Under the pieces are notes generated by a model. It did not search any database. It saw nothing but the letters and a program-made list of their open reading frames with translations, and was not told the DNA's origin. Both the position numbers and the translations under genes were made by a program. A stretch of 64,000 nt of DNA from Pseudorhodoferax sp. Leaf274 (GTDB taxonomy: Bacteria > Pseudomonadota > Gammaproteobacteria > Burkholderiales > Burkholderiaceae_C). This document shows, piece after piece, positions 1 through 64,000 of this stretch (positions within the stretch are counted from its first letter, which is position 1; each line of letters starts with the position of its first letter). The stretch is from NCBI RefSeq assembly GCF_001422445.1, contig NZ_LMNA01000001.1:356735-420734 (forward strand), given 5' to 3'.

Positions 1-953
1 GAGCCGGCCATGGTCCAGAAGTGCGGGTCGGCCAGCGGGATGTCGACCGACTGCAGCGACAGGCTGTGCGCCATCTCGCGCCAGTCGGTGGCGACCATGT
101 TGGTGGCGGTGGGCAACCCGGTGGCGCGGCGGAACTCGGCCATGACTTCGCGGCCGCTGAACACGCCTTCTGCGCCACAGGGGTCTTCGGCATAGGCGAC
201 GACGCCGCGCATGCGCTGGCCCAGGCGGATGGCGTCTTTCAGCAGCCAGCCGCCGTTGGGGTCGAGCGTGACGCGGGCTTCGGGGAAGCGCTCGTGCAGG
301 GCGGTGACGGCGTCGACCTCTTCGTCGCCACGCAGCACGCCGCCCTTGAGCTTGAAGTCCTGGAAGCCATAGCGTTCCTGGGCGGCCTCGGCCAGGCGCA
401 CGATGGCTTCGGGCGTCATGGCCTTCTCATGGCGCAGGCGGAACCAGGCGTTGTCGGCCTCCGGTTCGCGGCGGTAGGCGAGATCCGTCTTGTCGCGGTC
501 ACCGACATAGAACAGATAGCCCAGCATCTGCACGGCATCGCGCTGCTGGCCTTCGCCGAGCAGGGCGGCGACGGGCACTTCCAGGTGCTGGCCCAAGAGG
601 TCGAGCAGGGCGGATTCGGCAGCCGTGACGGCGTGGATGGCCACGCGCAGGTCGAAGGTCTGCAGGCCGCGGCCGCCGCTGTCGCGCTCGGCGAACTGCG
701 TGCGCATGGCGTTCAGGATCGCCTGGTAGTTGCCGATGGGCTGGCCGACGATGAGCGCGCGGGCGTCTTCCAGCGTCTGGCGGATCTTCTCGCCGCCGGG
801 CACCTCGCCCACGCCGGTGTGGCCGGCGTTGTCGGTCAGGATCAGCAGGTTGCGCGTGAAGTACGGGCCGTGGGCGCCCGACAGGTTCATGAGCATGTCG
901 TCGTGGCCCGCCACGGGCACGACACGCAGGTCTTTGACGATGGGGCTGGCCAC
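1..953 (-). CDS. gudD: glucarate dehydratase, C-terminus beyond window
   Basis: Enolase-superfamily dehydratase that removes water from D-glucarate (or its epimer idarate) to give 5-keto-4-deoxyglucarate in the cytoplasm. The 317 visible residues begin [19 protein letters not shown] and continue [13 protein letters not shown], the characteristic GudD N-terminus. The barrel segments [10 protein letters not shown] and VTLDPNGGW carry the expected catalytic lysine and metal-ligand regions. Family members have about 445 residues, so roughly 130 lie outside the window. The start is a GTG four bases after the stop of the upstream Bug gene, which implies co-transcription and coupled translation. The Bug protein and LacI regulator next to it fit a sugar-diacid utilisation operon. 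Confidence 0.9.
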
Positions 954-957
954 GGGC

Positions 958-1917
958 TCAGTCCGCCGAAATCTTGCGGGTGTCGATCAGCGTCTTCCAG
1001 CGCGTCCATTCCTTGGCCTGGAAGGCCGTGAACTCGGCCGGCGTGCTGGCCACGATCTCCAGGCCCTGCTCCAGCATGCGCTGCTTGACGGCCGGGTCGT
1101 TCATGGCGGCGACGGCGGCCTTGGCCAGCTTGTCCTTCACCGCGGCGGGCAGGCCCTTGGGGGCCGCCAGGCCCTGCCACGAGTAGACCTCGGCGCCCTT
1201 GACGCCGGCCTCGGCCAGCGTGGGCACGTCGGGCAGCACGGGCGAGCGCTTGTCGCCCGTCACCGCGATGGCGTGCAGCTTGCCGGCCTTGATGTGCGGC
1301 AGCACCGCGTTGACGTTCTGGAACGAGAAGTCCACCTGGCCGCCCAGCAGGTCGTTGATGGCCGGCGCACCGCCCTTGTAGGGCACGTGCAGGCCTTCGG
1401 TGCCGCTCTGCTGCCAGAACACCTCGGCCGACAAATGGTCGGACGAGCCGTTGCCCGAACTCGCGAAGCTGACCTTGCCGGGGTTGGCCTTGAGCAGCGC
1501 GATGACCTCGGCCAGCGTGCGCTCCTTCTGCTTGGGGCTGGCGACCAGCACGTTCGGCGCCTGCACGGGCACGCTGATGTAGTCGAAATCCTTGGTGGCG
1601 TCGTAGGGCACGCTCTTGACCAGGTGCGGCGTGACGACGAAGGCGCCCAGCGAGGACACCAGCAGCGTGTAGCCGTCCGGCGCGGCGCGCTTGACGAAGC
1701 CCGCGCCGATGGTGCCCGTGGCGCCCGGCTTGTTGTCGACGATGAAGCTCTGGCCCAGGGCGGTGCCCATCTGCAGCGCCATGGCGCGCGCCACCATGTC
1801 GGTGGAGCCGCCGGCCGGGAAGGGCACGACGATGGTCACGGGCTTGTCGGGCCAGGTGGTCTGGGCACCGGCCACGAGGGACAGCGTGCAGGCCACGGCG
1901 GCGAGCATCTTTTTCAT
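958..1917 (-). CDS. Bug/TctC-family periplasmic solute-binding protein
   Basis: Tripartite tricarboxylate transporter receptor of 319 residues. The N-terminus ([19 protein letters not shown]) is a Sec signal peptide, followed by the family hallmark [23 protein letters not shown] and the ligand-loop region [16 protein letters not shown]. Such proteins bind carboxylates in the periplasm. No TctA or TctB membrane gene is nearby, as is usual for the large Bug families of Burkholderiales. The start at 1917 is chosen because an AGGAGAAA Shine-Dalgarno sits just upstream (1921-1928); the frame stays open further upstream without a signal peptide. Its position before gudD suggests D-glucarate or galactarate as ligand, which is inference. 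Confidence 0.92.
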
Positions 1918-1976
1918 TGGTTTCTCCTGAAGGACGGGGATGGGGGCACGGCCTGCGCAAGCGCAAACGCGCAAAA

Positions 1977-1988
1977 GTTATCGTTAAC
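1977..1988. promoter_or_regulatory. LacI-type operator, site 1
   Basis: GTTATCGTTAAC: arms GTTA and TAAC are perfect reverse complements around a central CG at 1982-1983, the layout typical of LacI/GntR-family operators. It lies 60 bp upstream of the Bug start codon. With site 2 it also forms an 11-bp inverted repeat (1979-1989 and 1997-2007). The probable regulator is the LacI-family gene immediately upstream. Confidence 0.65.
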
Positions 1989-1997
1989 AATCTTTGT

Positions 1998-2009
1998 GTT
2001 AACGATAGC
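1998..2009. promoter_or_regulatory. LacI-type operator, site 2
   Basis: GTTAACGATAGC, a near palindrome (GTTA/TAGC) centred on CG at 2003-2004. Its centre is exactly 21 bp, two helical turns, from the centre of site 1, so two dimers would sit on the same DNA face. A weak sigma70-like promoter on the minus strand (TTGGCT, 17 bp, TGTTAA) would be covered by both sites. Confidence 0.65.
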
Positions 2010-2090
2010 CAAACTTCGCGGACACGCATCTAGGTGATTACCCTGAAGACCGACGGGCCGTCGCCGGATCGGTCATCCGGGCGACACCGT

Positions 2091-2102
2091 GCTATCGGTA
2101 AC
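2091..2102. promoter_or_regulatory. LacI-type operator, site 3
   Basis: GCTATCGGTAAC. Its reverse complement, GTTACCGATAGC, matches site 2 in 11 of 12 positions. Its CG centre is 93 bp from that of site 2, between the end of the regulator gene and the Bug promoter. The spacing would allow looping by a tetrameric or cooperatively bound repressor. This site is less certain than the close pair because it stands alone. Confidence 0.5.
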
Positions 2103-2123
2103 GCTGCCGGCGCAGGGCGCCGA

Positions 2124-3125
2124 TCAGGTGCTGGCGCGCTCGACGATGGAGAAGCCGATGTCGACCACGGCGGCGTCCAGCGCCTGGCCTTCGACCCGCG
2201 CCACCACCATCTCGGCCGCCAGCCGGCCGATGCGCGTGCCGTCGATGCGCACCGTGGTCAGCGGCGGCGCGGCATCGGCCGCGAAGCTCTGGTCGCCCAT
2301 GCCGACGATGGCCAGTTGCCCCGGCACCGCGATGCCGCGTTCGCGCGCCTCGACGGCCGCGCCCAGCGCCAGCATGTCGGAGCTGCAGAACACCGCCGTG
2401 ACACCGGGCGCGCGCGCCAGCAGCTCGGCCAGCCCGGCGCGGCCGGCGCCCATGGTGCTGGGCGCTTTCGTGAAGGCCGTCAGCGAGGTCTGCAGGCCCA
2501 GCGCCTGGGCGCGCCCGGTGAAGGCCGTCACGCGCGTGAGCGCGCGCGGGTCGCCGGCGCTGACCATGGCCACATGGCGGTGGCCGCGCGCGTGCAGGTA
2601 GTCGACCACCGCCGCGCCGATGGCCGGATGCGAGAAGCCGACCAGCATGTCGATCGGCGTGGCCGTCAGTTCCCATGTCTCGACGACCGGGATGCCGCTG
2701 GCGCGCAGCACGCGCCGCCCTTCTTCGGAACGCACCACGCCCGTGACGACGACGCCATCGGGCCGGCGCTGCACGATGGCGCGCAGCAACTCGTCCTCGC
2801 GCGCGGCGTCGTAGCCGCTCTGGCCGATCATGAGCTGGTAGCCGCGCTCGTGCAGCGCCAGGTCGAGCGCCTCCACCATCTCCTGGAACACCGGCCCCAC
2901 CATGGTCGGCAGCAGCGCAGCCACGAGCCGCGCGCGCGAGCGGCGCAGGCCGCTGGCCATGGCGTTGGGCACGAAGTTCGTGCGCCGCACGGCCTCGCGC
3001 ACGCGCTCCAGCGTGTCGGGCGAGACCTTCTGCGGCGTGTTGAGCGCGCGCGAGACGGTCATGGCGGAGACGCCGGCGATGCGGGCGACATCCTGGATCG
3101 TGAAGGGCTTGGCGCCTGGGTTCAC
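2124..3125 (-). CDS. LacI-family transcriptional regulator
   Basis: Repressor of 333 residues. The N-terminal helix-turn-helix is at residues 8-30 (FTIQDVARIAGVSAMTVSRAL), followed by the hinge helix region (VPNAMASGLRRSRARLVAALLP) and a periplasmic-binding-protein-like sensor domain. The start is taken as the GTG at 3125, ten residues before the HTH and behind an AAGAG; upstream in-frame codons add 34 residues unlike the family. It is transcribed in the same direction as the Bug-gudD operon and separated from it by the three operator-like sites, so it probably represses that operon and is relieved by a sugar acid. It is divergent from the ABC operon at 3196 with a 70-bp shared upstream region. 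Confidence 0.92.
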   Translation of the reverse strand: MNPGAKPFTIQDVARIAGVSAMTVSRALNTPQKVSPDTLERVREAVRRTNFVPNAMASGLRRSRARLVAALLPTMVGPVFQEMVEALDLALHERGYQLMIGQSGYDAAREDELLRAIVQRRPDGVVVTGVVRSEEGRRVLRASGIPVVETWELTATPIDMLVGFSHPAIGAAVVDYLHARGHRHVAMVSAGDPRALTRVTAFTGRAQALGLQTSLTAFTKAPSTMGAGRAGLAELLARAPGVTAVFCSSDMLALGAAVEARERGIAVPGQLAIVGMGDQSFAADAAPPLTTVRIDGTRIGRLAAEMVVARVEGQALDAAVVDIGFSIVERAST

Positions 3126-3195
3126 AGCTCTTGGGTGGGCGTGGAAAGGCAGGCATTGTGACCAACTCCGGCACGCTGCGAGAATCCGCGCCCCC

Positions 3196-4191
3196 ATGCC
3201 GCAGATCGTCGTCGAACAGCTCGCCAAGACCTACCGCATCGCCGAGCGCGCCCCGGGCCTGGCCGGCGCGCTGCGGGGCCTGTGGCAGCGCCGCCACCGC
3301 ACGGTCCAGGCGCTGGCCGGCGTGTCGTTCCAGCTCGAACGCGGCGAACTGCTGGGCTTCATCGGCCCCAACGGCGCGGGCAAGTCCACCACGGTCAAGA
3401 TCCTGGCTGGCATCCTGCGGCCCGACGGTGGCCGCGTGACGGTGGACGGGCGCGACCCGTTCGCCGACCGGCAGCGGCACGTGGGCCGCATCGGCGTGGT
3501 GTTCGGCCAGCGCACCCAGCTCTGGTGGGACCTGCCGGTGGGCGAAGGCTTCGACCTCCTGCGCGACATCTACCGCGTGGACCCGCGCCGCTACCGTGCC
3601 ACGCGCGACGAGCTGGTGGTCAGCCTGCAGCTCGAGCGCGTGCTGGACCAGCCCGTGCGCCAGCTCTCGCTGGGCCAGCGCATGCGCGCCGAGATCGCCG
3701 CCGCGCTGCTGCACGAACCCGACCTGCTGTTCCTGGACGAGCCCACCATCGGCCTGGACGCGCCCTCCAAGCTGGCCGTGCGCGACTTCGTGCGCCGCGC
3801 CAACCGCGAGCGCGGCACCACGGTGCTGCTGACCACGCACGACATGCACGACATCGAGGCCCTGGCCGAGCGTGTGATCGTGATCGGCCACGGCCGCGTG
3901 CTGGCCGACAGCCCCGTGGCCGCGCTGCGCGCCCAGGTGCTGGCCGAGCGCCGGCTGCTGGTGGACTTCGCCGAGGCGCCGCCTGCGGCCTTGGACCAGG
4001 CCGGCGTGCGCGAGATCGCGCGCGAAGGCCGCACGCTGGTGCTGGGCTTCGACCCGGCGCAGGTGGCCGCGCCGGCGCTGATCGCGCGCATCGCGGCCGC
4101 GCACGCGGTCGAGGACATCCGGCTCGAAGGGCTGGCGATCGAAGAGGTCATCACGCGCTTCTATGCGCTGCACGGCGCGGCGGAAGGCTGA
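3196..4191 (+). CDS. ABC-2 type exporter, ATP-binding subunit
   Basis: ATPase of 331 residues for a three-component ABC-2 system. Walker A GPNGAGKST is at about 57-65, signature LSLGQRMR at 157-164, Walker B LLFLDEPT at 177-184 and the switch histidine in LLTTHD near 213. A C-terminal extension of about 100 residues follows. The N-terminal insertion before the first strand (residues 11-38) is typical of the COG4586 type of uncharacterised ABC ATPase. ATG 3196 is used because it begins the conserved MPQIVVEQLAKTY strand, although no strong Shine-Dalgarno precedes it. Two permease genes of the partner families follow on the same strand. The transported substrate cannot be deduced. Confidence 0.93.
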   Translation: MPQIVVEQLAKTYRIAERAPGLAGALRGLWQRRHRTVQALAGVSFQLERGELLGFIGPNGAGKSTTVKILAGILRPDGGRVTVDGRDPFADRQRHVGRIGVVFGQRTQLWWDLPVGEGFDLLRDIYRVDPRRYRATRDELVVSLQLERVLDQPVRQLSLGQRMRAEIAAALLHEPDLLFLDEPTIGLDAPSKLAVRDFVRRANRERGTTVLLTTHDMHDIEALAERVIVIGHGRVLADSPVAALRAQVLAERRLLVDFAEAPPAALDQAGVREIAREGRTLVLGFDPAQVAAPALIARIAAAHAVEDIRLEGLAIEEVITRFYALHGAAEG

Positions 4192-4195
4192 CCAT

Positions 4196-4275
4196 GCCCC
4201 CACGCTCATCGCTTCGCGTATCGCTGCCCCCCGAGGGGGCGGGTCAGCGCCTTCGGGCGGCCGGGCGGCGCTGAC
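4196..4275 (+). repeat. GC-rich hairpin intergenic repeat, copy 1
   Basis: Fills the gap between the ATPase and the first permease gene and runs up to the ATG. It contains the self-complementary CCCCCCGAGGGGGC block and a distal GGGCGGCCGGGCGGCGC block. The same two-block layout recurs at 5095-5181 and 46275-46345. It resembles the short palindromic repeats scattered between genes in Comamonadaceae. Confidence 0.6.
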
Positions 4276-5094
4276 ATGCCCGCCTACCGCGCCATCTTCG
4301 TCTCGCGCTTCCTGCAGGTGCTGCAGTACCGCACGGCGGCGCTCGCGGGCTTCGGCACGCAGTGCTGGTGGGGTGGCATCAAGGTCATGGTGCTGGCAGC
4401 CTTCTTCGGCCAGGCTGGCAGCGCCGCGCCGGCCATGACGCTGGCCCAGGCCATCACCTACACCTGGGTGGCGCAGGGCCTGCTGGCATTGCTGCCCTGG
4501 AGCGGCGACCCCGAGGTGGCGCTGGCCGTGCGCACAGGCGCCGTGGCCTACGACCGGCTGCGCCCCGTGGACGCCTACGCGCTGTGGTTCGCACGCAGCG
4601 CCGGCTGGATCGCCGCGCGCGTGCTGCCGCGCGTGGCGCTGATGGCGGCCTTCGCGGCCGTGCTGCTGCCGCTGGCAGGCTTCGGCGCCTGGGCCTGGCA
4701 GCCGCCGGCGGGCGTCGCCGCCGCTGTGGCCTTCGCGGTGTCGGCGCTGCTGGCGCTGGTGCTGTCCACGGCCCTGGTGATGCTGCTCAACATCGCGGCC
4801 GCCGCAGCACTGGATGCGCGTGGCATCAACGCCTTCGCGGTCCCGCTGGTGATCCTGCTGTCGGGCAACCTGCTGCCGCTGGCGTTGCTGCCCGACGGCT
4901 GGCAGCGGGCGCTGCTGCTGCAGCCGCTGGCCGGGCTGACCGACATCCCGATGCGGCTGTACATGGCGCAGGCCACGGGCGCGCAGGCGGCGGGCCTGCT
5001 CGCACTGCAGGCGTTCTGGGCCGTGGTGCTGGTCGCGCTGGGGCGCGCGCTCATGGCGCGCACCATGCGCAAGCTCGAGATCCAGGGCGGCTGA
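4276..5094 (+). CDS. ABC-2 type exporter permease, subunit 1
   Basis: Integral membrane protein of 272 residues with about six hydrophobic segments (for instance VALMAAFAAVLLPLAGFGAW and GVAAAVAFAVSALLALVLSTALVMLL). It belongs to the ABC2_membrane_6-like permeases (COG4587 type) that pair with the preceding ATPase. The N-terminus FVSRFLQVLQYRTAALAGFGTQCWWG is an amphipathic entry region found in this family. The start at 4276 directly abuts the upstream hairpin repeat and has no recognisable Shine-Dalgarno, so translation may depend on coupling or on the repeat itself. Substrate unknown. Confidence 0.88.
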   Translation: MPAYRAIFVSRFLQVLQYRTAALAGFGTQCWWGGIKVMVLAAFFGQAGSAAPAMTLAQAITYTWVAQGLLALLPWSGDPEVALAVRTGAVAYDRLRPVDAYALWFARSAGWIAARVLPRVALMAAFAAVLLPLAGFGAWAWQPPAGVAAAVAFAVSALLALVLSTALVMLLNIAAAAALDARGINAFAVPLVILLSGNLLPLALLPDGWQRALLLQPLAGLTDIPMRLYMAQATGAQAAGLLALQAFWAVVLVALGRALMARTMRKLEIQGG

Positions 5095-5181
5095 GCGCAT
5101 GGGCCCCACGCGCACCGCCTGGCACATGGCTGCCCGCCAAGGGGGCGCCTCGGCGCCCGCGGGCGCCCGGGCGGCGCCGGC
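5095..5181 (+). repeat. GC-rich hairpin intergenic repeat, copy 2
   Basis: Occupies the whole gap between the two permease genes. It contains CCGCCAAGGGGGCGCC, then GGCGCCCGCGGGCGCC, then GCGGCGCCGGC ending at the next ATG. Block order and orientation match copy 1, and it too lies directly against a start codon. Confidence 0.6.
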
Positions 5182-5985
5182 ATGACGCACATCCGCCTGT
5201 TCTTGCGCCTGGTGGCCGCCTCGCTGCGCGGCCAGCTGCGCTACCCGGCCTCGGCCCTGCTGCTGACGCTGTCGCAGTTCCTCGTCACGGGCATCGAGGT
5301 GGTGGCGATCTGGGCACTGTTCGACCGCTTCGGCAGCGTGCAGGGCTGGCGCATCGGCGAGGTGGCGCTGTTCTACGCGCTCGTGCACACCATGTTCGCG
5401 CTGGCCGATGCGTTGGGCCGCGGCTTCGACATCCTGGGCACGGAGTTCCTGCGCACCGGCAGCTTCGACCGGCTGCTGCTGCGCCCGCGCCCGCTCGCGC
5501 TGCAGCTCATGGCACACGAGGTGCGGCTCTCGCGCTTCGGCCGGCTGCTGCAGGCGCTGGCCGTGCTGGCGTTCGCCTCGGTGGCCGCGCCCATCGCCTG
5601 GACGCCGGCCACCGTGGCGCTGGCGCTGTTCTGCGTGGCCGGTGGCGTGGCGTTGTTCCTGGGCATCCTGGTGCTGCAGGGCACGCTGGCCTTCTGGACC
5701 GTGGAGAGCCTGGAGATCGCCAACGTGTTCACCTACGGTGGCGTGGAGGCCGGCCAGTACCCGATGGCCGTGTACGCGCGCTGGTTCCGCCGCCTGCTGA
5801 CCTTCGTCGTACCGCTGGCCTGCGTGGCCTACTACCCGGGCCTGGCCATCCTGGGCCGCGCCGATCCGCTGGGCGCGCCCGGCTGGCTGGGCTGGATCTC
5901 GCCGCTGGCCGGCTTCGCGTTCCTCGCGCTGTCGTTCGCGGCCTGGCGCGTGGGCGTGCGGCACTACGCGTCCACGGGCAGCTGA
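5182..5985 (+). CDS. ABC-2 type exporter permease, subunit 2
   Basis: Second membrane subunit, 267 residues, with about six hydrophobic helices. It begins MTHIRLFLRLVAASLRGQLRYPASALLLTLSQF and contains the helix AVLAFASVAAPIAWTP and a C-terminal FAFLALSFAAWRVGVRHYASTGS. It matches the COG3694-type permease that always accompanies COG4586 and COG4587 proteins. Gene order ATPase-permease-permease is conserved for these exporters. The start follows a hairpin repeat with no clear ribosome-binding site. It probably forms a heterodimeric channel with the preceding protein; the cargo is unknown. Confidence 0.88.
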   Translation: MTHIRLFLRLVAASLRGQLRYPASALLLTLSQFLVTGIEVVAIWALFDRFGSVQGWRIGEVALFYALVHTMFALADALGRGFDILGTEFLRTGSFDRLLLRPRPLALQLMAHEVRLSRFGRLLQALAVLAFASVAAPIAWTPATVALALFCVAGGVALFLGILVLQGTLAFWTVESLEIANVFTYGGVEAGQYPMAVYARWFRRLLTFVVPLACVAYYPGLAILGRADPLGAPGWLGWISPLAGFAFLALSFAAWRVGVRHYASTGS

Positions 5986-6034
5986 AGGCCTACGTCCACC
6001 ACGGATTTACGGCCACTGCCTACAGTGCTGCCGC

Positions 6035-6598
6035 ATGCAAACAGCCCCCACCTCCGTCTGGCTCGACTCCCCCGACCGCTACGGCCGCATCAGCCGCTGG
6101 CTGCACTGGGGCATGGCGCTGCTGTTCGCCTGGCAGTTCGTCGGCATGGGCCTGCGGCTGGCGCTGGGGCGCACGCCGCTGGTGTCGTTCTTCGTGGGCT
6201 CGCATTCCAGCGTGGGCCTGCTGCTGATGGTGCTGGTGCTGCTGCGCGGCGCCTGGGGCCTGGCCAACGCGCGCCGGCGCCCGCCGCATGGCACGGGCTG
6301 GCTGGGCCGCGCGGCGGCCGCCGGCCACGGGGCGCTGTACCTGCTGATGGCGGTGGTGCCACTGCTGGCGCTGGTGCGCGCGTACGGCTCGGGCCGCGCC
6401 TTCACCTGGTTCAACACGCTGCCGCTGTGGGGCGCCAGCGCCCGCAACGAAGCGCTGATGGCGCCGGCCAACGCGGCGCACGGGCTGCTGGCCTGGACGC
6501 TGCTGGCGCTCGTGGCCGGGCATGTGGGCATGGTGCTGCTGCACCGCTGGTGGTGGCGCGACGGGGTGGCGCAGCGCATGGTGGGGCGCACACGCTAG
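6035..6598 (+). CDS. cytochrome b561 family protein
   Basis: Four-helix membrane di-haem cytochrome of 187 residues, which normally takes electrons from quinol or superoxide in the inner membrane. It starts with RYGRISRWLHWGMALLFAWQF, the first helix carrying the haem-ligand histidine. Further histidines occur in the second helix (SHSSVGLLLMVLVLL), the third (AAGHGALYLLMAVVPLL) and the fourth (GLLAWTLLALVAGHVGMVLLH). Length and spacing are normal for the prokaryotic b561 family. It is monocistronic and ends three bases before the convergent aminotransferase gene, so the two transcripts must share a terminator or overlap. Confidence 0.93.
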   Translation: MQTAPTSVWLDSPDRYGRISRWLHWGMALLFAWQFVGMGLRLALGRTPLVSFFVGSHSSVGLLLMVLVLLRGAWGLANARRRPPHGTGWLGRAAAAGHGALYLLMAVVPLLALVRAYGSGRAFTWFNTLPLWGASARNEALMAPANAAHGLLAWTLLALVAGHVGMVLLHRWWWRDGVAQRMVGRTR

Positions 6599-6601
6599 CC
6601 T

Positions 6602-7990
6602 TCACACCCAGCCGTTTCGCTGCGCGTCGGCCCAGGTGAGGTCCAGGCAGCGGCGGATCAGGACCAGCATCTCGTCGATCTGCGCGCGCGTCATCACCAG
6701 CGGCGGCGCGACGATCATGCGGTCGCCCACTGCCCGCATGACGAGCCCGTTGCCGAAGCAGTGGCCACGGCAGACCATGCCCAGCTCCAGCGCTTCGGGA
6801 AAGGGCGTGCCGCTGGCCTTGTCCTGGACCAGCAGCACCGCGCCCATGAGGCCGCAGGTCTGCACCTCGCCCACGAGCGGGTGGTCCTTGAGCGCATCGA
6901 AACCCGCGGCCAGGTAGGGGCCGGTGTCATCGCGCACGCGCTCGACCAGGCGCTCCCGCCGGATCAGCCCGATGTTGGCCAGCGCCACCGCGCAGGCCAC
7001 CGGATGGCCGGAGTAGGTGTAGCCGTGGTTGAACTCGCCGCCGCGCTCGATCAGCACCTTGGCCACGCGCTCGCCCACCATCACGCCGCCCAGCGGGATG
7101 TAGCCGGAGCTGACGCCCTTGGCGAATGTCATGAGGTCGGGCCGGGTGCCGAAGCGCTCGCAGCCGAACCAATGGCCGGTGCGGCCGAAACCGCAGATGA
7201 CCTCGTCGGACACCAGCAAGATGCCGTACTTCTCGCAGATGCGCTGGATCTCGGGCCAGTAGGTGTCCGGGGGCACGATCACGCCGCCGGCGCCCTGCAC
7301 GGGCTCGCCGATGAAGGCGGCCACCTTGTCGGCACCGACCTCGAGGATCTTGTCCTCCAGCCAGCCGGCGGCCACCAGGCCGAATTCGTCGCGCGACATG
7401 CTGCGGCCGAGCTCGTACCAATACGGCTGCTCCTTGTGGACGATGCCGGGGATCGGCAGCCCGCCCTGGGCATGCATGCCGCCCATGCCGCTGAGCGAGG
7501 CGCCGGCCATGGTGGAGCCGTGGTAGGCATTCTTGCGGCTGATGATGACCTGGCGCCCGGGCTGGCCCAGCAGGTCCCAGTAGCGGCGCACCATGCGCAC
7601 CACGGTGTCGTTGCCTTCCGAGCCCGAGCTCGTGAAGAACACATGCTGGAACTGCGGCGGCGTGACCTCGGCCAGCAGTTCGGCCAGCGCGATGGCCGGT
7701 GGCGTGGCGGTCTGGAAGAAGGCGTTGTAGAAGGGCAGCTCCTGCAGCTGGCGCGTGGCCGCGTCGACCAGTTCCTGCCGGCCGTAGCCGACGTTCACGC
7801 ACCACAGGCCCGACATGGCGTCCAGGATCCTGTGGCCCTCGCTGTCGTGCAGGTAGATGCCCGAGGCCGCGGTGATGATGCGCGAGCCCTTGCGGGCCAG
7901 GCTCTGGAAATCGGTGAAAGGGTGCAGGAAGTGGGCGGCATCGGCGCGCTGCCATTCCTGGGTGCTGCGTTCGCTGGTGGATGTGTGCAT
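6602..7990 (-). CDS. spuC: putrescine-type class III aminotransferase
   Basis: PLP-dependent omega-aminotransferase of 462 residues. The cofactor lysine lies in LMTFAKGVSSGYIPLGG near residue 285. The motifs VSDEVICGFGRTGHWFG and GSEGNDTVVRMVRRYW are close to those of putrescine:pyruvate aminotransferases. The start at 7990 has an ACGGAG ribosome-binding site; upstream in-frame codons are rejected. It is the last gene of a set with gamma-glutamylputrescine synthetase (44 bp upstream) and gamma-Glu-GABA hydrolase. This arrangement supports polyamine catabolism, but other omega-amino substrates are possible. Confidence 0.85.
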   Translation of the reverse strand: MHTSTSERSTQEWQRADAAHFLHPFTDFQSLARKGSRIITAASGIYLHDSEGHRILDAMSGLWCVNVGYGRQELVDAATRQLQELPFYNAFFQTATPPAIALAELLAEVTPPQFQHVFFTSSGSEGNDTVVRMVRRYWDLLGQPGRQVIISRKNAYHGSTMAGASLSGMGGMHAQGGLPIPGIVHKEQPYWYELGRSMSRDEFGLVAAGWLEDKILEVGADKVAAFIGEPVQGAGGVIVPPDTYWPEIQRICEKYGILLVSDEVICGFGRTGHWFGCERFGTRPDLMTFAKGVSSGYIPLGGVMVGERVAKVLIERGGEFNHGYTYSGHPVACAVALANIGLIRRERLVERVRDDTGPYLAAGFDALKDHPLVGEVQTCGLMGAVLLVQDKASGTPFPEALELGMVCRGHCFGNGLVMRAVGDRMIVAPPLVMTRAQIDEMLVLIRRCLDLTWADAQRNGWV

Positions 7991-8034
7991 GGGGCTCCGT
8001 GCAATGCGGTGGTCAGGGGTGCGGAAACGGCCGG

Positions 8035-9399
8035 TCAAACGTGCAGCAGCAGGTGCTCACGCTCCCAGGGCGAGATGACCTTCATGAACTCCTCGTACTC
8101 GATCTCCTTGACCTCGGTGTAGACGGTCACGAACTCCTTGCCCAGCACGTCGTGCAGGTCGACCTTGGCCTTGAGCAGCTCCAGCGCCTCGCCCAGGCTG
8201 CGCGGCAGGCTGTACTCGCCCAGGTAGGCGTCGCCCTTGCACTCGGGCTTGGGCTCGATGCGGTTCTTCATGCCCAGATAGCCGCAGGCCAGCGTGGCCG
8301 CGAGCGCCACGTAGGGGTTGGCATCGGCGCCGATCACGCGGTTCTCGATGCGCCGCGCGGCCGGCTCGGCCACGGGCGCGCGGATGCCCACGGTGCGGTT
8401 GTCCGTGCCCCACTGGATGTTGATCGGCGCGGCCGTCGAGCGCGCCAGGCGCCGGTACGAATTCACGTAGGGCGCGAACAGCGCCATGGCCGCCGGGATG
8501 TAGCGCTGCAGCCCGCCGATGTACCAGCGGAAGGCGTCCGAAGCGCTGCCGTCCGGGTTGCTGAAGATGTTGCGGCCGTCCCGGTCGAGCACGCTCTGGT
8601 GCACATGCATGGCGCTGCCCGGCTCGTGGGCCATGGGCTTGGCCATGAAGGTGGCGTACATCTCGTGGCGCAGCGCGGCCTCGCGGATGGTGCGCTTGAA
8701 GAAGAACACCTCGTCGGCCAGGCCCAGCGGGTGGTCGTGGAAGAAGTTGATCTCCATCTGGCCGGCGCCGACCTCGTGGATCAGCGTGTCGACGTTGAGC
8801 TCCATCTTCTCGCAGTAGGCGTAGATGTCCTCGAACAAGGGATCGAACTCGTTGACCGCGTCGATGGAGTAGGCCTGGCGCGAGGTCTCGGCACGGCCGC
8901 TGCGGCCACGCGGCGGACGCAGCGGCTGGTTGGGGTCGACATTGCGCTCGACCAGGTAGAACTCCAGCTCGGGCGCGACCACCGGATTCCAGCCTTCGGC
9001 CGTGAACAGGTTGCACACGCGGCGCAGCACCGAGCGCGGCGCGTAGGGGATGAGGTTGCCGTTGCGGTCGAAGCAGTCGTGGATGACCTGCGCGGTCGGG
9101 TCGCTCGCCCAGGGCACGATGCGCACGGTGGCCGGGTCCGGGCGCAGGTGCATGTCGCGGTCGGTCGGCGTGATGACGTCGTAGTAGGGGCCCTGCTCGG
9201 GAAACTCGCCCGTCACGCCGATGGCGACGATGGCCTCGGGCAGCCGCATGCCGCGGTCCTCGGTGAACTTCTCGCGCGGCAGGATCTTGCCGCGCGCCAC
9301 GCCCGTGAGGTCGGGCACCAGGCACTCGATCTCGGTGACGCGGCGCTCGTTGAGCCACTGCTCCAGATCGCTGAACGTGAAATTGTCTCGGACGACCAT
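8035..9399 (-). CDS. puuA: gamma-glutamylputrescine synthetase (glutamine synthetase family)
   Basis: ATP-dependent ligase of 454 residues of the glutamine synthetase fold, joining glutamate to an amine. It shows EFYLVERN and GQMEINFFHD metal-ligand strands, the MHVHQSVLDRDG loop, NSYRRLARSTAAPINIQWGTDNRTVGIR for glutamate binding, and RIENRVIGADANPYVALAATLA. These features and the flanking genes place it with PuuA rather than with nitrogen-assimilating GlnA. ATG 9399 follows AGAGGAAAGG and begins a normal PuuA N-terminus. The frame is open far upstream, but that stretch overlaps the next gene antiphase and is not coding here. Confidence 0.88.
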   Translation of the reverse strand: MVVRDNFTFSDLEQWLNERRVTEIECLVPDLTGVARGKILPREKFTEDRGMRLPEAIVAIGVTGEFPEQGPYYDVITPTDRDMHLRPDPATVRIVPWASDPTAQVIHDCFDRNGNLIPYAPRSVLRRVCNLFTAEGWNPVVAPELEFYLVERNVDPNQPLRPPRGRSGRAETSRQAYSIDAVNEFDPLFEDIYAYCEKMELNVDTLIHEVGAGQMEINFFHDHPLGLADEVFFFKRTIREAALRHEMYATFMAKPMAHEPGSAMHVHQSVLDRDGRNIFSNPDGSASDAFRWYIGGLQRYIPAAMALFAPYVNSYRRLARSTAAPINIQWGTDNRTVGIRAPVAEPAARRIENRVIGADANPYVALAATLACGYLGMKNRIEPKPECKGDAYLGEYSLPRSLGEALELLKAKVDLHDVLGKEFVTVYTEVKEIEYEEFMKVISPWEREHLLLHV

Positions 9400-9457
9400 G
9401 CTTGCCTTTCCTCTTGCCTGTGTTGCGGTACCGGGGGACGGAGAGAGGCCATGGCCG

Positions 9458-10270
9458 CTAGGTCTCGGGCACGCGCTCGCCCTCCTGGTCGCGCCCGTGC
9501 GCCGCGCGCCAGCGGCGGCATGCCGCGCCGAACGCCGCCAGCAGCTGGCGCGAGGCGGGGTTGTCCGCCGCCTGCCATTCCGGGTGCCACTGCACGCACA
9601 GGTTGAAGCCCGTGGACCGGGGATCGGAGAAGGCCTCGATGAGGCCGTCGGGCGCCAGCGCCTCCACGCGCAGCCCCGGCGCCAGGCGCTGGATGCCCTG
9701 GCCATGCAGGCTGTTGACCTGCAGCGCGTCGGCGCCGAGCACGGCCTGCAGCACCCCGCCGGGCAGCAGCCGCACGGGGTGCGCCGGGCCGTACTGCGTG
9801 TGGACGGCGTCGGCGTCGCGCGCACGGTGGTCGGCCAGGCCGGGCTGCTCCTGCACGGCCTGGTGCAGGCTGCCGCCCAGCGCGACATTGACCTCCTGGA
9901 AACCGCGGCAGATGGCGAACAGCGGCATGCCCCGCTGCAGCACGGCGCGCACCAGCGGCAGCGTCCAGGCGTCGCGCAGCTCGTCCAGCGGCAGGCTGCT
10001 GTCGTGCACGTCCTCGCCGAAGTGCCGGGGATGGACGTTGGAGGCGGAACCGGTGAGCAGCACGCCGTCGGCCAGGTCGAGCAAGGCGTCCAGCTCGTCC
10101 GGTTGCGCCGCCGGCACCACGAGTGGCAGGCAGCCCGCGAGCCGGACCGCCTCGATGTACTTGTTGCCCGCGACATGGAAGGGGTGCTCGCCCAGCCGCT
10201 TGCTGCAGGCAGGCACCAGGACCACCGGCGGGCTGCCCGGGCGGGGCGGGATCGGCGTGTGGGTGCTCAC
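9458..10270 (-). CDS. puuD: gamma-glutamyl-gamma-aminobutyrate hydrolase, class I amidotransferase
   Basis: Peptidase C26 protein of about 270 residues that would release GABA from gamma-glutamyl-GABA. The nucleophile elbow is FAICRGFQEVNVALGG, and the histidine-glutamate pair lies in LCVQWHPEW. The start is uncertain: GTG 10270 gives a normal-length protein beginning VSTHTPIPPRPGSPPVVLVPACSK, whereas ATG 10345 would add 25 residues unlike the family. It precedes puuA by 58 bp in the same direction and so heads the putrescine gene set. A second, divergent member of the family is at 28273. Confidence 0.87.
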   Translation of the reverse strand: MSTHTPIPPRPGSPPVVLVPACSKRLGEHPFHVAGNKYIEAVRLAGCLPLVVPAAQPDELDALLDLADGVLLTGSASNVHPRHFGEDVHDSSLPLDELRDAWTLPLVRAVLQRGMPLFAICRGFQEVNVALGGSLHQAVQEQPGLADHRARDADAVHTQYGPAHPVRLLPGGVLQAVLGADALQVNSLHGQGIQRLAPGLRVEALAPDGLIEAFSDPRSTGFNLCVQWHPEWQAADNPASRQLLAAFGAACRRWRAAHGRDQEGERVPET

Positions 10271-10367
10271 GGGCTTGCTCAGGGGGTCTGTTGCGCCATG
10301 CCCGTTGCGTGTGCAAGGGGTATGCCAATGTACCTGCCGGGCCATCGTCCCCGGCCCGCGTAAGCCC

Positions 10368-11135
10368 TTAAAACGGGGTCAGTGCGCCGTCGACGAAGAC
10401 CTTGAGTTCGCCCGGCGCGAAGGCCGTCCAGGCCTCGTTGGTCGTGAGCGGCGTGGTCACGACGACGGCCACGCGGTCGTCCGGCGTGGTCAGGCTGGAG
10501 AAGTCGACCGACAGGTCCTCGTCGGCCAGCTGGGCCTGCGTGAACGGATGGCGCCGCTCCACGTAGTGCAGCAGCGTGGAGGCATGGGCCCACAGCGCCT
10601 GCCCGTTGGACAGCAGGAAGTTGAAGGTGCCGTGCCGCGCGATGCGCGGCGCCAGCTCGCGCAGCGTGATGCTGAGCTCCTCCACCGTGGGCACGCCGGC
10701 ATGCGACTTGGCCAGTTCCTGCATGATCCAGCAGAACGCGCGCTCGCTGTCGGTGCTGCCCACCGGGCGGAACGCCGCATGCAGGCGCGGGTGGAAGTCC
10801 TTCAGGTCGCCGTTGTGCGCGAACACCCAGTAGCGGCCCCAGAGCTCGCGCACGAAGGGGTGGCAGTTCTCCAGCGCCACCACGCCCTGCGTGGCCTTGC
10901 GGATGTGCGAGATGACGTTGCGGCTCTTGATCGGGTAGCGGCGGATCAGCTCGGCCACGGGCGATTCGCAGGCGCTCTGGTGGTCCACGAAATGCCGCAG
11001 CCCATGGCCCTCGAAGAAGGCGATGCCCCAGCCGTCGCTGTGGTGGTCGGTGCGGCCGCCGCGTTCGGCGAAGCCCGTGAAGCTGAACACCACGTCGGTC
11101 GGCGTGTTGCAGTTCATGCCGAGCAACTGGCACAT
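10368..11135 (-). CDS. yafJ: YafJ-like class II glutamine amidotransferase
   Basis: N-terminal-nucleophile amidotransferase of 255 residues. After removal of Met1, Cys2 in MCQLLGMNCNTP is the catalytic nucleophile. HHSDGWGIAFFEG, SHIRKATQGVVALENCHPF and WVFAHNGDL are the glutamine-pocket motifs. The protein consists only of the amidotransferase domain, as in Escherichia coli YafJ, whose physiological reaction is not settled. Its start lies four bases after the stop of the upstream efflux gene, suggesting they are co-transcribed. No synthase partner is fused or adjacent. Confidence 0.9.
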   Translation of the reverse strand: MCQLLGMNCNTPTDVVFSFTGFAERGGRTDHHSDGWGIAFFEGHGLRHFVDHQSACESPVAELIRRYPIKSRNVISHIRKATQGVVALENCHPFVRELWGRYWVFAHNGDLKDFHPRLHAAFRPVGSTDSERAFCWIMQELAKSHAGVPTVEELSITLRELAPRIARHGTFNFLLSNGQALWAHASTLLHYVERRHPFTQAQLADEDLSVDFSSLTTPDDRVAVVVTTPLTTNEAWTAFAPGELKVFVDGALTPF

Positions 11136-11138
11136 GGG

Positions 11139-12605
11139 TCAGGCTCCTGCCGCGCGCGGGTTGGCGCGCAGCTGCCGCGCAGCCGCGATCGCCAGCACGC
11201 ACAGCGCGGCCAGCATCAGGAAGGTCTCGTTGAACGCGGCCAGGCGCTCCGGGCTCACGCCGGCCTGCGGCATCAGGCTCTGGCCGTGCGCGGCGAGCCG
11301 CCACTCGAGCACGATGCCGCACAGGCTCACGCCCGTGGCGCCGCCCAGCATGCGCAGGAAGTTGATCGCGCTGGCGCCTTGCGGGATCAACGATTTGTCG
11401 AGCGAACGCATGGCGCCCAAATTCAGCGAAGGCAGGATGAAGCCCAGGCCGATGCGGCCCAGGATGGCCCAGGCCACGAGCCAGGCGATCGGGCTGGCCG
11501 CCGGCACCGTCATCATGAGCGCGAACGAGGCCGCCAGCAGCGCCAGGCCCGTGCTGACCAGCAGCGACGCGGGCTTGCGGTCCGCGAGCCGGCCGACCAG
11601 GGCCATGGTGCCGGCCAGCACCAGGCTGGCGGGCACCAGGATCGTGCCCACGTGCGCGGCCGACAGGTGCAGCGCCGACTGCATGTAGACCGGCAGCAGG
11701 TAGGTGGAGCCGAACAGGGCCGTGCCGTAGATGCCCGAGACCACGCAGCCCATGGCGTAGGCGCGCGACTGGAACAGCCGCATGTCCATCAACGGCAGGC
11801 CGCCGCCGCGTGTCTGGCGCTCCTGCCACCAGATGAAGGTGCCGAAGGCGGCCACCGCGGCGGCCAGCAGCAGCATGGCGAACGCGCCCGGCCGCGCGTG
11901 CAGTTCCACCATGCCGTTGAGCAGGCACAGCGTGCCCACGGTGCCCAGGGCCAGCCCGGACCAGTCGAGCCGCCCGCCGTCGCGCGTGGCCGCCGCGCCG
12001 CCCGGCGCCGTCATCGGCACATAGGTGCGCGCCAGCCACAGCGAGGCGATGCAGAACGGCACGACCATGAAGAAGATCGAGCGCCAGCCGAAGGCCTCGA
12101 CCAGCAGGCCGCCGATGCTGGGGCCGATGGCCGGCGCCAGCACCACGCCCATGCCGAAGATGCCGGTCGCGCGGCCCTGCTCGTGCGGCTGGAAGGCGCG
12201 CAGGATGATGATGGCCGGGATGGGTTGCACCACGCCCGCGGCCAGGCCCTCGGCCACGCGCGCGGCGAGCACCAGGCCGTAGTCCGACGCGAAACCGCCC
12301 GCGATGCCGCCGGCCATGAGCAGCCACATGGCGCCCGAATAGGTGCGGCGGTAGCCGTAGCGCGCCAGCAGCCAGGGCGTGGTCAGCATGGAGCTGGTCA
12401 TGGCGACCATGAAGCCCGAGCTGACCCAGGCGGCACGCGACGGCCCCAGCGCGAACTGGTGGCTCATGTCCGGCACCGCCACGTTGACGATGGTGGAGGA
12501 CATGATGGATGCGATGGTGCCCACCATCACCGACAGCAGCAGCAGCCAGCGGTAACGCGGCCCATAGCGGGCCCGCAGGTCGGGCAGGGAAGACGTCGCG
12601 CTCAA
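11139..12605 (-). CDS. DHA2 (EmrB/QacA-type) MFS efflux transporter
   Basis: Inner-membrane drug:proton antiporter of 488 residues with about 14 hydrophobic segments. The first helices read WLLLLSVMVGTIASIMSSTIVNVAVPDM, the start typical of EmrB-like pumps, and the loop after helix 2 has AWVSSGFMVAMTSSMLTTPWLLARYGYRR (motif A region). GVVLAPAIGPSIGGLL is the motif C antiporter signature. The annotated start is a TTG at 12605 without a clear Shine-Dalgarno, chosen because the first helix begins soon after it. No periplasmic adaptor (EmrA-like) gene is adjacent. Substrates unknown. Confidence 0.88.
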   Translation of the reverse strand: MSATSSLPDLRARYGPRYRWLLLLSVMVGTIASIMSSTIVNVAVPDMSHQFALGPSRAAWVSSGFMVAMTSSMLTTPWLLARYGYRRTYSGAMWLLMAGGIAGGFASDYGLVLAARVAEGLAAGVVQPIPAIIILRAFQPHEQGRATGIFGMGVVLAPAIGPSIGGLLVEAFGWRSIFFMVVPFCIASLWLARTYVPMTAPGGAAATRDGGRLDWSGLALGTVGTLCLLNGMVELHARPGAFAMLLLAAAVAAFGTFIWWQERQTRGGGLPLMDMRLFQSRAYAMGCVVSGIYGTALFGSTYLLPVYMQSALHLSAAHVGTILVPASLVLAGTMALVGRLADRKPASLLVSTGLALLAASFALMMTVPAASPIAWLVAWAILGRIGLGFILPSLNLGAMRSLDKSLIPQGASAINFLRMLGGATGVSLCGIVLEWRLAAHGQSLMPQAGVSPERLAAFNETFLMLAALCVLAIAAARQLRANPRAAGA

Positions 12606-12630
12606 GGGAACAGGGCCGTTGCCGGCCCGC

Positions 12631-12819
12631 TTACTTTTTCTCGGACCAGAGCTGGCCGCCAGTGGCCCAGTTCTCGCGCTTGATGTCGGTGATGATGATG
12701 TCCACGGACTCGGGCGAGCCGCCGAGGATCTCGACGGACACGCGGGTGAGCTCGGCCACGAGCTTCTTCTTCTGCTCGACCGTGCGGCCTTCCATCATTT
12801 CAACGTGGTAGGTGGGCAT
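12631..12819 (-). CDS. 4-oxalocrotonate tautomerase family protein
   Basis: A 62-residue tautomerase-fold protein. Pro2, exposed after Met removal, is the expected catalytic base (MPTYHVEMMEGRTVEQKKKLVAELTR). The helix and second strand (ESVDIIITDIKRENWATGG) match the short-chain tautomerase subfamily that assembles as hexamers. A strong AGGAGAA precedes the ATG. No aromatic meta-cleavage genes adjoin it, so the substrate is not deducible; it may act on 2-hydroxymuconate or be a promiscuous tautomerase. Confidence 0.88.
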   Translation of the reverse strand: MPTYHVEMMEGRTVEQKKKLVAELTRVSVEILGGSPESVDIIITDIKRENWATGGQLWSEKK

Positions 12820-12855
12820 GGGTTCTTCTCCTGAAAGGGCTGAAAGCCGCGCATG

Positions 12856-13074
12856 TTAGCCCTGGGCACAACGCGCGCAGACGCAGGCCAGGCCGCGCGC
12901 GGCCAGCGGGACGCGCGCCAGCACCTCGGGCGCGATGCGCGCCTGCATGCACCAGCAATCGGCGGCACGCGCTCCATCGGCGCCGGCTGCCATCGCGCAC
13001 GCGCTGGGTTGGCCACACAAGGGGCAGCGGCCAGCATCGGGCACGGGCGGCGGCTTGGAAGGTGCGGCATGCAT
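12856..13074 (-). CDS. cysteine-rich CWC family protein
   Basis: A 72-residue protein with nine cysteines arranged as CPLCGQ, a lone Cys, CWC and CVCARC near the C-terminus. The CWC triplet names this small family of unknown function (PF14375 type). The pattern suggests a metal-binding ribbon. It has no signal peptide, so it is presumably cytoplasmic. The start at 13074 gives MHAAPSKPPPVPDAGRCPLC, the normal beginning for the family. It is separated by 36 bp from the tautomerase gene downstream and could be co-transcribed with it. Confidence 0.8.
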   Translation of the reverse strand: MHAAPSKPPPVPDAGRCPLCGQPSACAMAAGADGARAADCWCMQARIAPEVLARVPLAARGLACVCARCAQG

Positions 13075-13180
13075 CGATTCAGTGTAGGCCAAGCCCGCGT
13101 TCGCCAGGGCTCGGGCGGGAGGTGGCGCAGGCGCCTGCACAATCGATCGATCACCGATCCCCCAGAACAAGGAGAACCTC

Positions 13181-13531
13181 ATGCTGGCCAACATCCTGAT
13201 CGTCCTCGTCGCGCTGCTGCACCTGTACTTCCTGGTCCTGGAGATGGTGCTCTGGGACAAGCCGCAGGGCATGAAGGCGTTCAACCTCACGCCCGAGAAG
13301 GCCGAGATGACCAAGGCCATGGCGGCCAACCAGGGCCTGTACAACGGCTTCCTGGCGGCCGGGCTGCTCTGGGGCCTGAACCTGGGCGTGGAAGGCCTGC
13401 ACATCAAGGTCTTCTTCCTCGCCTGCGTGGCGGTGGCCGGCGTGTTCGGCGCGCTGACGGTCAGCCGCAAGATCTTCTTCATCCAGGCGCTGCCGGCCCT
13501 GCTGGCGCTGGCCGCGCTCTGGCTGCGGTAG
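13181..13531 (+). CDS. DUF1304 membrane protein
   Basis: A 116-residue integral membrane protein with four hydrophobic helices (MLANILIVLVALLHLYFLVLEMVLW; NGFLAAGLLWGLNLGV; VFFLACVAVAGVFGALTVS; IFFIQALPALLALAALWL). The sequence LEMVLWDKPQGMKAFN and AANQGLYNGFLAAGLLWG are hallmarks of the DUF1304 family, whose function is unknown. ATG 13181 is preceded by AAGGAGAA. It is convergent with the AI-2E family gene, 13 bp away. Confidence 0.9.
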   Translation: MLANILIVLVALLHLYFLVLEMVLWDKPQGMKAFNLTPEKAEMTKAMAANQGLYNGFLAAGLLWGLNLGVEGLHIKVFFLACVAVAGVFGALTVSRKIFFIQALPALLALAALWLR

Positions 13532-13544
13532 AGGGCGAGCTGGG

Positions 13545-14663
13545 CTACACGACCTCGTCGCCGGCCGGCGGCTGCTGGGGCGCCGCGGTCGCCTCGGCCA
13601 GTGCATTGGCCTGGGCCTGCTCGGTGGCGAAGATGTCCCACACGGCGATGAACATGGCCGCGATCAGCGGCCCGATCACGAAGCCGTTGAGCCCGAACAG
13701 CGCCATGCCCCCCAGCGTGCTGATCAGCACCACGTAGTCGGGCATCTTGGTGTCCTTGCCGACCAGCAGCGGGCGCAGCACGTTGTCGACCAGGCCGATC
13801 ACCAGCACGCCGTAGACGATCAGGCCGATGCCCTGCAGCGTCGCGCCGGTGGCCAGCAGGTAGGCGGCCACCGGGCCCCAGACCAGGCCCGCGCCCACGG
13901 CCGGCAGCAAGGACAGGAAGGCCATCAGCACCGCCCACAGCACCGGTGCGTGGATGCCCAGGAACCAGAACGCCACGCCGCCCAGCGCGCCCTGCACCAC
14001 GGCCACGGCGATGTTGCCCTTCACGGTGGCGCGGATCACGGTGGTGAACTTGCCCGAGAGGTTGCGCAGGTAGCTCGCGTTGAGCGGGATCGCATCGCGC
14101 ATGCGGCGCGACAGCTGCGCGCCGTCCCGCAGCAGGAAGAACAGCAGGTACAGCATGATGAAGAAGGCCACCACGAAGTCGAAGGTGTTCTGGCCGATGT
14201 TGAGCGCGCTGGCCGCGATCTTCTGGCCGCCTTCGTTCAGGGCCGCGGTGACGCGCTGCTGCAGCACCGACAGGTTGTCGAGCCCGAAGCGTCCCAGCAG
14301 CTGCGTGAGCCAGTCGGGCAGCGCGGCATAGATCTGGTTCGCATAGCTGGCCAGGCTGAAATCGCCCTGGCGCATGCGCTCGTACAGCGCGGTGCCCTCC
14401 TGCACCAGGGAGGCCGTGATCAGCGACAGCGGCAGGAACACCAGCACCAGGATGAGCAGCACCGTGAGCAGCGCCGCCACCGTGGGCCGCTGCCCGGTCT
14501 TGCGCAGCAGGCGCCGGTACAGCGGTGCGAACACGATGGCCAGCACCGCGCCCCAGAAGACTGCGCCGTAGAACGGCAGCAGGATCCAGCCAAAGGCGAC
14601 CGAGACGGCCACCAGCAGCAGGATGAAGGCTTTTTGTTCGAGTGCCGGGGACTGTGAGGACAT
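13545..14663 (-). CDS. AI-2E family (PerM-like) transporter
   Basis: Polytopic membrane protein of 372 residues with about eight helices. The family signature VFWGAVLAIVFAPLYRRLLR is at the N-terminus, LLPAVGAGLVWGPVAAYLLATG in the core, and GLVDNVLRPLLVGKDTKMPDYVVLISTLGGMALFGLNGFVIGPLI near the end. That last block is diagnostic of the TqsA/PerM superfamily. Members export small molecules or ions; the name AI-2E does not prove autoinducer transport. ATG 14663 has a GAGG nearby. Convergent with the DUF1304 gene. Confidence 0.9.
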   Translation of the reverse strand: MSSQSPALEQKAFILLLVAVSVAFGWILLPFYGAVFWGAVLAIVFAPLYRRLLRKTGQRPTVAALLTVLLILVLVFLPLSLITASLVQEGTALYERMRQGDFSLASYANQIYAALPDWLTQLLGRFGLDNLSVLQQRVTAALNEGGQKIAASALNIGQNTFDFVVAFFIMLYLLFFLLRDGAQLSRRMRDAIPLNASYLRNLSGKFTTVIRATVKGNIAVAVVQGALGGVAFWFLGIHAPVLWAVLMAFLSLLPAVGAGLVWGPVAAYLLATGATLQGIGLIVYGVLVIGLVDNVLRPLLVGKDTKMPDYVVLISTLGGMALFGLNGFVIGPLIAAMFIAVWDIFATEQAQANALAEATAAPQQPPAGDEVV

Positions 14664-14745
14664 GGGACGAAGAGGCTGTCAGAGGTGCCGCGCATCGTAT
14701 CGGCAAATCGCGCCTGGCCCTGGCCCGTCCGCCACCAACGCAGGT

Positions 14746-14763
14746 CGGACGGGACGCCGTCCG
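14746..14763. terminator. hairpin between AI-2E gene and malate synthase terminator
   Basis: CGGACGG, loop GACG, CCGTCCG: a perfect 7-bp stem only 6 bp from the larger hairpin at 14770. It may be a second terminator or attenuator stem for transcription coming from malate synthase. There is no T-tract. Confidence 0.35.
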
Positions 14764-14769
14764 CCATGC

Positions 14770-14795
14770 AAGACGGCGCCCGCAGGCGCCGTCTT
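14770..14795 (-). terminator. strong hairpin after malate synthase
   Basis: Arms AAGACGGCGCC (14770-14780) and GGCGCCGTCTT (14785-14795) are perfect reverse complements around a 4-base loop. It lies 20 bp downstream of the malate synthase stop and upstream of the AI-2E gene, where termination is expected. A U-tract is weak in either direction, as is common in GC-rich genomes. Confidence 0.7.
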
Positions 14796-14815
14796 CATTC
14801 ACCAGCGGGAAGCGC

Positions 14816-17011
14816 TCAGCTCGCCTTCACCTTCAACCGCCACGCATGCAGCAGCGGCTCGGTGTAGCCGCTCGGCTGCTCCTTGCCCTTGAACACCAGA
14901 TCCAGCGCCGCCTGGAACGCAGCGCCCTCGGGGTTGGCCACCAGGCTCTTGTAGAGCGGGTCGCCGGCGTTCTGCTTGTCGACCACGGCGGCCATGCGCG
15001 TGAAGGTCTCGCGCACCTGGGCTTCGGTCACCACGCCGTGGTGCAGCCAGTTGGCCATGTGCTGGCTGCTGATGCGCAGCGTGGCGCGGTCTTCCATGAG
15101 GCCCACGTTGTGGATGTCGGGCACCTTGGAGCAGCCCACGCCCTGGTCGACCCAGCGCACCACGTAGCCCAGGATGCCCTGGGCGTTGTTGTCGAGTTCC
15201 TGCTGCTTGTCGGCGGCAGACCAGCCGGTGTCCGTCGCCACGGGCACCGTCAGCAGGCCGTTCAGGATGGCGTCGCGCTCGCCCGCCACGTCGGTCTTCT
15301 CGAGTTCCTTCTGCACGTCTGCCACGCTGACCTGGTGGTAGTGCAGCGCGTGCAGCGTCGCGGCCGTGGGGCTGGGCACCCAGGCGGTGTTGGCGCCGGC
15401 CTTGGGGTGGCCGATCTTCTGCACCAGCATGTCGGCCATCAGGTCGGGCATGGCCCACATGCCCTTGCCGATCTGGGCCTTGCCGCGCAGGCCGGCAGCC
15501 AGGCCGACCAGCACGTTGTTCTTCTCGTAGGCCGTGATCCAGGGCGTGGTCTTCATCGCGCCCTTGCGCAGCATCGGGCCGGCCAGCATGGCGGTGTGCA
15601 TCTCGTCGCCCGTGCGGTCCAGGAAGCCGGTGTTGATGAAGGCCACGCGGCTGGCCGCCGCGGCGATGCAGGCCGCCAGGTTCACGCTGGTGCGGCGCTC
15701 CTCGTCCATGATGCCGAGCTTGACGGTGCTGTCGGCCAGGCCCAGCAGCTGTTCGACGCGGCCGAACAGTTCGCTGGCGAAGGCCACCTCGGCCGGGCCG
15801 TGCATCTTGGGCTTGACGATGTAGACCGAGCCGGTGCGCGAGTTGCGCACGGTCTGTCCGGCGCGGGGCTTGAGGTCGTGCAGCGCGATGGTGGTGGTGA
15901 CCACGGCATCCAGGATGCCTTCCGGAATCTCCTTGGTGGAGCCGTCGGCCGCCGTGTAGAGCACGGCCGGGTTGGTCATCAGGTGGCCGACATTGCGCAC
16001 GAACATCAGCGAGCGGCCGTGCAGCGTGACCGGCTTGCCATTGGCGCCGGTGTACTGGCGGTCCGGGTTCAGGCCGCGCGTGAAGGTCTTGCCGCCCTTG
16101 GCGACCTCCTCGGTCAGCGTGCCCTGCAGGATGCCGAGCCAGTTGCTGTACGCGACCACCTTGTCGTCGGCATCGACCACGGCGACCGAGTCTTCCAGGT
16201 CGAGGATGGTGGACAACGCGGACTCCAGCACCACATCGCTGACGCCGGCCGCGTCGGTCTTGCCGATGGCCGTGCTGCGGTCGATGCGGATGTCGATGTG
16301 GATGCCGTTGTGCTGCAGCAGCACCGAGGTCGGCGCCGCGGCGTCGCCCTGGTAGCCGATGAACTGCGCCGCGTCCTCCAGGCCGGTCTGGCCGGCACCG
16401 GTCTGCACCACCAGCTTGCCGCCGTCCACGCGGTAACCGGTCGCATCCCTGTGCGAACCGCTGGCCAGCGGCGCAGCTTCGTCGAGGAACTTGCGCGCGA
16501 ACGCGATGACCTTGGCGCCGCGGATGGGGTTGTAGCCGCCGGCCTTCTCGGCGCCGTCGTCCTCGGAGATCGCATCGGTGCCGTACAGCGCGTCGTACAG
16601 CGAGCCCCAGCGCGCGTTGGCCGCGTTCAGCGCGTAGCGCGCGTTCAGGATCGGCACCACCAGCTGCGGGCCGGCCTGGGTGGCCAGCTCGGCATCGACA
16701 TTGGCCGTGGTGGCCTGGGCGCCAGCGGGCACCGGCACCAGGTAGCCGATCTTCTCCAGAAATGCGCGGTAGCCCGGCATGTCGGCAATGGGGCCCGGGT
16801 GGGCCTGGTGCCAGGTGTCCAGCTCGGTCTGCAGGCGGTCGCGCTCGGCCAGCAGCGCGATGTTCTTGGGCGCCAGGTCGCCGACGATGGCGTCGAAGCC
16901 CTTCCAGAACGCGTCCGCCGCGATGCCGGTGCCGGGCAGCACCTTGTCTTCGATGAAGCGGGCCAGGTTGGTCGCGACCTGGAGGCGGTGGTAGGTGGTG
17001 CGTGCGGTCAT
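14816..17011 (-). CDS. glcB: malate synthase G
   Basis: Condenses glyoxylate and acetyl-CoA to malate, closing the glyoxylate route in the cytoplasm. At 731 residues it is the long G isoform. TIM-barrel motifs include [96 protein letters not shown] and the C-terminal [23 protein letters not shown] 17011 begins [22 protein letters not shown], the conserved N-terminus, behind GAAAGG. It is monocistronic, ends at a strong hairpin and is divergent from the serine hydrolase. Glyoxylate could come from several pathways; no isocitrate lyase is in this window. Confidence 0.96.
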
Positions 17012-17232
17012 GGCGGGCCTTTCGGAGTCCAAAAGCAGGTGGGGATCGTCTGGGGATGCAGAAATCGGGCCGCAGGCTGCGGCGCCCCCTGACTTTAGAG
17101 GACACTGGCCCTTCGATTGCGCACCGCAGCAGCGGGTCATCTGTGACCTGAATGACGGTAATCGACGGAAAATCCACCGCAGAACAGTCTCTGCGCGGCG
17201 CAATACCCCGTTTCGACCGCAGGAAACCCGCC

Positions 17233-18390
17233 ATGGCCCTTCTGAATGCGCATGCGCTGAACCGCATGAACCAGGTGCTCCAGCAGCACGTCGACGCCGG
17301 CCTGCTGCCGGGTGCCGTGGTGCTGGTAGGCGCGGGCGGCCAGGTGGCGCACCGGGCGGCGCTGGGCCGGCTCGACCCGGCGGGCAGCCAGGCCATGCCG
17401 GACGATGCGATCTTCCGCATCTACTCGATGACCAAGCCCATCGTCTCGCTGGCCGCGCTGATGCTGGCCGAAGAGGGCCGGCTGTCGCTGACCGACCCGG
17501 TCACGCGCTGGCTGCCCGTCTTCGCCGAGACGCCCGTGGGCATGGAGCGCGGCGGCGCGCTGGTGCTCGAGCGCGCGCAGCGCCCGCCCACGGTGCACGA
17601 CCTGCTGCGCCACACGGCGGGCTTCACCTACGAGTTCCTGGGCAACAGCGCCGTGCAGCGCCAGTACCAGGCGGCCGACCTGGCCAACCGCGACCGCACC
17701 AACGCCAGCTTCTGCGACGCGCTGGCGCGCCTGCCCTACAGCGCCCAGCCCGGCAGCTGCTGGCAGTACAGCCGCGCCACCGATGTGCTGGGCGCGCTGC
17801 TGGAGGTGGTGACCGGCGAGCCGCTGGGCGCGCTGCTGCAGCGCCTGATCCTGGGGCCGCTGGGCATGGTGGACACCGCGTTCAGCGTGCCGCCCGCGCA
17901 GCAGCACCGCATCGCCGAGCCGTTCGCACGATGCCCCGAGACCGGCCAGCCCGTGGCGATGCTGGACGCACGCAGCGCGCCCGCGTTCGAATCCGGCGGC
18001 GGCGGCCTGCTGTCCACGGCCGCCGACTACCTGCGCTTCGTGCAGCTGTTGCGCAACCAGGGCCGCGTGGAGGGCAGCGGAGGCCAGCGCCTGGTCTCGC
18101 GCAAGACCATGGAGTGGATGGCGGCCGACCACCTGGGCACCATCCCCGTGGCCGGCGAACTGCTCGCGCCGGGCCATGGCTTCGGCCTGGGCGTGGCCGT
18201 GCGCACGGCCGCCGGCCTAGTGGCCCAGCCCGGCTCGCCAGGCATGTACTTCTGGAGCGGCATCGGCGGCACCTTCTTCTTCGTCGACCCGGCCGAGGAT
18301 GTGTTCGCGGTGCTGCTGGCGCAGACGCCCAACCAGCGCATCTTCTTCCGCAACCTGTTCCGGCACCTGGTCTACGCGGCCATCGAATGA
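17233..18390 (+). CDS. serine hydrolase of the beta-lactamase/class C family
   Basis: Penicillin-binding-protein-like serine hydrolase of 385 residues. The catalytic SxxK tetrad is S65-M-T-K68 ([16 protein letters not shown]); a tyrosine motif [17 protein letters not shown] and the late GGTFFFVD segment complete the site. There is no signal peptide, so it is probably a cytoplasmic esterase or amidase of the EstB type rather than a beta-lactamase. ATG 17233 is chosen over the open upstream codons because GCAGGAAA lies correctly in front. The following lipoprotein gene starts 11 bp downstream. Confidence 0.88.
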
Positions 18391-18401
18391 AAGGACCCGC
18401 C

Positions 18402-18932
18402 ATGACCCCACTGCCATCGCGCTGGGCGCTGCTCATCGCCGCCGCCCTGCTCACCGCCTGCGCGACGCCCCGCCCCACGGGCGCGCCACCCGGCGCCGTC
18501 AGCGTCAGCTGGAGCGATCCGGCCCAGTTCGCCGAGGCGCGCGACAACCACCGCGACACGCCGGCCGCGCGCGAGGCCTGGCTCAGCGCGCTCGCACGCC
18601 ACCTGGCCGAGCGGGCCGCGGCCGTGCTGCCCGCGGACGAGAAGCTCGACGTGCGCATCACCGACGTCAAGCGCGCCGGCGGCTTCGAGCCCTGGCGCGG
18701 CCCGCAGGCCGACAACCTGCGCGTGGTGCGCGACATCTACCCGCCGCGCATCACGCTGGAATTCAAGCAGTTGGCGGCCGATGGCCGCGTGCTGAAGGAG
18801 GGCCGGCGCGAGCTGCGCGATGCGGGCTTCCTGATGCGCCCCGCCATGTACCCCAGCGACCCGCTGAACCACGAGAAGCAGTTGCTGGACGACTGGGTGC
18901 GCAAGGAATTCAGTCGCTCGGCCCTGCAATGA
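18402..18932 (+). CDS. DUF3016 lipoprotein
   Basis: A 176-residue protein with a lipoprotein signal peptide ending in LLTACATPRPTG, so it should be anchored in the envelope. The body GAVSVSWSDPAQFAEARDN through KLDVRITDVKRAGGFEP and EFKQLAADGRVLKEGRRELRD follows the DUF3016 family, function unknown. ATG 18402 has GAAAGGA upstream; an in-frame ATG at 18387 would overlap the previous stop. The 3-prime end overlaps the convergent CoA-transferase-family gene by 23 bp. Confidence 0.87.
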   Translation: MTPLPSRWALLIAAALLTACATPRPTGAPPGAVSVSWSDPAQFAEARDNHRDTPAAREAWLSALARHLAERAAAVLPADEKLDVRITDVKRAGGFEPWRGPQADNLRVVRDIYPPRITLEFKQLAADGRVLKEGRRELRDAGFLMRPAMYPSDPLNHEKQLLDDWVRKEFSRSALQ

Positions 18933-20142
18933 CGGCTGCGTCGTGCAGCCGGCCGATGGCGCCGGAGTCCAGGCCCAGCACCTCGGCCAGCACGGCGTCG
19001 GTGTCGCTGCCGATGTAGGGCGCGGGCCGCGTGGGCGCCCGGTCCATGGCCGGCGCACGCACGGCGCTGCCGGCCACCAGGTGCTCGCCCATGCCGGGCG
19101 TGGTGGCGCGTTCGAAGACGGGGTTCTCGGTGCTCACACGCTGGTCGCTGGCCAGCAGCTCGCCCACGGTCTTGTAGCGGCCCCAGCAGACCTTGTGGGC
19201 CTGCAACTCACGCTCGACCTCCGGGGTGCCGCGCGCGGCGAACCAGGGCTCCACCAGTTCGGCGATCGCATCGCGGCCCTCGTAACGCTGGGCCTCGTCG
19301 TCGAAGTCCAGGCCCAGGCGCTGCTGCGTGGCGGCCACGGCCTCGGCGATGCCGCAGGCCTTGACCAGGGATCGCCACTGCCCGGCCGAGATCGCCGCGA
19401 CCATGATGCGCTCGCCGTCCGCCGTCGCGAAGTCGCGGCCGAAGGCGCCGTAGATGTGGTTGCCGATGGAGGGCCGCTCGGTCTGCAGCAGCTCGGCCTC
19501 GGCCAGCACGCCCAGGTTGGACAGCGTGGTGAACGCCACGTCCGACAGCGCCATCTTGAGCTCTGCGCCCACGCCTTCGCGCTGGCGCCGGTTCACGGCC
19601 GCCACGATGGCGAAGGCGGCCTGGTAGGCACAGGCCACGTCCCAGGCCGGCATCACGTGGTTGACGGGCCGCTCGGCCGAACCGCCGCCCGTGGAATACG
19701 GGTAGCCCGTGGCGCAGTTGACGGTGTAGTCCACCGCCGTGCTGCCGTCGGCATTGCCCTGGATGGTGCAGCTGATCACGTCGGCGCGGCGCGCGGCCAG
19801 CACGGCGTGCGCGAGCCAGGGCGTGCCGATGTTGGTCAGCAGCACGCCCGCGTCGGCGCCCGGCGCGGTGGCCAGCGCCTGCACGAGTTCGCGGCCCTCG
19901 GGCTTGCGGATGTCGATGGCGACCGAGCGCTTGCCCTTGTTCAAGCCGGCCCAGTAGATGCTGCGGCCGCGGCCTTCGGGATGCGGCATGCGCGGCAGCC
20001 GCGCGTAGTCGATACCGCCGCCGGGGATGTCCACGCGGATCACGTCGGCGCCGAACTGCGCGAGCGTCAGGCCGGCCAGCGGCGCGGCGATGAAGGCGGA
20101 GCTTTCGACCACGCGCAGGCGGTTCAGGAAAGGGTAGGTCAT
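18910..20142 (-). CDS. class III CoA-transferase family protein, 2-methylfumaryl-CoA isomerase-like
   Basis: CaiB/BaiF-family protein of 410 residues. From memory it matches 2-methylfumaryl-CoA isomerase (Mct) of the 3-hydroxypropionate bicycle much better than formyl-CoA transferases: RVVESSAFIAAPLAGLTLAQFGADVIR, IYWAGLNKGKRSVAIDIRKPEGRELV, VDYTVNCATGYPY, VNHVMPAWDVACAY (with the catalytic Asp) and GNHIYGAFGRDFATADGERIMV. Mct moves CoA within mesaconyl-CoA from C1 to C4. It is the last gene of a six-gene operon of CoA-thioester enzymes, 67 bp after the thiolase. An intermolecular CoA transferase with a related substrate is the alternative. Confidence 0.78.
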   Translation of the reverse strand: MTYPFLNRLRVVESSAFIAAPLAGLTLAQFGADVIRVDIPGGGIDYARLPRMPHPEGRGRSIYWAGLNKGKRSVAIDIRKPEGRELVQALATAPGADAGVLLTNIGTPWLAHAVLAARRADVISCTIQGNADGSTAVDYTVNCATGYPYSTGGGSAERPVNHVMPAWDVACAYQAAFAIVAAVNRRQREGVGAELKMALSDVAFTTLSNLGVLAEAELLQTERPSIGNHIYGAFGRDFATADGERIMVAAISAGQWRSLVKACGIAEAVAATQQRLGLDFDDEAQRYEGRDAIAELVEPWFAARGTPEVERELQAHKVCWGRYKTVGELLASDQRVSTENPVFERATTPGMGEHLVAGSAVRAPAMDRAPTRPAPYIGSDTDAVLAEVLGLDSGAIGRLHDAAVIAGPSD

Positions 20143-20209
20143 GCTGGTCTCGGATCGAAGAAGGGGGAGGTACGGCCCCGATTCTGGGACCGGCGCGCCG
20201 ATCCACCTG

Positions 20210-21406
20210 TCATGCGCGTTCGAACACCGCCGCCATGCCCTGGCCGCCGCCGATGCACATGGTCTCCAGCCCGTAGCGCACGCCGCGGCGCTGCATCTCG
20301 TGCAGCAGCGAGGCCATGATGCGCACGCCCGTCGCGCCCACCGGGTGGCCCAGCGAGATGCCCGAGCCGTTCACGTTCAGCCGCTCCGGGTCGTTCCAGC
20401 CCCAGCCTTTGGTGACGGCCAGCGCCTGGCAGGCGAAGGCCTCGTTGAGCTCGACCAGGCCGATGTCGTCCCAGCACAGGCCGTTGCGCGCGAACAGCTT
20501 CTCGACCGCCGGCACCGGGCCGATGCCCATGTGCGAAGGCTCGCAGCCCGCGGCCGTCCAGCTGTGCAGCCAGCCGATGGGCGTGAGGCCCAGCTTCTCG
20601 ACCTGGCTTTCGGCCACGATCAGGCAGCCGGCGGCGGCGTCGTTCTGCTGGCAGGCGTTGCCGGCGGTGACCACGCCGTCCTTCATCAGGGGCTTGAGCC
20701 TGGCCAGCTGCTCGATGGTCAGGTCCCCGCGGATGCCTTCGTCCATGGCCACCTGCAGCGCCTCTCCCTTCTTCTGCGGCACGGCCACGGGCACGAGTTC
20801 GTCGGCGAACCTGCCGGCTTCCCAGGCCGCGGCAGCGCGCTGGTGGCTGCGCAGCGCGAAGGCGTCGGATTCTTCGCGCGTGACGCCGTAGTCGCGCGCC
20901 AGGTTCTCGGCCGTCTCGATCATGCCGCTGATGCGGCCGAAGCGCGCCTCGGGCTGCGAGCGCTCGCGCCCGCGCTCCAGCCGGTCGTGGAAGCGCACGG
21001 TGCCCGCGCGCTTGCCCCAGCGCATGTCGGTGGTGTAGTACTCCACGTTGCTCATGCTCTCCACGCCGCCGGCCAGCACCACGTCGGCGGCGCCGGTCTG
21101 CACCATCATCGCGGCCGTGGCGATGGCCTGCAGGCCCGAGCCGCAGCGCCGGTCCAGCTGCATGCCGGCCACCGAGATCGGAAAGCCGGCCTGCAGCGCC
21201 ACCCAGCGGCCCGTGCAGGGCACCTCGCCGTTGGCGTAGGAGTGGGCGAACACCACGTCGTCGATGCGGGCCGGGTCCAGGCCCGTGCGCTGCACGATGG
21301 CGCGCGCCACGGTGGCGCCCAGTTCCTCGACCGGCACGCTGCGCAGGCTGCCGCCGAACGCGCCGATGGGCGTGCGCAGCGGGGAAACGATGGCGGCTCG
21401 TTGCAT
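20210..21406 (-). CDS. acetyl-CoA acetyltransferase (thiolase)
   Basis: Thiolase of 398 residues that cleaves a 3-ketoacyl-CoA or condenses two acyl-CoAs. The acyl-accepting cysteine is C88 in MQLDRRCGSGLQA, the histidine lies in GSGISLGHPVGATG and the second cysteine in ETMCIGGGQGMAAVFE. Length and motifs are those of a degradative thiolase. It starts four bases after the enoyl-CoA hydratase stop and is part of the operon reading from the Bug gene. Together with the hydratase and SDR it would complete a beta-oxidation turn. Confidence 0.92.
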   Translation of the reverse strand: MQRAAIVSPLRTPIGAFGGSLRSVPVEELGATVARAIVQRTGLDPARIDDVVFAHSYANGEVPCTGRWVALQAGFPISVAGMQLDRRCGSGLQAIATAAMMVQTGAADVVLAGGVESMSNVEYYTTDMRWGKRAGTVRFHDRLERGRERSQPEARFGRISGMIETAENLARDYGVTREESDAFALRSHQRAAAAWEAGRFADELVPVAVPQKKGEALQVAMDEGIRGDLTIEQLARLKPLMKDGVVTAGNACQQNDAAAGCLIVAESQVEKLGLTPIGWLHSWTAAGCEPSHMGIGPVPAVEKLFARNGLCWDDIGLVELNEAFACQALAVTKGWGWNDPERLNVNGSGISLGHPVGATGVRIMASLLHEMQRRGVRYGLETMCIGGGQGMAAVFERA

Positions 21407-21410
21407 GGGA

Positions 21411-22214
21411 TCAATCCTTGTCGTGCAGTGCGTTCGGAAAACGCGGGGTTTCTTTGGCCAGGAAGGCGCGCACGCCTTCGCGGGATTCGGTGGAGGTGAA
21501 GGCGCGCTCGGACAGCGGCAGCGCCGCGGCGATGGCGGCGTCCTCGGTGCTGTCGAAGGCCAGGTCGATGGCCTGCTTGCACAGGGCCAGGGCCAGCGGC
21601 GGGCGTTGTGCCAGCGTGGCGGCCAACTGCAGCGCCTGGTTCAGCGCCTCACCGGCCGGCGTGACGCGGTTGACGAGGCCCCAGGCCAACGCGGTCACGG
21701 CGTCGATGGGTTCGCCCAGGAACATCAGCTCCTTGGCCCGGCCCTCGCCCACGCGGCGCGCCACGCGCACCGGGCCACCGCTGCCGGGGAACACGCCGAG
21801 CTTGATCTCGGGCAGTGCGAAGCGCGCGGCGGCATCGGCCACGAGCAGGTCGCAGCAGACCGCGATCTCCAGCCCGCCGCCGAAGGCCAGGCCGTTGACG
21901 GCTGCCACCGTGGGCTTGGGAAAATCGTCCAGCTGCGCGAACACGCGGTGTTGCAGCTCCAGCTTCTCGGGCCCGATGCGGCCAGGCTGCATGAGCGGCT
22001 GGAACTCGGCGATGTCCGAGCCCGCGCAGAAGGCCCGCGTGCCGGCGCCCGTGACGACCACTGCGCGCACCGCCGCATCGGCGGCCAGCGCATCCAGGTG
22101 CCGCCCCAGCGCCTCGGTCAGCCCGCGGAACACGACGTTCAGCGGCGGGTTGTCCAGCGTCAGCACGGCCACGCCATCGCTGCGGACGTCGCAGCGCACC
22201 GGGCTCTCAGCCAT
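21411..22214 (-). CDS. enoyl-CoA hydratase/isomerase family protein
   Basis: Crotonase-fold protein of 267 residues. The oxyanion-hole segment is AFCAGSDIAEF, and the second conserved block is NGLAFGGGLEIAVCCDLLVADAAARFALPEIKLGVFPGSGG, including the glutamate of the hydratase site. The first block has D where typical hydratases have a glutamate-proximal loop, so isomerase or hydrolase activity cannot be excluded. Its ATG overlaps the end of the SDR gene by 8 bp, which indicates coupled translation within the CoA operon. Confidence 0.9.
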   Translation of the reverse strand: MAESPVRCDVRSDGVAVLTLDNPPLNVVFRGLTEALGRHLDALAADAAVRAVVVTGAGTRAFCAGSDIAEFQPLMQPGRIGPEKLELQHRVFAQLDDFPKPTVAAVNGLAFGGGLEIAVCCDLLVADAAARFALPEIKLGVFPGSGGPVRVARRVGEGRAKELMFLGEPIDAVTALAWGLVNRVTPAGEALNQALQLAATLAQRPPLALALCKQAIDLAFDSTEDAAIAAALPLSERAFTSTESREGVRAFLAKETPRFPNALHDKD

Positions 22215-22956
22215 AGCGCCCGCCCGTCACGTGCAGCACCTCGCCGCTGATGAAGCTGGCCGCGTCCGACGCCAGGAAGGCCACCGCGTTGGCGATGTCG
22301 CGCGGCTGGCCCACGCGCTTGACGGGCTGCATCTGCACGGCGCGCTCCTTGATGGTCTCGTAGGTCGGCAGCGCCTGCACCATCTCGGTCTCCATGAAAC
22401 CCGGCGCCACACAGTTGACGGTGATGCCATAGCGGCCCTGCTCGATGGCCAGCGCCTTGGCCATGCCGATCAGCCCGGCCTTGGCCGCCGAGTAGTTGGC
22501 CTGCGTGGGGTTGCCGAAGTGCGCGCGCGAGCTGATGTTGACGACGCGGCCCCAGCCCTGTTCGATCATGCGCGGCATTACCGCGCGGCTGGCCAGGAAG
22601 GCGCCCTTGAGCATGACCTCCATGACCAGGTCCCAGTCGTCCTCGGTCATCTTGACGAGGTACCTGTCGCGCGGAAAGCCGGCGTTGTTGACCAGGATGT
22701 GCACGCCGCCGAAGGTCGCCGCGGCCTCGTCGACGAGCGCCTGCACCTGGTCGGCCTTGGTGATGTCGGCGACGACGCAGTGCGCCTGCAGCCCGTCGGC
22801 CTTCAGCGCCGCGGTGGTGGCCTCGGCCTGCTCGCGCAGGATGTCGGTGACGACGACGCGCGCGCCCTCTTCGGCCAGCTTGCGCGCGGTGGCCGCGCCC
22901 AGGCCGCGTGCCGAGCCGGTGACGATGGCCACCTTGTCCTCGAGTCCCAGATCCAT
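22207..22956 (-). CDS. short-chain dehydrogenase/reductase (FabG-like)
   Basis: NAD(P)-dependent oxidoreductase of 249 residues. The nucleotide-binding motif is TGSARGLGAA, followed by NNAG, the catalytic serine in VNISSRAHFG and the YSAAK motif. In this operon it would oxidise a 3-hydroxyacyl-CoA produced by the hydratase. ATG 22956 begins MDLGLEDKVAIVTG, two bases after the acyl-CoA synthetase stop, and the 3-prime end overlaps the next start. FabG-like reductive activity is possible, but the setting favours catabolism. Confidence 0.9.
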   Translation of the reverse strand: MDLGLEDKVAIVTGSARGLGAATARKLAEEGARVVVTDILREQAEATTAALKADGLQAHCVVADITKADQVQALVDEAAATFGGVHILVNNAGFPRDRYLVKMTEDDWDLVMEVMLKGAFLASRAVMPRMIEQGWGRVVNISSRAHFGNPTQANYSAAKAGLIGMAKALAIEQGRYGITVNCVAPGFMETEMVQALPTYETIKERAVQMQPVKRVGQPRDIANAVAFLASDAASFISGEVLHVTGGRYG

Positions 22957-22958
22957 GT

Positions 22959-25070
22959 TCACTCCTTCGTGCCTTGCGGCCGCAGTTCGATGACGGCGTC
23001 CACCGCGTAGGCCCCCTGGCCCTGCGACAACGCGAACACCGGGTTCAGGTCGATGGACTGCAGGCGCGGCCCGGCCTGGTGCGCGAACTGCGACAGCCGC
23101 GCCAGCATGGCGGCCAGCGCCTGGACATCCACAGGCGGCTTGCCGCGCGCACCCAGCAGCAGCGGCGCGCCCTGGATGGAGCGCACCATCTGCTCGGCCA
23201 CGTCTTCGCCGAAGGGGCAGCGGCGCAGCACCACGTCGTGCAGCACCTCGATGAAGATGCCGCCCAGGCCGAACACCGCCACCGGGCCGAACACCGGGTC
23301 GCGCTGGATGCCCAGGATGCACTCCACGCCGCCCGACAGTTGCCTGGCCACCAGCACGCCTTCGATGCGTGCGTCGGGCGCGGCGGCCTTGGCACGGGCC
23401 AACAGCAGGTCGAAGCCGCTGCGCACGGCGGCGGCATCGCCCACATCCAGCAGCACGCCGCCGATCTCGGACTTGTGCAGGATGTCGGCCGACAGGATCT
23501 TGAGCACGACCGGGTAGCCCAGCGCCTCGGCCGCTGCCACGGCGCTGGCGGCGTCGACACAGGCGCGCTCGGGCGCCACGGCGATGCCGGCGGCGGCCAG
23601 CAGCTGCTTGGCCTGGGCTTCGTTGGGTGTGGCATCCGGCAAGGCCAGCAGCGGCACATCGGGCGGCGGCAGCGCCGGCCCGCGCGCGAAGGCCTGGCCA
23701 AAGCGTGCCATCGCCGCGATGGCAGCCACGGCCCGCGCCGGGTCTTCGAACACCGCGAAGCCATCGTCCTCGTACTGGCGCACGGTCTCGGGCGTGGCCA
23801 GGATGCACAGCACAAACAGTCTGTCCGGATGCCGCGCCCGCACCGCCTTGAGCTGCGCGCGCAGGCCCTCGGCGATGGAGCCCGCCCCCACCGTGTAGGT
23901 GAAGAAGGCCAGGATGGCGCCGTAGCCGCCCTCGGCCACCACGGCCTCGGCGAAGAGGCCGGCGATGCCCAGGTCGTTCATGAACTGCGCCGTGCAGTCC
24001 ACCGGGTTGCGCGGCGCGCAGAACGGGATCAGTTCCTTGAGGCGGCGCTGCGCGGCGGCCGGCATCTCGGGCATGGCCAGGCCATGGACCTCGGCCGCGT
24101 CGGAGACGATCACGCCGGCACCGCCGCTGACGGTGATCACACCCAATGTGCCCGCGACCGGAAAGATGCGCCGCGTGGCAGTGCGCGCCACGTCGAGCAG
24201 GTGGTCGGTGCTCTGCGCGCGCACCACGCCGAGTTCGGCCAGCACCGCGTCGGTCACGGCGTCGTTGCCGGCCACCGAGGCGGTGTGCGATTGCGCCGCG
24301 GCGCTGCCCACCGCGCTCGTGCCCACCTTCATCATGACCACGGGCTTGCGCGCGCGGCGTGCGTTCTCCAGCGCGGCCAGCAGCGCGCCGCCGTCGCGGA
24401 TGCCTTCGGAGTACACGGCGATGACCTCGGTGTCGCCATCGTCCACGAAGGCCTGCACCATGTCGGCCAGGTGCAGGTCGCTCTCGTTGCCGGTCATCAC
24501 GCAGGACGAGATGCCGATGCCCGAGGCCCGCGCCACGCCCAGGATGTGGCTGCCGTAGGCGCCCGACTGGCTCGCGATGCCGACACCGCCGGCTTTCGGA
24601 AAGCCCATCTCCACCACCGAGGTGAAGCTGCCGTAGAAGCCGCTGCGCGGGTTCACCACGCCCAGCGTGTTGGGCCCGAGGATACGCACACCGTGCTGGC
24701 GTGCGGCCGCCAGCATCTGCTGCTGCAGCACCAGCCCTTCCTCGCTGGCCTCGGCGAAGCCGGCCGAGAACACGATGGCCGCACGCGTGCCGCGTTCGCC
24801 CAGCGCGGCGATGGTCTGCGGCACGAGCTTGGCGGCCACCGCCACGATGGCGACATCGGGCACCTCGGGCAGCGCCGCCACACTGGCGAACGCGGGCAGG
24901 CCCTGGATGGTCAGCCGGCTCGGGTTGACCGGCAGGATGCGGCCCTGGTAACCCTGACCCCGCATGTAGGCGATGGGCCGGCCGCCGATGCGCAGTGGGT
25001 CGTCGGAGGCGCCGACGATGGCCACGCTCGCGGGGCGCAGCAGGCGCGACAGGTCGGAATGCAGGTCCAT
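22959..25070 (-). CDS. ADP-forming acyl-CoA synthetase (acetate-CoA ligase family)
   Basis: Fused alpha-beta acyl-CoA synthetase of 703 residues that activates a carboxylate with ATP and CoA, releasing ADP. The N-terminal CoA-binding Rossmann domain begins RPASVAIVGASDDPLRIGG. The succinyl-CoA-ligase-like domain has the phosphohistidine motif QSHTASVAGNDA near residue 260. The C-terminal third is an ATP-grasp domain with LKILSADILHKSEIGGV and FGLGGIFIEVL. It lies directly after the Bug binding-protein gene (2-bp gap), so it probably activates the acid that this protein captures. Confidence 0.92.
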   Translation of the reverse strand: MDLHSDLSRLLRPASVAIVGASDDPLRIGGRPIAYMRGQGYQGRILPVNPSRLTIQGLPAFASVAALPEVPDVAIVAVAAKLVPQTIAALGERGTRAAIVFSAGFAEASEEGLVLQQQMLAAARQHGVRILGPNTLGVVNPRSGFYGSFTSVVEMGFPKAGGVGIASQSGAYGSHILGVARASGIGISSCVMTGNESDLHLADMVQAFVDDGDTEVIAVYSEGIRDGGALLAALENARRARKPVVMMKVGTSAVGSAAAQSHTASVAGNDAVTDAVLAELGVVRAQSTDHLLDVARTATRRIFPVAGTLGVITVSGGAGVIVSDAAEVHGLAMPEMPAAAQRRLKELIPFCAPRNPVDCTAQFMNDLGIAGLFAEAVVAEGGYGAILAFFTYTVGAGSIAEGLRAQLKAVRARHPDRLFVLCILATPETVRQYEDDGFAVFEDPARAVAAIAAMARFGQAFARGPALPPPDVPLLALPDATPNEAQAKQLLAAAGIAVAPERACVDAASAVAAAEALGYPVVLKILSADILHKSEIGGVLLDVGDAAAVRSGFDLLLARAKAAAPDARIEGVLVARQLSGGVECILGIQRDPVFGPVAVFGLGGIFIEVLHDVVLRRCPFGEDVAEQMVRSIQGAPLLLGARGKPPVDVQALAAMLARLSQFAHQAGPRLQSIDLNPVFALSQGQGAYAVDAVIELRPQGTKE

Positions 25071-25072
25071 GC

Positions 25073-26053
25073 TCACTCCACCTTGGCGCCGGACACCTGG
25101 ACCACCTTGGCCCAGCGCGCGATGTCGGCGGCGATCTTCTGGCCGAAGGCCTCGGGCGTGGACCAGGCGGGCTCGAAGCCCTGCGCCAGCAGGCGTTCCT
25201 TGAGTTCGGGCGCGTCGAGCTCGCGCTTGAGTTCCTGGTTGAGCTTGGCGATCACGTCCTTGGGCGTGCCGGCCGGGGCCATCAGGCCGTTCCAGACCAC
25301 CACGTCGAAGCCCGGCACGCCGGACTCGGCCACCGTGGGCAGGTCGGGCATGGCGGGCGAGCGCTTGAGGCCGGTCTGCGCGATGGCCTTGAGCTTGCCG
25401 CCCTTGACCTGCGGCATGGCCGAGAACATCAGGTCCATCACCACTTGGGTGTTGCCGGCCATCACGTCGGCCATGGCCGGGGCGCTGCCGCCGAACGGGA
25501 TGTGCGTCATCTTGATGCCGGTCTGCGCGCTCAGGTACTCGGTCGCCAGGTGGGTGGACGAGCCGTTGCCGGCCGAGCTGAAGTTCAGCGCGCCGGGCTT
25601 GGCCTTGGCCAGCGCGACGAGTTCGGCGATGGAGCTGACGCCCAGCGACGGGTTGACCATCACCAGCGTGGGCCCGGCGGTGAGTTCGGCCACGGGCGCC
25701 AGGTCGCTGCGGATGTCGTAGCGCATGCCCTTGTAGAGCGATGGCGCGATGCTGTGGCCCATGGTCACCAGCAGCAGCGTGTAGCCGTCGGCCGGCGCGC
25801 GCGCCACCTGCTCGGCGCCCAGGTTGCCCGAGGCGCCGGGCTTGTTCTCGACGATGAAGGGGTGGCCGAGCCGGTCGCCCAGCCGCTGCGCGAGCAGGCG
25901 CGCCACGATGTCGTTGGTGCCGCCGGGGGCGTACGGCACGACGATCTTCACGGTGCGGGTGGGCCAGGCCTGGGCGGCGGCGTGGCCGGCGAAGCTGCCG
26001 AACAGTGCGGCGCAGGCCAGCGCCGTGGCGGCGCGGCGGGTCATGGTTGCCAT
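25073..26053 (-). CDS. Bug/TctC-family periplasmic solute-binding protein
   Basis: Tripartite tricarboxylate receptor of 326 residues and first gene of the CoA-thioester operon. A Sec signal (MATMTRRAATALACAALFGSFAGHAAAQ) precedes the hallmark WPTRTVKIVVPYAPGGTNDIVARLLA and FIVENKPGASGNLGAEQVA. ATG 26053 is selected because AGGAGAC lies just upstream. Its operon partners act on CoA esters, so the ligand is probably a short or branched carboxylate. It is divergent from the LysR regulator that presumably senses the same compound. Confidence 0.93.
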   Translation of the reverse strand: MATMTRRAATALACAALFGSFAGHAAAQAWPTRTVKIVVPYAPGGTNDIVARLLAQRLGDRLGHPFIVENKPGASGNLGAEQVARAPADGYTLLLVTMGHSIAPSLYKGMRYDIRSDLAPVAELTAGPTLVMVNPSLGVSSIAELVALAKAKPGALNFSSAGNGSSTHLATEYLSAQTGIKMTHIPFGGSAPAMADVMAGNTQVVMDLMFSAMPQVKGGKLKAIAQTGLKRSPAMPDLPTVAESGVPGFDVVVWNGLMAPAGTPKDVIAKLNQELKRELDAPELKERLLAQGFEPAWSTPEAFGQKIAADIARWAKVVQVSGAKVE

Positions 26054-26172
26054 GCTTGTCTCCTGAATCACGCAGCGCGGAAAGGCCCGGCCACTGGCTG
26101 CGAATCCTAGGCAGCACCCTATACTCCGTCCAATACTTTTGATGGTCTCAGCGATATAGAAAAGGTATCTCC
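26054..26172. promoter_or_regulatory. divergent LysR/Bug-operon control region
   Basis: A 119-bp region between divergent genes. The part from 26115 to 26172 is much more AT-rich than its surroundings and holds CTATA (26119-26123) and TATAG (26155-26159) as a spaced inverted repeat. This is where a LysR activator would bind, but I see no unambiguous T-N11-A palindrome and no strong sigma70 promoter. Confidence 0.45.
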
Positions 26173-27078
26173 ATGGAGCTGCGGCAACTGCGCCAGTTCG
26201 TGACCGTGGCCGAGACCCGCAGCCTGCGGCGCGCGGCCGAGCGCCTGCACATGGCGCAGCCGCCGCTGTCGGTGGCGATGCGCAAGCTGGAGGAAGACAT
26301 GGGCGTGGCGCTGTTCGAGCGCAGTGCGCGCGGCGTGCAGCTGACGAGCGCCGGCGAGGGCGCGCTGGCGGCGGCGCGCAAGTGCCTGGCGGCCGCCGCC
26401 GAGGTGGGCGCGGCGGCGCGTGCGGTGGCCGGCGGCGAGACCGGCGAGCTGCGCATCGGCTTCACGGGCTCGACCACCTTCGGCCTGCTGCCGCGCATGG
26501 TGCGTGCCTTCCACCAGCGTTATCCGCAGGTGCGGCTGCACCTGCACGAGCTGACCAACCAGCAGTCGCTCACGCAGGTGCAGGCCGGCCAGGTGGACCT
26601 GGCCTTCGTGCGCGTGCCGACCAGCCACCTGCCGGGCCTGCATTTCGAGGTCATGGAGCGCGACCGTTTCTGCGTGGCGCTGCCGCCCGGCCATGCGCTG
26701 GCCGACAAGGCCCAGCTGACGCTGCGCGACCTGGCGGGGCAGGACTTCATCGGCTACACGCCCTCGCCCGTGGGCGGGTTGCACGCGGCCTCCAGCCGGC
26801 TGCTGCAGCAGGCCGGCGTGGCGGTGCAGCTGGTGCAGGAGGCGGTGCAGGTCTCCACCGTCCTGGGCCTGGTGCTGAGCGGCCTGGGCCTGGCGCTGGT
26901 GCCATCGACCAACGCGCACTACTACGCCACCAGCGTGGTCTACCGGCCGCTGCGCGGGCTGCCGCGCGACAGCGGCATCGGCATCGCGCTGGTGCACCGG
27001 CCCGACAGCGGCAACCCGGCCACGGTGCACTTCGCAGCCAGCGCGGCGCAGCTGGCGGCGGACGACACGACCGGCTGA
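26173..27078 (+). CDS. LysR-family transcriptional regulator
   Basis: Regulator of 301 residues. The winged HTH occupies residues 1-60 (MELRQLRQFVTVAETRSLRRAAERLHMAQPPLSVAMRKLEEDMGV in sequence), followed by the inducer-binding domain (ELRIGFTGSTTFGLLPRMVRAFHQRYPQ; DLAFVRVP; SAAQL at the end). It is divergent from the Bug-led CoA operon and shares its short control region, the classic arrangement for a LysR activator that also represses itself. The effector is likely the imported acid or its CoA ester; this is inferred from position. Confidence 0.93.
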   Translation: MELRQLRQFVTVAETRSLRRAAERLHMAQPPLSVAMRKLEEDMGVALFERSARGVQLTSAGEGALAAARKCLAAAAEVGAAARAVAGGETGELRIGFTGSTTFGLLPRMVRAFHQRYPQVRLHLHELTNQQSLTQVQAGQVDLAFVRVPTSHLPGLHFEVMERDRFCVALPPGHALADKAQLTLRDLAGQDFIGYTPSPVGGLHAASSRLLQQAGVAVQLVQEAVQVSTVLGLVLSGLGLALVPSTNAHYYATSVVYRPLRGLPRDSGIGIALVHRPDSGNPATVHFAASAAQLAADDTTG

Positions 27079-27085
27079 ACCGCGT

Positions 27086-27230
27086 TCAGGTCAGGCGCGG
27101 CCGGCTGGGCGCCGTCGCGTCGTGCCCCAGGCGGAACACCGACACCGGGCGCACGAGTGCGTCGGCCTGGTGCTGCAGGCTGCTGGCGGCGGCCATCTGC
27201 TCGACCAGCGCGGCGTCTGCTGCGTGGCCT
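27086..27230 (-). pseudogene. remnant of a methyl-accepting chemotaxis protein C-terminus
   Basis: Reading leftwards from about 27217, the minus strand encodes AALVEQMAAASSLQHQADALVRPVSVFRLG and then a stop at 27086. This is the C-terminal end of a chemoreceptor signalling domain. Just upstream, the next frame reads ATQQ; restoring one base there would give the usual TQQNAALVEQ, so a single-base deletion is apparent. Nothing before about 27230 resembles a chemoreceptor in any frame. The rest of the 286-bp gap between the LysR and hydratase genes has no recognisable gene. Confidence 0.6.
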
Positions 27231-27364
27231 GGGGCCCAGGGGCATGGACGAGGCAGGCGAGGTGGGCATGGGTTCCAAAGTGGCGCCGACCCATCGATTG
27301 CATCGGCGTCCCGCCCCGGCCAACACGTTCCCAACCCGTTCCAGGCACCCGCCGATGCCGCCCG

Positions 27365-28237
27365 TCAGCCCACTTCGGCCGTCGCCTGCATGGCCAGCGC
27401 GCCTTCGTGGTCGCGTGCCCACAGCGCCAGCTTGCCGCCGCCCTCGTCGCGCCCGCAGACGCTGAAGCGGTGGATGTCGAAGATCGGCCGCACGGCCTTG
27501 AACGCGAAGCTGCGCACGGCCTGGCCGGGCCGTTCGCGGCGCACCAGGTCCAGCAGCAGCGTGGCGATCAGCGGGCCGTGCACGATCAGGCCGGGGTAGC
27601 CCTCGACCTCGGTCACGTAGCTGCGGTCGTAGTGGATGCGGTGGCCGTTGAAGGTCAGCGCCGAGTAGCGGAACAGCAGCACCGGGTCGGGCACGATGGC
27701 GCGTTCGAACTGCGCATCGCCGGGCGCGGCCTGTGGTGCGGGCGCCTGCGCGCCGGGCTGGGGCGCGTCGCGGTAGACGATGTCGTGCTGCTCGGTCAGC
27801 GCCACGCCCTCGGCGTCGCCATAGCTGTGCTCGACCGTGACGAACACCAGGGAGCCGCTGCGGCCGCTCTTGGTGCTGACGTCCAGGATGCGCGAATGGC
27901 GCTCCACGCTGTCGCCAAGCCGCAGCGGGCGGTGGAACTGCAGCCGGCCGCCGGCCCACATGCGGCGCGGCAGCGGCACCGGCGGCAGGAAGCCGCCACG
28001 GCGCGGGTGGCCGTCCTCGCCGATCTCGCGCGCCGGCGCCAGCGGCAGGAAGTACAGCCAATGCCACAGCGGCGGCAGCGCGTCGCCCGAGGTGGGCGCC
28101 GGGTCTTCGCGGTCCAGCGTGGCGGACATCGCGGCCACGGGCTGCAGCGCGAGCAGGTCGCGGCGGGATTCGCTGCGGCCGACCCAGGCGCGCAGGTGGT
28201 CGAGGTCGGCCGGGGCCGAAGGCGTGGTGGTGCTCAT
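27365..28237 (-). CDS. HTD2-like hot-dog hydratase, mesaconyl-C4-CoA-hydratase-like
   Basis: Double hot-dog hydratase of 290 residues. The N-terminal half (DLDHLRAWVGRSESRRDLLALQPVAAMSATLD) is the FAS1/HTD2-type domain. The C-terminal half carries the catalytic-helix segment FNGHRIHYDRSYVTEVEGYPGLIVHGPLIATLLLDL. Proteins with this layout include mesaconyl-C4-CoA hydratase of the 3-hydroxypropionate bicycle and mitochondrial HTD2. ATG 28237 gives the usual N-terminus; an ATG at 28273 overlapping the upstream stop (TGATG) would add 12 residues. It sits about 1.3 kb beyond the CoA operon and may act in the same pathway. Confidence 0.78.
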   Translation of the reverse strand: MSTTTPSAPADLDHLRAWVGRSESRRDLLALQPVAAMSATLDREDPAPTSGDALPPLWHWLYFLPLAPAREIGEDGHPRRGGFLPPVPLPRRMWAGGRLQFHRPLRLGDSVERHSRILDVSTKSGRSGSLVFVTVEHSYGDAEGVALTEQHDIVYRDAPQPGAQAPAPQAAPGDAQFERAIVPDPVLLFRYSALTFNGHRIHYDRSYVTEVEGYPGLIVHGPLIATLLLDLVRRERPGQAVRSFAFKAVRPIFDIHRFSVCGRDEGGGKLALWARDHEGALAMQATAEVG

Positions 28238-28272
28238 GCCGCGATGGTGCGCGATTTGCGCGCCAGCGGCCA

Positions 28273-29085
28273 TCAGCTTTTGGCGAAGGGGCTGTTCGCC
28301 GCCCGCGCCGCGGCCACGGCGTCCAGGAAGTCCTTGAGCATGGCGGCGTCGTCGATGGTGTCCGAGCCGGGCTGGTGGAACTCGGGGTGCCACTGCACGG
28401 CCGCCACGTAGCTGCTGGCGGGGTCCTTGCGGCGGATGGCCTCGATGATGCCGTCGCTGACGCTGAAGGCCTCGGCCTCGAAGGTGTCGGCCAGCCGCTT
28501 GATGGCCTGGTGGTGGATGCTGTTGACGCGCGCGCGCTCCACGCCCGGGTACAGCCGCGAAAGCCGCGAGCCCTGCAGGATGTTGACGCTGTGGTAGTTC
28601 AGGTCGTAGGTGACGGCGTCGCGGTGCACGAAGGCGTCCGGCACCTGGGTGTTGATGTCCTGGTACAGCGTGCCGCCGAAGGCCACGTTGAGCAGCTGCA
28701 GGCCGCGGCAGACGCCGAAGATGGGCTTGCCCACGGCCTCGAAGGCGGCCACCAGCGCCTTGTCGTACTCGTCGCGGATGCGGTCGCCGGCCCAGTTCTC
28801 GTGCAGCGGCTCCTCGCCGTAGCTGCCGGGCCAGACATCGGCGCCGCCGTGCATGACCAGGCCGTCCAGCCACTGGGCGTAGTGCTCGTAGGTCACGTCG
28901 CCGCGCTGGGTGCTGCCGGTCGGGCAGGGCACCATGACCACCATGGCGCCGGTGGACATCAGCCAATGGGCGATGGACTGCTCCACGTACTGCAGCGTCT
29001 TGCCCGTGAACAGCGAGCGCGCCGGATCGGCGTGGGAGAAGCAGGCGGACAGGCCGATCTTCAAGCGGCTGTGGACGGTGCTCAT
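28273..29085 (-). CDS. class I amidotransferase, peptidase C26 (gamma-Glu-GABA hydrolase-like)
   Basis: About 270 residues with the nucleophile in FGVCRGLQLLNVAFGG and the His-Glu pair in VAAVQWHPEFH. The substrate-side sequence MHGGADVWPGSYGEEPLHENWAGDRIRDEYD matches PuuD-like hydrolases but differs from the protein at 9458, so it is a paralogue, not a recent copy. The start could be ATG 29085 or 29091; neither has a good Shine-Dalgarno. The stop overlaps a start codon of the hot-dog hydratase gene, so the two form an operon, an unusual pairing for a polyamine enzyme. The true gamma-glutamyl substrate is unknown. Confidence 0.85.
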   Translation of the reverse strand: MSTVHSRLKIGLSACFSHADPARSLFTGKTLQYVEQSIAHWLMSTGAMVVMVPCPTGSTQRGDVTYEHYAQWLDGLVMHGGADVWPGSYGEEPLHENWAGDRIRDEYDKALVAAFEAVGKPIFGVCRGLQLLNVAFGGTLYQDINTQVPDAFVHRDAVTYDLNYHSVNILQGSRLSRLYPGVERARVNSIHHQAIKRLADTFEAEAFSVSDGIIEAIRRKDPASSYVAAVQWHPEFHQPGSDTIDDAAMLKDFLDAVAAARAANSPFAKS

Positions 29086-29175
29086 GGGCATGGCGCGCAA
29101 AAGAAGCCCATTCTGCACACGCCCCCGTGCGCCGTCACCGCCACGCCCCAAGCCCCGGCACGGGGCACGGATTCG

Positions 29176-30984
29176 CTAGACGGCCGCGGCGCGCCGGCGC
29201 CAGGCCAGCAGCGCCAGCGCCCACAGGCCGGCACCCCACCACCAGCCGCTGGCGCCGCCACCGCCGCCGCCGGACGGCGAAGTCGCCGTGACCGCCACAT
29301 CGGCCACGTCGCGCCGGCCGGCGCTGTCGGTCACGGTCAGCCGAAAGACGTAGCTGCCGCCTGCGGGCAAGGTGGCGCCGGTGCTGGCATCGCTGGCGCG
29401 GGCAATCGACGCCGTGGCCGGCCCGGACAGCTGGGTCCACTGCCAGGCCACGATGCGCGCGCCTGCGCTGGGCGTGCTGGCATTGCCGTTGAGGGTCACG
29501 GTGCTGCCAGCAGAGGTCATGGCCAGCGGCGCGGCCACGGCGGTCGGCGCCTGCGCGGGGCCGGCCGCCAGCACGGCCTGCGCGGCGTCCAGCAGGCCGG
29601 CACCGCAGGTGCTGGTGTCGCAGTTGCAGGCCACCGCCCCGTTGGTGCTGCACAGCGGTGCGCCGGCCACCACCACATGGGCACGCGCCGAGTCCTGCAT
29701 GCGCAGCACCAGTTGCGCGGGCGTGAGCGCCGGGTTCACGGCCAGCATCAGCGCCGCCACGCCGGCCGCCTGCGGCGACGAGAAGCTGGTGCCCAGCTTC
29801 TGGCCGTAGGTGTCCACACCCGGCGTGGTGGTGCCGCTGTTGTCCAGCGAATAGATGGCGCGTGTGCGGGTGCCGCCGGGCGCCACCAGGCCGACGCGCG
29901 CACCGTAGTTGGAGTAGGCGGTCTTGCGCCCGTCCTCCTGCACCGCGCCCACGGCCAGCACGCCGTTGCAGTCGGCCGGCCGGGCCACGGTGCCGGACTC
30001 GTTGCCCGCGGCCACCACCAGCAGCGCGCCGGCCTCGGTGATCTCGTCGATCACGTCCTGGTAGCTCGGGCTGCACGCGGCATCCCCGCCGAAGCTCAGG
30101 TTCAGGATGCGTGCGGGCGTGGTGTTGGCCGGCGCACCGGCGACCGCCAGGCCGGCGGCCCAGCGCATGCCGTCCAGCAGGTCGGACAGCAACGCGCCGC
30201 ACTTGCCGGAGATGCGCACCGGCAGCACCTTGGCCCGCCAGTCGATGCCGGCCACGCCCAGGCCGTTGTTGGTGGCCGCGGCGATCTGGCCGGCGATGAA
30301 GGTGCCGTGCCAGGAGCTGTCCTCGACGTCGCAGGTGGAGAACAGCGACGAGCGCTTGTCGGCCGCGCTGACCCAGTCGCCCGGGTCGCTCGGGTCGGCG
30401 TCGCGGCCGTCGCCGTCGTTGGCGAACTCCACCTCGCTCACGAAATCGTAGCCGGGCAGCAGGCGGCCGGTCAGGTCGGGGTGGTTCAGGCGCACGCCCA
30501 CGTCCAGCACCGCCACCACCACCTGCGTGCTGCCGGTGGTCACGTCCCAGGCGGCCGGCATGTTCATGGCCGCGGCGAAGGTCGTGGGCGCCTGCAGGTG
30601 CCATTGCGTGGAAAACGACGGATCGTTCGGCACGGCCAGCCGGCGCACGCGCACATCGGGTTCGACGTCCAGCACGTCGGGGTTCAGGCGCAGGCGGCGC
30701 ACCGTGGCCTCCAATTCGGCACCGGACTGCGCCGCCGGCAGGCGCAGCAGCTGGTGCTGCCGGCCGATGGCGCGCTCGTCCTCGAAGCCCACGCCGGCCG
30801 TGGCGGCGACCGCGCGCAGCCGCTCACGCGCCGCCAGCGGCGCTTCGCGTGTGGACGACGTGGACGCCGTGGCATCGGCAGGGGGCTTGAGCCGCACCAG
30901 CAGGTTGCGAACGGGCTCCTGGGACACCTGGGCGGGTGCCGCCAGCGGAACAGCCAGCAAGGCTGCGGCAAGGAATTTGAGCAT
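29176..30984 (-). CDS. secreted subtilisin-like S8 peptidase with C-terminal sorting tail
   Basis: Serine protease of 602 residues. A Sec signal peptide (MLKFLAAALLAVPLAAPAQ) is followed by an inhibitor-like propeptide. The catalytic domain has Asp in AVLDVGVRLNHPDL, His in SSWHGTFIAGQ, the oxyanion Asn in VVAAGNESG and Ser in GTSFSSPQAAG. A PKD/Ig-like domain follows, then a glycine run (SGGGGGGASG), one hydrophobic helix and the basic end WRRRAAAV. That tail is the GlyGly-CTERM/MYXO-CTERM type of sorting signal, so the enzyme is probably anchored and then released at the cell surface. Monocistronic. Confidence 0.9.
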   Translation of the reverse strand: MLKFLAAALLAVPLAAPAQVSQEPVRNLLVRLKPPADATASTSSTREAPLAARERLRAVAATAGVGFEDERAIGRQHQLLRLPAAQSGAELEATVRRLRLNPDVLDVEPDVRVRRLAVPNDPSFSTQWHLQAPTTFAAAMNMPAAWDVTTGSTQVVVAVLDVGVRLNHPDLTGRLLPGYDFVSEVEFANDGDGRDADPSDPGDWVSAADKRSSLFSTCDVEDSSWHGTFIAGQIAAATNNGLGVAGIDWRAKVLPVRISGKCGALLSDLLDGMRWAAGLAVAGAPANTTPARILNLSFGGDAACSPSYQDVIDEITEAGALLVVAAGNESGTVARPADCNGVLAVGAVQEDGRKTAYSNYGARVGLVAPGGTRTRAIYSLDNSGTTTPGVDTYGQKLGTSFSSPQAAGVAALMLAVNPALTPAQLVLRMQDSARAHVVVAGAPLCSTNGAVACNCDTSTCGAGLLDAAQAVLAAGPAQAPTAVAAPLAMTSAGSTVTLNGNASTPSAGARIVAWQWTQLSGPATASIARASDASTGATLPAGGSYVFRLTVTDSAGRRDVADVAVTATSPSGGGGGGASGWWWGAGLWALALLAWRRRAAAV

Positions 30985-31110
30985 GCGCGGCGTTGTAGCA
31001 CGGCTGCGTGATGCTGCGCGTCGGACATTGGTGACGCCGTGTGACGCCGCGCCGGCTTGGACGACAATCGGCGCCCTCGCGCGCCTGCGCGCACCGACAC
31101 ACGCACCGAC

Positions 31111-31584
31111 ATGAAGATCAGCAAAGACACCGCCGTCACCCTGCACTACAGCGTGGCAGAAGCCAATGGCAAGCCGCTGGCCAACCGCGAGACCACCGAC
31201 TACCTGCACGGCGGCTATGGCAACACGCTGCCCAAGATCGAGGAAGCGCTGGAAGGCCAGGAGGCCGGCTTTCGCGTGACGCTGGAGCTGCAGCCCGAGG
31301 ACGCCTTCGGCCGGCGCGAGGCGGCGCTGGAGCGCAGCATCTCCAAGAAGGACTTCCCGCCCGGCGTGAAGGTCGGCGGCCAGCTGCGCGGCATGACCGA
31401 GGACGGCCGCGAGCAGGTCTTCACCGTCATGAAGATCAAGGGCGACCAGGTGCTGCTGGACGCCAACCACCCCTGGGCCGACAAGGCGCTCAAGTTCACG
31501 CTACAGGTGGGCGGCGTGCGCGCGGCGACAGCCGAGGAAATCCAGCACGGCCACGTGCACGGCGGCCACGGCCACCACCACTGA
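31111..31584 (+). CDS. slyD: FKBP-type peptidyl-prolyl isomerase, SlyD-like
   Basis: A 157-residue cytoplasmic prolyl isomerase/chaperone. The FKBP core begins MKISKDTAVTLHYSVAEANGKPL; the inserted chaperone flap lies in the middle (PEDAFGRREAALERSISKKDFPPGVKVGGQL), and FTLQVGGVRAATAEEI closes the barrel. The C-terminus is histidine-rich (HGHVHGGHGHHH), shorter than in Escherichia coli SlyD but suited to nickel binding. ATG 31111 is chosen as the start of the conserved domain. Convergent with the PAP2 gene 8 bp away. Confidence 0.92.
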   Translation: MKISKDTAVTLHYSVAEANGKPLANRETTDYLHGGYGNTLPKIEEALEGQEAGFRVTLELQPEDAFGRREAALERSISKKDFPPGVKVGGQLRGMTEDGREQVFTVMKIKGDQVLLDANHPWADKALKFTLQVGGVRAATAEEIQHGHVHGGHGHHH

Positions 31585-31592
31585 GAAGCGGA

Positions 31593-32216
31593 TCAGTCGG
31601 CCGCGTGCAGCATGTGGCGGGTGTAGACCTCGCTGCGGCTGGACGCCATCAGCGCCATCTTCTGCACCAGCCCGTGGGTCTCGGCGGGCTGGCCCATCTG
31701 CGGCAGCAGCCCCAGCACGCCGGCCAGGGCCATCGGCACCCAGCGCTGGCGCAGGCGCAGCGTGCGCCCGGCCATCCAGGCGATGGGCAACACCGCCGCC
31801 GCCGCGCCCAGCCCGAAGCCGGCGACGACCTCCGACACCGAATGCGCGTGCAGCACCACGCGCGAAATGCTGACCAGCAGCCCCACGAGCAGGCCGGCGG
31901 CGATGGCCAGCGCCTGCCTGCGCCAGGGGTGGCCTGCGGCCAGCAGCCACGCGCCCATCGTGAACACCGCGGTCGAGACCGTGGCATGGCCGCTGATGCC
32001 CGTGAAGTCCAGCGCGGCGCTGCCGATGCCCCAGCCCATGAATGCGAGCTTGCTGGCCAGCACCAGCAGCACGGCTGTGCCGAACGACAGCGCCCAGGCC
32101 AGCGCCAGCGGCCCGTGCCGCGTCTTCAGCAGCCAGAGGGCGAGCACCAGACCCGCGGGCAGCAGCAGCGCCGAGTTGCCCAGGTGGGTGACGGTGGTCC
32201 AGAAATGCAGGGGCAC
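31593..32216 (-). CDS. PAP2-family phosphatase, membrane-bound
   Basis: About 207 residues with five or six hydrophobic helices. It carries the PAP2 motifs SGHATVSTAV and SRVVLHAHSVSEVVAG; in the second the usual final aspartate is glutamate. Such enzymes dephosphorylate lipid phosphates such as undecaprenyl pyrophosphate or phosphatidate at the outer face of the inner membrane. The start is uncertain: GTG 32216 begins VPLHFWTTVTHLGNSALLLPAG and leaves room for the divergent VOC promoter, whereas ATG 32267 would add 17 residues. Confidence 0.83.
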   Translation of the reverse strand: MPLHFWTTVTHLGNSALLLPAGLVLALWLLKTRHGPLALAWALSFGTAVLLVLASKLAFMGWGIGSAALDFTGISGHATVSTAVFTMGAWLLAAGHPWRRQALAIAAGLLVGLLVSISRVVLHAHSVSEVVAGFGLGAAAAVLPIAWMAGRTLRLRQRWVPMALAGVLGLLPQMGQPAETHGLVQKMALMASSRSEVYTRHMLHAAD

Positions 32217-32308
32217 GGCGCGATTGTGATGCGGCTCGTTACCCCTGCGGCGCAGGCACAGCCCCAAAATCCGTACGCCCTTTGCCCCACCGACCCAGGA
32301 GACCGACC

Positions 32309-32746
32309 GTGCAGATCCATCCCTATCTTTCGTTCGAAGGCCGCTGCCAGGAGGCGCTGGACTTCTACCGCGACAGGCTCGGCGCCAGCCTCGGCATGGT
32401 GATGCGCTTCAAGGACGCGCCGCCCACGGACCAGCCCGCGCCCGAGGGCTGCGACGGCCCGCCGCCGGACGGCGAGAAGATCATGCATTCGGAGCTGCGC
32501 ATCGGCGACTCCACGCTGATGGCCACCGACGGCATGGCCAGCGGCAAGCCGAACTTCGCCGGCATCTCGCTCTCGCTGCGGGTGCGTGACGAAGCCGAGG
32601 CCGCCGAGCGCTTTGCCGCGCTGGCCGATGGCGGCCAGGTGCAGATGCCGCTCGCCAAGACCTTCTTCAGCCCGGCCTTCGGCATGGTGGCCGACCGCTT
32701 CGGCGTGCATTGGCTGGTGGTGGCCGAGGCTGCGGCGCCGGCCTGA
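32309..32746 (+). CDS. VOC-superfamily protein, PhnB/glyoxalase-like
   Basis: A 145-residue vicinal-oxygen-chelate protein of the PhnB-like subgroup. It starts IHPYLSFEGRCQEALDFYRDRLGASLGMVMRF, then HSELRIGDSTLMATDG, and ends TFFSPAFGMVADRFGVHWLV, all typical of this group. A GTG at 32309 with AGGAGA in front is preferred over an upstream start. These proteins are often annotated as bleomycin-resistance or demethylubiquinone-methyltransferase-like, but specific activity is unknown. Confidence 0.88.
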   Translation: MQIHPYLSFEGRCQEALDFYRDRLGASLGMVMRFKDAPPTDQPAPEGCDGPPPDGEKIMHSELRIGDSTLMATDGMASGKPNFAGISLSLRVRDEAEAAERFAALADGGQVQMPLAKTFFSPAFGMVADRFGVHWLVVAEAAAPA

Positions 32747-32797
32747 GCGTCGCAAGCGACAGCGGGCGCCCACCCGCTCGGGTAGGCTCGCCCGTCC

Positions 32798-34039
32798 ATG
32801 TCCACGAGCCTCCCGCTTTCACCGCGCGCCGCCTGGCCCATGCTGCTGGCGCTGACGGCGGCGTTCGGCATGAGCCAGGCCTTCCGCACGCTGGCGGCCA
32901 TCCTCGCGCCGCCGCTGCAGGCCGAGTTCCAGCTCGCGCCGCAGCAACTCGGCCTGTTCGCGGCCAGCTTCCACTTCGCCTTCGGCGCGCTGCAGCTGTT
33001 CGTCGGCATCGGCATGGACCTGCACGGCCTGCGCCGCACGGTGTTGACGGCGTTCCCGCTGGCCATCGTGGGCGCGGCGGTCTCGGCGACGGCCGGCGGC
33101 CAGGGGCAGCTGATCGCCGGCCAGGTGCTGATCGGCGTGGGCTGCGCGCCGGCCTTCCTGGCCTGCACCTTGTTCATCGCGCAGAACTTCCCGGCCGAGC
33201 GCTTCGCCATGCTGTCGGGCCTGGTGTTGATGCTGGGCGGCGTGGGCATGCTGTTCACCGGCACGCCGCTGGCCTGGCTGATCGAGGCGCGCGGCTGGCG
33301 CATCGGCATGTGGCTGCTGGCGGCCGGTTCGGTCGTGGCCTGGCTGCTGGTGTGGTGGAAGGTGCCGCACCAGGCGCCTGCCGCCGCGGCAAATGGGGAG
33401 GCGGGCGCACCGCGCGAGTCGCCGGCCCAGGCGCTGCGCGGCTTCGGCGCGCTGCTGCTGATGCCGCACACCTGGGGCATCGTCTGCATGTCGGCCGTCA
33501 ACTACGCATCGTTCCTCACGCTGCGCGGCCTGTGGCTGGGGCCGATGCTGGTCGAGCGCCATGGCCTGTCGCTGCTTTTCAGCGGCCACGTGGCGCTGCT
33601 GGTGTCGGTGGTCTCGCTGGTCAGCCCGCCGCTGTTCGGCCGCTTCGACCCGGGCGACGTGGCCGCGCGGCGCCGGCGCATCGGCCGCTGCACGCTGCTG
33701 ATGGCGGCACTGTTCACGTTGATGGCGCTGCTGCGCGGCCTGGCGGCCGACGTGGTGCTGGCCGTGGCCGTGGCCTGCCTGTCGGGCTACATGGTGCTGC
33801 AGTACGCCGACGTGCGCGCCGCCTACCCGCCGGCCATGATCGGCCGCGCGCTGTCGGTGTTCACCATGGCCATGTTCCTGGGCGTGGCGCTGATGCAGTG
33901 GGGCACGGGCTGGGTCGCATCGCGTGCGCCCGACTGGGGGCTGGAAAGCTTCACGGCCGTGCTGCTGGCGATCGCACTGGCGCTGCTGCTCGGCGCGGTG
34001 GCTTACCGCAGGCTGCCACAGCCGGCCGGGGCCGCGTGA
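32798..34039 (+). CDS. major facilitator superfamily transporter
   Basis: Twelve-helix transporter of 413 residues. Helix 1 is AWPMLLALTAAFGMSQAFRTLAAIL, and the motif-A-like loop is GIGMDLHGLRRTVLT. The protein otherwise consists of regularly spaced hydrophobic segments up to AIALALLLGAVAYRRLPQ. It is in the general MFS_1 group and substrate cannot be named. ATG 32798 has no strong Shine-Dalgarno. It follows the VOC gene by 51 bp and converges on the response regulator gene. Confidence 0.88.
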   Translation: MSTSLPLSPRAAWPMLLALTAAFGMSQAFRTLAAILAPPLQAEFQLAPQQLGLFAASFHFAFGALQLFVGIGMDLHGLRRTVLTAFPLAIVGAAVSATAGGQGQLIAGQVLIGVGCAPAFLACTLFIAQNFPAERFAMLSGLVLMLGGVGMLFTGTPLAWLIEARGWRIGMWLLAAGSVVAWLLVWWKVPHQAPAAAANGEAGAPRESPAQALRGFGALLLMPHTWGIVCMSAVNYASFLTLRGLWLGPMLVERHGLSLLFSGHVALLVSVVSLVSPPLFGRFDPGDVAARRRRIGRCTLLMAALFTLMALLRGLAADVVLAVAVACLSGYMVLQYADVRAAYPPAMIGRALSVFTMAMFLGVALMQWGTGWVASRAPDWGLESFTAVLLAIALALLLGAVAYRRLPQPAGAA

Positions 34040-34041
34040 GG

Positions 34042-34056
34042 GCCTGACGCTCAGGC
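34042..34056. terminator. bidirectional terminator stem between MFS and response regulator genes
   Basis: GCCTGA, loop CGC, TCAGGC: a perfect 6-bp stem in the 11-bp gap between convergent genes. It includes the stop codon of the response regulator. There is no T-tract on either strand, so efficiency is uncertain. Confidence 0.4.
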
Positions 34057-34707
34057 GTGGCCGACCTGCAGGTCGGCATAGGAAACGGCGTACTTGACGA
34101 GCGCCGCCTGGCCCTCGATGCGCAGCTTGCGGCGCAGGTGCAGGCGGTGCGTCTCCACCGTGCGCACCGAGGCGCCCAGCGCGTCGGCGATCTCCTTGTT
34201 GGAGCAGCCATCGGCCAGCAGCGACAGCACGGCCGATTCCTTGGGCGTGAGATGGCCCCAGGCGCGCGTGACGGGCGGCGGCGCCGGCTCGGCCGGCAGC
34301 GGCAGGCCGGGGCTGAAGTAGCGCTCGCCCGCATGCACGGCGTCGATGGCCTCGACCAGCTGGTGGCCCGGGCCATCCTTGAGCACATAGCCGCGCACAT
34401 CCAGCGCCACGGCCCGGCGCACGTACTCGGCGTCCTGGTGCATGGACAGCACCAGCACGCGCAGGCCCGGGAAGCGGTCGCGGAACACGGTGGCCAGCTG
34501 GATGCCGCTGGCGTCCGGCATGCGGATGTCGGTGACCACCAGGTCGGGCTGCAGCGCGGCGGCCAGCGCCTCGGCCTCGCGCACGCTGCCGGCCTCGCCG
34601 ACCACGCGGATGTGCGGCGTGGCGTGCAGGCGCATGCGCACGCCGTCGCGCAGCAGCGGATGGTCGTCGACGAGCAGCACGCGGATCGTGGCGGAGGCTT
34701 GGGTCAT
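34051..34707 (-). CDS. NarL/FixJ-family response regulator
   Basis: A 218-residue response regulator. The receiver domain has the acidic pair in VLLVDDHPLLRDG, the phospho-acceptor aspartate in DLVVTDIRMPDASG and the lysine in YVLKDGPGHQLVEAI. The C-terminal LuxR-type HTH reads LTPKESAVLSLLADGCSNKEIADALGASVRTVETHRLHLRRKL. Its ATG overlaps the kinase stop (ATGA), so the two are translationally coupled. The operon is divergent from the RidA/PLP-enzyme genes, whose upstream region holds a CTACnnnGTAG palindrome that this protein may bind. Confidence 0.95.
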   Translation of the reverse strand: MTQASATIRVLLVDDHPLLRDGVRMRLHATPHIRVVGEAGSVREAEALAAALQPDLVVTDIRMPDASGIQLATVFRDRFPGLRVLVLSMHQDAEYVRRAVALDVRGYVLKDGPGHQLVEAIDAVHAGERYFSPGLPLPAEPAPPPVTRAWGHLTPKESAVLSLLADGCSNKEIADALGASVRTVETHRLHLRRKLRIEGQAALVKYAVSYADLQVGHA

Positions 34708-36131
34708 GGTGCGGGTTGGGCAATGGCGATGGGGTGGAGTTCGCGCGCCGGCGCCGGTGCCAGGCCGGTGGCCTGCGGCAACGGCAGCCAGGCAGCCAGG
34801 CGCGTGCCATGGCGGCCAGAATCGATGGACAGCGTGCCGCCCAGGCTCTCGGCGCGTTCGCGCATGTTGCGCAGGCCGATGCCGCGCGTGCCGTCCCCGG
34901 ACACGCCACGCATGTCGAAGCCCTGGCCGTCGTCGATGACCTGCAGGCCCACGCCCCGGCGCGTGCCGTGCAGCACGAGCTCGACGCGCGAGGCCTGGGC
35001 ATGGTTGCGGCAGTTCTGCAAGGCTTCCTGCGCGATGCGGAACAGCACGGTGCCGTGCTCGGCCGGCAGCTCGCCGGGCACGCCCTGGCGCACCAGGCCG
35101 ACGCTGAAGGCGCCGCTCTCCTGCACCTGCTGCGCCAGCAGCGCCAGCGCGGGCTCCAGCCCGAGATCGTCCAGCAGCGCCGGGCGCAGGCCGTGCGACA
35201 CGCGCCGGATCTCCACCAGCGCACTGCCCAGCCGTGCCAGCCCCTGGTCCAGCGCCTGGCGCGGGGCGGCCGGCGTCGCCGCGACCGGGTCGGCCAGCTG
35301 CAGCTGCGCCGTCTCCAGCAGGAACTTGGACGAGGCCAGCACCTGCACCACGCCGTCGTGCAGCTCGCGCGCCACGCGCACCCGTTCGTCTTCCTGCGAG
35401 CGCACCACGCGGCGTGCCAGCCGGCGCAGCTTGTCGCTGGAGACACGGTGGTCCTTCAGGTTGAGCACCACGCCGCCCAGGCCGATCAGCACCACGCAGA
35501 CCGCGGCGATGGCGTACAGCCGCTGGCGCGTGGCCTCGATGTTGGTGCGCGCGCCGGTCTCGATGGCCTGCAGCGCACCCTGCACGTCGTCCAGGTAGAT
35601 GCCGGTGCCGATGACCCAGTTCCAGCCCGGGACCGTCATCACATAGGCCAGCTTGGGCACCACCGACTGCGAGCTCGGCTTGCTCCAGCTGTAGCGCACC
35701 ACGCCGCCGCCGCGGCGCGCCGTGGCCAGGATGCGCTGCGCCGAATCGGCGCTGGCCGGATCGTTGGGATCGCAGAAGTCCACGCCCTGCATGGGCAGCA
35801 TCTTGGGGTCGATCAACAGCTGGCCATGCTGGTCGTAGACGAAGAAGTAGCCGTTGTCGCCGAACTGCATGCGCGTGAGCGTGGCCAGCGCCGCCTCCTT
35901 GCGCACGCCGACCTCCCCAGGCCCTTCGGCGATGCGCATCAGCGTGTTGCGCGCAAGCTCGACGTAGTGCTTGAGCTCGGCCTCCTTGCTGTGCAGGAAG
36001 GCCTGCTGCACCAGCGCCTGTTCCTCGCGCACGAGCTTGTAGGTCTGCTGCTGCATGGTGGCGCCCATGAGCAGCAGCGCGACCACGATGGGCACGCCCG
36101 AGAGCAGCACCAGCTTGAGGCGCAGCTGCAT
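34704..36131 (-). CDS. Cache-domain sensor histidine kinase (HisKA_3 type)
   Basis: Membrane kinase of 475 residues. An N-terminal transmembrane helix (LKLVLLSGVPIVVALLLMGATM) is followed by a periplasmic Cache domain of the single-Cache type (GYFFVYDQHGQLLIDPKMLPMQG; VPGWNWVIGTGIYLDDV). A second helix (LYAIAAVCVVLIGLGGVVLNL) leads to the HisKA_3 dimerisation helix with the phospho-histidine in VRVARELHDGVVQVLASS. The ATPase domain ends GIGLRNMRERAESLGG. Cache domains of this kind bind small molecules in the periplasm. It is the partner of the downstream regulator. Confidence 0.94.
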   Translation of the reverse strand: MQLRLKLVLLSGVPIVVALLLMGATMQQQTYKLVREEQALVQQAFLHSKEAELKHYVELARNTLMRIAEGPGEVGVRKEAALATLTRMQFGDNGYFFVYDQHGQLLIDPKMLPMQGVDFCDPNDPASADSAQRILATARRGGGVVRYSWSKPSSQSVVPKLAYVMTVPGWNWVIGTGIYLDDVQGALQAIETGARTNIEATRQRLYAIAAVCVVLIGLGGVVLNLKDHRVSSDKLRRLARRVVRSQEDERVRVARELHDGVVQVLASSKFLLETAQLQLADPVAATPAAPRQALDQGLARLGSALVEIRRVSHGLRPALLDDLGLEPALALLAQQVQESGAFSVGLVRQGVPGELPAEHGTVLFRIAQEALQNCRNHAQASRVELVLHGTRRGVGLQVIDDGQGFDMRGVSGDGTRGIGLRNMRERAESLGGTLSIDSGRHGTRLAAWLPLPQATGLAPAPARELHPIAIAQPAP

Positions 36132-36231
36132 CTCAGCGCCCCACTCCGGGGACGGGATGCACCAAAGTTTCGGCGTGGATCGGCGTGTGCATGGCGAGCG
36201 TGAATGTGCAGAGCAAACCCGGTGCCAGCCA

Positions 36232-36278
36232 GTGCCGTTTCATTTGGAAACACTGCTGCGGCGCAGCGAAAACGGCAC
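36232..36278. repeat. nested inverted repeats in the RidA upstream region
   Basis: Outer arms GTGCCGTTT (36232-36240) and AAACGGCAC (36270-36278) enclose an inner perfect hairpin GCTGC-GGC-GCAGC (36255-36267). It lies in the 344-bp gap between the divergent kinase and RidA genes. It could be a regulator-binding region or the leader structure of the kinase transcript. Confidence 0.5.
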
Positions 36279-36297
36279 CGCACGACCTGGCTGCGTA

Positions 36298-36308
36298 CTA
36301 CCACGTAG
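36298..36308. promoter_or_regulatory. CTACnnnGTAG palindrome, possible response-regulator site
   Basis: CTACCACGTAG is a perfect inverted repeat with a 3-base spacer, set in a longer TACTACCACGTAGGGG. Its centre is about 54 bp upstream of the start point predicted from the promoter at 36322-36350, a normal position for activation. TAC-containing sites are usual for NarL-type regulators, one of which is encoded next door. Confidence 0.45.
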
Positions 36309-36321
36309 GGGAAATGAAACC

Positions 36322-36350
36322 GTCACATACCGTGATGCCGTTCCTAGAAT
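36322..36350 (+). promoter_or_regulatory. sigma70-like promoter for the RidA/PLP-enzyme genes
   Basis: GTCACA (36322-36327), 17-bp spacer, TAGAAT (36345-36350). The -10 element matches 5 of 6 consensus bases and the -35 element 4 of 6. The predicted start near 36357 leaves a leader of about 120 bases. TCAC-ATACC-GTGA (36323-36335), a small inverted repeat, overlaps the -35. Confidence 0.5.
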
Positions 36351-36475
36351 TCGGCGCAAGTTAGACCGCATTGCGCTGCAGCAAAAACATCCCGGGAGGG
36401 TCTGGCTTCTCGTCCCGTCGCATGGCCTCGATGCCCTGCGTCGTTCTTGATTCCAGAAGAAGGAAAGGTAGCTCC

Positions 36476-36949
36476 ATGCCCAACAACATCCGTGCCGGCC
36501 GCTTCACCAAGGTGGTGGCCGGCTGCGCCGCAGCCCTGCTCATGACGGCCTGCGCCATGCCGGCCAAGCGCACCGTGCTGTCGACCACCGGCGTGCCGCC
36601 GGCGATCGGCCCGTACTCGCAGATGGTCTCGCACGGCAACACGCTGTACCTCTCGGGCGTGATCCCGCTCAACGAGGCCGGCAACGCCGTCGTCGGCACC
36701 ACCATCGAGGAGCAGACGCATGCGGTGCTGCGCTACATCGGCACCATGCTCAAGTCGCAGGGGCTGGACTACGCCGACGTGCTGTCGTCCTCGGTCTACA
36801 TGAAGGACCTCAACGAGTTCGCGGCGATGAACAAGGTCTACGGCGAGTACTTCAAGCCGGGCAACGCGCCGGTGCGCGCCACCGTCGAAGTGGCACGTTT
36901 GCCGCGTGACGTGAAGGTCGAGATCGCCGTCATCGTCGGCCGCCGTTGA
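36476..36949 (+). CDS. RidA-family (YjgF/YER057c/UK114) lipoprotein
   Basis: A RidA-fold imine deaminase of 157 residues with an unusual export signal. Residues 1-30 form a lipoprotein signal peptide with the lipobox LMTACAMPAK. The mature part has GVPPAIGPYSQMVSHGNTLYLSG, the middle VYMKDLNEFAAMNKVYGEYF and PVRATVEVARLPRDVKVEIAV. The arginine and first glutamate equivalent, by my recollection, to Arg105 and Glu120 of Escherichia coli RidA are kept. RidA proteins hydrolyse reactive enamines released by PLP enzymes but are normally cytoplasmic. The next gene, 23 bp on, encodes an exported PLP enzyme, which suggests joint action in the envelope. Confidence 0.9.
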   Translation: MPNNIRAGRFTKVVAGCAAALLMTACAMPAKRTVLSTTGVPPAIGPYSQMVSHGNTLYLSGVIPLNEAGNAVVGTTIEEQTHAVLRYIGTMLKSQGLDYADVLSSSVYMKDLNEFAAMNKVYGEYFKPGNAPVRATVEVARLPRDVKVEIAVIVGRR

Positions 36950-36972
36950 ACCCGTCCAGGAGCACACACACC

Positions 36973-38442
36973 ATGCAAGAACAACACATCGCCGCCGCCC
37001 GCACGCCGGACCTGAACGCACTGGCCGCGGCCGACACCACGCGCTGGCCGTCCAAGCGGCGCGACTTCCTGCGCATGCTGGGCTACGGCGCCGGCGCCGC
37101 CACGATGGGCCCCATGCTGATGGCCTGCGGCAGCAGCAACTCGGCCACGCCGGCCGCCGAACTGCGCGCGCAGCTGGTGGCCAACGAGGCCTTCTGGACC
37201 AACGTGCAGAACATGTTCACGCTGGACCCGGCCCGCACCTTCCTGAACATCGGCACGGCCGGCTCCATGCCCAAGGTGGCGCTGGACCTGTTCGACACCG
37301 AGAACCGCAAGAAGGCCAGGGAGTCGGGCAACGGCTACTCGGACCACAACGCGCTGCGCGCGCTGGTGGCGCCCGCCTTCGGCGTGGACACCGACGAGCT
37401 GGCCTTCTCGGCCAACACCTCCTCGGGCATGTGCCACGCGATCCTGGGCATCCCCTGGCAGCGCGGCGACGTGGTGGTGACGACCAACCACGAGCATGGC
37501 GGCGGCAACACGCCGCTCAACATCGCGGTGGACCGCTACGGCATCGAGGTCTCGCGCATCGAGATGCCGGTGGGCAACAACCAGACCGCCGCGACCTACC
37601 AGAACCTGTTCGACGAGCGCATCCGCACGCTCAAGGCGGCCGGCAAGAACGTGCGCGCCGTGATGTGGTCGTCGCCCACCTACGTGACGGGCACGCTGCT
37701 GCCGATCGCCGAGATCATGGAAGTGGTCAAGACGCACGGGCTGATCAGCATCGTCGACGGCGCCCACCTGCCGGGCATGATGCACTACGACTACGGCGCG
37801 CTCGGCATGGACTTCATGTCCGGCGCCGGCCACAAGTGGCAGTGCGGCCCGGGCTCCACCGGCATCCTGATCATCCGCAACAAGATCCGCGCCTCCAACC
37901 CGCTGCCGCTGCCCAAGTGGTACCCGGTGCACACCAGCACCTATTCCACGCGCGAGCGCACGACCAATGGCACGGCGACCTACGACATCGCCGCCAGCGT
38001 GACCAGCTGCGGCAGCACGCACACGCCGCTGTTCCAGTCGCTGGTCAGCGCCTGCCAGCTGTGGGACGAGATCGGCCGCAAGAACATCGAGACCTACGAC
38101 CTCACGCTGTCGGCCTACCTCAAGGAGAAGATCGTCGAGCGCTGGGGCGTGGACGCGCTGTACTCGCCCAAGGACGACCCCAAGCTGGTGTGCGCACTGA
38201 CCTCGTTCAACGTGTTCCGCAACAAGGACGACGCGATGAACTCGGCCAAGGCCACGCAGTTCGTCTCGCGCCTGCAGGCCGAGTACCCGCAGGGCCTGGT
38301 GATCCGCAACGCCAGCTTCCCGGTGATCGGCGCGGCGTCGAACCACTACGCGATGCGCATCTCCACCCACCTGTGGCACGACGCGAACGACATCGATGCG
38401 CTGGTCGATGCGATGTGGGACCTGTCGGGCAAGATGGCCTGA
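36973..38442 (+). CDS. Tat-exported class V aminotransferase-fold PLP enzyme
   Basis: A 489-residue PLP enzyme of the isopenicillin-N-epimerase/cysteine-desulfurase fold. The N-terminus carries a Tat signal, WPSKRRDFLRMLGYGAGAA, ending in a possible lipobox LMACGSS. The catalytic domain has TAGSMPKVALD, SANTSSGMCHAILG, NHEHGGGNTP, SIVDGAHLPGM and the Schiff-base lysine in SGAGHKWQCGPG. Tat transport would export the enzyme folded with its cofactor, as for PvdN of pseudomonads. ATG 36973 follows CCAGGAG. It is downstream of the RidA-like lipoprotein and divergent from the Cache kinase. Transaminase, lyase and epimerase activity are all possible. Confidence 0.88.
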   Translation: MQEQHIAAARTPDLNALAAADTTRWPSKRRDFLRMLGYGAGAATMGPMLMACGSSNSATPAAELRAQLVANEAFWTNVQNMFTLDPARTFLNIGTAGSMPKVALDLFDTENRKKARESGNGYSDHNALRALVAPAFGVDTDELAFSANTSSGMCHAILGIPWQRGDVVVTTNHEHGGGNTPLNIAVDRYGIEVSRIEMPVGNNQTAATYQNLFDERIRTLKAAGKNVRAVMWSSPTYVTGTLLPIAEIMEVVKTHGLISIVDGAHLPGMMHYDYGALGMDFMSGAGHKWQCGPGSTGILIIRNKIRASNPLPLPKWYPVHTSTYSTRERTTNGTATYDIAASVTSCGSTHTPLFQSLVSACQLWDEIGRKNIETYDLTLSAYLKEKIVERWGVDALYSPKDDPKLVCALTSFNVFRNKDDAMNSAKATQFVSRLQAEYPQGLVIRNASFPVIGAASNHYAMRISTHLWHDANDIDALVDAMWDLSGKMA

Positions 38443-38446
38443 GCCG

Positions 38447-39361
38447 TCAGCCCAGCTCGGGCGCCAGGCCCGGCGCCTTGTCCATGTCGGCCCCGTTGTA
38501 CAGCTTGTGCTGCGCAGCGGGGCTGCCCACATCGGACACCACGGCCAGACGCCACTGCGGGTCGCGGCGCGCGAAGGCGCGCTGCTCGGCCGTCAGCGCA
38601 AAGCCGGTCGCACCCGTGGCCGTGCCCTTCACGACGAGCTTGAGCAGCGTCTTGCCCTTCTTGTCGCGCACTTCCACCTCGTAGCCCGGATGGGGGGTCT
38701 CGGTGGCCTCGGTCTTGTAGCCGTAGCCGGCGAAATGGCGCGCCAGGTGGTCGAGCGCGGCCGATTGCAGGTCGCCGCCGCCCACCTCGATGGCCGCGGC
38801 ATCCGGCGCGGGCTCGGCGATGCCGGCGCGCTGGCGCGCGGCCTGGATCTCGGCCTCGCTGGGCACCCAGCCGCGCGGGCCGCGCACCAGCACCACATGG
38901 CGCTGCTCGGGGCTCCAGACGGCCACATGCCATTCCTGCTCGTCGGGCACGCGCACCGACATGCGCGCCGCCTTGTCGGTCTCCAGGTCGGCGATCGCCA
39001 CGCGGTTGGTCTGCAGCACGGCGCGCAGGCCCTGGCCCGCATCGAGCGCGCGCTTGATCAGCTGGATGCGGTCCTTGGTGCGCTGGATGCGCAGGTCGGT
39101 GCGCTCGCCGCCGCCGATGCGGTGCAGCGGGTCGAGCGACTCCAGCAGGAACCAGCGCCCGCCCTCGCCGACGCTGACCAGCTCGGCCCAGACGGTGACG
39201 ATGATGTTGTCGCCACTGGCCAGCCAGGCCATGTCGGAGGCCTTGTCGCGCGCGTCGAACACGCCCATCTTGGTGATGATCTCGACCGGCGTGCGCTTGT
39301 CGCCCGACAGGCGCTTCTCGTTGATGACCGCCAGCACGGCGGGGGCGACTTCTTTGTCCAT
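38447..39361 (-). CDS. DUF3883 domain protein, function unknown
   Basis: Cytoplasmic protein of 304 residues. The N-terminal two thirds (MDKEVAPAVLAVINEKRLSGDKR onward) are not recognised; they include a charged beta-rich segment and a helical linker around residues 165-205. The C-terminal part, GYGYKTEATETPHPGYEVEVRDKKGKTLLKLVVKGTATGATGFALTAEQRAFARRDPQWRLAVVSDV, follows DUF3883, a fold related to restriction-endonuclease-like modules. The place where related proteins have an E-V-K-like motif reads VVKGT here, so nuclease activity is doubtful. It converges on the PLP-enzyme gene with a 4-bp gap. Confidence 0.7.
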   Translation of the reverse strand: MDKEVAPAVLAVINEKRLSGDKRTPVEIITKMGVFDARDKASDMAWLASGDNIIVTVWAELVSVGEGGRWFLLESLDPLHRIGGGERTDLRIQRTKDRIQLIKRALDAGQGLRAVLQTNRVAIADLETDKAARMSVRVPDEQEWHVAVWSPEQRHVVLVRGPRGWVPSEAEIQAARQRAGIAEPAPDAAAIEVGGGDLQSAALDHLARHFAGYGYKTEATETPHPGYEVEVRDKKGKTLLKLVVKGTATGATGFALTAEQRAFARRDPQWRLAVVSDVGSPAAQHKLYNGADMDKAPGLAPELG

Positions 39362-39449
39362 GGAAAGCAGGCGGGCCGGATCGGAACCGGCCCTGCGTCG
39401 TGGTGTGTGGGAAAGAGGGTGGGTGCAGCCTGCGCCGGCTGCCTGCGGA

Positions 39450-39731
39450 TCAGCGGCGCGCGCCCGGTGCCGGCACGCTGTCCAGGACCTCGTTGACCTC
39501 GTCCAGCGTCTCTGCGGACTGGGTCAGCGTCTTCTCGACCGCGCCGGTGTGGCCCAGCGCCTGGTCGATCTCGCGCGTGCGCGCTTCCTCGCTCAGGTGG
39601 GTGTCGAGCACGGTGTTGGCCACGGCCAGGTCATCGGCGGCCTGGCGGATGTCTGCGGCGACACCCTTGGCCTTCTCGATGGCCTGCTCCAGGGCAGCGG
39701 CGGCTTCGGCGTCGTTGGTTGGCTGCGGCAT
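39450..39731 (-). CDS. small alpha-helical protein, unknown
   Basis: A 93-residue acidic protein predicted almost entirely helical and coiled-coil (NDAEAAAALEQAIEKAKGVAADIRQAADDLAVANTVLDTHL, then ETLDEVNEVLDSVPAPGARR). It has no cysteine, signal peptide or membrane segment. ATG 39731 is preceded by AGAG; an upstream in-frame start would add a segment of different character. It lies between the GAPDH and DUF3883 genes on the same strand. I do not recognise the family. Confidence 0.65.
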   Translation of the reverse strand: MPQPTNDAEAAAALEQAIEKAKGVAADIRQAADDLAVANTVLDTHLSEEARTREIDQALGHTGAVEKTLTQSAETLDEVNEVLDSVPAPGARR

Positions 39732-39782
39732 GGCAAATCTCTGGCGGACAAGGTGGACGCACATCGTAGCGCGCCCACCGCA

Positions 39783-39801
39783 GGCCGGACAACTGCCGGC
39801 C
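39783..39801 (-). terminator. hairpin after the transketolase-GAPDH operon
   Basis: GGCCGG (39783-39788), loop ACAACTG, CCGGCC (39796-39801). It lies 17 bp beyond the GAPDH stop, in the direction of transcription. No U-tract follows. Confidence 0.45.
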
Positions 39802-39818
39802 CCATTGCCGTCAAAGGA

Positions 39819-40820
<1,002 letters not shown>

Positions 40821-40841
40821 TTACTCCTGAGGTTGAAAAAA

Positions 40842-43007
40842 TTACTTGGACAAAACCTTGCGCACGGTCGCCGCCACGTTCTCGGGCGTGAAACCGAAGT
40901 GCTTGAACAGCACGGGCGCGGGGGCCGACTCGCCATAGGTGTCGATGCCGACCACGGCCGCGCAGCCGTACTTCCACCAGCCGTCGGTCACGCCCATCTC
41001 GACCGCGACGCGCGGCAGGTTGGCAGGCAGCACGGCCTTCTTGTAGGCCAGGCTCTGGCGGTCGAAGGTGGTGGTGCTGGGCATGGAGACCACGCGCACG
41101 GCGATCTTCGATGCGGCCAGCAGCTTCTGTGCGGCGAGCGCCAGCTGCACTTCGGAGCCGGTGGCGATGATCACGGCCCGGGCCTTGCCCTTCAGGCCCA
41201 CGTCGGCGGGCTCGCTCAGCACGTAGGCGCCGCTGGCGATGTCGTCCAGCGCGTCTTCGCCCTTGGGCGCGTAGGGCAGGTTCTGGCGCGACAGCAGCAG
41301 CGCGGTCGGGCGGTTCTTCTGGGCCAGGGCCACGGCCCACGCGATGGCCGTCTCGGCCGTGTCGGCCGGGCGCCAGACATCCAGGCCGGGGATCAGGCGC
41401 AGGCTGGCGGCATGCTCGATGGACTGGTGCGTGGGGCCGTCCTCGCCCAGGCCGATGGAGTCGTGCGTGAACACGTGCACGATGCGCTGCTTCATCAGCG
41501 CGGCCATGCGGATGGCATTGCGGCTGTAGTCGCTGAAGGTCAGGAAGGTGCCGCCGTAGGGGATGTAGCCGCCGTGCAGCGCAATGCCGTTCATGATGGC
41601 GGCCATGCCGAACTCGCGCACGCCGTAGTTGATGTGGCGGCCGATCACGCCATGCGGCGGTTCGCCGACCGGCGTGCTCTTCTCGTCCTCGGCCCCGGCC
41701 TTGCGGTCGGGCGCGGCGCCCAGCACCACGGCGCCGGTCTCGGCGTCGAAGCGCAGCGCCGGCGTGTGGCTGGTGTTGGTCAGGTTGGAGCCGGTCAGGT
41801 CGGCCGAGCCGCCCAGCAGCTCGGGCAGGGCGGCCGTGAAGCCCTCCAGCGCCAGCTGGCTGGCCTTGCGGCTGGCCACGGTGGCGGCCTGGTCGTGCGC
41901 CTCGGAGGCGATGCGCGCGGCGGTCTCGCCGAAATTGGCGGGCAGCTCGCCCTGCATGCGGCGCGTCAGTTCGGCGGCCAGAGCGGGGTGGGCGGCCTTG
42001 TAACCGGCGAACAGCACGTCCCAGTCGGCCTCGGCGGCCAGGCCCTTGGCCTTGGCATCCCAGCCGGCGTAGACGTCTGCAGGGATCTCGAACGGCGCCG
42101 CGTCCCAGCCCAGCGCCTCGCGGGTGAGCTTGATTTCCTCGGCGCCCAGTGGCTCGCCGTGGGCCTTGGCGGTGCCGGCGCGGTTGGGCGAACCCTGGCC
42201 GATGGCGGTCTTGCAGATGATCAGCGTGGGCTTGCCCTTGCCGGTCGAGGCCTTGGCCTCGGCGATGGCCTTGGAGACCGCCTCGGCGTCCTGGCCGTCG
42301 ACCGGGCCCAGCACCTGCCAGCCGCTGGCCACGAAGCGCAGGGCGGTGTTGTCGACGAACCAGGGCGCGACCTTGCCGTCGATGGAGATGCCGTTGTCGT
42401 CGTACAGCGCAACGAGCTTGTCCAGCTTCCAGGCGCCGGCCAGGGCCACGGCCTCGTGGCTGATGCCCTCCATGAGGCAGCCATCGCCCAGGAACACGTA
42501 GGTGCGGTGGTCGACGACGGGGAAGTTCGGGCGGTTGAACTCGGCCGCCAGCAGCTTCTCGGCCAGCGCCATGCCGACCGCGTTGGTGATGCCCTGGCCC
42601 AGCGGGCCGGTGGTGGTTTCCACGCCGGGGGTGATGCCGTGCTCGGGGTGGCCGGCCGTCTTGCTGTGCAGCTGGCGGAAGTTCTTGAGTTCGCCGATGG
42701 GCAGGTCGTAGCCCGTGAGGTGCAGCAGCGCGTACAGCAGCATGGAGCCGTGGCCGTTGGACAGCACGAAGCGGTCGCGGTCGAACCAGGCCGGGTTGCG
42801 CGGGTTGTGCTTGAGGTGCTGCGCCCACAGCGCGACAGCCATGTCGGCCATGCCCATCGGGGCACCAGGGTGGCCGGAATTGGCCTGCTGCACGGCGTCC
42901 ATGGCCAGGGCGCGGATGGCGTTGGCCATGCGGCTGGCGGGCGCGGTGGCCTCGGGCACCTGAGCGAGGGTGGGGGTGGAAGAGGCCAGCGTGTCAGTGT
43001 TCGCCAT
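40842..43007 (-). CDS. tkt: transketolase
   Basis: Thiamine-diphosphate enzyme of 721 residues that transfers two-carbon units in the pentose phosphate or Calvin cycle. It shows [20 protein letters not shown] and [18 protein letters not shown] (ThDP site), the pyrimidine domain [19 protein letters not shown] and the C-terminal domain [17 protein letters not shown] 43007 begins [15 protein letters not shown]; longer readings upstream have no ribosome-binding site. It heads the tkt-gap pair. No RuBisCO or phosphoribulokinase gene is in the window, so a central-metabolism role is assumed. Confidence 0.97.
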
Positions 43008-43125
43008 GGATGGGCAGCTCCGGTCGAAATCGGGGGAAACCCGGGATTTTAGCGAGGCGGCCATTGCACGGCCCTGCGCGCCCCTGCCCTACAGTCGCCC
43101 AGGCTCCACCAACCCGCCCCTGAAC

Positions 43126-44052
43126 ATGCCCTCCCTTCCTGCCGGCGTCACCCTGTTCGAGCGCGGCTGGCTCTCGTCCAACAACCTGCTGCTGCACGAT
43201 CCCCTGGGCCGGGGCCCGCGCGCGCTGGTCGATTCGGGCTATTGCACGCACGCCGGGCAGACGCTGGCACTGGTGCAGCAGGCCCTGCAGGACGCGCCGC
43301 TCGACCTGTTGCTCAACACCCACCTGCACAGCGACCACTGCGGCGGCAACGCCGCCCTGCAGCGGCAGCACCCGCAGCTGCGCACGGCCATTCCGCCCGG
43401 GCAGGCGCAGGCCGTGCGCGACTGGGATGCCGACGCGCTGAGCTACGCGCCCACCGGCCAGCAGTGCCCGCCATTCCGCTTCGATGCGCTGCTGCAACCG
43501 GGCCAGGAGATCGCGCTGGGCGCGGGCCGCTGGCAGGTGCACGCGGCCCCGGGCCACGACCCGCATGCGGTGCTGCTGTTCGAGCCATCGTGGCGGCTGC
43601 TGGTGGCCGGCGACGCGCTGTGGCAAAACGGGTTCGGCGTGGTGTTTCCCGAGCTCGAGGGCGCGTCGGCCTTCGCCGAGGTGGGCGCCTCGCTGGACCT
43701 GATCGAACGGCTGGCCCCGGCCACCGTCGTGCCCGGCCACGGCGGCGCGTTCGACGACGTGGCCCCGGCGCTCGAGCGCGCCCGGCGCCGGCTCGACGGC
43801 TTCGTCGCCGCGCCGCGCAAGCACGCGCTGTACGCGGCCAAGGTGCTGCTGAAGTTCAAGCTGCTGGAACTGCAGCGCATCGCCGAGGCCGAACTGCTGG
43901 CCTGGGCGCAGCGCACGCCCTACTTCCAGACGCTGCACGCCCGCCATTTCGCCGATGCCGGCCCGATGGACGCCTGGGGCCTGCTGCTGGTGGAAGACCT
44001 GCTGCGCTCGGGTGCCGCGGCGCGCGAAGGCCCCGAACTGGTCAACCGCTGA
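43126..44052 (+). CDS. metallo-beta-lactamase-fold hydrolase
   Basis: A 308-residue MBL hydrolase with the zinc motif NTHLHSDHCGGNAAL (HxHxDH), the second histidine in HAAPGHDPHAVLLF, the metal aspartate in LLVAGDALW and the last histidine in VVPGHGG. The long C-terminal helical extension (residues 220-300) places it near GloB-like and lactonase-like proteins with an accessory domain. ATG 43126 is chosen for the conserved start of the fold; the ribosome-binding site is poor. It is divergent from transketolase and convergent with the SDR gene. Substrate unknown. Confidence 0.88.
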   Translation: MPSLPAGVTLFERGWLSSNNLLLHDPLGRGPRALVDSGYCTHAGQTLALVQQALQDAPLDLLLNTHLHSDHCGGNAALQRQHPQLRTAIPPGQAQAVRDWDADALSYAPTGQQCPPFRFDALLQPGQEIALGAGRWQVHAAPGHDPHAVLLFEPSWRLLVAGDALWQNGFGVVFPELEGASAFAEVGASLDLIERLAPATVVPGHGGAFDDVAPALERARRRLDGFVAAPRKHALYAAKVLLKFKLLELQRIAEAELLAWAQRTPYFQTLHARHFADAGPMDAWGLLLVEDLLRSGAAAREGPELVNR

Positions 44053-44080
44053 CCCGCCGCGCCCCCCCCGGCGGCAGCCG

Positions 44081-44809
44081 TCAAAGGTCGAACTGCGTCG
44101 GCATCAGCACCACGTCGCGGATGGTCATGCCGCGCGGGCGGGTGAGCATGAACAGCACCACCTCGGCGACCTCGGCCGGGTCGAGCAGGCTGCCCGCTGC
44201 CTTGGCCTCGGCCAGCTTCTCGGCCGGCCAGTCGGCCAGCAGGGCGCTGGCGACCGGCCCCGGCGAGATCGACCCCACGCGGATGCCGTGCTTGAAGACC
44301 TGCCGGCGCACCGTCTGCACGAAGCAGTGGATCGCCCACTTGGACGAGGCATAGACCGGCTCCCACGGCGTGGGGAAGTGCGCGGCCAGCGAGCTCGTGA
44401 CCAGGATGTCGCCGCTGCCGCGCGCGATCATGTGCGGCAGCACGTCGTGCACGTTCTTCATGACCACGTTGATGTTGAGCTGCAGCATGCGGTCGATCGC
44501 CGTGCTGTCGGCATCCACCAGGTCGCCGCCGACATAGCTGCCGGCGTTGGCGTGGAAGATGTCCAGCACGCCCGTCAGCGCCAGCACGCGCGGCACCATG
44601 GCCGCGCACTGCGCGGCATCCAGCAGGTCCACCACCAGCGGCAGCGCCGCCGGGCCCAGCCCTGCGCACTGCGCCGCCAGCGCATCGGCGTCGCGGTCGA
44701 TCAGCACCACCCGCGCACCGGCCGCCAGCAGCGCCTGTGTGCACGCCAAACCGATGCCGGATGCCGCGCCGGTCACGGCCGCCGTCTTTCCTTCCAATGC
44801 CAAGGCCAT
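44081..44809 (-). CDS. SDR oxidoreductase, ribitol 2-dehydrogenase-like
   Basis: NAD-dependent SDR of 242 residues. It begins MALALEGKTAAVTGAASGIGLACTQALLAAGARVVLIDRD, then LDIFHANAGSYVGGDL, the tyrosine motif WEPVYASSKWAIHCFVQTVRRQV, and ends MTIRDVVLMPTQFDL. The whole sequence tracks Klebsiella ribitol dehydrogenase as I remember it, including the unusual HANAG in place of NNAG. ATG 44809 follows AGGAG. No pentulose kinase or pentitol transporter is adjacent, so the polyol specificity is uncertain. It is divergent from the phytase-like gene. Confidence 0.82.
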   Translation of the reverse strand: MALALEGKTAAVTGAASGIGLACTQALLAAGARVVLIDRDADALAAQCAGLGPAALPLVVDLLDAAQCAAMVPRVLALTGVLDIFHANAGSYVGGDLVDADSTAIDRMLQLNINVVMKNVHDVLPHMIARGSGDILVTSSLAAHFPTPWEPVYASSKWAIHCFVQTVRRQVFKHGIRVGSISPGPVASALLADWPAEKLAEAKAAGSLLDPAEVAEVVLFMLTRPRGMTIRDVVLMPTQFDL

Positions 44810-44912
44810 CGTCGTCTCCTGTGATGGCCGCATTGTGGCGCGGCCGGTCACGCCGCTGTCATGCCGCGCGGGCAGTCTCGCGGCCTTGTCTCTTCCACGG
44901 ATCCACACCCGC

Positions 44913-46274
44913 ATGTTCCGCATGACCCTGGGCGCAGCCTGCGCCGCGCTGGCCTGCTGCGCCGCCTTGTCGACCCCCGCCCACGCACAGCAGGCCTACC
45001 CGGCCACCCTGGCCGGCCACGCCGTGCTGCCGGCCCTCTCGCTGATCGCGCCGCCCGCCGATGCGCCGGCCGACCTGCGCATGGCCGGCAAGTTCACGAC
45101 GGCGCAGCGCACCGACAAGCCGGGCGCCGTGATGGGCCTGTCCGGCGGCCGGCCCACGGGCATCGGCCTGCCGTTCGAGGGCCAGCCCGCGCAAGGCCAT
45201 TCGGGCATCAAGCGCATGGCCGACGGCAGCTTCTGGATCCTCACGGACAACGGCGCCGGCAGCAAGGCGAACTCGCCGGACTTCATGCTCTACCTGAACC
45301 ACTATGCGGTGGACTTCAAGAGCGGCCGGTTCGAGCGCAAGAAGACCGTGTTCCTGCACGACCCCGACCGCAAGGTGCCGTTCCGCATCGTCCAGGAAGG
45401 CACGGACAAGCGCTACCTGACCGGCTCGGACTTCGACCCCGAGAGCTTCCAGTTCGCGGGCGGCTCCCTGTGGATCGGCGAGGAGTTCGGCCCCTACCTG
45501 GTCCAGGCCGACCTGGACGGCAAGGTGCTGGCCGTGTTCGAGACCCAGGTGGACGGCAAGACCGTGCGTTCGCCCGACCACCCCGCCATCCAGATGCCCG
45601 GCGCGCCCGACGCCGCATTGCCGGCCTTCGAGGTGCGCCGCTCCAAGGGCTTCGAGGGCATGGCGGCGTCGCCCGACGGCAGCAAGCTCTACGCGCTGCT
45701 GGAAGGCCCGCTGTGGAACGCCGCGGCCAAGGCCAACGAGCAGGTGGACGGCAAGACCGCTTTGCGCGTGCTGGAGTTCGACGTGCAGAAGAAGGCCTGG
45801 ACCGGCCGCCACTGGAAGTACCCGCTGGAAGCCGGCCACCACGCCATCGGCGACTTCAACATGGTCGATGCCACCACCGGCCTCGTCATCGAGCGCGACA
45901 ACGGCGAAGGCACGCTTGGGAAGGCCTGCCCCGCCGGCGAGAAGCGCAACGACTGCTTCCACGACCTGGCCAAATTCAAGCGCGTCTACAAGATCGAGAT
46001 GGGCGAGGCCAACGTGGGCCAGGCCGTGCGCAAGGTCGGCTACATCGACCTCATGGCCATCCAGGACCCGAACAAGCTGTCGAAGAAACCTTTGACGAAT
46101 GGCGTGCTGGCCTTCCCGTTCTTCACCATCGAGAACGTGGACATCGTGGACGCCACGCACATCGTGGTCGGCAACGACAACAACCTGCCGTTCAGCAGCA
46201 GCCGCGTGCCCGACCAGGCCGATGACAACGAGCTGGTGCTGCTGGAAGTGGGCGAGCTGCTGCGCGCGAAATGA
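44913..46274 (+). CDS. secreted esterase-like protein of the phytase-like family
   Basis: A 453-residue exported protein with a Sec signal peptide (MFRMTLGAACAALACCAALSTPAHAQ). The mature chain matches the esterase-like-activity-of-phytase family: MGLSGGRPTGIGLPFEGQ, IKRMADGSFWILTDNGAGSKANSPDFM, GSLWIGEEFGPYLVQAD, SKGFEGMAASPDGSKLYALLEGPLWN and a C-terminal VDATHIVVGNDNNLPFSSSR. The fold is expected to be a beta-propeller acting in the periplasm or outside the cell. Phosphate release has been inferred for relatives, not shown here. Transcribed alone. Confidence 0.86.
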   Translation: MFRMTLGAACAALACCAALSTPAHAQQAYPATLAGHAVLPALSLIAPPADAPADLRMAGKFTTAQRTDKPGAVMGLSGGRPTGIGLPFEGQPAQGHSGIKRMADGSFWILTDNGAGSKANSPDFMLYLNHYAVDFKSGRFERKKTVFLHDPDRKVPFRIVQEGTDKRYLTGSDFDPESFQFAGGSLWIGEEFGPYLVQADLDGKVLAVFETQVDGKTVRSPDHPAIQMPGAPDAALPAFEVRRSKGFEGMAASPDGSKLYALLEGPLWNAAAKANEQVDGKTALRVLEFDVQKKAWTGRHWKYPLEAGHHAIGDFNMVDATTGLVIERDNGEGTLGKACPAGEKRNDCFHDLAKFKRVYKIEMGEANVGQAVRKVGYIDLMAIQDPNKLSKKPLTNGVLAFPFFTIENVDIVDATHIVVGNDNNLPFSSSRVPDQADDNELVLLEVGELLRAK

Positions 46275-46345
46275 GTGCCCCCAGGGCCGGGCTGCGCCCG
46301 GCCCGCCCCCCAGGGGGGACAAGGAAACTTGGGGCGGCCCGGCGT
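46275..46345 (+). repeat. GC-rich hairpin intergenic repeat, copy 3
   Basis: Directly after the phytase-like gene. It has CCGGGC-TGC-GCCCGG and CCCCCCAGGGGGG hairpins followed by GGGGCGGCCCGGCG, the same order as the copies at 4196 and 5095. Here it is at a 3-prime end, where it could also work as a terminator. The remaining 118 bp before wrbA hold no gene. Confidence 0.6.
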
Positions 46346-46463
46346 TTCCTTGACGGCGCGTCCGTTCAAAACGCTTGAACGCTGCCTTCACCCCAGGCGG
46401 ATGTGCAGCGGCGATGGCCGTGCCAACAATGCAGCCATCCCCTCCATCCACCAGGAAGCAAGC

Positions 46464-47063
46464 ATGGCCAAAGTCCTCGTCCTCTACTACTCCACCTACG
46501 GTCACGTCGAGACCATGGCCGGCGCCATCGCCGAGGGCGCGCGCGCGGCCGGCGCCCAGGTGGACATCAAGCGCGTGCCCGAGACGGTGCCCGAAGAGAT
46601 CGCCAGGAAGGGCCACTTCAAGCTGGACCAGGCCGCGCCCGTGGCCACGGTCGAGGAGCTGGCCAACTACGACGCCATCGTCGTCGGCACCGGCACGCGC
46701 TTTGGCCGCATGTCCTCGCAGATGGCGGCCTTCCTGGACCAGGCCGGCGGCCTGTGGGCGCGCGGGGCGCTGAACGGCAAGGTCGGCGCGGCCTTCACGT
46801 CCACCGCCACCCAGCACGGCGGCCAGGAGACCACGCTGTTCTCCATCATCACCAACCTGCTGCACTTCGGCCTCGTGATCGTGGGCCTGCCCTACAGCCA
46901 TGGCGGCCAGATGACCCTGGACGAGATCGTCGGCGGCGCGCCCTATGGCGCCACGACGATCGCCGGCGGCGACGGTTCGCGCCAGCCCAGCGCCATCGAG
47001 CTGGCCGGCGCACGCCACCAGGGCGAGCTGGTGGCCAAGACGGCCGCCAAGCTGTTCGGCTGA
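46464..47063 (+). CDS. wrbA: NAD(P)H:quinone oxidoreductase WrbA
   Basis: Flavodoxin-like FMN quinone reductase of 199 residues that performs two-electron quinone reduction in the cytoplasm. The phosphate loop is [26 protein letters not shown], the isoalloxazine loops are [22 protein letters not shown] and [17 protein letters not shown], and the family ending is [33 protein letters not shown] 46464 is preceded by CAGGAAG. The MurU-like gene begins 27 bp downstream and may be co-transcribed. Confidence 0.96.
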
Positions 47064-47090
47064 GGGCGCGCCGGTCCCGATAATCGGGAC

Positions 47091-47822
47091 ATGGCCTCCT
47101 CCAACCCTTCCGCGCAGCCCGTGCGCTGCGCGATGGTGCTCGCCGCTGGCCGCGGCGAGCGCATGCGTCCGCTGTCCGACCGCACCCCCAAGCCGCTGCT
47201 GCCCGTGCACGGCAAGCCCATGATCGTGTGGCACCTGGAGGCGCTGGCGCGCGCGGGCGTGGAGCGCGTCGTCGTCAACACCGCCTGGCTGGAAGAGCAG
47301 ATCCCGGCCGCGCTGGGCGACGGCAGCCGCTGGGGCCTGGCGCTGCACTACTCCATGGAAGGGCGCGACCACGGCGGCGCGCTGGAGACCGCCGGCGGCA
47401 TCGCCAAGGCGCTGCCGCTGCTGGACGACTGCTTCTGGCTGGTGTCGGGCGACATCTACGCGCCCGGCTTTGACTACGACGCCGCAAGCGCCGCGGCCTT
47501 CGCGGCACAGCCCGGGCTGCTGGCGCAGCTGTGGCTGGTGCCCAACCCCGATTTCCATCCCGCTGGCGACTTCGGCATCGGCGCCGATGGCCTGGCCCTG
47601 GCCGACGCCGGCCCGGACGGCCGGCGCTGGACCTACGGCAATTTCGCGCTCATGCGCAGGGCGCTGTGCGCGGGCGTGCCCGTGGGCCACAAGGCCGCGC
47701 TGGGGCCCTTGCTCAAGGCCGCCATCGGCGAGCGCCGGATCGGCGCCGAGGTCTACGCCGGCGCCTGGCACAACATCGGCACGCCGGCCCAGCTGGCCGC
47801 GCTCGAGCGGAGCGCCGCATGA
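47091..47822 (+). CDS. murU: MurU-like nucleotidyltransferase
   Basis: A 243-residue sugar-1-phosphate nucleotidyltransferase. The nucleotide-binding start AMVLAAGRGERMRPLSDRTPKPLLPVHGKPMI is followed by the metal aspartate in FWLVSGDIYAPGFDYDA. Size and motifs fit N-acetylmuramate-alpha-1-phosphate uridylyltransferase of the cell-wall recycling bypass. The usual partner kinase AmgK is not adjacent here; the next gene, overlapping by ATGA, encodes an NAD(P)-binding protein. A general UTP/CTP sugar-phosphate transferase is the alternative. Confidence 0.8.
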   Translation: MASSNPSAQPVRCAMVLAAGRGERMRPLSDRTPKPLLPVHGKPMIVWHLEALARAGVERVVVNTAWLEEQIPAALGDGSRWGLALHYSMEGRDHGGALETAGGIAKALPLLDDCFWLVSGDIYAPGFDYDAASAAAFAAQPGLLAQLWLVPNPDFHPAGDFGIGADGLALADAGPDGRRWTYGNFALMRRALCAGVPVGHKAALGPLLKAAIGERRIGAEVYAGAWHNIGTPAQLAALERSAA

Positions 47823-48460
47823 ACGTGCTGCTGGCGGGCGCCACGGGCCTGGTGGGCCGCGAGATCCTCGCGCTGCTGCTGGCCGACCGCGGCGTGGCGG
47901 CGGTCCACACGCTGGGCCGGCGCGCGCCGCCCACGCCGCACGCCAAGCTGCACCACCATGCCTGCGACCTGCGCAGCATCCCCGCGCTGCCGAAACTGGA
48001 CACCGCCTTCATCGCGCTGGGCACCACGATCAAGGTGGCCGGCAGCCAGGAGGCCTTCCGCGCCATCGACCACGACGCGGTGCTGGCCGTGGCCCGCGCC
48101 GCGCGCGCGGCGGGCGCACGGCGGCTGGGCCTGGTCAGCGCCATGGGTGCGGACGCCGGCGCGCGGGTGTTCTACAGCCGGGTCAAGGGCGAGGTCGAGC
48201 AGGCCATCGCGCAGGTCGGGTTCGAGACCCTCGTGATCGCGCGGCCCTCCCTGCTGGTGGGCGACCGCGGCCCGCTCGGCCAGCCCGAACGCCGCGGCGA
48301 AGTCATCGGCGAGGCCCTCAGCCGCTGGCTGCGACCCCTGATCCCGGCCAACTACCGCGCGATCCGCGCGGGCGACGTGGCCCATGCGCTGGTGTCCACC
48401 GTGGCGCGCGGCGCGCCGGGCCGCAGCCTGCTGCTGTCGGGCCAGATGCAGCGCGGGTGA
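47819..48460 (+). CDS. NAD(P)-binding Rossmann protein, NAD-dependent epimerase-like
   Basis: A 213-residue atypical SDR. It starts MNVLLAGATGLVGREILALLLAD with the GxTGxxG nucleotide motif and continues AFIALGTTIKVAGSQEAFRAIDHDAVLAVARAARAAGARRLGLVSAMGADA, VFYSRVKGEVEQAI and IARPSLLVGDRG. This resembles the HTATIP2/YwnB-like oxidoreductases. Its start overlaps the stop of the MurU-like gene by four bases. Its last codons and stop are part of a 14-bp tandem duplication. Specific reaction unknown. Confidence 0.82.
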   Translation: MNVLLAGATGLVGREILALLLADRGVAAVHTLGRRAPPTPHAKLHHHACDLRSIPALPKLDTAFIALGTTIKVAGSQEAFRAIDHDAVLAVARAARAAGARRLGLVSAMGADAGARVFYSRVKGEVEQAIAQVGFETLVIARPSLLVGDRGPLGQPERRGEVIGEALSRWLRPLIPANYRAIRAGDVAHALVSTVARGAPGRSLLLSGQMQRG

Positions 48461-48472
48461 TGCAGCGCGGGT
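48445..48472 (+). repeat. 14-bp tandem duplication at a gene end
   Basis: GATGCAGCGCGGGT occurs twice head to tail (48445-48458 and 48459-48472). The first copy supplies the last residues and, with the first base of the second copy, the TGA of the epimerase-like gene. It looks like a small replication-slippage event. Confidence 0.8.
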
Positions 48473-48498
48473 GATCTGGCCGGCGGTAGGATCGTGGC

Positions 48499-49878
48499 AT
48501 GACCACGCCCTACGCCCAACGCCGCGCCGAAGTCGCCCGCCAGATCGGGCGCGACGGCATCGCCATCGTGCCCACCGCACCGGAACGCCAGCGCAACCGC
48601 GACAGCGACTTCCTGTACCGGCACGACAGCTACTTCTACTACCTGACCGGTTTCACCGAGCCCAACGCCTGGCTGGTCGTCACCGGCGACGGCAGGAGCA
48701 CGCTGTTCTGCGCCCCCAAGGACCTGGAGCGCGAGATCTGGGACGGCCTGCGCCTGGGCCCCGAGGCCGCGCCCGAGGCGCTGGGCGTGGACGCCGCACA
48801 TTCCGTCGCCACGCTGGACGCACAGCTGCCCAGGCTGCTGGAGAACCGCGGCACGGTGTGGTTTCCCTTCGCGATCCACAAGGGGCTGGAGTCGCGCATC
48901 GATGGCTGGCTGTCTTCGGTGCGCGCGCGCGTGCGCTACGGCGCGCTGTGCCCCGAATCGCAGCGCGACCTGTGCGGCGTGCTGGACGAGATGCGCCTGG
49001 TCAAGGATGCGCACGAGCAGGACACCATGCGCCGCGCCGCGCAGATCAGCGCGCAGGCCCACGTCCGCGCCATGCAGACCAGCGCGCGCATGCTGCGCGC
49101 AGGCCAGGAGGTGCGCGAATACCACCTGGACGCCGAACTGCTGCACGCCTTCCGCATGGGCGGTTCGCAGTACCCGGCCTACGGTTCCATCGTCGCAGCG
49201 GGCGCCAACGCCTGTGTGCTGCACTACCGCGCCGATGCCGCCCCCGTGCGCGACGGCGAACTCGTGCTGATCGATGCCGGCTGCGAGCTCGACGGCTACG
49301 CCAGCGACATCACGCGCACTTTCCCGGCCAACGGCAGGTTCACCGGCCCGCAGCGCGCGCTGTACGACCTGGTGCTGGCCAGCCAGGACGCCGCCGTCGA
49401 GGCCACGCGGGCGGGCAAGCGCTTCAACGACCCGCACGAGGCCACCGTCAAGGTGCTGGCCCAGGGCATGCTGGACTTGAAGCTGCTGGACCGCAACAAG
49501 GTCGGCGGCCTCGACGACGTGATCGACAAGCGCGCCTATTTCGCCTACTACATGCACCGCACCGGCCACTGGCTGGGCATGGACGTGCACGACTGCGGCA
49601 GCTACGTGGAGCCCAGCGAGATCGGCAACGGCAGCGAGCGCAAGGACGCACTGTCGGGCGAAACCATCACCGACCGCCCCAGCCGCATCCTGCGCCCCGG
49701 CATGGTGCTGACCATCGAGCCGGGCATCTACGTGCGCGCCGGCTCGGACGCGCCCGCGGCCTTCCACGACATCGGCATCCGCATCGAGGACGACGCCATC
49801 GTGACCGCGTCCGGTTGCGAGCTCATCACGCGCGGCGTGCCCGTCAAGGCCGACGAGATCGAGGCGCTGATGCGTTGA
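48499..49878 (+). CDS. pepP: Xaa-Pro aminopeptidase
   Basis: Aminopeptidase P of 459 residues that removes N-terminal residues before proline using two metal ions. The N-terminal domain includes NRDSDFLYRHDSYFYYLTGFTEPNAWLVV. The pita-bread catalytic domain has the metal ligands in LVLIDAGCELDGYASDITRTFP, HRTGHWLGMDVHDCG, GMVLTIEPGIYV and GIRIEDDAIVT. Length is standard for PepP. It follows the tandem repeat by 26 bp and is transcribed with the same polarity as the MurU-like pair. Cytoplasmic. Confidence 0.96.
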   Translation: MTTPYAQRRAEVARQIGRDGIAIVPTAPERQRNRDSDFLYRHDSYFYYLTGFTEPNAWLVVTGDGRSTLFCAPKDLEREIWDGLRLGPEAAPEALGVDAAHSVATLDAQLPRLLENRGTVWFPFAIHKGLESRIDGWLSSVRARVRYGALCPESQRDLCGVLDEMRLVKDAHEQDTMRRAAQISAQAHVRAMQTSARMLRAGQEVREYHLDAELLHAFRMGGSQYPAYGSIVAAGANACVLHYRADAAPVRDGELVLIDAGCELDGYASDITRTFPANGRFTGPQRALYDLVLASQDAAVEATRAGKRFNDPHEATVKVLAQGMLDLKLLDRNKVGGLDDVIDKRAYFAYYMHRTGHWLGMDVHDCGSYVEPSEIGNGSERKDALSGETITDRPSRILRPGMVLTIEPGIYVRAGSDAPAAFHDIGIRIEDDAIVTASGCELITRGVPVKADEIEALMR

Positions 49879-49941
49879 GTCCGTCAGGCCGCGTAGGCAT
49901 GCGCTGACACACACCAGCCCTGCAAGGAGCAAGATGACGCC

Positions 49942-50760
49942 ATGCGTAAAACCAAACGCCGCCTGACCAAGCTCGCCTTCGCGCTGTACAGCCTGGGCCT
50001 CGGCGCCTCGGCGGGGGCGCAACTCATGCCATTGCAAGGCGGGCGCGGGGCGCCGCAGCAGCGCCCCACCTCCGCTTCCACGGCCGTGGACACCCGCTGG
50101 AAGGAAAGCTTCGACGCCTTCGCCGCGGCCGACCTGAAGCAGTCGCCGCAGACCGGCGGCGTGCTGTTCGTGGGCAGCTCTTCCATCCGGCTCTGGGACG
50201 ACCTGGAAACCCAGTTTGACAAGATGCCCGTGATCAAGCGCGGCTTCGGCGGCTCGCGCATGCTGGACGTGGCCGCCCATGTGGACCACCTCGTGCTGCC
50301 GTACAAGCCACGCCTGATCGTGGTCTACGCGGGCGACAACGACCTGGCCGAGGGCCGCACGCCGCAGCAGGTGCTCGACAGCTTCGTCGAGTTCGTCGAG
50401 CGCGTGCGCGAGGAATTGCCCGACACGCGCATCGCCTACCTGTCGATCAAGCCCAGCCCATCGCGCGCCGCGCTGATGCCGCAGGCCATGCAGGCCAATG
50501 CGCTGATCGCGGGCTACAGCGCCAGCACGCCCAACCTGGACTTCATCGACGTCTACTCCCGCATGCTCGACGAGGCCGGCAAGCCGCGCACCGACCTCTA
50601 CTCGGCCGATGCGCTGCACATGAACCCGGCAGGCTACGCGATCTGGAAGAGCACGATCACGCCGCACCTGGTGCCGCAGCAGCCGCAGTCGGCCGCGCTC
50701 AGTGCCGCAGCGCTGCAGAAGACCGCGGTGTCGGCGCGCTCGGGACCTTCTGGCCCTTGA
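49942..50760 (+). CDS. SGNH/GDSL-family hydrolase, exported
   Basis: A 272-residue hydrolase with an N-terminal signal or anchor segment (KLAFALYSLGLGASAGAQ). The SGNH blocks are VLFVGSSSIRLWDDLE with the serine nucleophile, the glycine in KRGFGGSRMLD, VVYAGDNDLAEGRTP with asparagine, and the Asp-His pair in SADALHMNPAGYAIW. Such enzymes deacylate sugars or lipids. Its last 62 bp overlap the 3-prime end of the convergent OpgC gene, an acyltransferase, so the two may be opposing acyl-modifying enzymes, though this is only positional. Confidence 0.88.
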   Translation: MRKTKRRLTKLAFALYSLGLGASAGAQLMPLQGGRGAPQQRPTSASTAVDTRWKESFDAFAAADLKQSPQTGGVLFVGSSSIRLWDDLETQFDKMPVIKRGFGGSRMLDVAAHVDHLVLPYKPRLIVVYAGDNDLAEGRTPQQVLDSFVEFVERVREELPDTRIAYLSIKPSPSRAALMPQAMQANALIAGYSASTPNLDFIDVYSRMLDEAGKPRTDLYSADALHMNPAGYAIWKSTITPHLVPQQPQSAALSAAALQKTAVSARSGPSGP

Positions 50761-51952
50761 CGCCGCGCGTTGCGCGTGCCTTGCGCCGCGCAGCAGCCTG
50801 CCGGTCCAGCTCCTGGCTCAGCAGCGCCACGCCGTAGAGCACGGCGAACGACACCACCACGATCCCGGCGTCGATCCACAGGCTGCGCGTGGCCACCGGC
50901 GCACCGAACAGCGCAAGTGCCAGCAGCGCCAGCACCAGGTGCGTGCAGAACACCGGCAGCGAGGCCGCGCCCATGGTCTCCAGCGCGCGCACGCGCGGCA
51001 GGTGCGTGGCCAGCCAGGGCGCGTAGTGCATGGCCAGCACCAGCAGCGCGAACAGGTTGAACAGCCGCAGCGGCGCCAGCTGCCACTTGTCGAACAGCAT
51101 GTTGAGCCCGGCGTCCTGCGGGATCGGCACCTGCCCCACCACGTGGCGCCAGACGAAGCAGACCGCCGCATAGACGATGGCCGTGTACAGCAGCCAACGC
51201 GGGAACACGGTGGGCGGGCGCTGCGCGGTGCGCTCGGCCCCCATCCACAGCCCCATGATCCACAGGAACTGCCAGGCCAGCACCTCGAACGCGCCGGTCT
51301 GCACCACCGGCACGCGGATGCCGGCGGCCGGCGCCAGCGCCTCGTACACCCAGATGCCGAGCTTGAACTGCGCGCCCAGCCACAGCGCCACGCTGAGGGC
51401 CATGATGCCCACCCAGCCGTGGCGCAGGCCATGGATCAGCACCATGGGACTGATCAGCATGAACAGCACGTACAGCGGCAGGATGTCCAGCAGCGGCGGG
51501 CTGTAGATCAACAGCAGGCTGCCCACCAGCGCGTGCAGCGGCTCGTGCAGGTAGTAGCGCATGAGGCCGGTGATGGCGTCCTGCTGCAGCAGCACCGCCA
51601 CCACCGCCACCACGCTGAACAGGAATGCCAGCAGCGCCGCCTGGCACAGGTAGATCTTGAGCACGCGCCGGTAGAAGGCCGACCGCATCTGCGCCTCGCC
51701 CTCGCGCCGCTCGCGCCCGGCGTACACCATGCCGGCCATGAAGCCGGACAGCAGCACGAAGCCCTCGGCCGCCGACACGAAGCCGAACGGCTGGCCCGCG
51801 GGCGATGCCACGCGCGTGGGCAGGTGGGTCAGCGTCATCAGCACCAGCATCAGGCCGCGCAAGGCGTCGATCTGCCACAGGCGCCCGCCGGATGCGGCCG
51901 GTGCGCCGGCAGGTGCAGCAGCGGGTGCGGCCGCGGTGACGGCTGCATTCAT
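50699..51952 (-). CDS. opgC: OpgC-like membrane acyltransferase
   Basis: Integral membrane protein of 417 residues with about ten helices. The start RLWQIDALRGLMLVLMTLTHLP is the OpgC/acyltransferase-3-like opening, followed by FGFVSAAEGFVLLSGFMAGMVYAGR with a conserved histidine and serine environment, and GLRHGWVGIMALSVALWLG. OpgC proteins transfer acyl groups such as succinyl to periplasmic glucans. The hydrophilic tail RKARATRGVKGQKVPSAPTPRSS lies in the overlap with the SGNH hydrolase gene. The ATG overlaps the YihY stop (ATGA), so the two are coupled. No opgG or opgH is in the window. Confidence 0.87.
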   Translation of the reverse strand: MNAAVTAAAPAAAPAGAPAASGGRLWQIDALRGLMLVLMTLTHLPTRVASPAGQPFGFVSAAEGFVLLSGFMAGMVYAGRERREGEAQMRSAFYRRVLKIYLCQAALLAFLFSVVAVVAVLLQQDAITGLMRYYLHEPLHALVGSLLLIYSPPLLDILPLYVLFMLISPMVLIHGLRHGWVGIMALSVALWLGAQFKLGIWVYEALAPAAGIRVPVVQTGAFEVLAWQFLWIMGLWMGAERTAQRPPTVFPRWLLYTAIVYAAVCFVWRHVVGQVPIPQDAGLNMLFDKWQLAPLRLFNLFALLVLAMHYAPWLATHLPRVRALETMGAASLPVFCTHLVLALLALALFGAPVATRSLWIDAGIVVVSFAVLYGVALLSQELDRQAAARRKARATRGVKGQKVPSAPTPRSSAALRH

Positions 51953-52893
51953 CGCCCGGCGCCCTCCGTCGTGAACGCCTGCACCGGGCAGGGGCCTGTC
52001 CCGGCGCCGTTCTCCGAGCAATAGCGTTCGTATTCGGCGATCACCTGGGCGCCCAGCAGCAGCAGGATGGCCGCCACCTCCAGGCTCAGCAGCACGGCGA
52101 TGGCGGTCGTCAGCGAGCCGTAGACGATGCCGATCTGCGACAGCGTCACGAAATACCACACCAGCAGCCGGCGCGAGATCTCCCACAGCACGGCAGCGGC
52201 CACGGCGCCGATCAAGGCATGGCGCAGCAGCGGCCGGCCAACCGGCATGACCAGGTAGATCGACGCCAGCACGAACACCTCGCCCACGAAGCCGAGCAGA
52301 TACAGCAGCGCGGCCGACACACCGGTCAGGGAGATGTCGAGCCACAGCACATGCAGCTCTTCGTCGCCGAGTGCCTGCAGCATGCCCGCCACCACGGTGA
52401 CGACCAGCAGGCCCACGCCGAGGAACAGGATGTAGGCATAGGGCAGCACGGCGGACACCAGCGCACGCCGGCGCCGGACCTTCACGCGGTGGTGGAAGAT
52501 GACCGAGAACGCGTTCTCCAGCACCGTGAACGCCAGCGAGCTGAAGAACAGCATGCTGGCCAACAGCACCCACCCCAGCACCTCGCGGTGCGCCAGGAAG
52601 TTGCCCAGTTCCGCCACCACGGCGCGCGACTGGCCGGGCAACAGCCATTCGAGGTAGCGGCGCAGCGTCAGCAGCAGGGCCTGCTGGTCCACGAAGTGCG
52701 ACAGCGCGATCACCGTGAGGATCAGCAGTGGCACGATGGACAGCAGCGCGTAGTAGGCCACCGCGCCCGCCAGCAGCAAGCCCTGGTTGGCCTTGAATGC
52801 GTGGAGCACGCGCCACACGAACTGGGCGGGGTGGCGCAGGATCTGCCCGGCCTGCGGCCCCAACAGCGCCAGACCGCCTTGCACCGACCACAT
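51949..52893 (-). CDS. yihY: YihY/BrkB-family inner-membrane protein
   Basis: A 314-residue membrane protein of the UPF0761/YihY family with six helices. The family opening is FKANQGLLLAGAVAYYALLSIVPLLILTVIAL, then LVSAVLPYAYILFLGVGLLVVTVVAGML, and a late block TLSQIGIVYGSLTTAIAVLLSLEVAAILLLLGAQVIAEYERY. Once called ribonuclease BN in error, the family is now seen as a membrane protein of unknown transport function. It is followed by opgC through an ATGA overlap and preceded by a small ORF. Confidence 0.92.
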   Translation of the reverse strand: MWSVQGGLALLGPQAGQILRHPAQFVWRVLHAFKANQGLLLAGAVAYYALLSIVPLLILTVIALSHFVDQQALLLTLRRYLEWLLPGQSRAVVAELGNFLAHREVLGWVLLASMLFFSSLAFTVLENAFSVIFHHRVKVRRRRALVSAVLPYAYILFLGVGLLVVTVVAGMLQALGDEELHVLWLDISLTGVSAALLYLLGFVGEVFVLASIYLVMPVGRPLLRHALIGAVAAAVLWEISRRLLVWYFVTLSQIGIVYGSLTTAIAVLLSLEVAAILLLLGAQVIAEYERYCSENGAGTGPCPVQAFTTEGAGR

Positions 52894-52919
52894 GGCAGCA
52901 GCGCTCCCGCCGGCCGCGC

Positions 52920-53069
52920 TCAGGCCGCAGGCACGGGCGCTTCGCCCGGCTCGGGTTCGTTCGGCACACCGGGCATGGGCAGGCCGTCGGGCTCCACGGG
53001 CATGCCGCCGGGCTCGGTCTCCCCTTCGTCTTCGCCGTGGCGGTGCGGGGGTCGATGGGCGGTGTTCAT
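52920..53069 (-). CDS. 49-residue proline- and acidic-rich small protein
   Basis: MNTAHRPPHRHGEDEGETEP begins a 49-residue reading frame rich in Pro, Glu and Gly that ends 26 bp before the yihY start on the same strand. It has no cysteines or hydrophobic segment and looks disordered. The ATG has only a weak ACGAG upstream. It could be a real small protein of the yihY operon or leader sequence; its composition fits the coding strand's codon use. Confidence 0.45.
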   Translation of the reverse strand: MNTAHRPPHRHGEDEGETEPGGMPVEPDGLPMPGVPNEPEPGEAPVPAA

Positions 53070-53187
53070 GGTGCGGGCGGCTCGTGAAAAGGCATGCGCG
53101 GGACCGCGATGGTCGCGCGTGATGGCCTGCGCGGCCTGCGGCCGATGGCGCTTTCGCCTGTCGGCGCAGGCCGACAGGTGGGCCGCC

Positions 53188-53916
53188 TCAGCGTCGGCTG
53201 GCCACCAGCTTCATGCCCGGCATGAGTTCGGCCGCGAGTTCCGGCCGCTCGAGCGCGTAATCCAGATTCATGCGCGCGATCTCCACATGTTCCTCGCCCA
53301 GCGCCTGGGCGCGGTAGCCCTGGCCTTTCTCGATGGCCTGCACCATGGCATGGTGCGTCCGGTGGGCCTGCTGCATCCACTGCTGGCCTTCCTGCATGGA
53401 CGACTGCATGGGCAGCATGGCGCTCGGCGCGGCAAAGGGCTGGCTGTCCAGCATGTCCATGATGCGCTTGACGGCCGCGTTGCCGCAGCCCTCCACCACC
53501 AGCCGGTGGAAGCGGTCGTTCATCTCCACGTAGCCGGCGTAGTCGTCCAGCTCCATGGTGGGCTTGCCCACCACCTTGTCGCCCTCGTCCAGGCAGTCGT
53601 GCAGCTCGCGCAGCAGTTGGCGCGGCGCGCCGTCCTCGGCCAGCAGGCGCAGGGCCAGGCCCTCGATCACGCCGCGCACGCGGATCGCGTCGGCGATCTC
53701 CTGCGAGGTGAAGCGCCGCATCTGGTAGCCACCGGCCGGCGAGGGCTCGATCAGCCCCTCGTGCTCCAGACTCGCCAGCGCCAGCCGCACGGGCGTGCGA
53801 GAGGCGCCCAGCTTCTCGGCCAGCGGGATCTCGGCCAGGCGCTCGCCGGGGCCGAATTCGCCCTTCAGGATCATGTCGCGCAGCTGCACGAGCACGCGGG
53901 ATTGTTGGGAGTCCAT
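53188..53916 (-). CDS. GntR-family (FCD) transcriptional regulator
   Basis: A 242-residue regulator. The winged HTH at residues 5-70 reads RVLVQLRDMILKGEFGPGERLAEIPLAEKLGASRTPVRLALASLEHEGLIE. The C-terminal FCD domain carries metal/ligand histidines in NDRFHRLVVEG, RTHHAMVQAI and LGEEHVEIARMNLD. ATG 53916 is the first start before the HTH. It is divergent from the Rieske oxygenase operon, and three TGCATGCA palindromes lie in the shared region, one of them 12 bp from its own start codon. It is therefore a likely repressor of both directions. Confidence 0.94.
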   Translation of the reverse strand: MDSQQSRVLVQLRDMILKGEFGPGERLAEIPLAEKLGASRTPVRLALASLEHEGLIEPSPAGGYQMRRFTSQEIADAIRVRGVIEGLALRLLAEDGAPRQLLRELHDCLDEGDKVVGKPTMELDDYAGYVEMNDRFHRLVVEGCGNAAVKRIMDMLDSQPFAAPSAMLPMQSSMQEGQQWMQQAHRTHHAMVQAIEKGQGYRAQALGEEHVEIARMNLDYALERPELAAELMPGMKLVASRR

Positions 53917-53928
53917 GGAGGGCCTCGT

Positions 53929-53936
53929 TGCATGCA
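53929..53936. promoter_or_regulatory. TGCATGCA operator, site 1
   Basis: Perfect 8-bp palindrome TGCATGCA, in the context TTGCATGCAGG, 12 bp upstream of the GntR start codon. A repressor here would block the regulator's own expression. Confidence 0.55.
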
Positions 53937-54003
53937 GGGATTGGGCTGGAATTGTAGGAGCCCCGCCCGATGCACGCACCACTGTCTGCGTTGGCCTGAT
54001 TTC

Positions 54004-54011
54004 TGCATGCA
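54004..54011. promoter_or_regulatory. TGCATGCA operator, site 2
   Basis: Second TGCATGCA, in CTGCATGCACA. Its centre is 75 bp from site 1 and 147 bp, fourteen helical turns, from site 3. It sits in the middle of the divergent control region. Confidence 0.55.
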
Positions 54012-54113
54012 CATGTATCGAAACGCAATGAAAATACGAGAGTCGCACCGTTTTGATGCAGCGCAACCCTCCGAAACTCGACCTAAACCCGAGCAATCCA
54101 GTGTGACAAGGCT

Positions 54114-54141
54114 TTGACGCAGATCAGATGATGCAGACAAT
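54114..54141 (+). promoter_or_regulatory. sigma70-like promoter of the Rieske operon
   Basis: TTGACG (54114-54119), 16-bp spacer, GACAAT (54136-54141). The -35 element matches 5 of 6 consensus bases and the -10 element 4 of 6. Transcription would begin near 54149, at the edge of operator site 3. Confidence 0.5.
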
Positions 54142-54149
54142 GAATCCCA

Positions 54150-54159
54150 TTGCATGCAA
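54150..54159. promoter_or_regulatory. TTGCATGCAA operator, site 3
   Basis: The best copy: a perfect 10-bp palindrome, 36 bp before the oxygenase start codon and at the predicted transcription start. Repressor binding here would block initiation directly. Confidence 0.6.
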
Positions 54160-54195
54160 CGGCGTGCAGACCCGAACCATCTCTGGAGCTCCTCG

Positions 54196-55521
54196 ATGAT
54201 CAGCGCCGAACAGAACGACTTCATCACCCTTGTGGGCCGCGGCACGCCGGCCGGCACGCTGCTGCGCAAGTACTGGCAGCCCGTGGCCCTGTCCGAAGAA
54301 CTGCATGGCCCGCGCCCGCTCAAGCCCGTGCAGCTCATGGGCCAGCATTTCGTGCTGTTCCGCGACGAGAGCGGCCGCATCGGCCTGCTCGACCGCGACT
54401 GCCCGCACCGCGGCGCCGACCTGGCCTACGGCCGGCTGGAGAACGGCGGCCTGCGCTGCGCCTTCCACGGCTGGCTGTTCGACGCCAGCGGCCAATGCCT
54501 GGAAACGCCCGCCGAGCCCGCGGGCAGCAAGCTGTGCACGCGCATCCGGCAGGGCGCCTACCCGGTGGTGGAAAAGAGCGGCATCGTGTTTGCCTACATC
54601 GGCGAGGGCGAGCCCCCTGCCTTCCCCGACTTCGACTGCTTCGTGGCGCCCGACAGCCACACCTTCGCGTTCAAGGGCCTGTGGGAATGCAACTGGCTGC
54701 AGGCGCTGGAGGTGGGCATGGACCCGGCCCACGCCTCCTTCCTGCACCGCTTCTACGAGGACGAGGACACCTCGGAGAGCTACGGCAAGCAGTTCCGCGG
54801 CGCCTCGGCGGATTCCGACCTGGCCATCACCCAGGTGCTGCGCGAGTACGACCGGCCCGAGATCCGCGCCGAGGCCGCGCCTTACGGCATGCGACTGACC
54901 ACGCTGCGCACCCTGTCGCCCGAGCAGACCCATGTGCGCGTGACCAACGTGGTGTTCCCGCAGGCCTTCGTGATCCCCATGAGCACCGAGATGACGATCT
55001 CGCAGTGGCATGTGCCCATCGACGACCACCGCTGCTACTGGTACGCCATCTTCACGAGCTTCACCGGCCCGGTGGACAAAGAGCAGATGCGCGAGCAGCG
55101 CCTGAAGACCATCGACCTGCCCGACTACACCTCGCGCAAGAACAAGCGCAACCAGTACGGCTACAGCGCCGAGGAACAGCGCAACAAGACCTACACCGGC
55201 ATGGGCGAGGACATCAATGTGCACGACCAATGGGCCTGCGAATCCATGGGCAGCATCCAGGACCGCACGCGCGAGCACCTGGGCACGACGGACAAAGGGA
55301 TCATGTTGTACCGCCGCCAGCTCGTGAAGGCCATCGAGGCCGCGCAGGCCGGCGAGCCCGTGCCGATGCAGCCCACCAACGAGGAGGCCGGCGCCTTCAC
55401 CGGCCCGCCTTCCATCGACGGCGTGACCGCTGCGGACAAGACCGACAGCTACTGCCTCGATGCCGACCTGGCGCGCCGCCAGGGATCCGACTGGGCCAGC
55501 GCCCGTCTGGCCGCAGCCTGA
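54196..55521 (+). CDS. Rieske non-haem iron oxygenase, alpha subunit
   Basis: Ring-hydroxylating or O/N-dealkylating oxygenase of 441 residues. The Rieske [2Fe-2S] ligands are C69-x-H71 and C88-x2-H91 (CPHRGADLAYG and CAFHGW). The mononuclear iron motif EVGMDPAHASFLH gives D176, H179 and H184. There is no small beta subunit gene, so it is probably an alpha3 enzyme like LigXa, ketosteroid hydroxylase or dicamba demethylase. ATG 54196 has GGAG in front. The operon continues with a glutamine-synthetase-like ligase, ferredoxin and ferredoxin reductase, which makes a three-component oxygenase. Substrate not identified; an N-containing compound is suggested by the ligase. Confidence 0.9.
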   Translation: MISAEQNDFITLVGRGTPAGTLLRKYWQPVALSEELHGPRPLKPVQLMGQHFVLFRDESGRIGLLDRDCPHRGADLAYGRLENGGLRCAFHGWLFDASGQCLETPAEPAGSKLCTRIRQGAYPVVEKSGIVFAYIGEGEPPAFPDFDCFVAPDSHTFAFKGLWECNWLQALEVGMDPAHASFLHRFYEDEDTSESYGKQFRGASADSDLAITQVLREYDRPEIRAEAAPYGMRLTTLRTLSPEQTHVRVTNVVFPQAFVIPMSTEMTISQWHVPIDDHRCYWYAIFTSFTGPVDKEQMREQRLKTIDLPDYTSRKNKRNQYGYSAEEQRNKTYTGMGEDINVHDQWACESMGSIQDRTREHLGTTDKGIMLYRRQLVKAIEAAQAGEPVPMQPTNEEAGAFTGPPSIDGVTAADKTDSYCLDADLARRQGSDWASARLAAA

Positions 55522-55532
55522 GGCACCACGCG

Positions 55533-56972
55533 ATGAGCACCTTTGCCGAACGCTTCGACCTCTGGAGCGCCGACCAACAGGCCCAGGCCGCGGACATCGT
55601 CGGCCGCATCGACGCGGGCGAGCTCGACGTGCTGCGCTTCGCCTGGCCCGACCAGCACGGGGTGCTGCGCGGCAAGACCCTGGTGGCCGAGGCCGCGCGC
55701 GGCGCGCTCGCACGCGGCGTCAACCTCACGAGCACGCTGCTGGCCAAGGACACCTCGCACCGCTCAGTGTTCCCGGTGTTCTCGGCCGGCGGCGGCTTCG
55801 CGCTCGAAGGCTTGCAGGGCGGCGCCGACTTCACGGTGCTGCCCGACCCGTCCACCTTCCGCATGCTGCCCTGGGCGCCGCGCACGGGCTGGGTGCTGTG
55901 CGATGCCTACATGAAGGACGGCCAGGCCTGCCCGTTCGCCACGCGCCGCATCCTGCAGCGCGCGCTGGACCAGTTGGGCGCGCGCGGCCTGGAGTTCGTG
56001 GCCGGCCTCGAGGTCGAGTTCCACGTGTTCAAGCTCGACGAGGCGCACATGGCCCTGGCAGATGCAGGCCAGCCCGGCACGCCGCCGGCCGTCTCGCTGC
56101 TCACGCACGGCCACCAGTACCTGACGGAGCTGCGCTACGACCGCGTGGACGGTCTCATGGACCTGCTGCGCACGCAGTTGCAGGCGCTCGGCCTGCCGCT
56201 GCATTCGCTGGAGATCGAGTTCGGCCCCAGCCAGTTCGAACTCGTGTTCGGCCCCACGGTCGGCATGGCGCCGGCCGACACCATGGTGCTGCTGCGCAGC
56301 GCCATCAAGCAGATCTGCCAGCGCAACGGGTACCACGCCACCTTCATGTGCCGGCCGAAGATCCCCAACGTGATGTCCAGCGGCTGGCACCTGCACCAGT
56401 CGCTGCGGCACACCGGCGACGGCCGCAACGCTTTCATGCCCGAGGCCGGCGCAGACGTGCTGAGCCCGCTCGGCATGCAGTACCTGGCCGGCCTCAAGGC
56501 CCATGCCTGCGGCGCCGCCGCGCTGGCCAGCCCCACGCTGAACGGCTACCGGCGCTACCGGCCGTTCTCGCTGGCGCCCGACCGCGCCATCTGGGCCCAG
56601 GACAACCGCGGCGCCATGCTGCGCGTGCTGGGTGCGCCGGGCGACACGGCCTCGCGCATCGAGAACCGCGTCGGCGAGCCCACGGCCAACCCCTACCTGT
56701 ACCTGGCCTCGCAGCTGTTCTCTGGCCTGCACGGCATCGCCGGGCGGCTGGACCCGGGGCCCTCGGCCGACGCACCGTACGAGACACCGGCCGAGCAGCT
56801 GCCACGCTCGCTCGACGCCGCGCTGGCCGCGCTGCAGGCCGATGCCGTGCTGGTCGAAGGCCTGGGCAAGCCCTTCGTCGACTACTACTGCCACATCAAG
56901 CAGGCCGAAATCGCACGCTTCAACCTCGAGGTGACCGAGTGGGAGCACCGCGAATACTTCGACATGTTCTAA
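55533..56972 (+). CDS. glutamine-synthetase-family ligase in an oxygenase operon
   Basis: A 479-residue type I glutamine-synthetase-fold protein. Metal-ligand strands are AGLEVEFHVF and LEIEFGPSQFELVF; the ATP loop is SSGWHLHQSLRHTGDG, and ASRIENRVGEPTANPYLYLASQL follows. The glutamate-site block reads NGYRRYRPFSLAPDRAIWAQDNRGAMLRV, different from the PINIQWGTDNRTVGIR form of PuuA, so a different amine partner is likely. In aniline and dichloroaniline pathways a similar ligase acts with a Rieske oxygenase. The gene follows the oxygenase by 11 bp. Confidence 0.87.
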   Translation: MSTFAERFDLWSADQQAQAADIVGRIDAGELDVLRFAWPDQHGVLRGKTLVAEAARGALARGVNLTSTLLAKDTSHRSVFPVFSAGGGFALEGLQGGADFTVLPDPSTFRMLPWAPRTGWVLCDAYMKDGQACPFATRRILQRALDQLGARGLEFVAGLEVEFHVFKLDEAHMALADAGQPGTPPAVSLLTHGHQYLTELRYDRVDGLMDLLRTQLQALGLPLHSLEIEFGPSQFELVFGPTVGMAPADTMVLLRSAIKQICQRNGYHATFMCRPKIPNVMSSGWHLHQSLRHTGDGRNAFMPEAGADVLSPLGMQYLAGLKAHACGAAALASPTLNGYRRYRPFSLAPDRAIWAQDNRGAMLRVLGAPGDTASRIENRVGEPTANPYLYLASQLFSGLHGIAGRLDPGPSADAPYETPAEQLPRSLDAALAALQADAVLVEGLGKPFVDYYCHIKQAEIARFNLEVTEWEHREYFDMF

Positions 56973-56982
56973 GACCTACGCC

Positions 56983-57306
56983 ATGCCCACGATCCACTAC
57001 ATCCTGCAGGACGGCAGCACGCGCAGCGTCCAGGCCAAGCCCGGCGCCAGCGTGATGGAGACCGCCATCCGCCACAACATCCGGGGCATCGACGCCGAAT
57101 GCGGCGGCAGCTGCTCGTGCGCGACCTGCCATGTCTATGTCGCCGAAGACTTCCTCGGCAAGCTGCCCGCGCCCGACGAGATGGAAGACGAACTGCTGGA
57201 CGCCACGGCCAGCGAACGGGCGCCGAACAGCCGGCTGAGTTGCCAGATCACGGTGACGGCAGAGCTCGACGGCCTCACGGTGCGCGTGCCCGAGACACAC
57301 GTCTGA
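56983..57306 (+). CDS. adrenodoxin-type [2Fe-2S] ferredoxin
   Basis: A 107-residue plant/vertebrate-type ferredoxin of the adrenodoxin class. The four cluster cysteines are C40, C46, C49 and C87 (AECGGSCSCATCHVYV and RLSCQIT). The acidic docking helix PAPDEMEDELLDA is typical. It should carry electrons from the following reductase to the Rieske oxygenase. Its TGA overlaps the ATG of the reductase gene (TGATG), and it follows the ligase by 10 bp. Confidence 0.95.
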   Translation: MPTIHYILQDGSTRSVQAKPGASVMETAIRHNIRGIDAECGGSCSCATCHVYVAEDFLGKLPAPDEMEDELLDATASERAPNSRLSCQITVTAELDGLTVRVPETHV

Positions 57307-58535
57307 TGGCCACCGCCCTCGTCATCGTCGGCGCCTCGTACGCAGGCGTGCAGCTCGCGGCGGCGGCGCGCGAGCAGGGCTTCGACGCGCCCATCGTGCT
57401 GCTGGGCGACGAGGCGCACGCGCCCTACCAGCGCCCGCCGCTCTCCAAGGGCCTGCTGAGCGGCAAGACGGCGGTGGACCAGCTCGCGCTGCGCGGGCCC
57501 GACTTCTACACCGAGCAGAACATCGACCTGCGCCTGGGCGCGCGCGCCACCGCGCTCGACCTCGCCGCGCAGCGCGTGCAGCTGGCCGACGGCAGCCACC
57601 TGGACTACGGCTGGCTGGCGCTCGCCACGGGCGCGCGCTGCAGGCCATTGCCGGTGCCGGGCGCCACGCTGCAGGGCGTGCACCAGTTGCGCACGCTGGA
57701 CGATGCGCTGGCGGTTCAACAAGCCTTGGGACGCAGCACGCGTGCCTGCGTCGTCGGCGGCGGCTTCATCGGCCTGGAGGTCGCGGCCGCACTCACAGCG
57801 GCCGGCGCGCAGGTCACGGTGATCGAGGGCCAGACCCGGCTGCTCGCGCGCAGCTTTCCGGAATCGATGTCCGACTACGTGGCCGCAGCGCACCGCCAGC
57901 GCGGCGTCACGCTGGAGCTCGGCCGCGGCGTCGAGGCATTGCTCGGCACCGCGGGCCATGTCGAATCCGTGCTGCTGGACGATGGCCGCCAGCTCGGCTG
58001 CGACCTCGTGGTGCTCGGCATCGGCGTTCTACCCAACGTGGCGCTGGCCGAGGCCGCCGGCATCGCCTGCGCGGGCGGCATCCTCGTCGACGCCTGTGGC
58101 CGCACCAGCGAGCCGAACGTGCTGGCCGCCGGCGACTGCGCCAACATGGCGCTGCCGCAAGGCCGCCTGCGACTCGAATCCATCCAGGCCGCCAACGACG
58201 GCGCGCGCGCCGCGGCCTCCGTGCTGGTGGGCCAGCCGCAGCCGCTCACGGCCGTGCCCTGGTTCTGGAGCGAGCAGCACGACCTCAAGCTGCAGATGGC
58301 CGGCCTGCCCGCCCATGGCGACCAGACCGTGCTGCGCGGCGACATGGCCAGCGACCGCTTCACGCTGTTCTACCTGCGCGACGGCGCGGTGGCGGCGGCG
58401 CATTCGGTCAACCGGCCGGCCGAGCACATGCTGGCGCGCAAGCTGATCGCGCTGCGCGCGCAGGTCCCCTCCGAGGTGCTGGCCGACCCCGCGGCCGACC
58501 TCAAACCGTTTTCCATCCCCCAGCCTCGCGGCTGA
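57306..58535 (+). CDS. FAD-dependent NAD(P)H:ferredoxin reductase
   Basis: A 409-residue flavoprotein of the oxygenase-coupled reductase group (PdR/BphA4-like). The FAD-binding start is ALVIVGASYAGVQLAAAAREQG, followed by APYQRPPLSKGLLSG. The NAD-binding motif is ACVVGGGFIGLEVAAALTAAGAQVTVIE, the second FAD motif EPNVLAAGDCANM, and the C-terminal dimerisation domain begins near PWFWSEQHDLKLQMAG. The start codon overlaps the ferredoxin stop. With the ferredoxin and oxygenase it completes the electron-transfer chain. Confidence 0.94.
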   Translation: MATALVIVGASYAGVQLAAAAREQGFDAPIVLLGDEAHAPYQRPPLSKGLLSGKTAVDQLALRGPDFYTEQNIDLRLGARATALDLAAQRVQLADGSHLDYGWLALATGARCRPLPVPGATLQGVHQLRTLDDALAVQQALGRSTRACVVGGGFIGLEVAAALTAAGAQVTVIEGQTRLLARSFPESMSDYVAAAHRQRGVTLELGRGVEALLGTAGHVESVLLDDGRQLGCDLVVLGIGVLPNVALAEAAGIACAGGILVDACGRTSEPNVLAAGDCANMALPQGRLRLESIQAANDGARAAASVLVGQPQPLTAVPWFWSEQHDLKLQMAGLPAHGDQTVLRGDMASDRFTLFYLRDGAVAAAHSVNRPAEHMLARKLIALRAQVPSEVLADPAADLKPFSIPQPRG

Positions 58536-58559
58536 TCCTTTCCCACGGAGTTCCCCACG

Positions 58560-59738
58560 ATGAAGATGTCCAAACGCTCCCTCCTGGCCGCCGCCGCGCT
58601 GGCCGTCCTGGGCACGGCCGCGCACGCCCAGGACGCGCTCAAGATCGGCCTGATCGGCACCTACTCCGGCCCCTACGCCGACTACGGCCGCCAGTTCGAC
58701 GCGGGCGTGGCGCTCTACCTCAAGGAGCACGGCGGCAAGATCGCGGGCCGCTCGGTGGAAGTCGTCAAGAAGGACACGGGAGGCGCCAACCCCGACGCCT
58801 CCAAGCGCATCGCCCAGGAACTGATCGTGCGCGACAAGGTGCAGATCCTCACGGGCCTGGACTTCAGCCCCAACGCCTACGCCGTGGCAGCCGTCGCCAC
58901 GCAGGCCAAGATCCCCACGGTGGTCATGAACGCCTCGTCCTCGGGCATCACCACCGCCTCGCCCTACGTGGCGCGGCTGTCGTTCACGGTGCAGCAGGTG
59001 TCCGACCCGATGGCACGCTGGATGCTCAAGAACGGCACCAAGGAAGCCTATGTGGTGGTGGCCGACTACGCGCCAGGCACCGACGCACTGACCGCGTTCA
59101 AGAAGGCCTTCGAGGAAGGCGGCGGCAAGGTCGTGGGCGAGCTGCGCACGCCCATGAACAACCCCGACTTCTCGGCCTACGTGCAGCGCATCAAGGACGC
59201 CAAGCCGCAATCGGTGTTCTTCTTCTTCCCCTCGGGCGTGATGCCGCCGGCCTTCCTCAAGGTCTGGAAGGAACGCGGCATGGACGAGGCCGGCATCAAG
59301 CTCTACGCCACGGGCGAGGCCACCGACGACAGCTACCTCGATGCGACAGGCGACGTGGCGCTGGGCCTGGTCACCAGCCACCACTATTCCTACGCCCACC
59401 CCTCGGCCAAGAACCAGAAGTTCGTGAAGGACTTCGAGGCCCAGTTCGGCACCAGCATGCGGCCGAGCTACTTCGCCGTGACGGCCTACGACGCGATGTC
59501 GGCCATCGACCTGGCGCTCAAGAAGACCGGCGGCGACGCCAACGGCGACAAAGTGATGGAAGCGCTCAAGGGCCTGCAGTTCGAAAGCCCGCGCGGCCCC
59601 ATCGAGATCGACGCCGCCACGCGCGACATCGTGCAGACCGTCTACATCCGCAAGACCGAGAAGGCGGGCGGCAAGCTCGTGAACGCGGAGTTCGACAAGT
59701 TCGACCGCGTGAAGGACCCGGCGAAGGAAGCCAAGTAA
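58560..59738 (+). CDS. ABC transporter substrate-binding protein, branched-chain amino-acid type
   Basis: Periplasmic binding protein of 392 residues. A Sec signal peptide (MKMSKRSLLAAAALAVLGTAAHAQ) is followed by ALKIGLIGTYSGPYADYGRQFDAGVALYLKEHG, the LivK/AmiC-like opening. The pocket region includes VMNASSSGITTASPYVARLSFT and YVVVADYAPGTDALTAF. It is the first of two binding proteins that flank the membrane and ATPase genes. Co-transcription with the Rieske enzymes suggests it imports their substrate, possibly an aromatic or amide-like molecule. Confidence 0.93.
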   Translation: MKMSKRSLLAAAALAVLGTAAHAQDALKIGLIGTYSGPYADYGRQFDAGVALYLKEHGGKIAGRSVEVVKKDTGGANPDASKRIAQELIVRDKVQILTGLDFSPNAYAVAAVATQAKIPTVVMNASSSGITTASPYVARLSFTVQQVSDPMARWMLKNGTKEAYVVVADYAPGTDALTAFKKAFEEGGGKVVGELRTPMNNPDFSAYVQRIKDAKPQSVFFFFPSGVMPPAFLKVWKERGMDEAGIKLYATGEATDDSYLDATGDVALGLVTSHHYSYAHPSAKNQKFVKDFEAQFGTSMRPSYFAVTAYDAMSAIDLALKKTGGDANGDKVMEALKGLQFESPRGPIEIDAATRDIVQTVYIRKTEKAGGKLVNAEFDKFDRVKDPAKEAK

Positions 59739-59813
59739 GCCTGCGTCCGCCAAGGCGCTGACCTCGGCACGCGGCGCCTATCCAGGCGTCGCGTGCCCCG
59801 CATCGGGAATCCA

Positions 59814-60674
59814 ATGGGTATCGTCCTCTTCGACGGAGTGGCCTACGGCATGCTCCTGTTCCTCATGGCGGTGGGCCTGTCCATCACCATGGGCTTGATG
59901 AACTTCGTCAACCTCGCGCACGGCAGCTTCGCGGTGGTGGGCGGCTACACGGCCGCGGTGCTCATGAACCAGATGGGCCTGCCCTACTGGGGTGCGCTGG
60001 CCGCGGCCTTCGTGGCCGCGGCGCTGCTGGGCGCCGTGCTGGAGTTCGCGTTCTACAGACGGCTGTACCGCGCGCACCCGCTGGACCAGGTGCTGCTGTC
60101 CATCGGCGTGGTGTTCGTGTCCATCGCGGCGCTGACGTACGCCTTCGGTCCCACGATGCTGCCCTTCCACCTGCCGGCCGCACTGCAAGGCCAGTTCTCG
60201 GTGGCGGGCCTGGAACTGAGCCGCTACCGCATGTTCCTGATCGTCTGCGGCGTGGTGGTGCTGGCCCTGCTGCTGCTGGCCATGGGCCGCACGCGCTACG
60301 GCGCCATGGTGCGCGCCGCGGTGGACAACCAGCGCGTGGCCGCTGGCACGGGCATCCACGTGCAGCGGCTGTTCTTCCTGACCTTCTCGCTGGGCTGCGG
60401 CCTGGCGGGCCTGGGCGGTGCGCTGAGCCTGGGCATGCTGGGCCTGGAGCCCTCGTTCCCGCTCAAGTACATGGTGTACTTCTTGATCGTGGTCTGCGTG
60501 GGCGGCGCGGGCACCATCACCGGCCCGTTCATCGCCGCGCTGCTGGTCGGCATCGTCGACGTGGCCGGCAAGTACTACCTGCCCGAGGCCGGCGCCTTCC
60601 TGGTCTACGTGTTCATGATCGGCATGCTGCTGCTGCGGCCCAACGGCATCGTGCCCAAGAAGGGGATTGCATGA
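59814..60674 (+). CDS. branched-chain-type ABC transporter permease (LivH)
   Basis: A 286-residue membrane protein with about eight helices. The family opening is VLFDGVAYGMLLFLMAVGLSITMGLMNFVNLAHGSFAVVGGYTAAVL. The cytoplasmic coupling loop reads RTRYGAMVRAAVDNQRVAAGTGIHVQRLFFLTFSLGCGLAGLGGAL. ATG 59814 is chosen over an earlier start because CGGGA stands before it. The 3-prime end overlaps livM by four bases (ATGA). It forms the channel with LivM. Confidence 0.94.
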   Translation: MGIVLFDGVAYGMLLFLMAVGLSITMGLMNFVNLAHGSFAVVGGYTAAVLMNQMGLPYWGALAAAFVAAALLGAVLEFAFYRRLYRAHPLDQVLLSIGVVFVSIAALTYAFGPTMLPFHLPAALQGQFSVAGLELSRYRMFLIVCGVVVLALLLLAMGRTRYGAMVRAAVDNQRVAAGTGIHVQRLFFLTFSLGCGLAGLGGALSLGMLGLEPSFPLKYMVYFLIVVCVGGAGTITGPFIAALLVGIVDVAGKYYLPEAGAFLVYVFMIGMLLLRPNGIVPKKGIA

Positions 60675-61632
60675 AACCCATCACCTTGTCGCCGGGCCAA
60701 TTGCGCGCGGCCGAGATCGCGTTCTGGCTGCTGCTTGCGTCCAGCTTCTTCCTCGCGCCCAACCACCTCACGCTGCTGAGCCAGATCCTGATCTTCGGCC
60801 TGTTCGCGGTGGCGCTGGACATGGCGCTGGGCTACGCCGGCATCCTGACCGTGGGCCATGCGGCCTTCTTCGGCGCCGGCGCCTACACCGCGGGCCTGCT
60901 GGCCAAGCACGGCTGGGGCGAGCCCTTCAGCGGCCTGCTGGCCGCGCTGCTGGTGGCCGGTGCGCTGGGCTATGCGCTGAGCTACCTGATCGTGCGCGGC
61001 GCCGACCTCACGCGGCTCATGATCACCATCGGCGTGTGCATGCTGTTGGCCGAATTGGCCAACCGGCTCTCGGGCATCACGGGCGGCAGCGACGGGCTGC
61101 AGGGCATGAACGTGTCGCCCGTGCTCGGCGTGTTCGAGTTCGACCTGTTCGGCAAGACCGCCTTCCTCTACGCCTTCGGCGTGGTGCTGGCCATGTTCCT
61201 GTTGGTGCGGCTGATCCTTCGTTCGCCGTTCGGGCTGGCGCTGCGCGGCATCCACGACAACCGCAGGCGCATGCTGGCCATCGGCTCGCCCGTGGAGGCA
61301 CGGTTGCGCATGGCCTACGGCTTCTCGGCCGCGGTGGCCGGCGTGGCCGGCGCGTTGCTGGCGCAGACCACGCAGTTCGTGGGCATCGAGTCCATCGGCT
61401 TCAACCGCTCGGCCGAGATCCTGATCATCCTGGTGCTGGGCGGCACGGGCCGGCTGTATGGCGGCCTGGTCGGCGCCATCGTCTACATGCTGGTGCACGA
61501 CTGGTTCGCCGACCTGAACCCCGAGTACTGGATGTTCTGGCTCGGCATCTTCCTGATCGCGGCCGTCATGCTGGGCCGCGGCGGCATCATGGGCGCGCTG
61601 TCGCGTCGCATCCGGACCAAGGAGCACTCCGC

Positions 61633-61636
<4 letters not shown>
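60671..61636 (+). CDS. branched-chain-type ABC transporter permease (LivM)
   Basis: A 321-residue permease with about eight to nine helices. The typical segment reads LLSQILIFGLFAVALDMALGYAGILTVGHAAFFGAGAYTAGLLA. The coupling loop is SPFGLALRGIHDNRRRMLAIGSPVEARLRMAYGFSAAVAGVAGALLAQ. It starts within the end of livH and overlaps the start of livG by four bases, so the transporter genes are tightly coupled. Partner of the preceding permease. Confidence 0.94.
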
Positions 61637-63118
<1,482 letters not shown>

Positions 63119-63152
63119 CCCGCCCCTTTTCAAAGAGTCCAAGGAGTCCTCC

Positions 63153-64000
63153 ATGTTCCACCGTCGCCACCTGCTCGCCGCCAGCGCCCTCGGCCTGGCC
63201 CTGCCACGCGCCTTCGCCGCGCAGGACCCCCTCCGCATCGGCCTCATCGCCGAGATGTCGGGCCCCTTCGCCGAGTTCGGCCGCCAGATGCAGGCCGGCA
63301 TCGCGGTCTACCAGAAGCAGTTCGGCGACAGCGTCGCCGGCCGCAAGGTGGAGGTCGTCGTCAAGGACGTGGCCGGCCCCAACCCCGAACTGGCCAAGCG
63401 GCTCGCGCAGGAGCTCATCGTGCGCGACAAGGTCGGCGTGCTGGCCGGCTTCGGCTTCACGCCCAATGCGCTGTCGGTCGCGCCGATTGCCACGCAGGCC
63501 AAGGTGCCCATGGTGGTCATGAACGCCGCCGCGGCCAAGTTGACCGAGAAGTCGCCCTTCATGGTGCGCACCTCGTTCGACTACCCCAACACCGTGCCGC
63601 CGATTGCGGAGTGGGCCGCGCAGAAGGGCTCGAAGAAGGCCTACGTGATCGTGGCCGACTACGCGCCCGGCCACGACGCCGAGGCCGCGTTCCTGGCTGC
63701 CTACAAGGCCACGGGCGGCGAGATCGTGGGCAGCGTGCGCACGCCGCTGGTCACGCTGGACTTTTCGCCCTACATGCAGCGCGTGAAGGATGCGAAGCCC
63801 GACCTGCTGTTCGCCTTCGTCAACGGCGGCGACGTGGCGCCGGCCTTCATCCGCGAGTACCGCGAGAAGGGCCTGGAGCAGGCCGGCATCCAGCTGGTCG
63901 GCACGGGCGACATCGTGGACGAGGCCATCATCGAGACCATCGGCGAGCGCGCGCTGGGGCTGACCACGGTCTACCCCTATTCCATGCACCACAAGTCGGA
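63153..64000 (+). CDS. second ABC substrate-binding protein, cut by window end
   Basis: The first 282 residues of a LivK/AmiC-like periplasmic binding protein; the frame is still open at 64000. The signal peptide MFHRRHLLAASALGLALPRAFAA has a basic start. It then reads DPLRIGLIAEMSGPFAEFGRQMQAGIAVYQKQF, closely parallel to the protein at 58560, including VVMNAAAAKLTEKSPFMVRTSFD and YVIVADYAPGHDAEAAF. An AAGGAG is at 63141-63146. The two binding proteins are diverged duplicates sharing one transporter, which would widen its substrate range. About 110 residues are missing. Confidence 0.93.
   Translation, partial: MFHRRHLLAASALGLALPRAFAAQDPLRIGLIAEMSGPFAEFGRQMQAGIAVYQKQFGDSVAGRKVEVVVKDVAGPNPELAKRLAQELIVRDKVGVLAGFGFTPNALSVAPIATQAKVPMVVMNAAAAKLTEKSPFMVRTSFDYPNTVPPIAEWAAQKGSKKAYVIVADYAPGHDAEAAFLAAYKATGGEIVGSVRTPLVTLDFSPYMQRVKDAKPDLLFAFVNGGDVAPAFIREYREKGLEQAGIQLVGTGDIVDEAIIETIGERALGLTTVYPYSMHHKS

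Follow-up and report, generated by a model that had tools for sequence, protein, structure and literature searches.

RidA and 2-aminoacrylate stress are usually handled as cytoplasmic topics, the enamine/imine deaminase RidA/YjgF itself being a cytoplasmic protein. Genes of the RidA family are described as clustering with those of PLP enzymes able to make 2-aminoacrylate (passages of PMC4433059). PvdN, which acts in pyoverdine maturation and is encoded in the pvdMNO operon, is a periplasmic PLP enzyme with a class V fold that is exported by the Tat pathway (passages of PMC6206403), and its chemistry has been described (passages of PMC6206403 and PMC7497351). The Cache kinase and response regulator MctS/MctR control MctP, a carrier of pyruvate, lactate and alanine (passages of PMC9100948). 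Neither an exported or periplasmic RidA or other Rid protein nor an extracytoplasmic enamine-handling system was found described among the matches listed in searches of open-access full texts, as represented by titles, abstract openings and passages.

In the window analyzed, a 64,000-nucleotide stretch of the genome of Pseudorhodoferax sp. Leaf274, the gene for a 157-residue RidA-family protein with a candidate lipoprotein signal (36476..36949, + strand) and the gene for a 489-residue PLP enzyme of the class V fold, which carries both a Tat signal and a lipobox (36973..38442, + strand), form a pair that is divergent from the genes for a sensor histidine kinase with a single Cache (sCache_2) domain (34704..36131, − strand) and a NarL/LuxR-type response regulator (34051..34707, − strand). 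The initial annotation had described a RidA-fold lipoprotein that keeps its key Arg and Glu, a Tat-signal-bearing class V PLP enzyme, and a Cache kinase and NarL-type regulator opposite the pair; all four genes were found where it had placed them, and its observation as a whole is borne out, more strongly than first put. Export signals, both in the window and in the relatives, were read by motif.

The RidA protein starts at the ATG at 36476, and its N-terminal signal ends in LLMTAC, in which a candidate lipid-bearing Cys26 (codon 36551..36553, + strand) was recognized by eye, the Met at −3 being unusual for a lipobox. It matches the Pfam family Ribonuc_L-PSP (PF01042; 1.7e-34) and belongs to the RidA family by its TIGR00004 score of 127.8 bits (cut-off, 106.25). 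The catalytic Arg, Glu and Tyr correspond to R134, E149 and Y47, which are invariant in 15/15 aligned sequences, the Glu and Tyr being presumed to have active-site roles; the role of the Arg is a matter of record (passages of PMC4433059). The window protein thus shares its family and active-site residues with RidA/YjgF but differs from it in carrying a lipoprotein signal by motif, whereas a cytoplasmic location without a signal is the usual, although not a strictly required, trait of the family. The host genome has four other RidA matches, and the frames read for these showed no export signal.

Translation of the PLP gene most likely begins at the ATG at 36973, behind AGGAG at 36958-36962, rather than at the TTG at 36946. 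The corresponding N-terminus, KRRDFLRMLGYGAGAATMGPMLMAC, includes a twin-arginine motif (R29 R30; codons 37057..37062, + strand; invariant in 16/16 alignment rows), with KRRDFLRMLG conforming by motif to a Tat signal, and a lipobox, recognized by eye, with a candidate lipid-bearing Cys52 (codon 37126..37128, + strand); because of this lipobox, the PLP enzyme too would be a lipoprotein, a point absent from the initial annotation. The enzyme is assigned to the Pfam family Aminotran_5, and its K288, D262, H175, R445 and R462 align with K226, D200, H123, R359 and R379 of Escherichia coli SufS, which we take to be the PLP lysine, the Asp, the His and the two substrate arginines of class V fold enzymes; across 48 alignment rows, H175 is conserved in at least 90% and the other four residues are invariant. 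A cysteine desulfurase of the SufS type was rejected, since Cys364, presumably the catalytic cysteine of SufS, has no counterpart in the alignment with the E. coli protein. The nearest solved structures by profile are the L-cysteine/cystine C-S lyase C-DES (135 bits), PvdN (133 bits) and Egt2 (124 bits), with the desulfurases ranking below. C-DES and Egt2, both named C-S lyases, differ from the window enzyme in their low sequence similarity to it and are not known to be exported.

A survey of 299 genomes of the family identified the PLP gene in 23, and in 22 of those this RidA gene is also present, always adjoining; one genome has only the PLP gene (G207), two have only the exported RidA (G238 and G266) and 274 have neither (Fisher p 5e-30, which is overstated, the genomes being related). 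The two genes adjoin in 21/22 fetched relatives. Among 80 named loci, a RidA gene is adjacent to the PLP gene in 61, including loci of Alphaproteobacteria, Actinomycetota and Myxococcota. Export signals by motif are carried by every one of the 61 adjacent RidA proteins, 49 following the lipobox pattern and 12 being signal-peptidase-I-like. The twin-arginine motif is positioned as expected in 75 of the 80; it matches elsewhere in L071, L077 and L102, L101 starts inside the signal, and no motif was found in L131. The other 19 loci, mostly of a distant Vibrio/Shewanella type and four of them at contig ends (L101, L105, L113 and L122), have no adjacent RidA, as is the case for distant Tat-PLP kin in Shewanella and others, and a sample of 398 genomes of the phylum gave 10 matches, 6 of them strong; among these 6, RidA adjoins in the 3 closest only. 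A RidA partner is therefore dispensable for some Tat-exported members of this PLP family. In phylogenetic trees, whose deep forks are weak and in which cytosolic rows are few (10/38 in one tree), one PLP clade (19 rows, support 100/98) carries RidA proteins of two clades, with differing gene order; the RidA clade of the window has a support of 100/99. Vibrio has another exported RidA, of separate origin and belonging to gammaproteobacterial stock, and the idea that it acts in trans was dropped, given that a second, paralogous Tat-PLP gene adjoins it.

The kinase contains the Pfam domains sCache_2 (4.6e-29), HisKA_3 and HATPase_c, and the regulator contains Response_reg and GerE. Their best NCBIfam models are MctS and MctR, respectively, at scores below the equivalog cut-offs (374.7 vs 700 and 195.3 vs 300). 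The arrangement of a Cache kinase with a response regulator is common to both systems, whereas the neighbor of the window genes is not MctP. In 37/37 loci, the His of the Cache pocket that binds the ligand carboxylate is replaced by Asp, Asn or Glu (Asp in the window); this loss speaks against plain pyruvate sensing and weakens a plain pyruvate sensor as a candidate. MctP-like symporters, scoring below the NCBIfam cut-offs, were identified at two actinobacterial pair loci, and a TRAP carrier at the Lautropia and G226 loci; such neighbors occur in few loci, once without RidA (Vibrio ezurae, L132). A Pfam scan of chosen open frames at the distant loci (29 proteins) showed neighbors that are mostly unrelated to one another.

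Starting from the gene order, motif signals, conservation, catalytic residues and promoter element, we infer a localization, chemistry, substrate, uptake and sensing that would together constitute an envelope-anchored relay, a tentative model to which we give slightly less than an even chance, in which an exported PLP lyase releases an enamine and the RidA lipoprotein converts it to a 2-oxo acid. The PLP enzyme would fold with its cofactor in the cytoplasm, be exported by Tat and be anchored by its lipid. Its substrate outside the inner membrane would be an alpha-amino acid, either free or in conjugated form (an S-substituted cysteine, for example), from which a C-S-lyase-like beta-elimination would yield 2-aminoacrylate or a similar enamine/imine; the adjoining RidA lipoprotein would hydrolyze this intermediate, and the resulting ammonia and 2-oxo acid (pyruvate or another) would then be taken up. 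As its signal from outside the membrane, the Cache kinase may perceive an amino acid or small carboxylate belonging to the pathway; expression of the pair would then be activated by the NarL-type regulator, acting at the tandem repeat of the divergent promoter. The relay is favored because co-export accompanies pairing in 61/61 loci, because partners are exchanged within one PLP clade and a separate exported RidA exists in Vibrio, because the substrate arginines of SufS are kept without a counterpart of Cys364 and C-DES and Egt2 are among the nearest solved kin, because RidA genes are on record as clustering with PLP enzymes that can form 2-aminoacrylate (passages of PMC4433059), and because the kinase and regulator are nearest to MctS/MctR, with MctP-like or TRAP carriers at some loci. 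It is weakened by profile scores that fail to separate lyase from PvdN-like chemistry, by the 19/80 loci without an adjacent RidA, by the small number of MctP/TRAP neighbors and the sub-threshold matches to MctS, MctR and MctP, and, as regards plain pyruvate sensing, by the replaced His of the Cache pocket. The initial annotation had proposed a periplasmic amino-compound conversion with built-in enamine detoxification, against which absence of the pair from related genomes was to count; the pair is present there, both products bearing export signals by motif, and the proposal finds support in this conservation and in those signals.

An unlikely but credible alternative is that the envelope pair contains an oxygen-using, PvdN-like enzyme that oxidatively decarboxylates or deaminates an exported peptide, siderophore or metabolite, with RidA hydrolyzing the imine product. 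PvdN is the Tat-exported relative of known function met in the searches, is nearly tied with C-DES in the profile search and provides the top NCBIfam match (NF051467); that match, at 69.9 bits against a cut-off of 650, led to rejection of the window enzyme as a PvdN orthologue. Furthermore, a pyoverdine review (PMC6206403) does not mention RidA (0 occurrences), and no siderophore or peptide-synthetase cluster was recognized in the flanks examined, in which one AMP-binding enzyme was seen (L115). The window enzyme shares the class V fold and, by motif, Tat export with PvdN, but adjoins RidA and a two-component system, PvdN being encoded in the pvdMNO operon.

A periplasmic transaminase requires a periplasmic oxo-acid acceptor, which argues against the distinctly improbable reading that the enzyme is such a transaminase, or an epimerase, and that RidA merely guards envelope PLP enzymes from stray enamines. 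It is also opposed by the closeness of the pairing and by the recruitment of RidA on more than one occasion, which suggest that an enamine is a main product of the PLP enzyme, while the Aminotran_5 assignment and the record of a Tat-exported transaminase, PtaA (passages of PMC6206403), are in its favor. It is very unlikely that the RidA lipoprotein serves the PLP enzyme as a chaperone or as a binding subunit instead of hydrolyzing imines: RidA-family “translation inhibitors” are on record (passages of PMC9537276) and the E. coli product name reads “redox-regulated chaperone,” but R134, E149 and Y47 are invariant, and PLP genes of a single clade are accompanied by RidA genes of different clades. 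That the genes are chance neighbors of unrelated function, as G238, G266 and G207 might hint, has a negligible probability in view of the 22/23 co-occurrence and of pairs found in several gene orders and in several phyla.

With the envelope-anchored relay as the working model, certain bacteria of soil and water seem to station a PLP enzyme and its clean-up protein outside the inner membrane under a dedicated sensor switch. The chances seem evenly balanced that extracytoplasmic enamine handling is widespread, with exported RidA proteins that evolved more than once guarding Tat-exported PLP enzymes and, in Burkholderiales, with a private two-component switch that acts on just one promoter and whose Cache sensor, its pocket His exchanged for Asp/Asn/Glu, has been adapted to an amino compound in preference to a plain carboxylate. 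If so, the conserved exported pair would imply that reactive enamines are produced outside the inner membrane, a class of Tat-exported PLP enzymes would be added beyond pyoverdine tailoring, and a one-promoter sensor would be on offer, the ligand of which should reveal the substrate of the enzyme.

The divergent promoter contains a tandem repeat of the form YTRCGTA-N3-YYRCGTARGGGAAA, present as CTGCGTACTACCACGTAGGGGAAA (36291..36314, + strand), a probable response-regulator site. The regulator looks dedicated, since a search of the host genome that allowed up to 2 mismatches located the repeat once, and since it is found at the locus in 12/12 other genomes. With upstream regions cut from approximate start codons, CTRCGTA occurs upstream in 38/38 loci with the two-component system vs 1/43 without; this count is partly circular, the motif being derived from the counted loci, whereas the single site per genome is not, and the 38 loci are related to one another. 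The regulatory link between the two-component system and the pair, suggested beforehand, gained support from this shared element. The first motif tried was a palindrome, CTAC-N3-GTAG, which the tandem repeat replaced; exact TAC-N3-GTA occurs in 17/38 loci with the system and 0/43 without. A second site with 2 mismatches is present in an Acidovorax genome (L222), with no pair adjoining it.

In the window, a gene for a RidA-family protein (36476–36949, + strand; score above the family cut-off) is followed after 23 bases by the start of a gene for a class V fold PLP enzyme (36973–38442, + strand), while the response regulator (34051–34707) and sensor kinase (34704–36131) are encoded on the − strand; the divergent region between the kinase and RidA genes spans 344 bases. 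This orientation, and the pairing of a predicted RidA lipoprotein with a PLP enzyme predicted to be Tat-exported, agree with the initial annotation. Read by motif, the N-terminus of the RidA protein carries a lipoprotein signal ending in LLMTAC, and that of the PLP protein a twin-arginine motif and then LMAC; judged from these motifs and their conservation, the two proteins would each be a lipoprotein. A signal of that kind is absent from the other four RidA matches in the host genome, and no description of an exported RidA was found in the portion of the open-access literature searched for it. Directly after the PLP gene lies a gene for a protein with a C-terminal NOV_C domain (38447–39361, − strand), which, among 22 relatives, occurs at the same place in two of the three of the same genus and in 0 of the 19 others; nothing points to its membership in the RidA/PLP system.

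When the proteins of 299 family genomes were searched (E up to 1e-30), the PLP gene turned up in 23, and loci were fetched from all of these except the window's own (n = 22). The initial annotation had called for a search for the gene pair in relatives; RidA adjoins the PLP gene in 21 of the 22 fetched loci, the exception being L058 in genome G207. A RidA search of the same number of family genomes (299; E up to 1e-22) gave 24 genomes, 22 of which also have the PLP gene, at neighbouring coordinates; RidA occurs without the PLP gene in G238 and G266, and the PLP gene without RidA in G207 (Fisher p 5e-30 for co-occurrence, a value inflated by the relatedness of the genomes). Among named organisms, for which the best 80 of 163 relatives from a scan of genome contigs were taken, RidA is adjacent in 61 loci. 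The 19 loci lacking it belong to Herbaspirillum, Variovorax soli, Thioalkalivibrio, Limnobacter, Kiloniellales (3), Vibrio (4), a Desulfobacteraceae MAG, Nocardia, Shewanella (5) and Psychromonas, and four of them (L101, L105, L113 and L122) lie less than 1.3 kb from a contig end. Members with RidA extend to Microvirga, Methylopila, Chelatococcus, Micromonospora, Terrabacter and Myxococcota MAGs; a Palleronia plasmid member (29.8% identity) stands next to a gene for a signal-bearing Rid protein, and in the two Streptomyces plasmid members examined there is a twin-arginine motif but no Rid neighbour. In a phylum sample of 398 genomes (E up to 1e-40), 10 contained a match: an exported RidA adjoins all three close members (the window's own, G219 and G630), three members at ~400 bits (G592, G546 and G543) have a twin-arginine motif and no RidA within the 0.6–1.5 kb covered on each side, and the remaining five matches (117–136 bits), class V proteins of a more distant kind, have none either. 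These counts indicate that the PLP family is uncommon and that RidA accompanies its nearer part, and the gene pair is well supported. In locus L114 (7896–9614), the PLP gene was matched as two overlapping pieces, possibly a frameshift or assembly error. The RidA proteins of G238 and G266 (L166 1507–1944, adjoining an OmpR-like regulator, and L167 1483–1929), both genomes without a PLP gene at E 1e-30, are lipoproteins by motif, so exported RidA may form a wider class.

Co-export of the pair, as predicted by motif, is likewise well supported, in line with the envelope location first proposed. In the named set (best 80 of 163), an N-terminal export signal is present in all 61 adjacent RidA proteins (49 fit the lipobox pattern and 12 resemble signal-peptidase-I signals), and the twin-arginine motif is at its expected place in the PLP proteins of 75 of the 80 loci. 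Adjacent RidA proteins of the family set, read by eye, have a lipobox in 19 of 21 cases and an AxA site in two (L050 and L051), and PLP proteins without a lipobox (e.g., L056 and L059) remain of the Tat type.

Of the fetched family relatives, 15 have a PLP protein at least 71% identical, and 14 of these carry the kinase and regulator at the locus (L038–L051, weakly similar in L051; not L052); none of the remaining seven relatives does. The two genes are also present in 37 of the 80 named loci (best 80 of 163), all 37 of which have RidA. The promoter region contains a tandem repeat, YTRCGTA-N3-YYRCGTARGGGAAA, located in the window at 36291–36314 (24 bases), 161 bases upstream of RidA and 159 upstream of the kinase. 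CTRCGTA, on either strand, is found upstream in all 38 loci that have the system (counting the window) versus 1 of the 43 that lack it; shuffles averaged 2.6 of 38, with a maximum of 7. The presence of the repeat in these loci is expected, as the pattern was derived from them, but its single occurrence is informative: allowing up to two mismatches, the 24-base pattern has one site in the 6.7-Mb host genome, and a shorter form has one in the window versus 0.06 expected. All 12 further genomes contained the repeat, with 13 sites in total, 12 of them by coordinates just upstream of the pair, and a reversed control pattern gave no site in these genomes. It therefore seems that the regulator acts on a single promoter, and dedicated regulation of the pair is well supported. 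One Acidovorax genome has a second, two-mismatch copy of the repeat away from any pair (L222, ~1501–1524); on the other strand, a frame at 2101–2928 resembles, by eye, a phosphopantetheinyl transferase. In L049 (10595–12009), the kinase was matched as two overlapping pieces, possibly owing to a frameshift or assembly error.

When the PLP enzyme was aligned with E. coli SufS, K288, D262, H175, R445 and R462 fell on K226, D200, H123, R359 and R379; among 48 aligned members, H175 is at least 90% conserved and the other four are invariant. With these residues, the enzyme should grip an alpha-amino acid by its carboxylate. A profile of the 48 members was closest, among solved structures, to C-DES (135 bits), PvdN (133) and Egt2 (124). 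C-S lyases release 2-aminoacrylate, which makes a RidA next to such a lyase chemically sensible. RidA is on record as clustering with PLP enzymes that produce 2-aminoacrylate (PMC4433059); a word search of that article for periplasm, signal peptide and lipoprotein gave no match. The favoured reading, a reasoned guess, is that an envelope PLP lyase may release a 2-aminoacrylate-like enamine that RidA would hydrolyse. An oxidation like that of PvdN, the Tat-exported PLP enzyme of pyoverdine maturation, is less likely. A desulfurase identity was ruled out, as SufS Cys364 has no counterpart in the alignment.

The Cache domain of the window kinase is akin to those of V. parahaemolyticus and Adeh_3718, whose pockets are reported to contain pyruvate and acetate (PMC5062169). 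In alignments it keeps the equivalents of PscD Tyr90, Tyr143, Trp145 and Lys156 and the extra Tyr used by the pyruvate-bound domain, and shares with the V. parahaemolyticus domain a Phe at the Trp92 equivalent. At the position corresponding to the ligand-binding His103, 25 of 37 loci encode Asp, 11 Asn and one Glu (the window likewise has Asp), and His is kept in a paralogous kinase of the host genome; we infer from this replacement a shift towards an amino-bearing ligand. The paralogous kinase and regulator (L002 1238–3284, contig C9; 67% DNA identity over 1.3 kb) have no RidA/PLP gene in the 4.3-kb stretch covered. The nearest named systems are MctS/MctR, which regulate a pyruvate/lactate/alanine carrier (PMC9100948). 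In Micromonospora and Terrabacter the pair has an MctP-like symporter nearby (453 and 409 bits, below the cut-off of 625), and in Lautropia and genome G226 a TRAP carrier, which also occurs beside a RidA-less Vibrio copy (L132); none further was found among the 80 named (best 80 of 163) and 30 further loci, and these neighbours are only suggestive.

The PLP (43 rows) and RidA (42 rows) trees disagree. The PLP proteins of Cupriavidus, Lampropedia, Verticiella, Cognatazoarcus and one Acidovorax fall inside a 19-row clade (100/98) with Pseudorhodoferax and Delftia; their RidA proteins fall outside the clade of the window RidA (20 rows, 100/99), and their RidA gene follows the PLP gene rather than preceding it. 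In Vibrio superstes, V. inusitatus and genome G814, a second Tat-PLP paralogue, 53% identical to the first Vibrio copy, is divergent to an exported RidA (L234 3961–6155, L235 3717–5912 and L236 3167–5362). In a tree with only 10 cytosolic rows and weak deep forks, the exported RidA proteins of V. superstes and V. inusitatus (L234 and L235) cluster with gammaproteobacterial cytosolic RidA (11 rows, 96/89), apart from the betaproteobacterial exported ones. This grouping suggests that an exported RidA was probably set next to a Tat-PLP gene at least twice.
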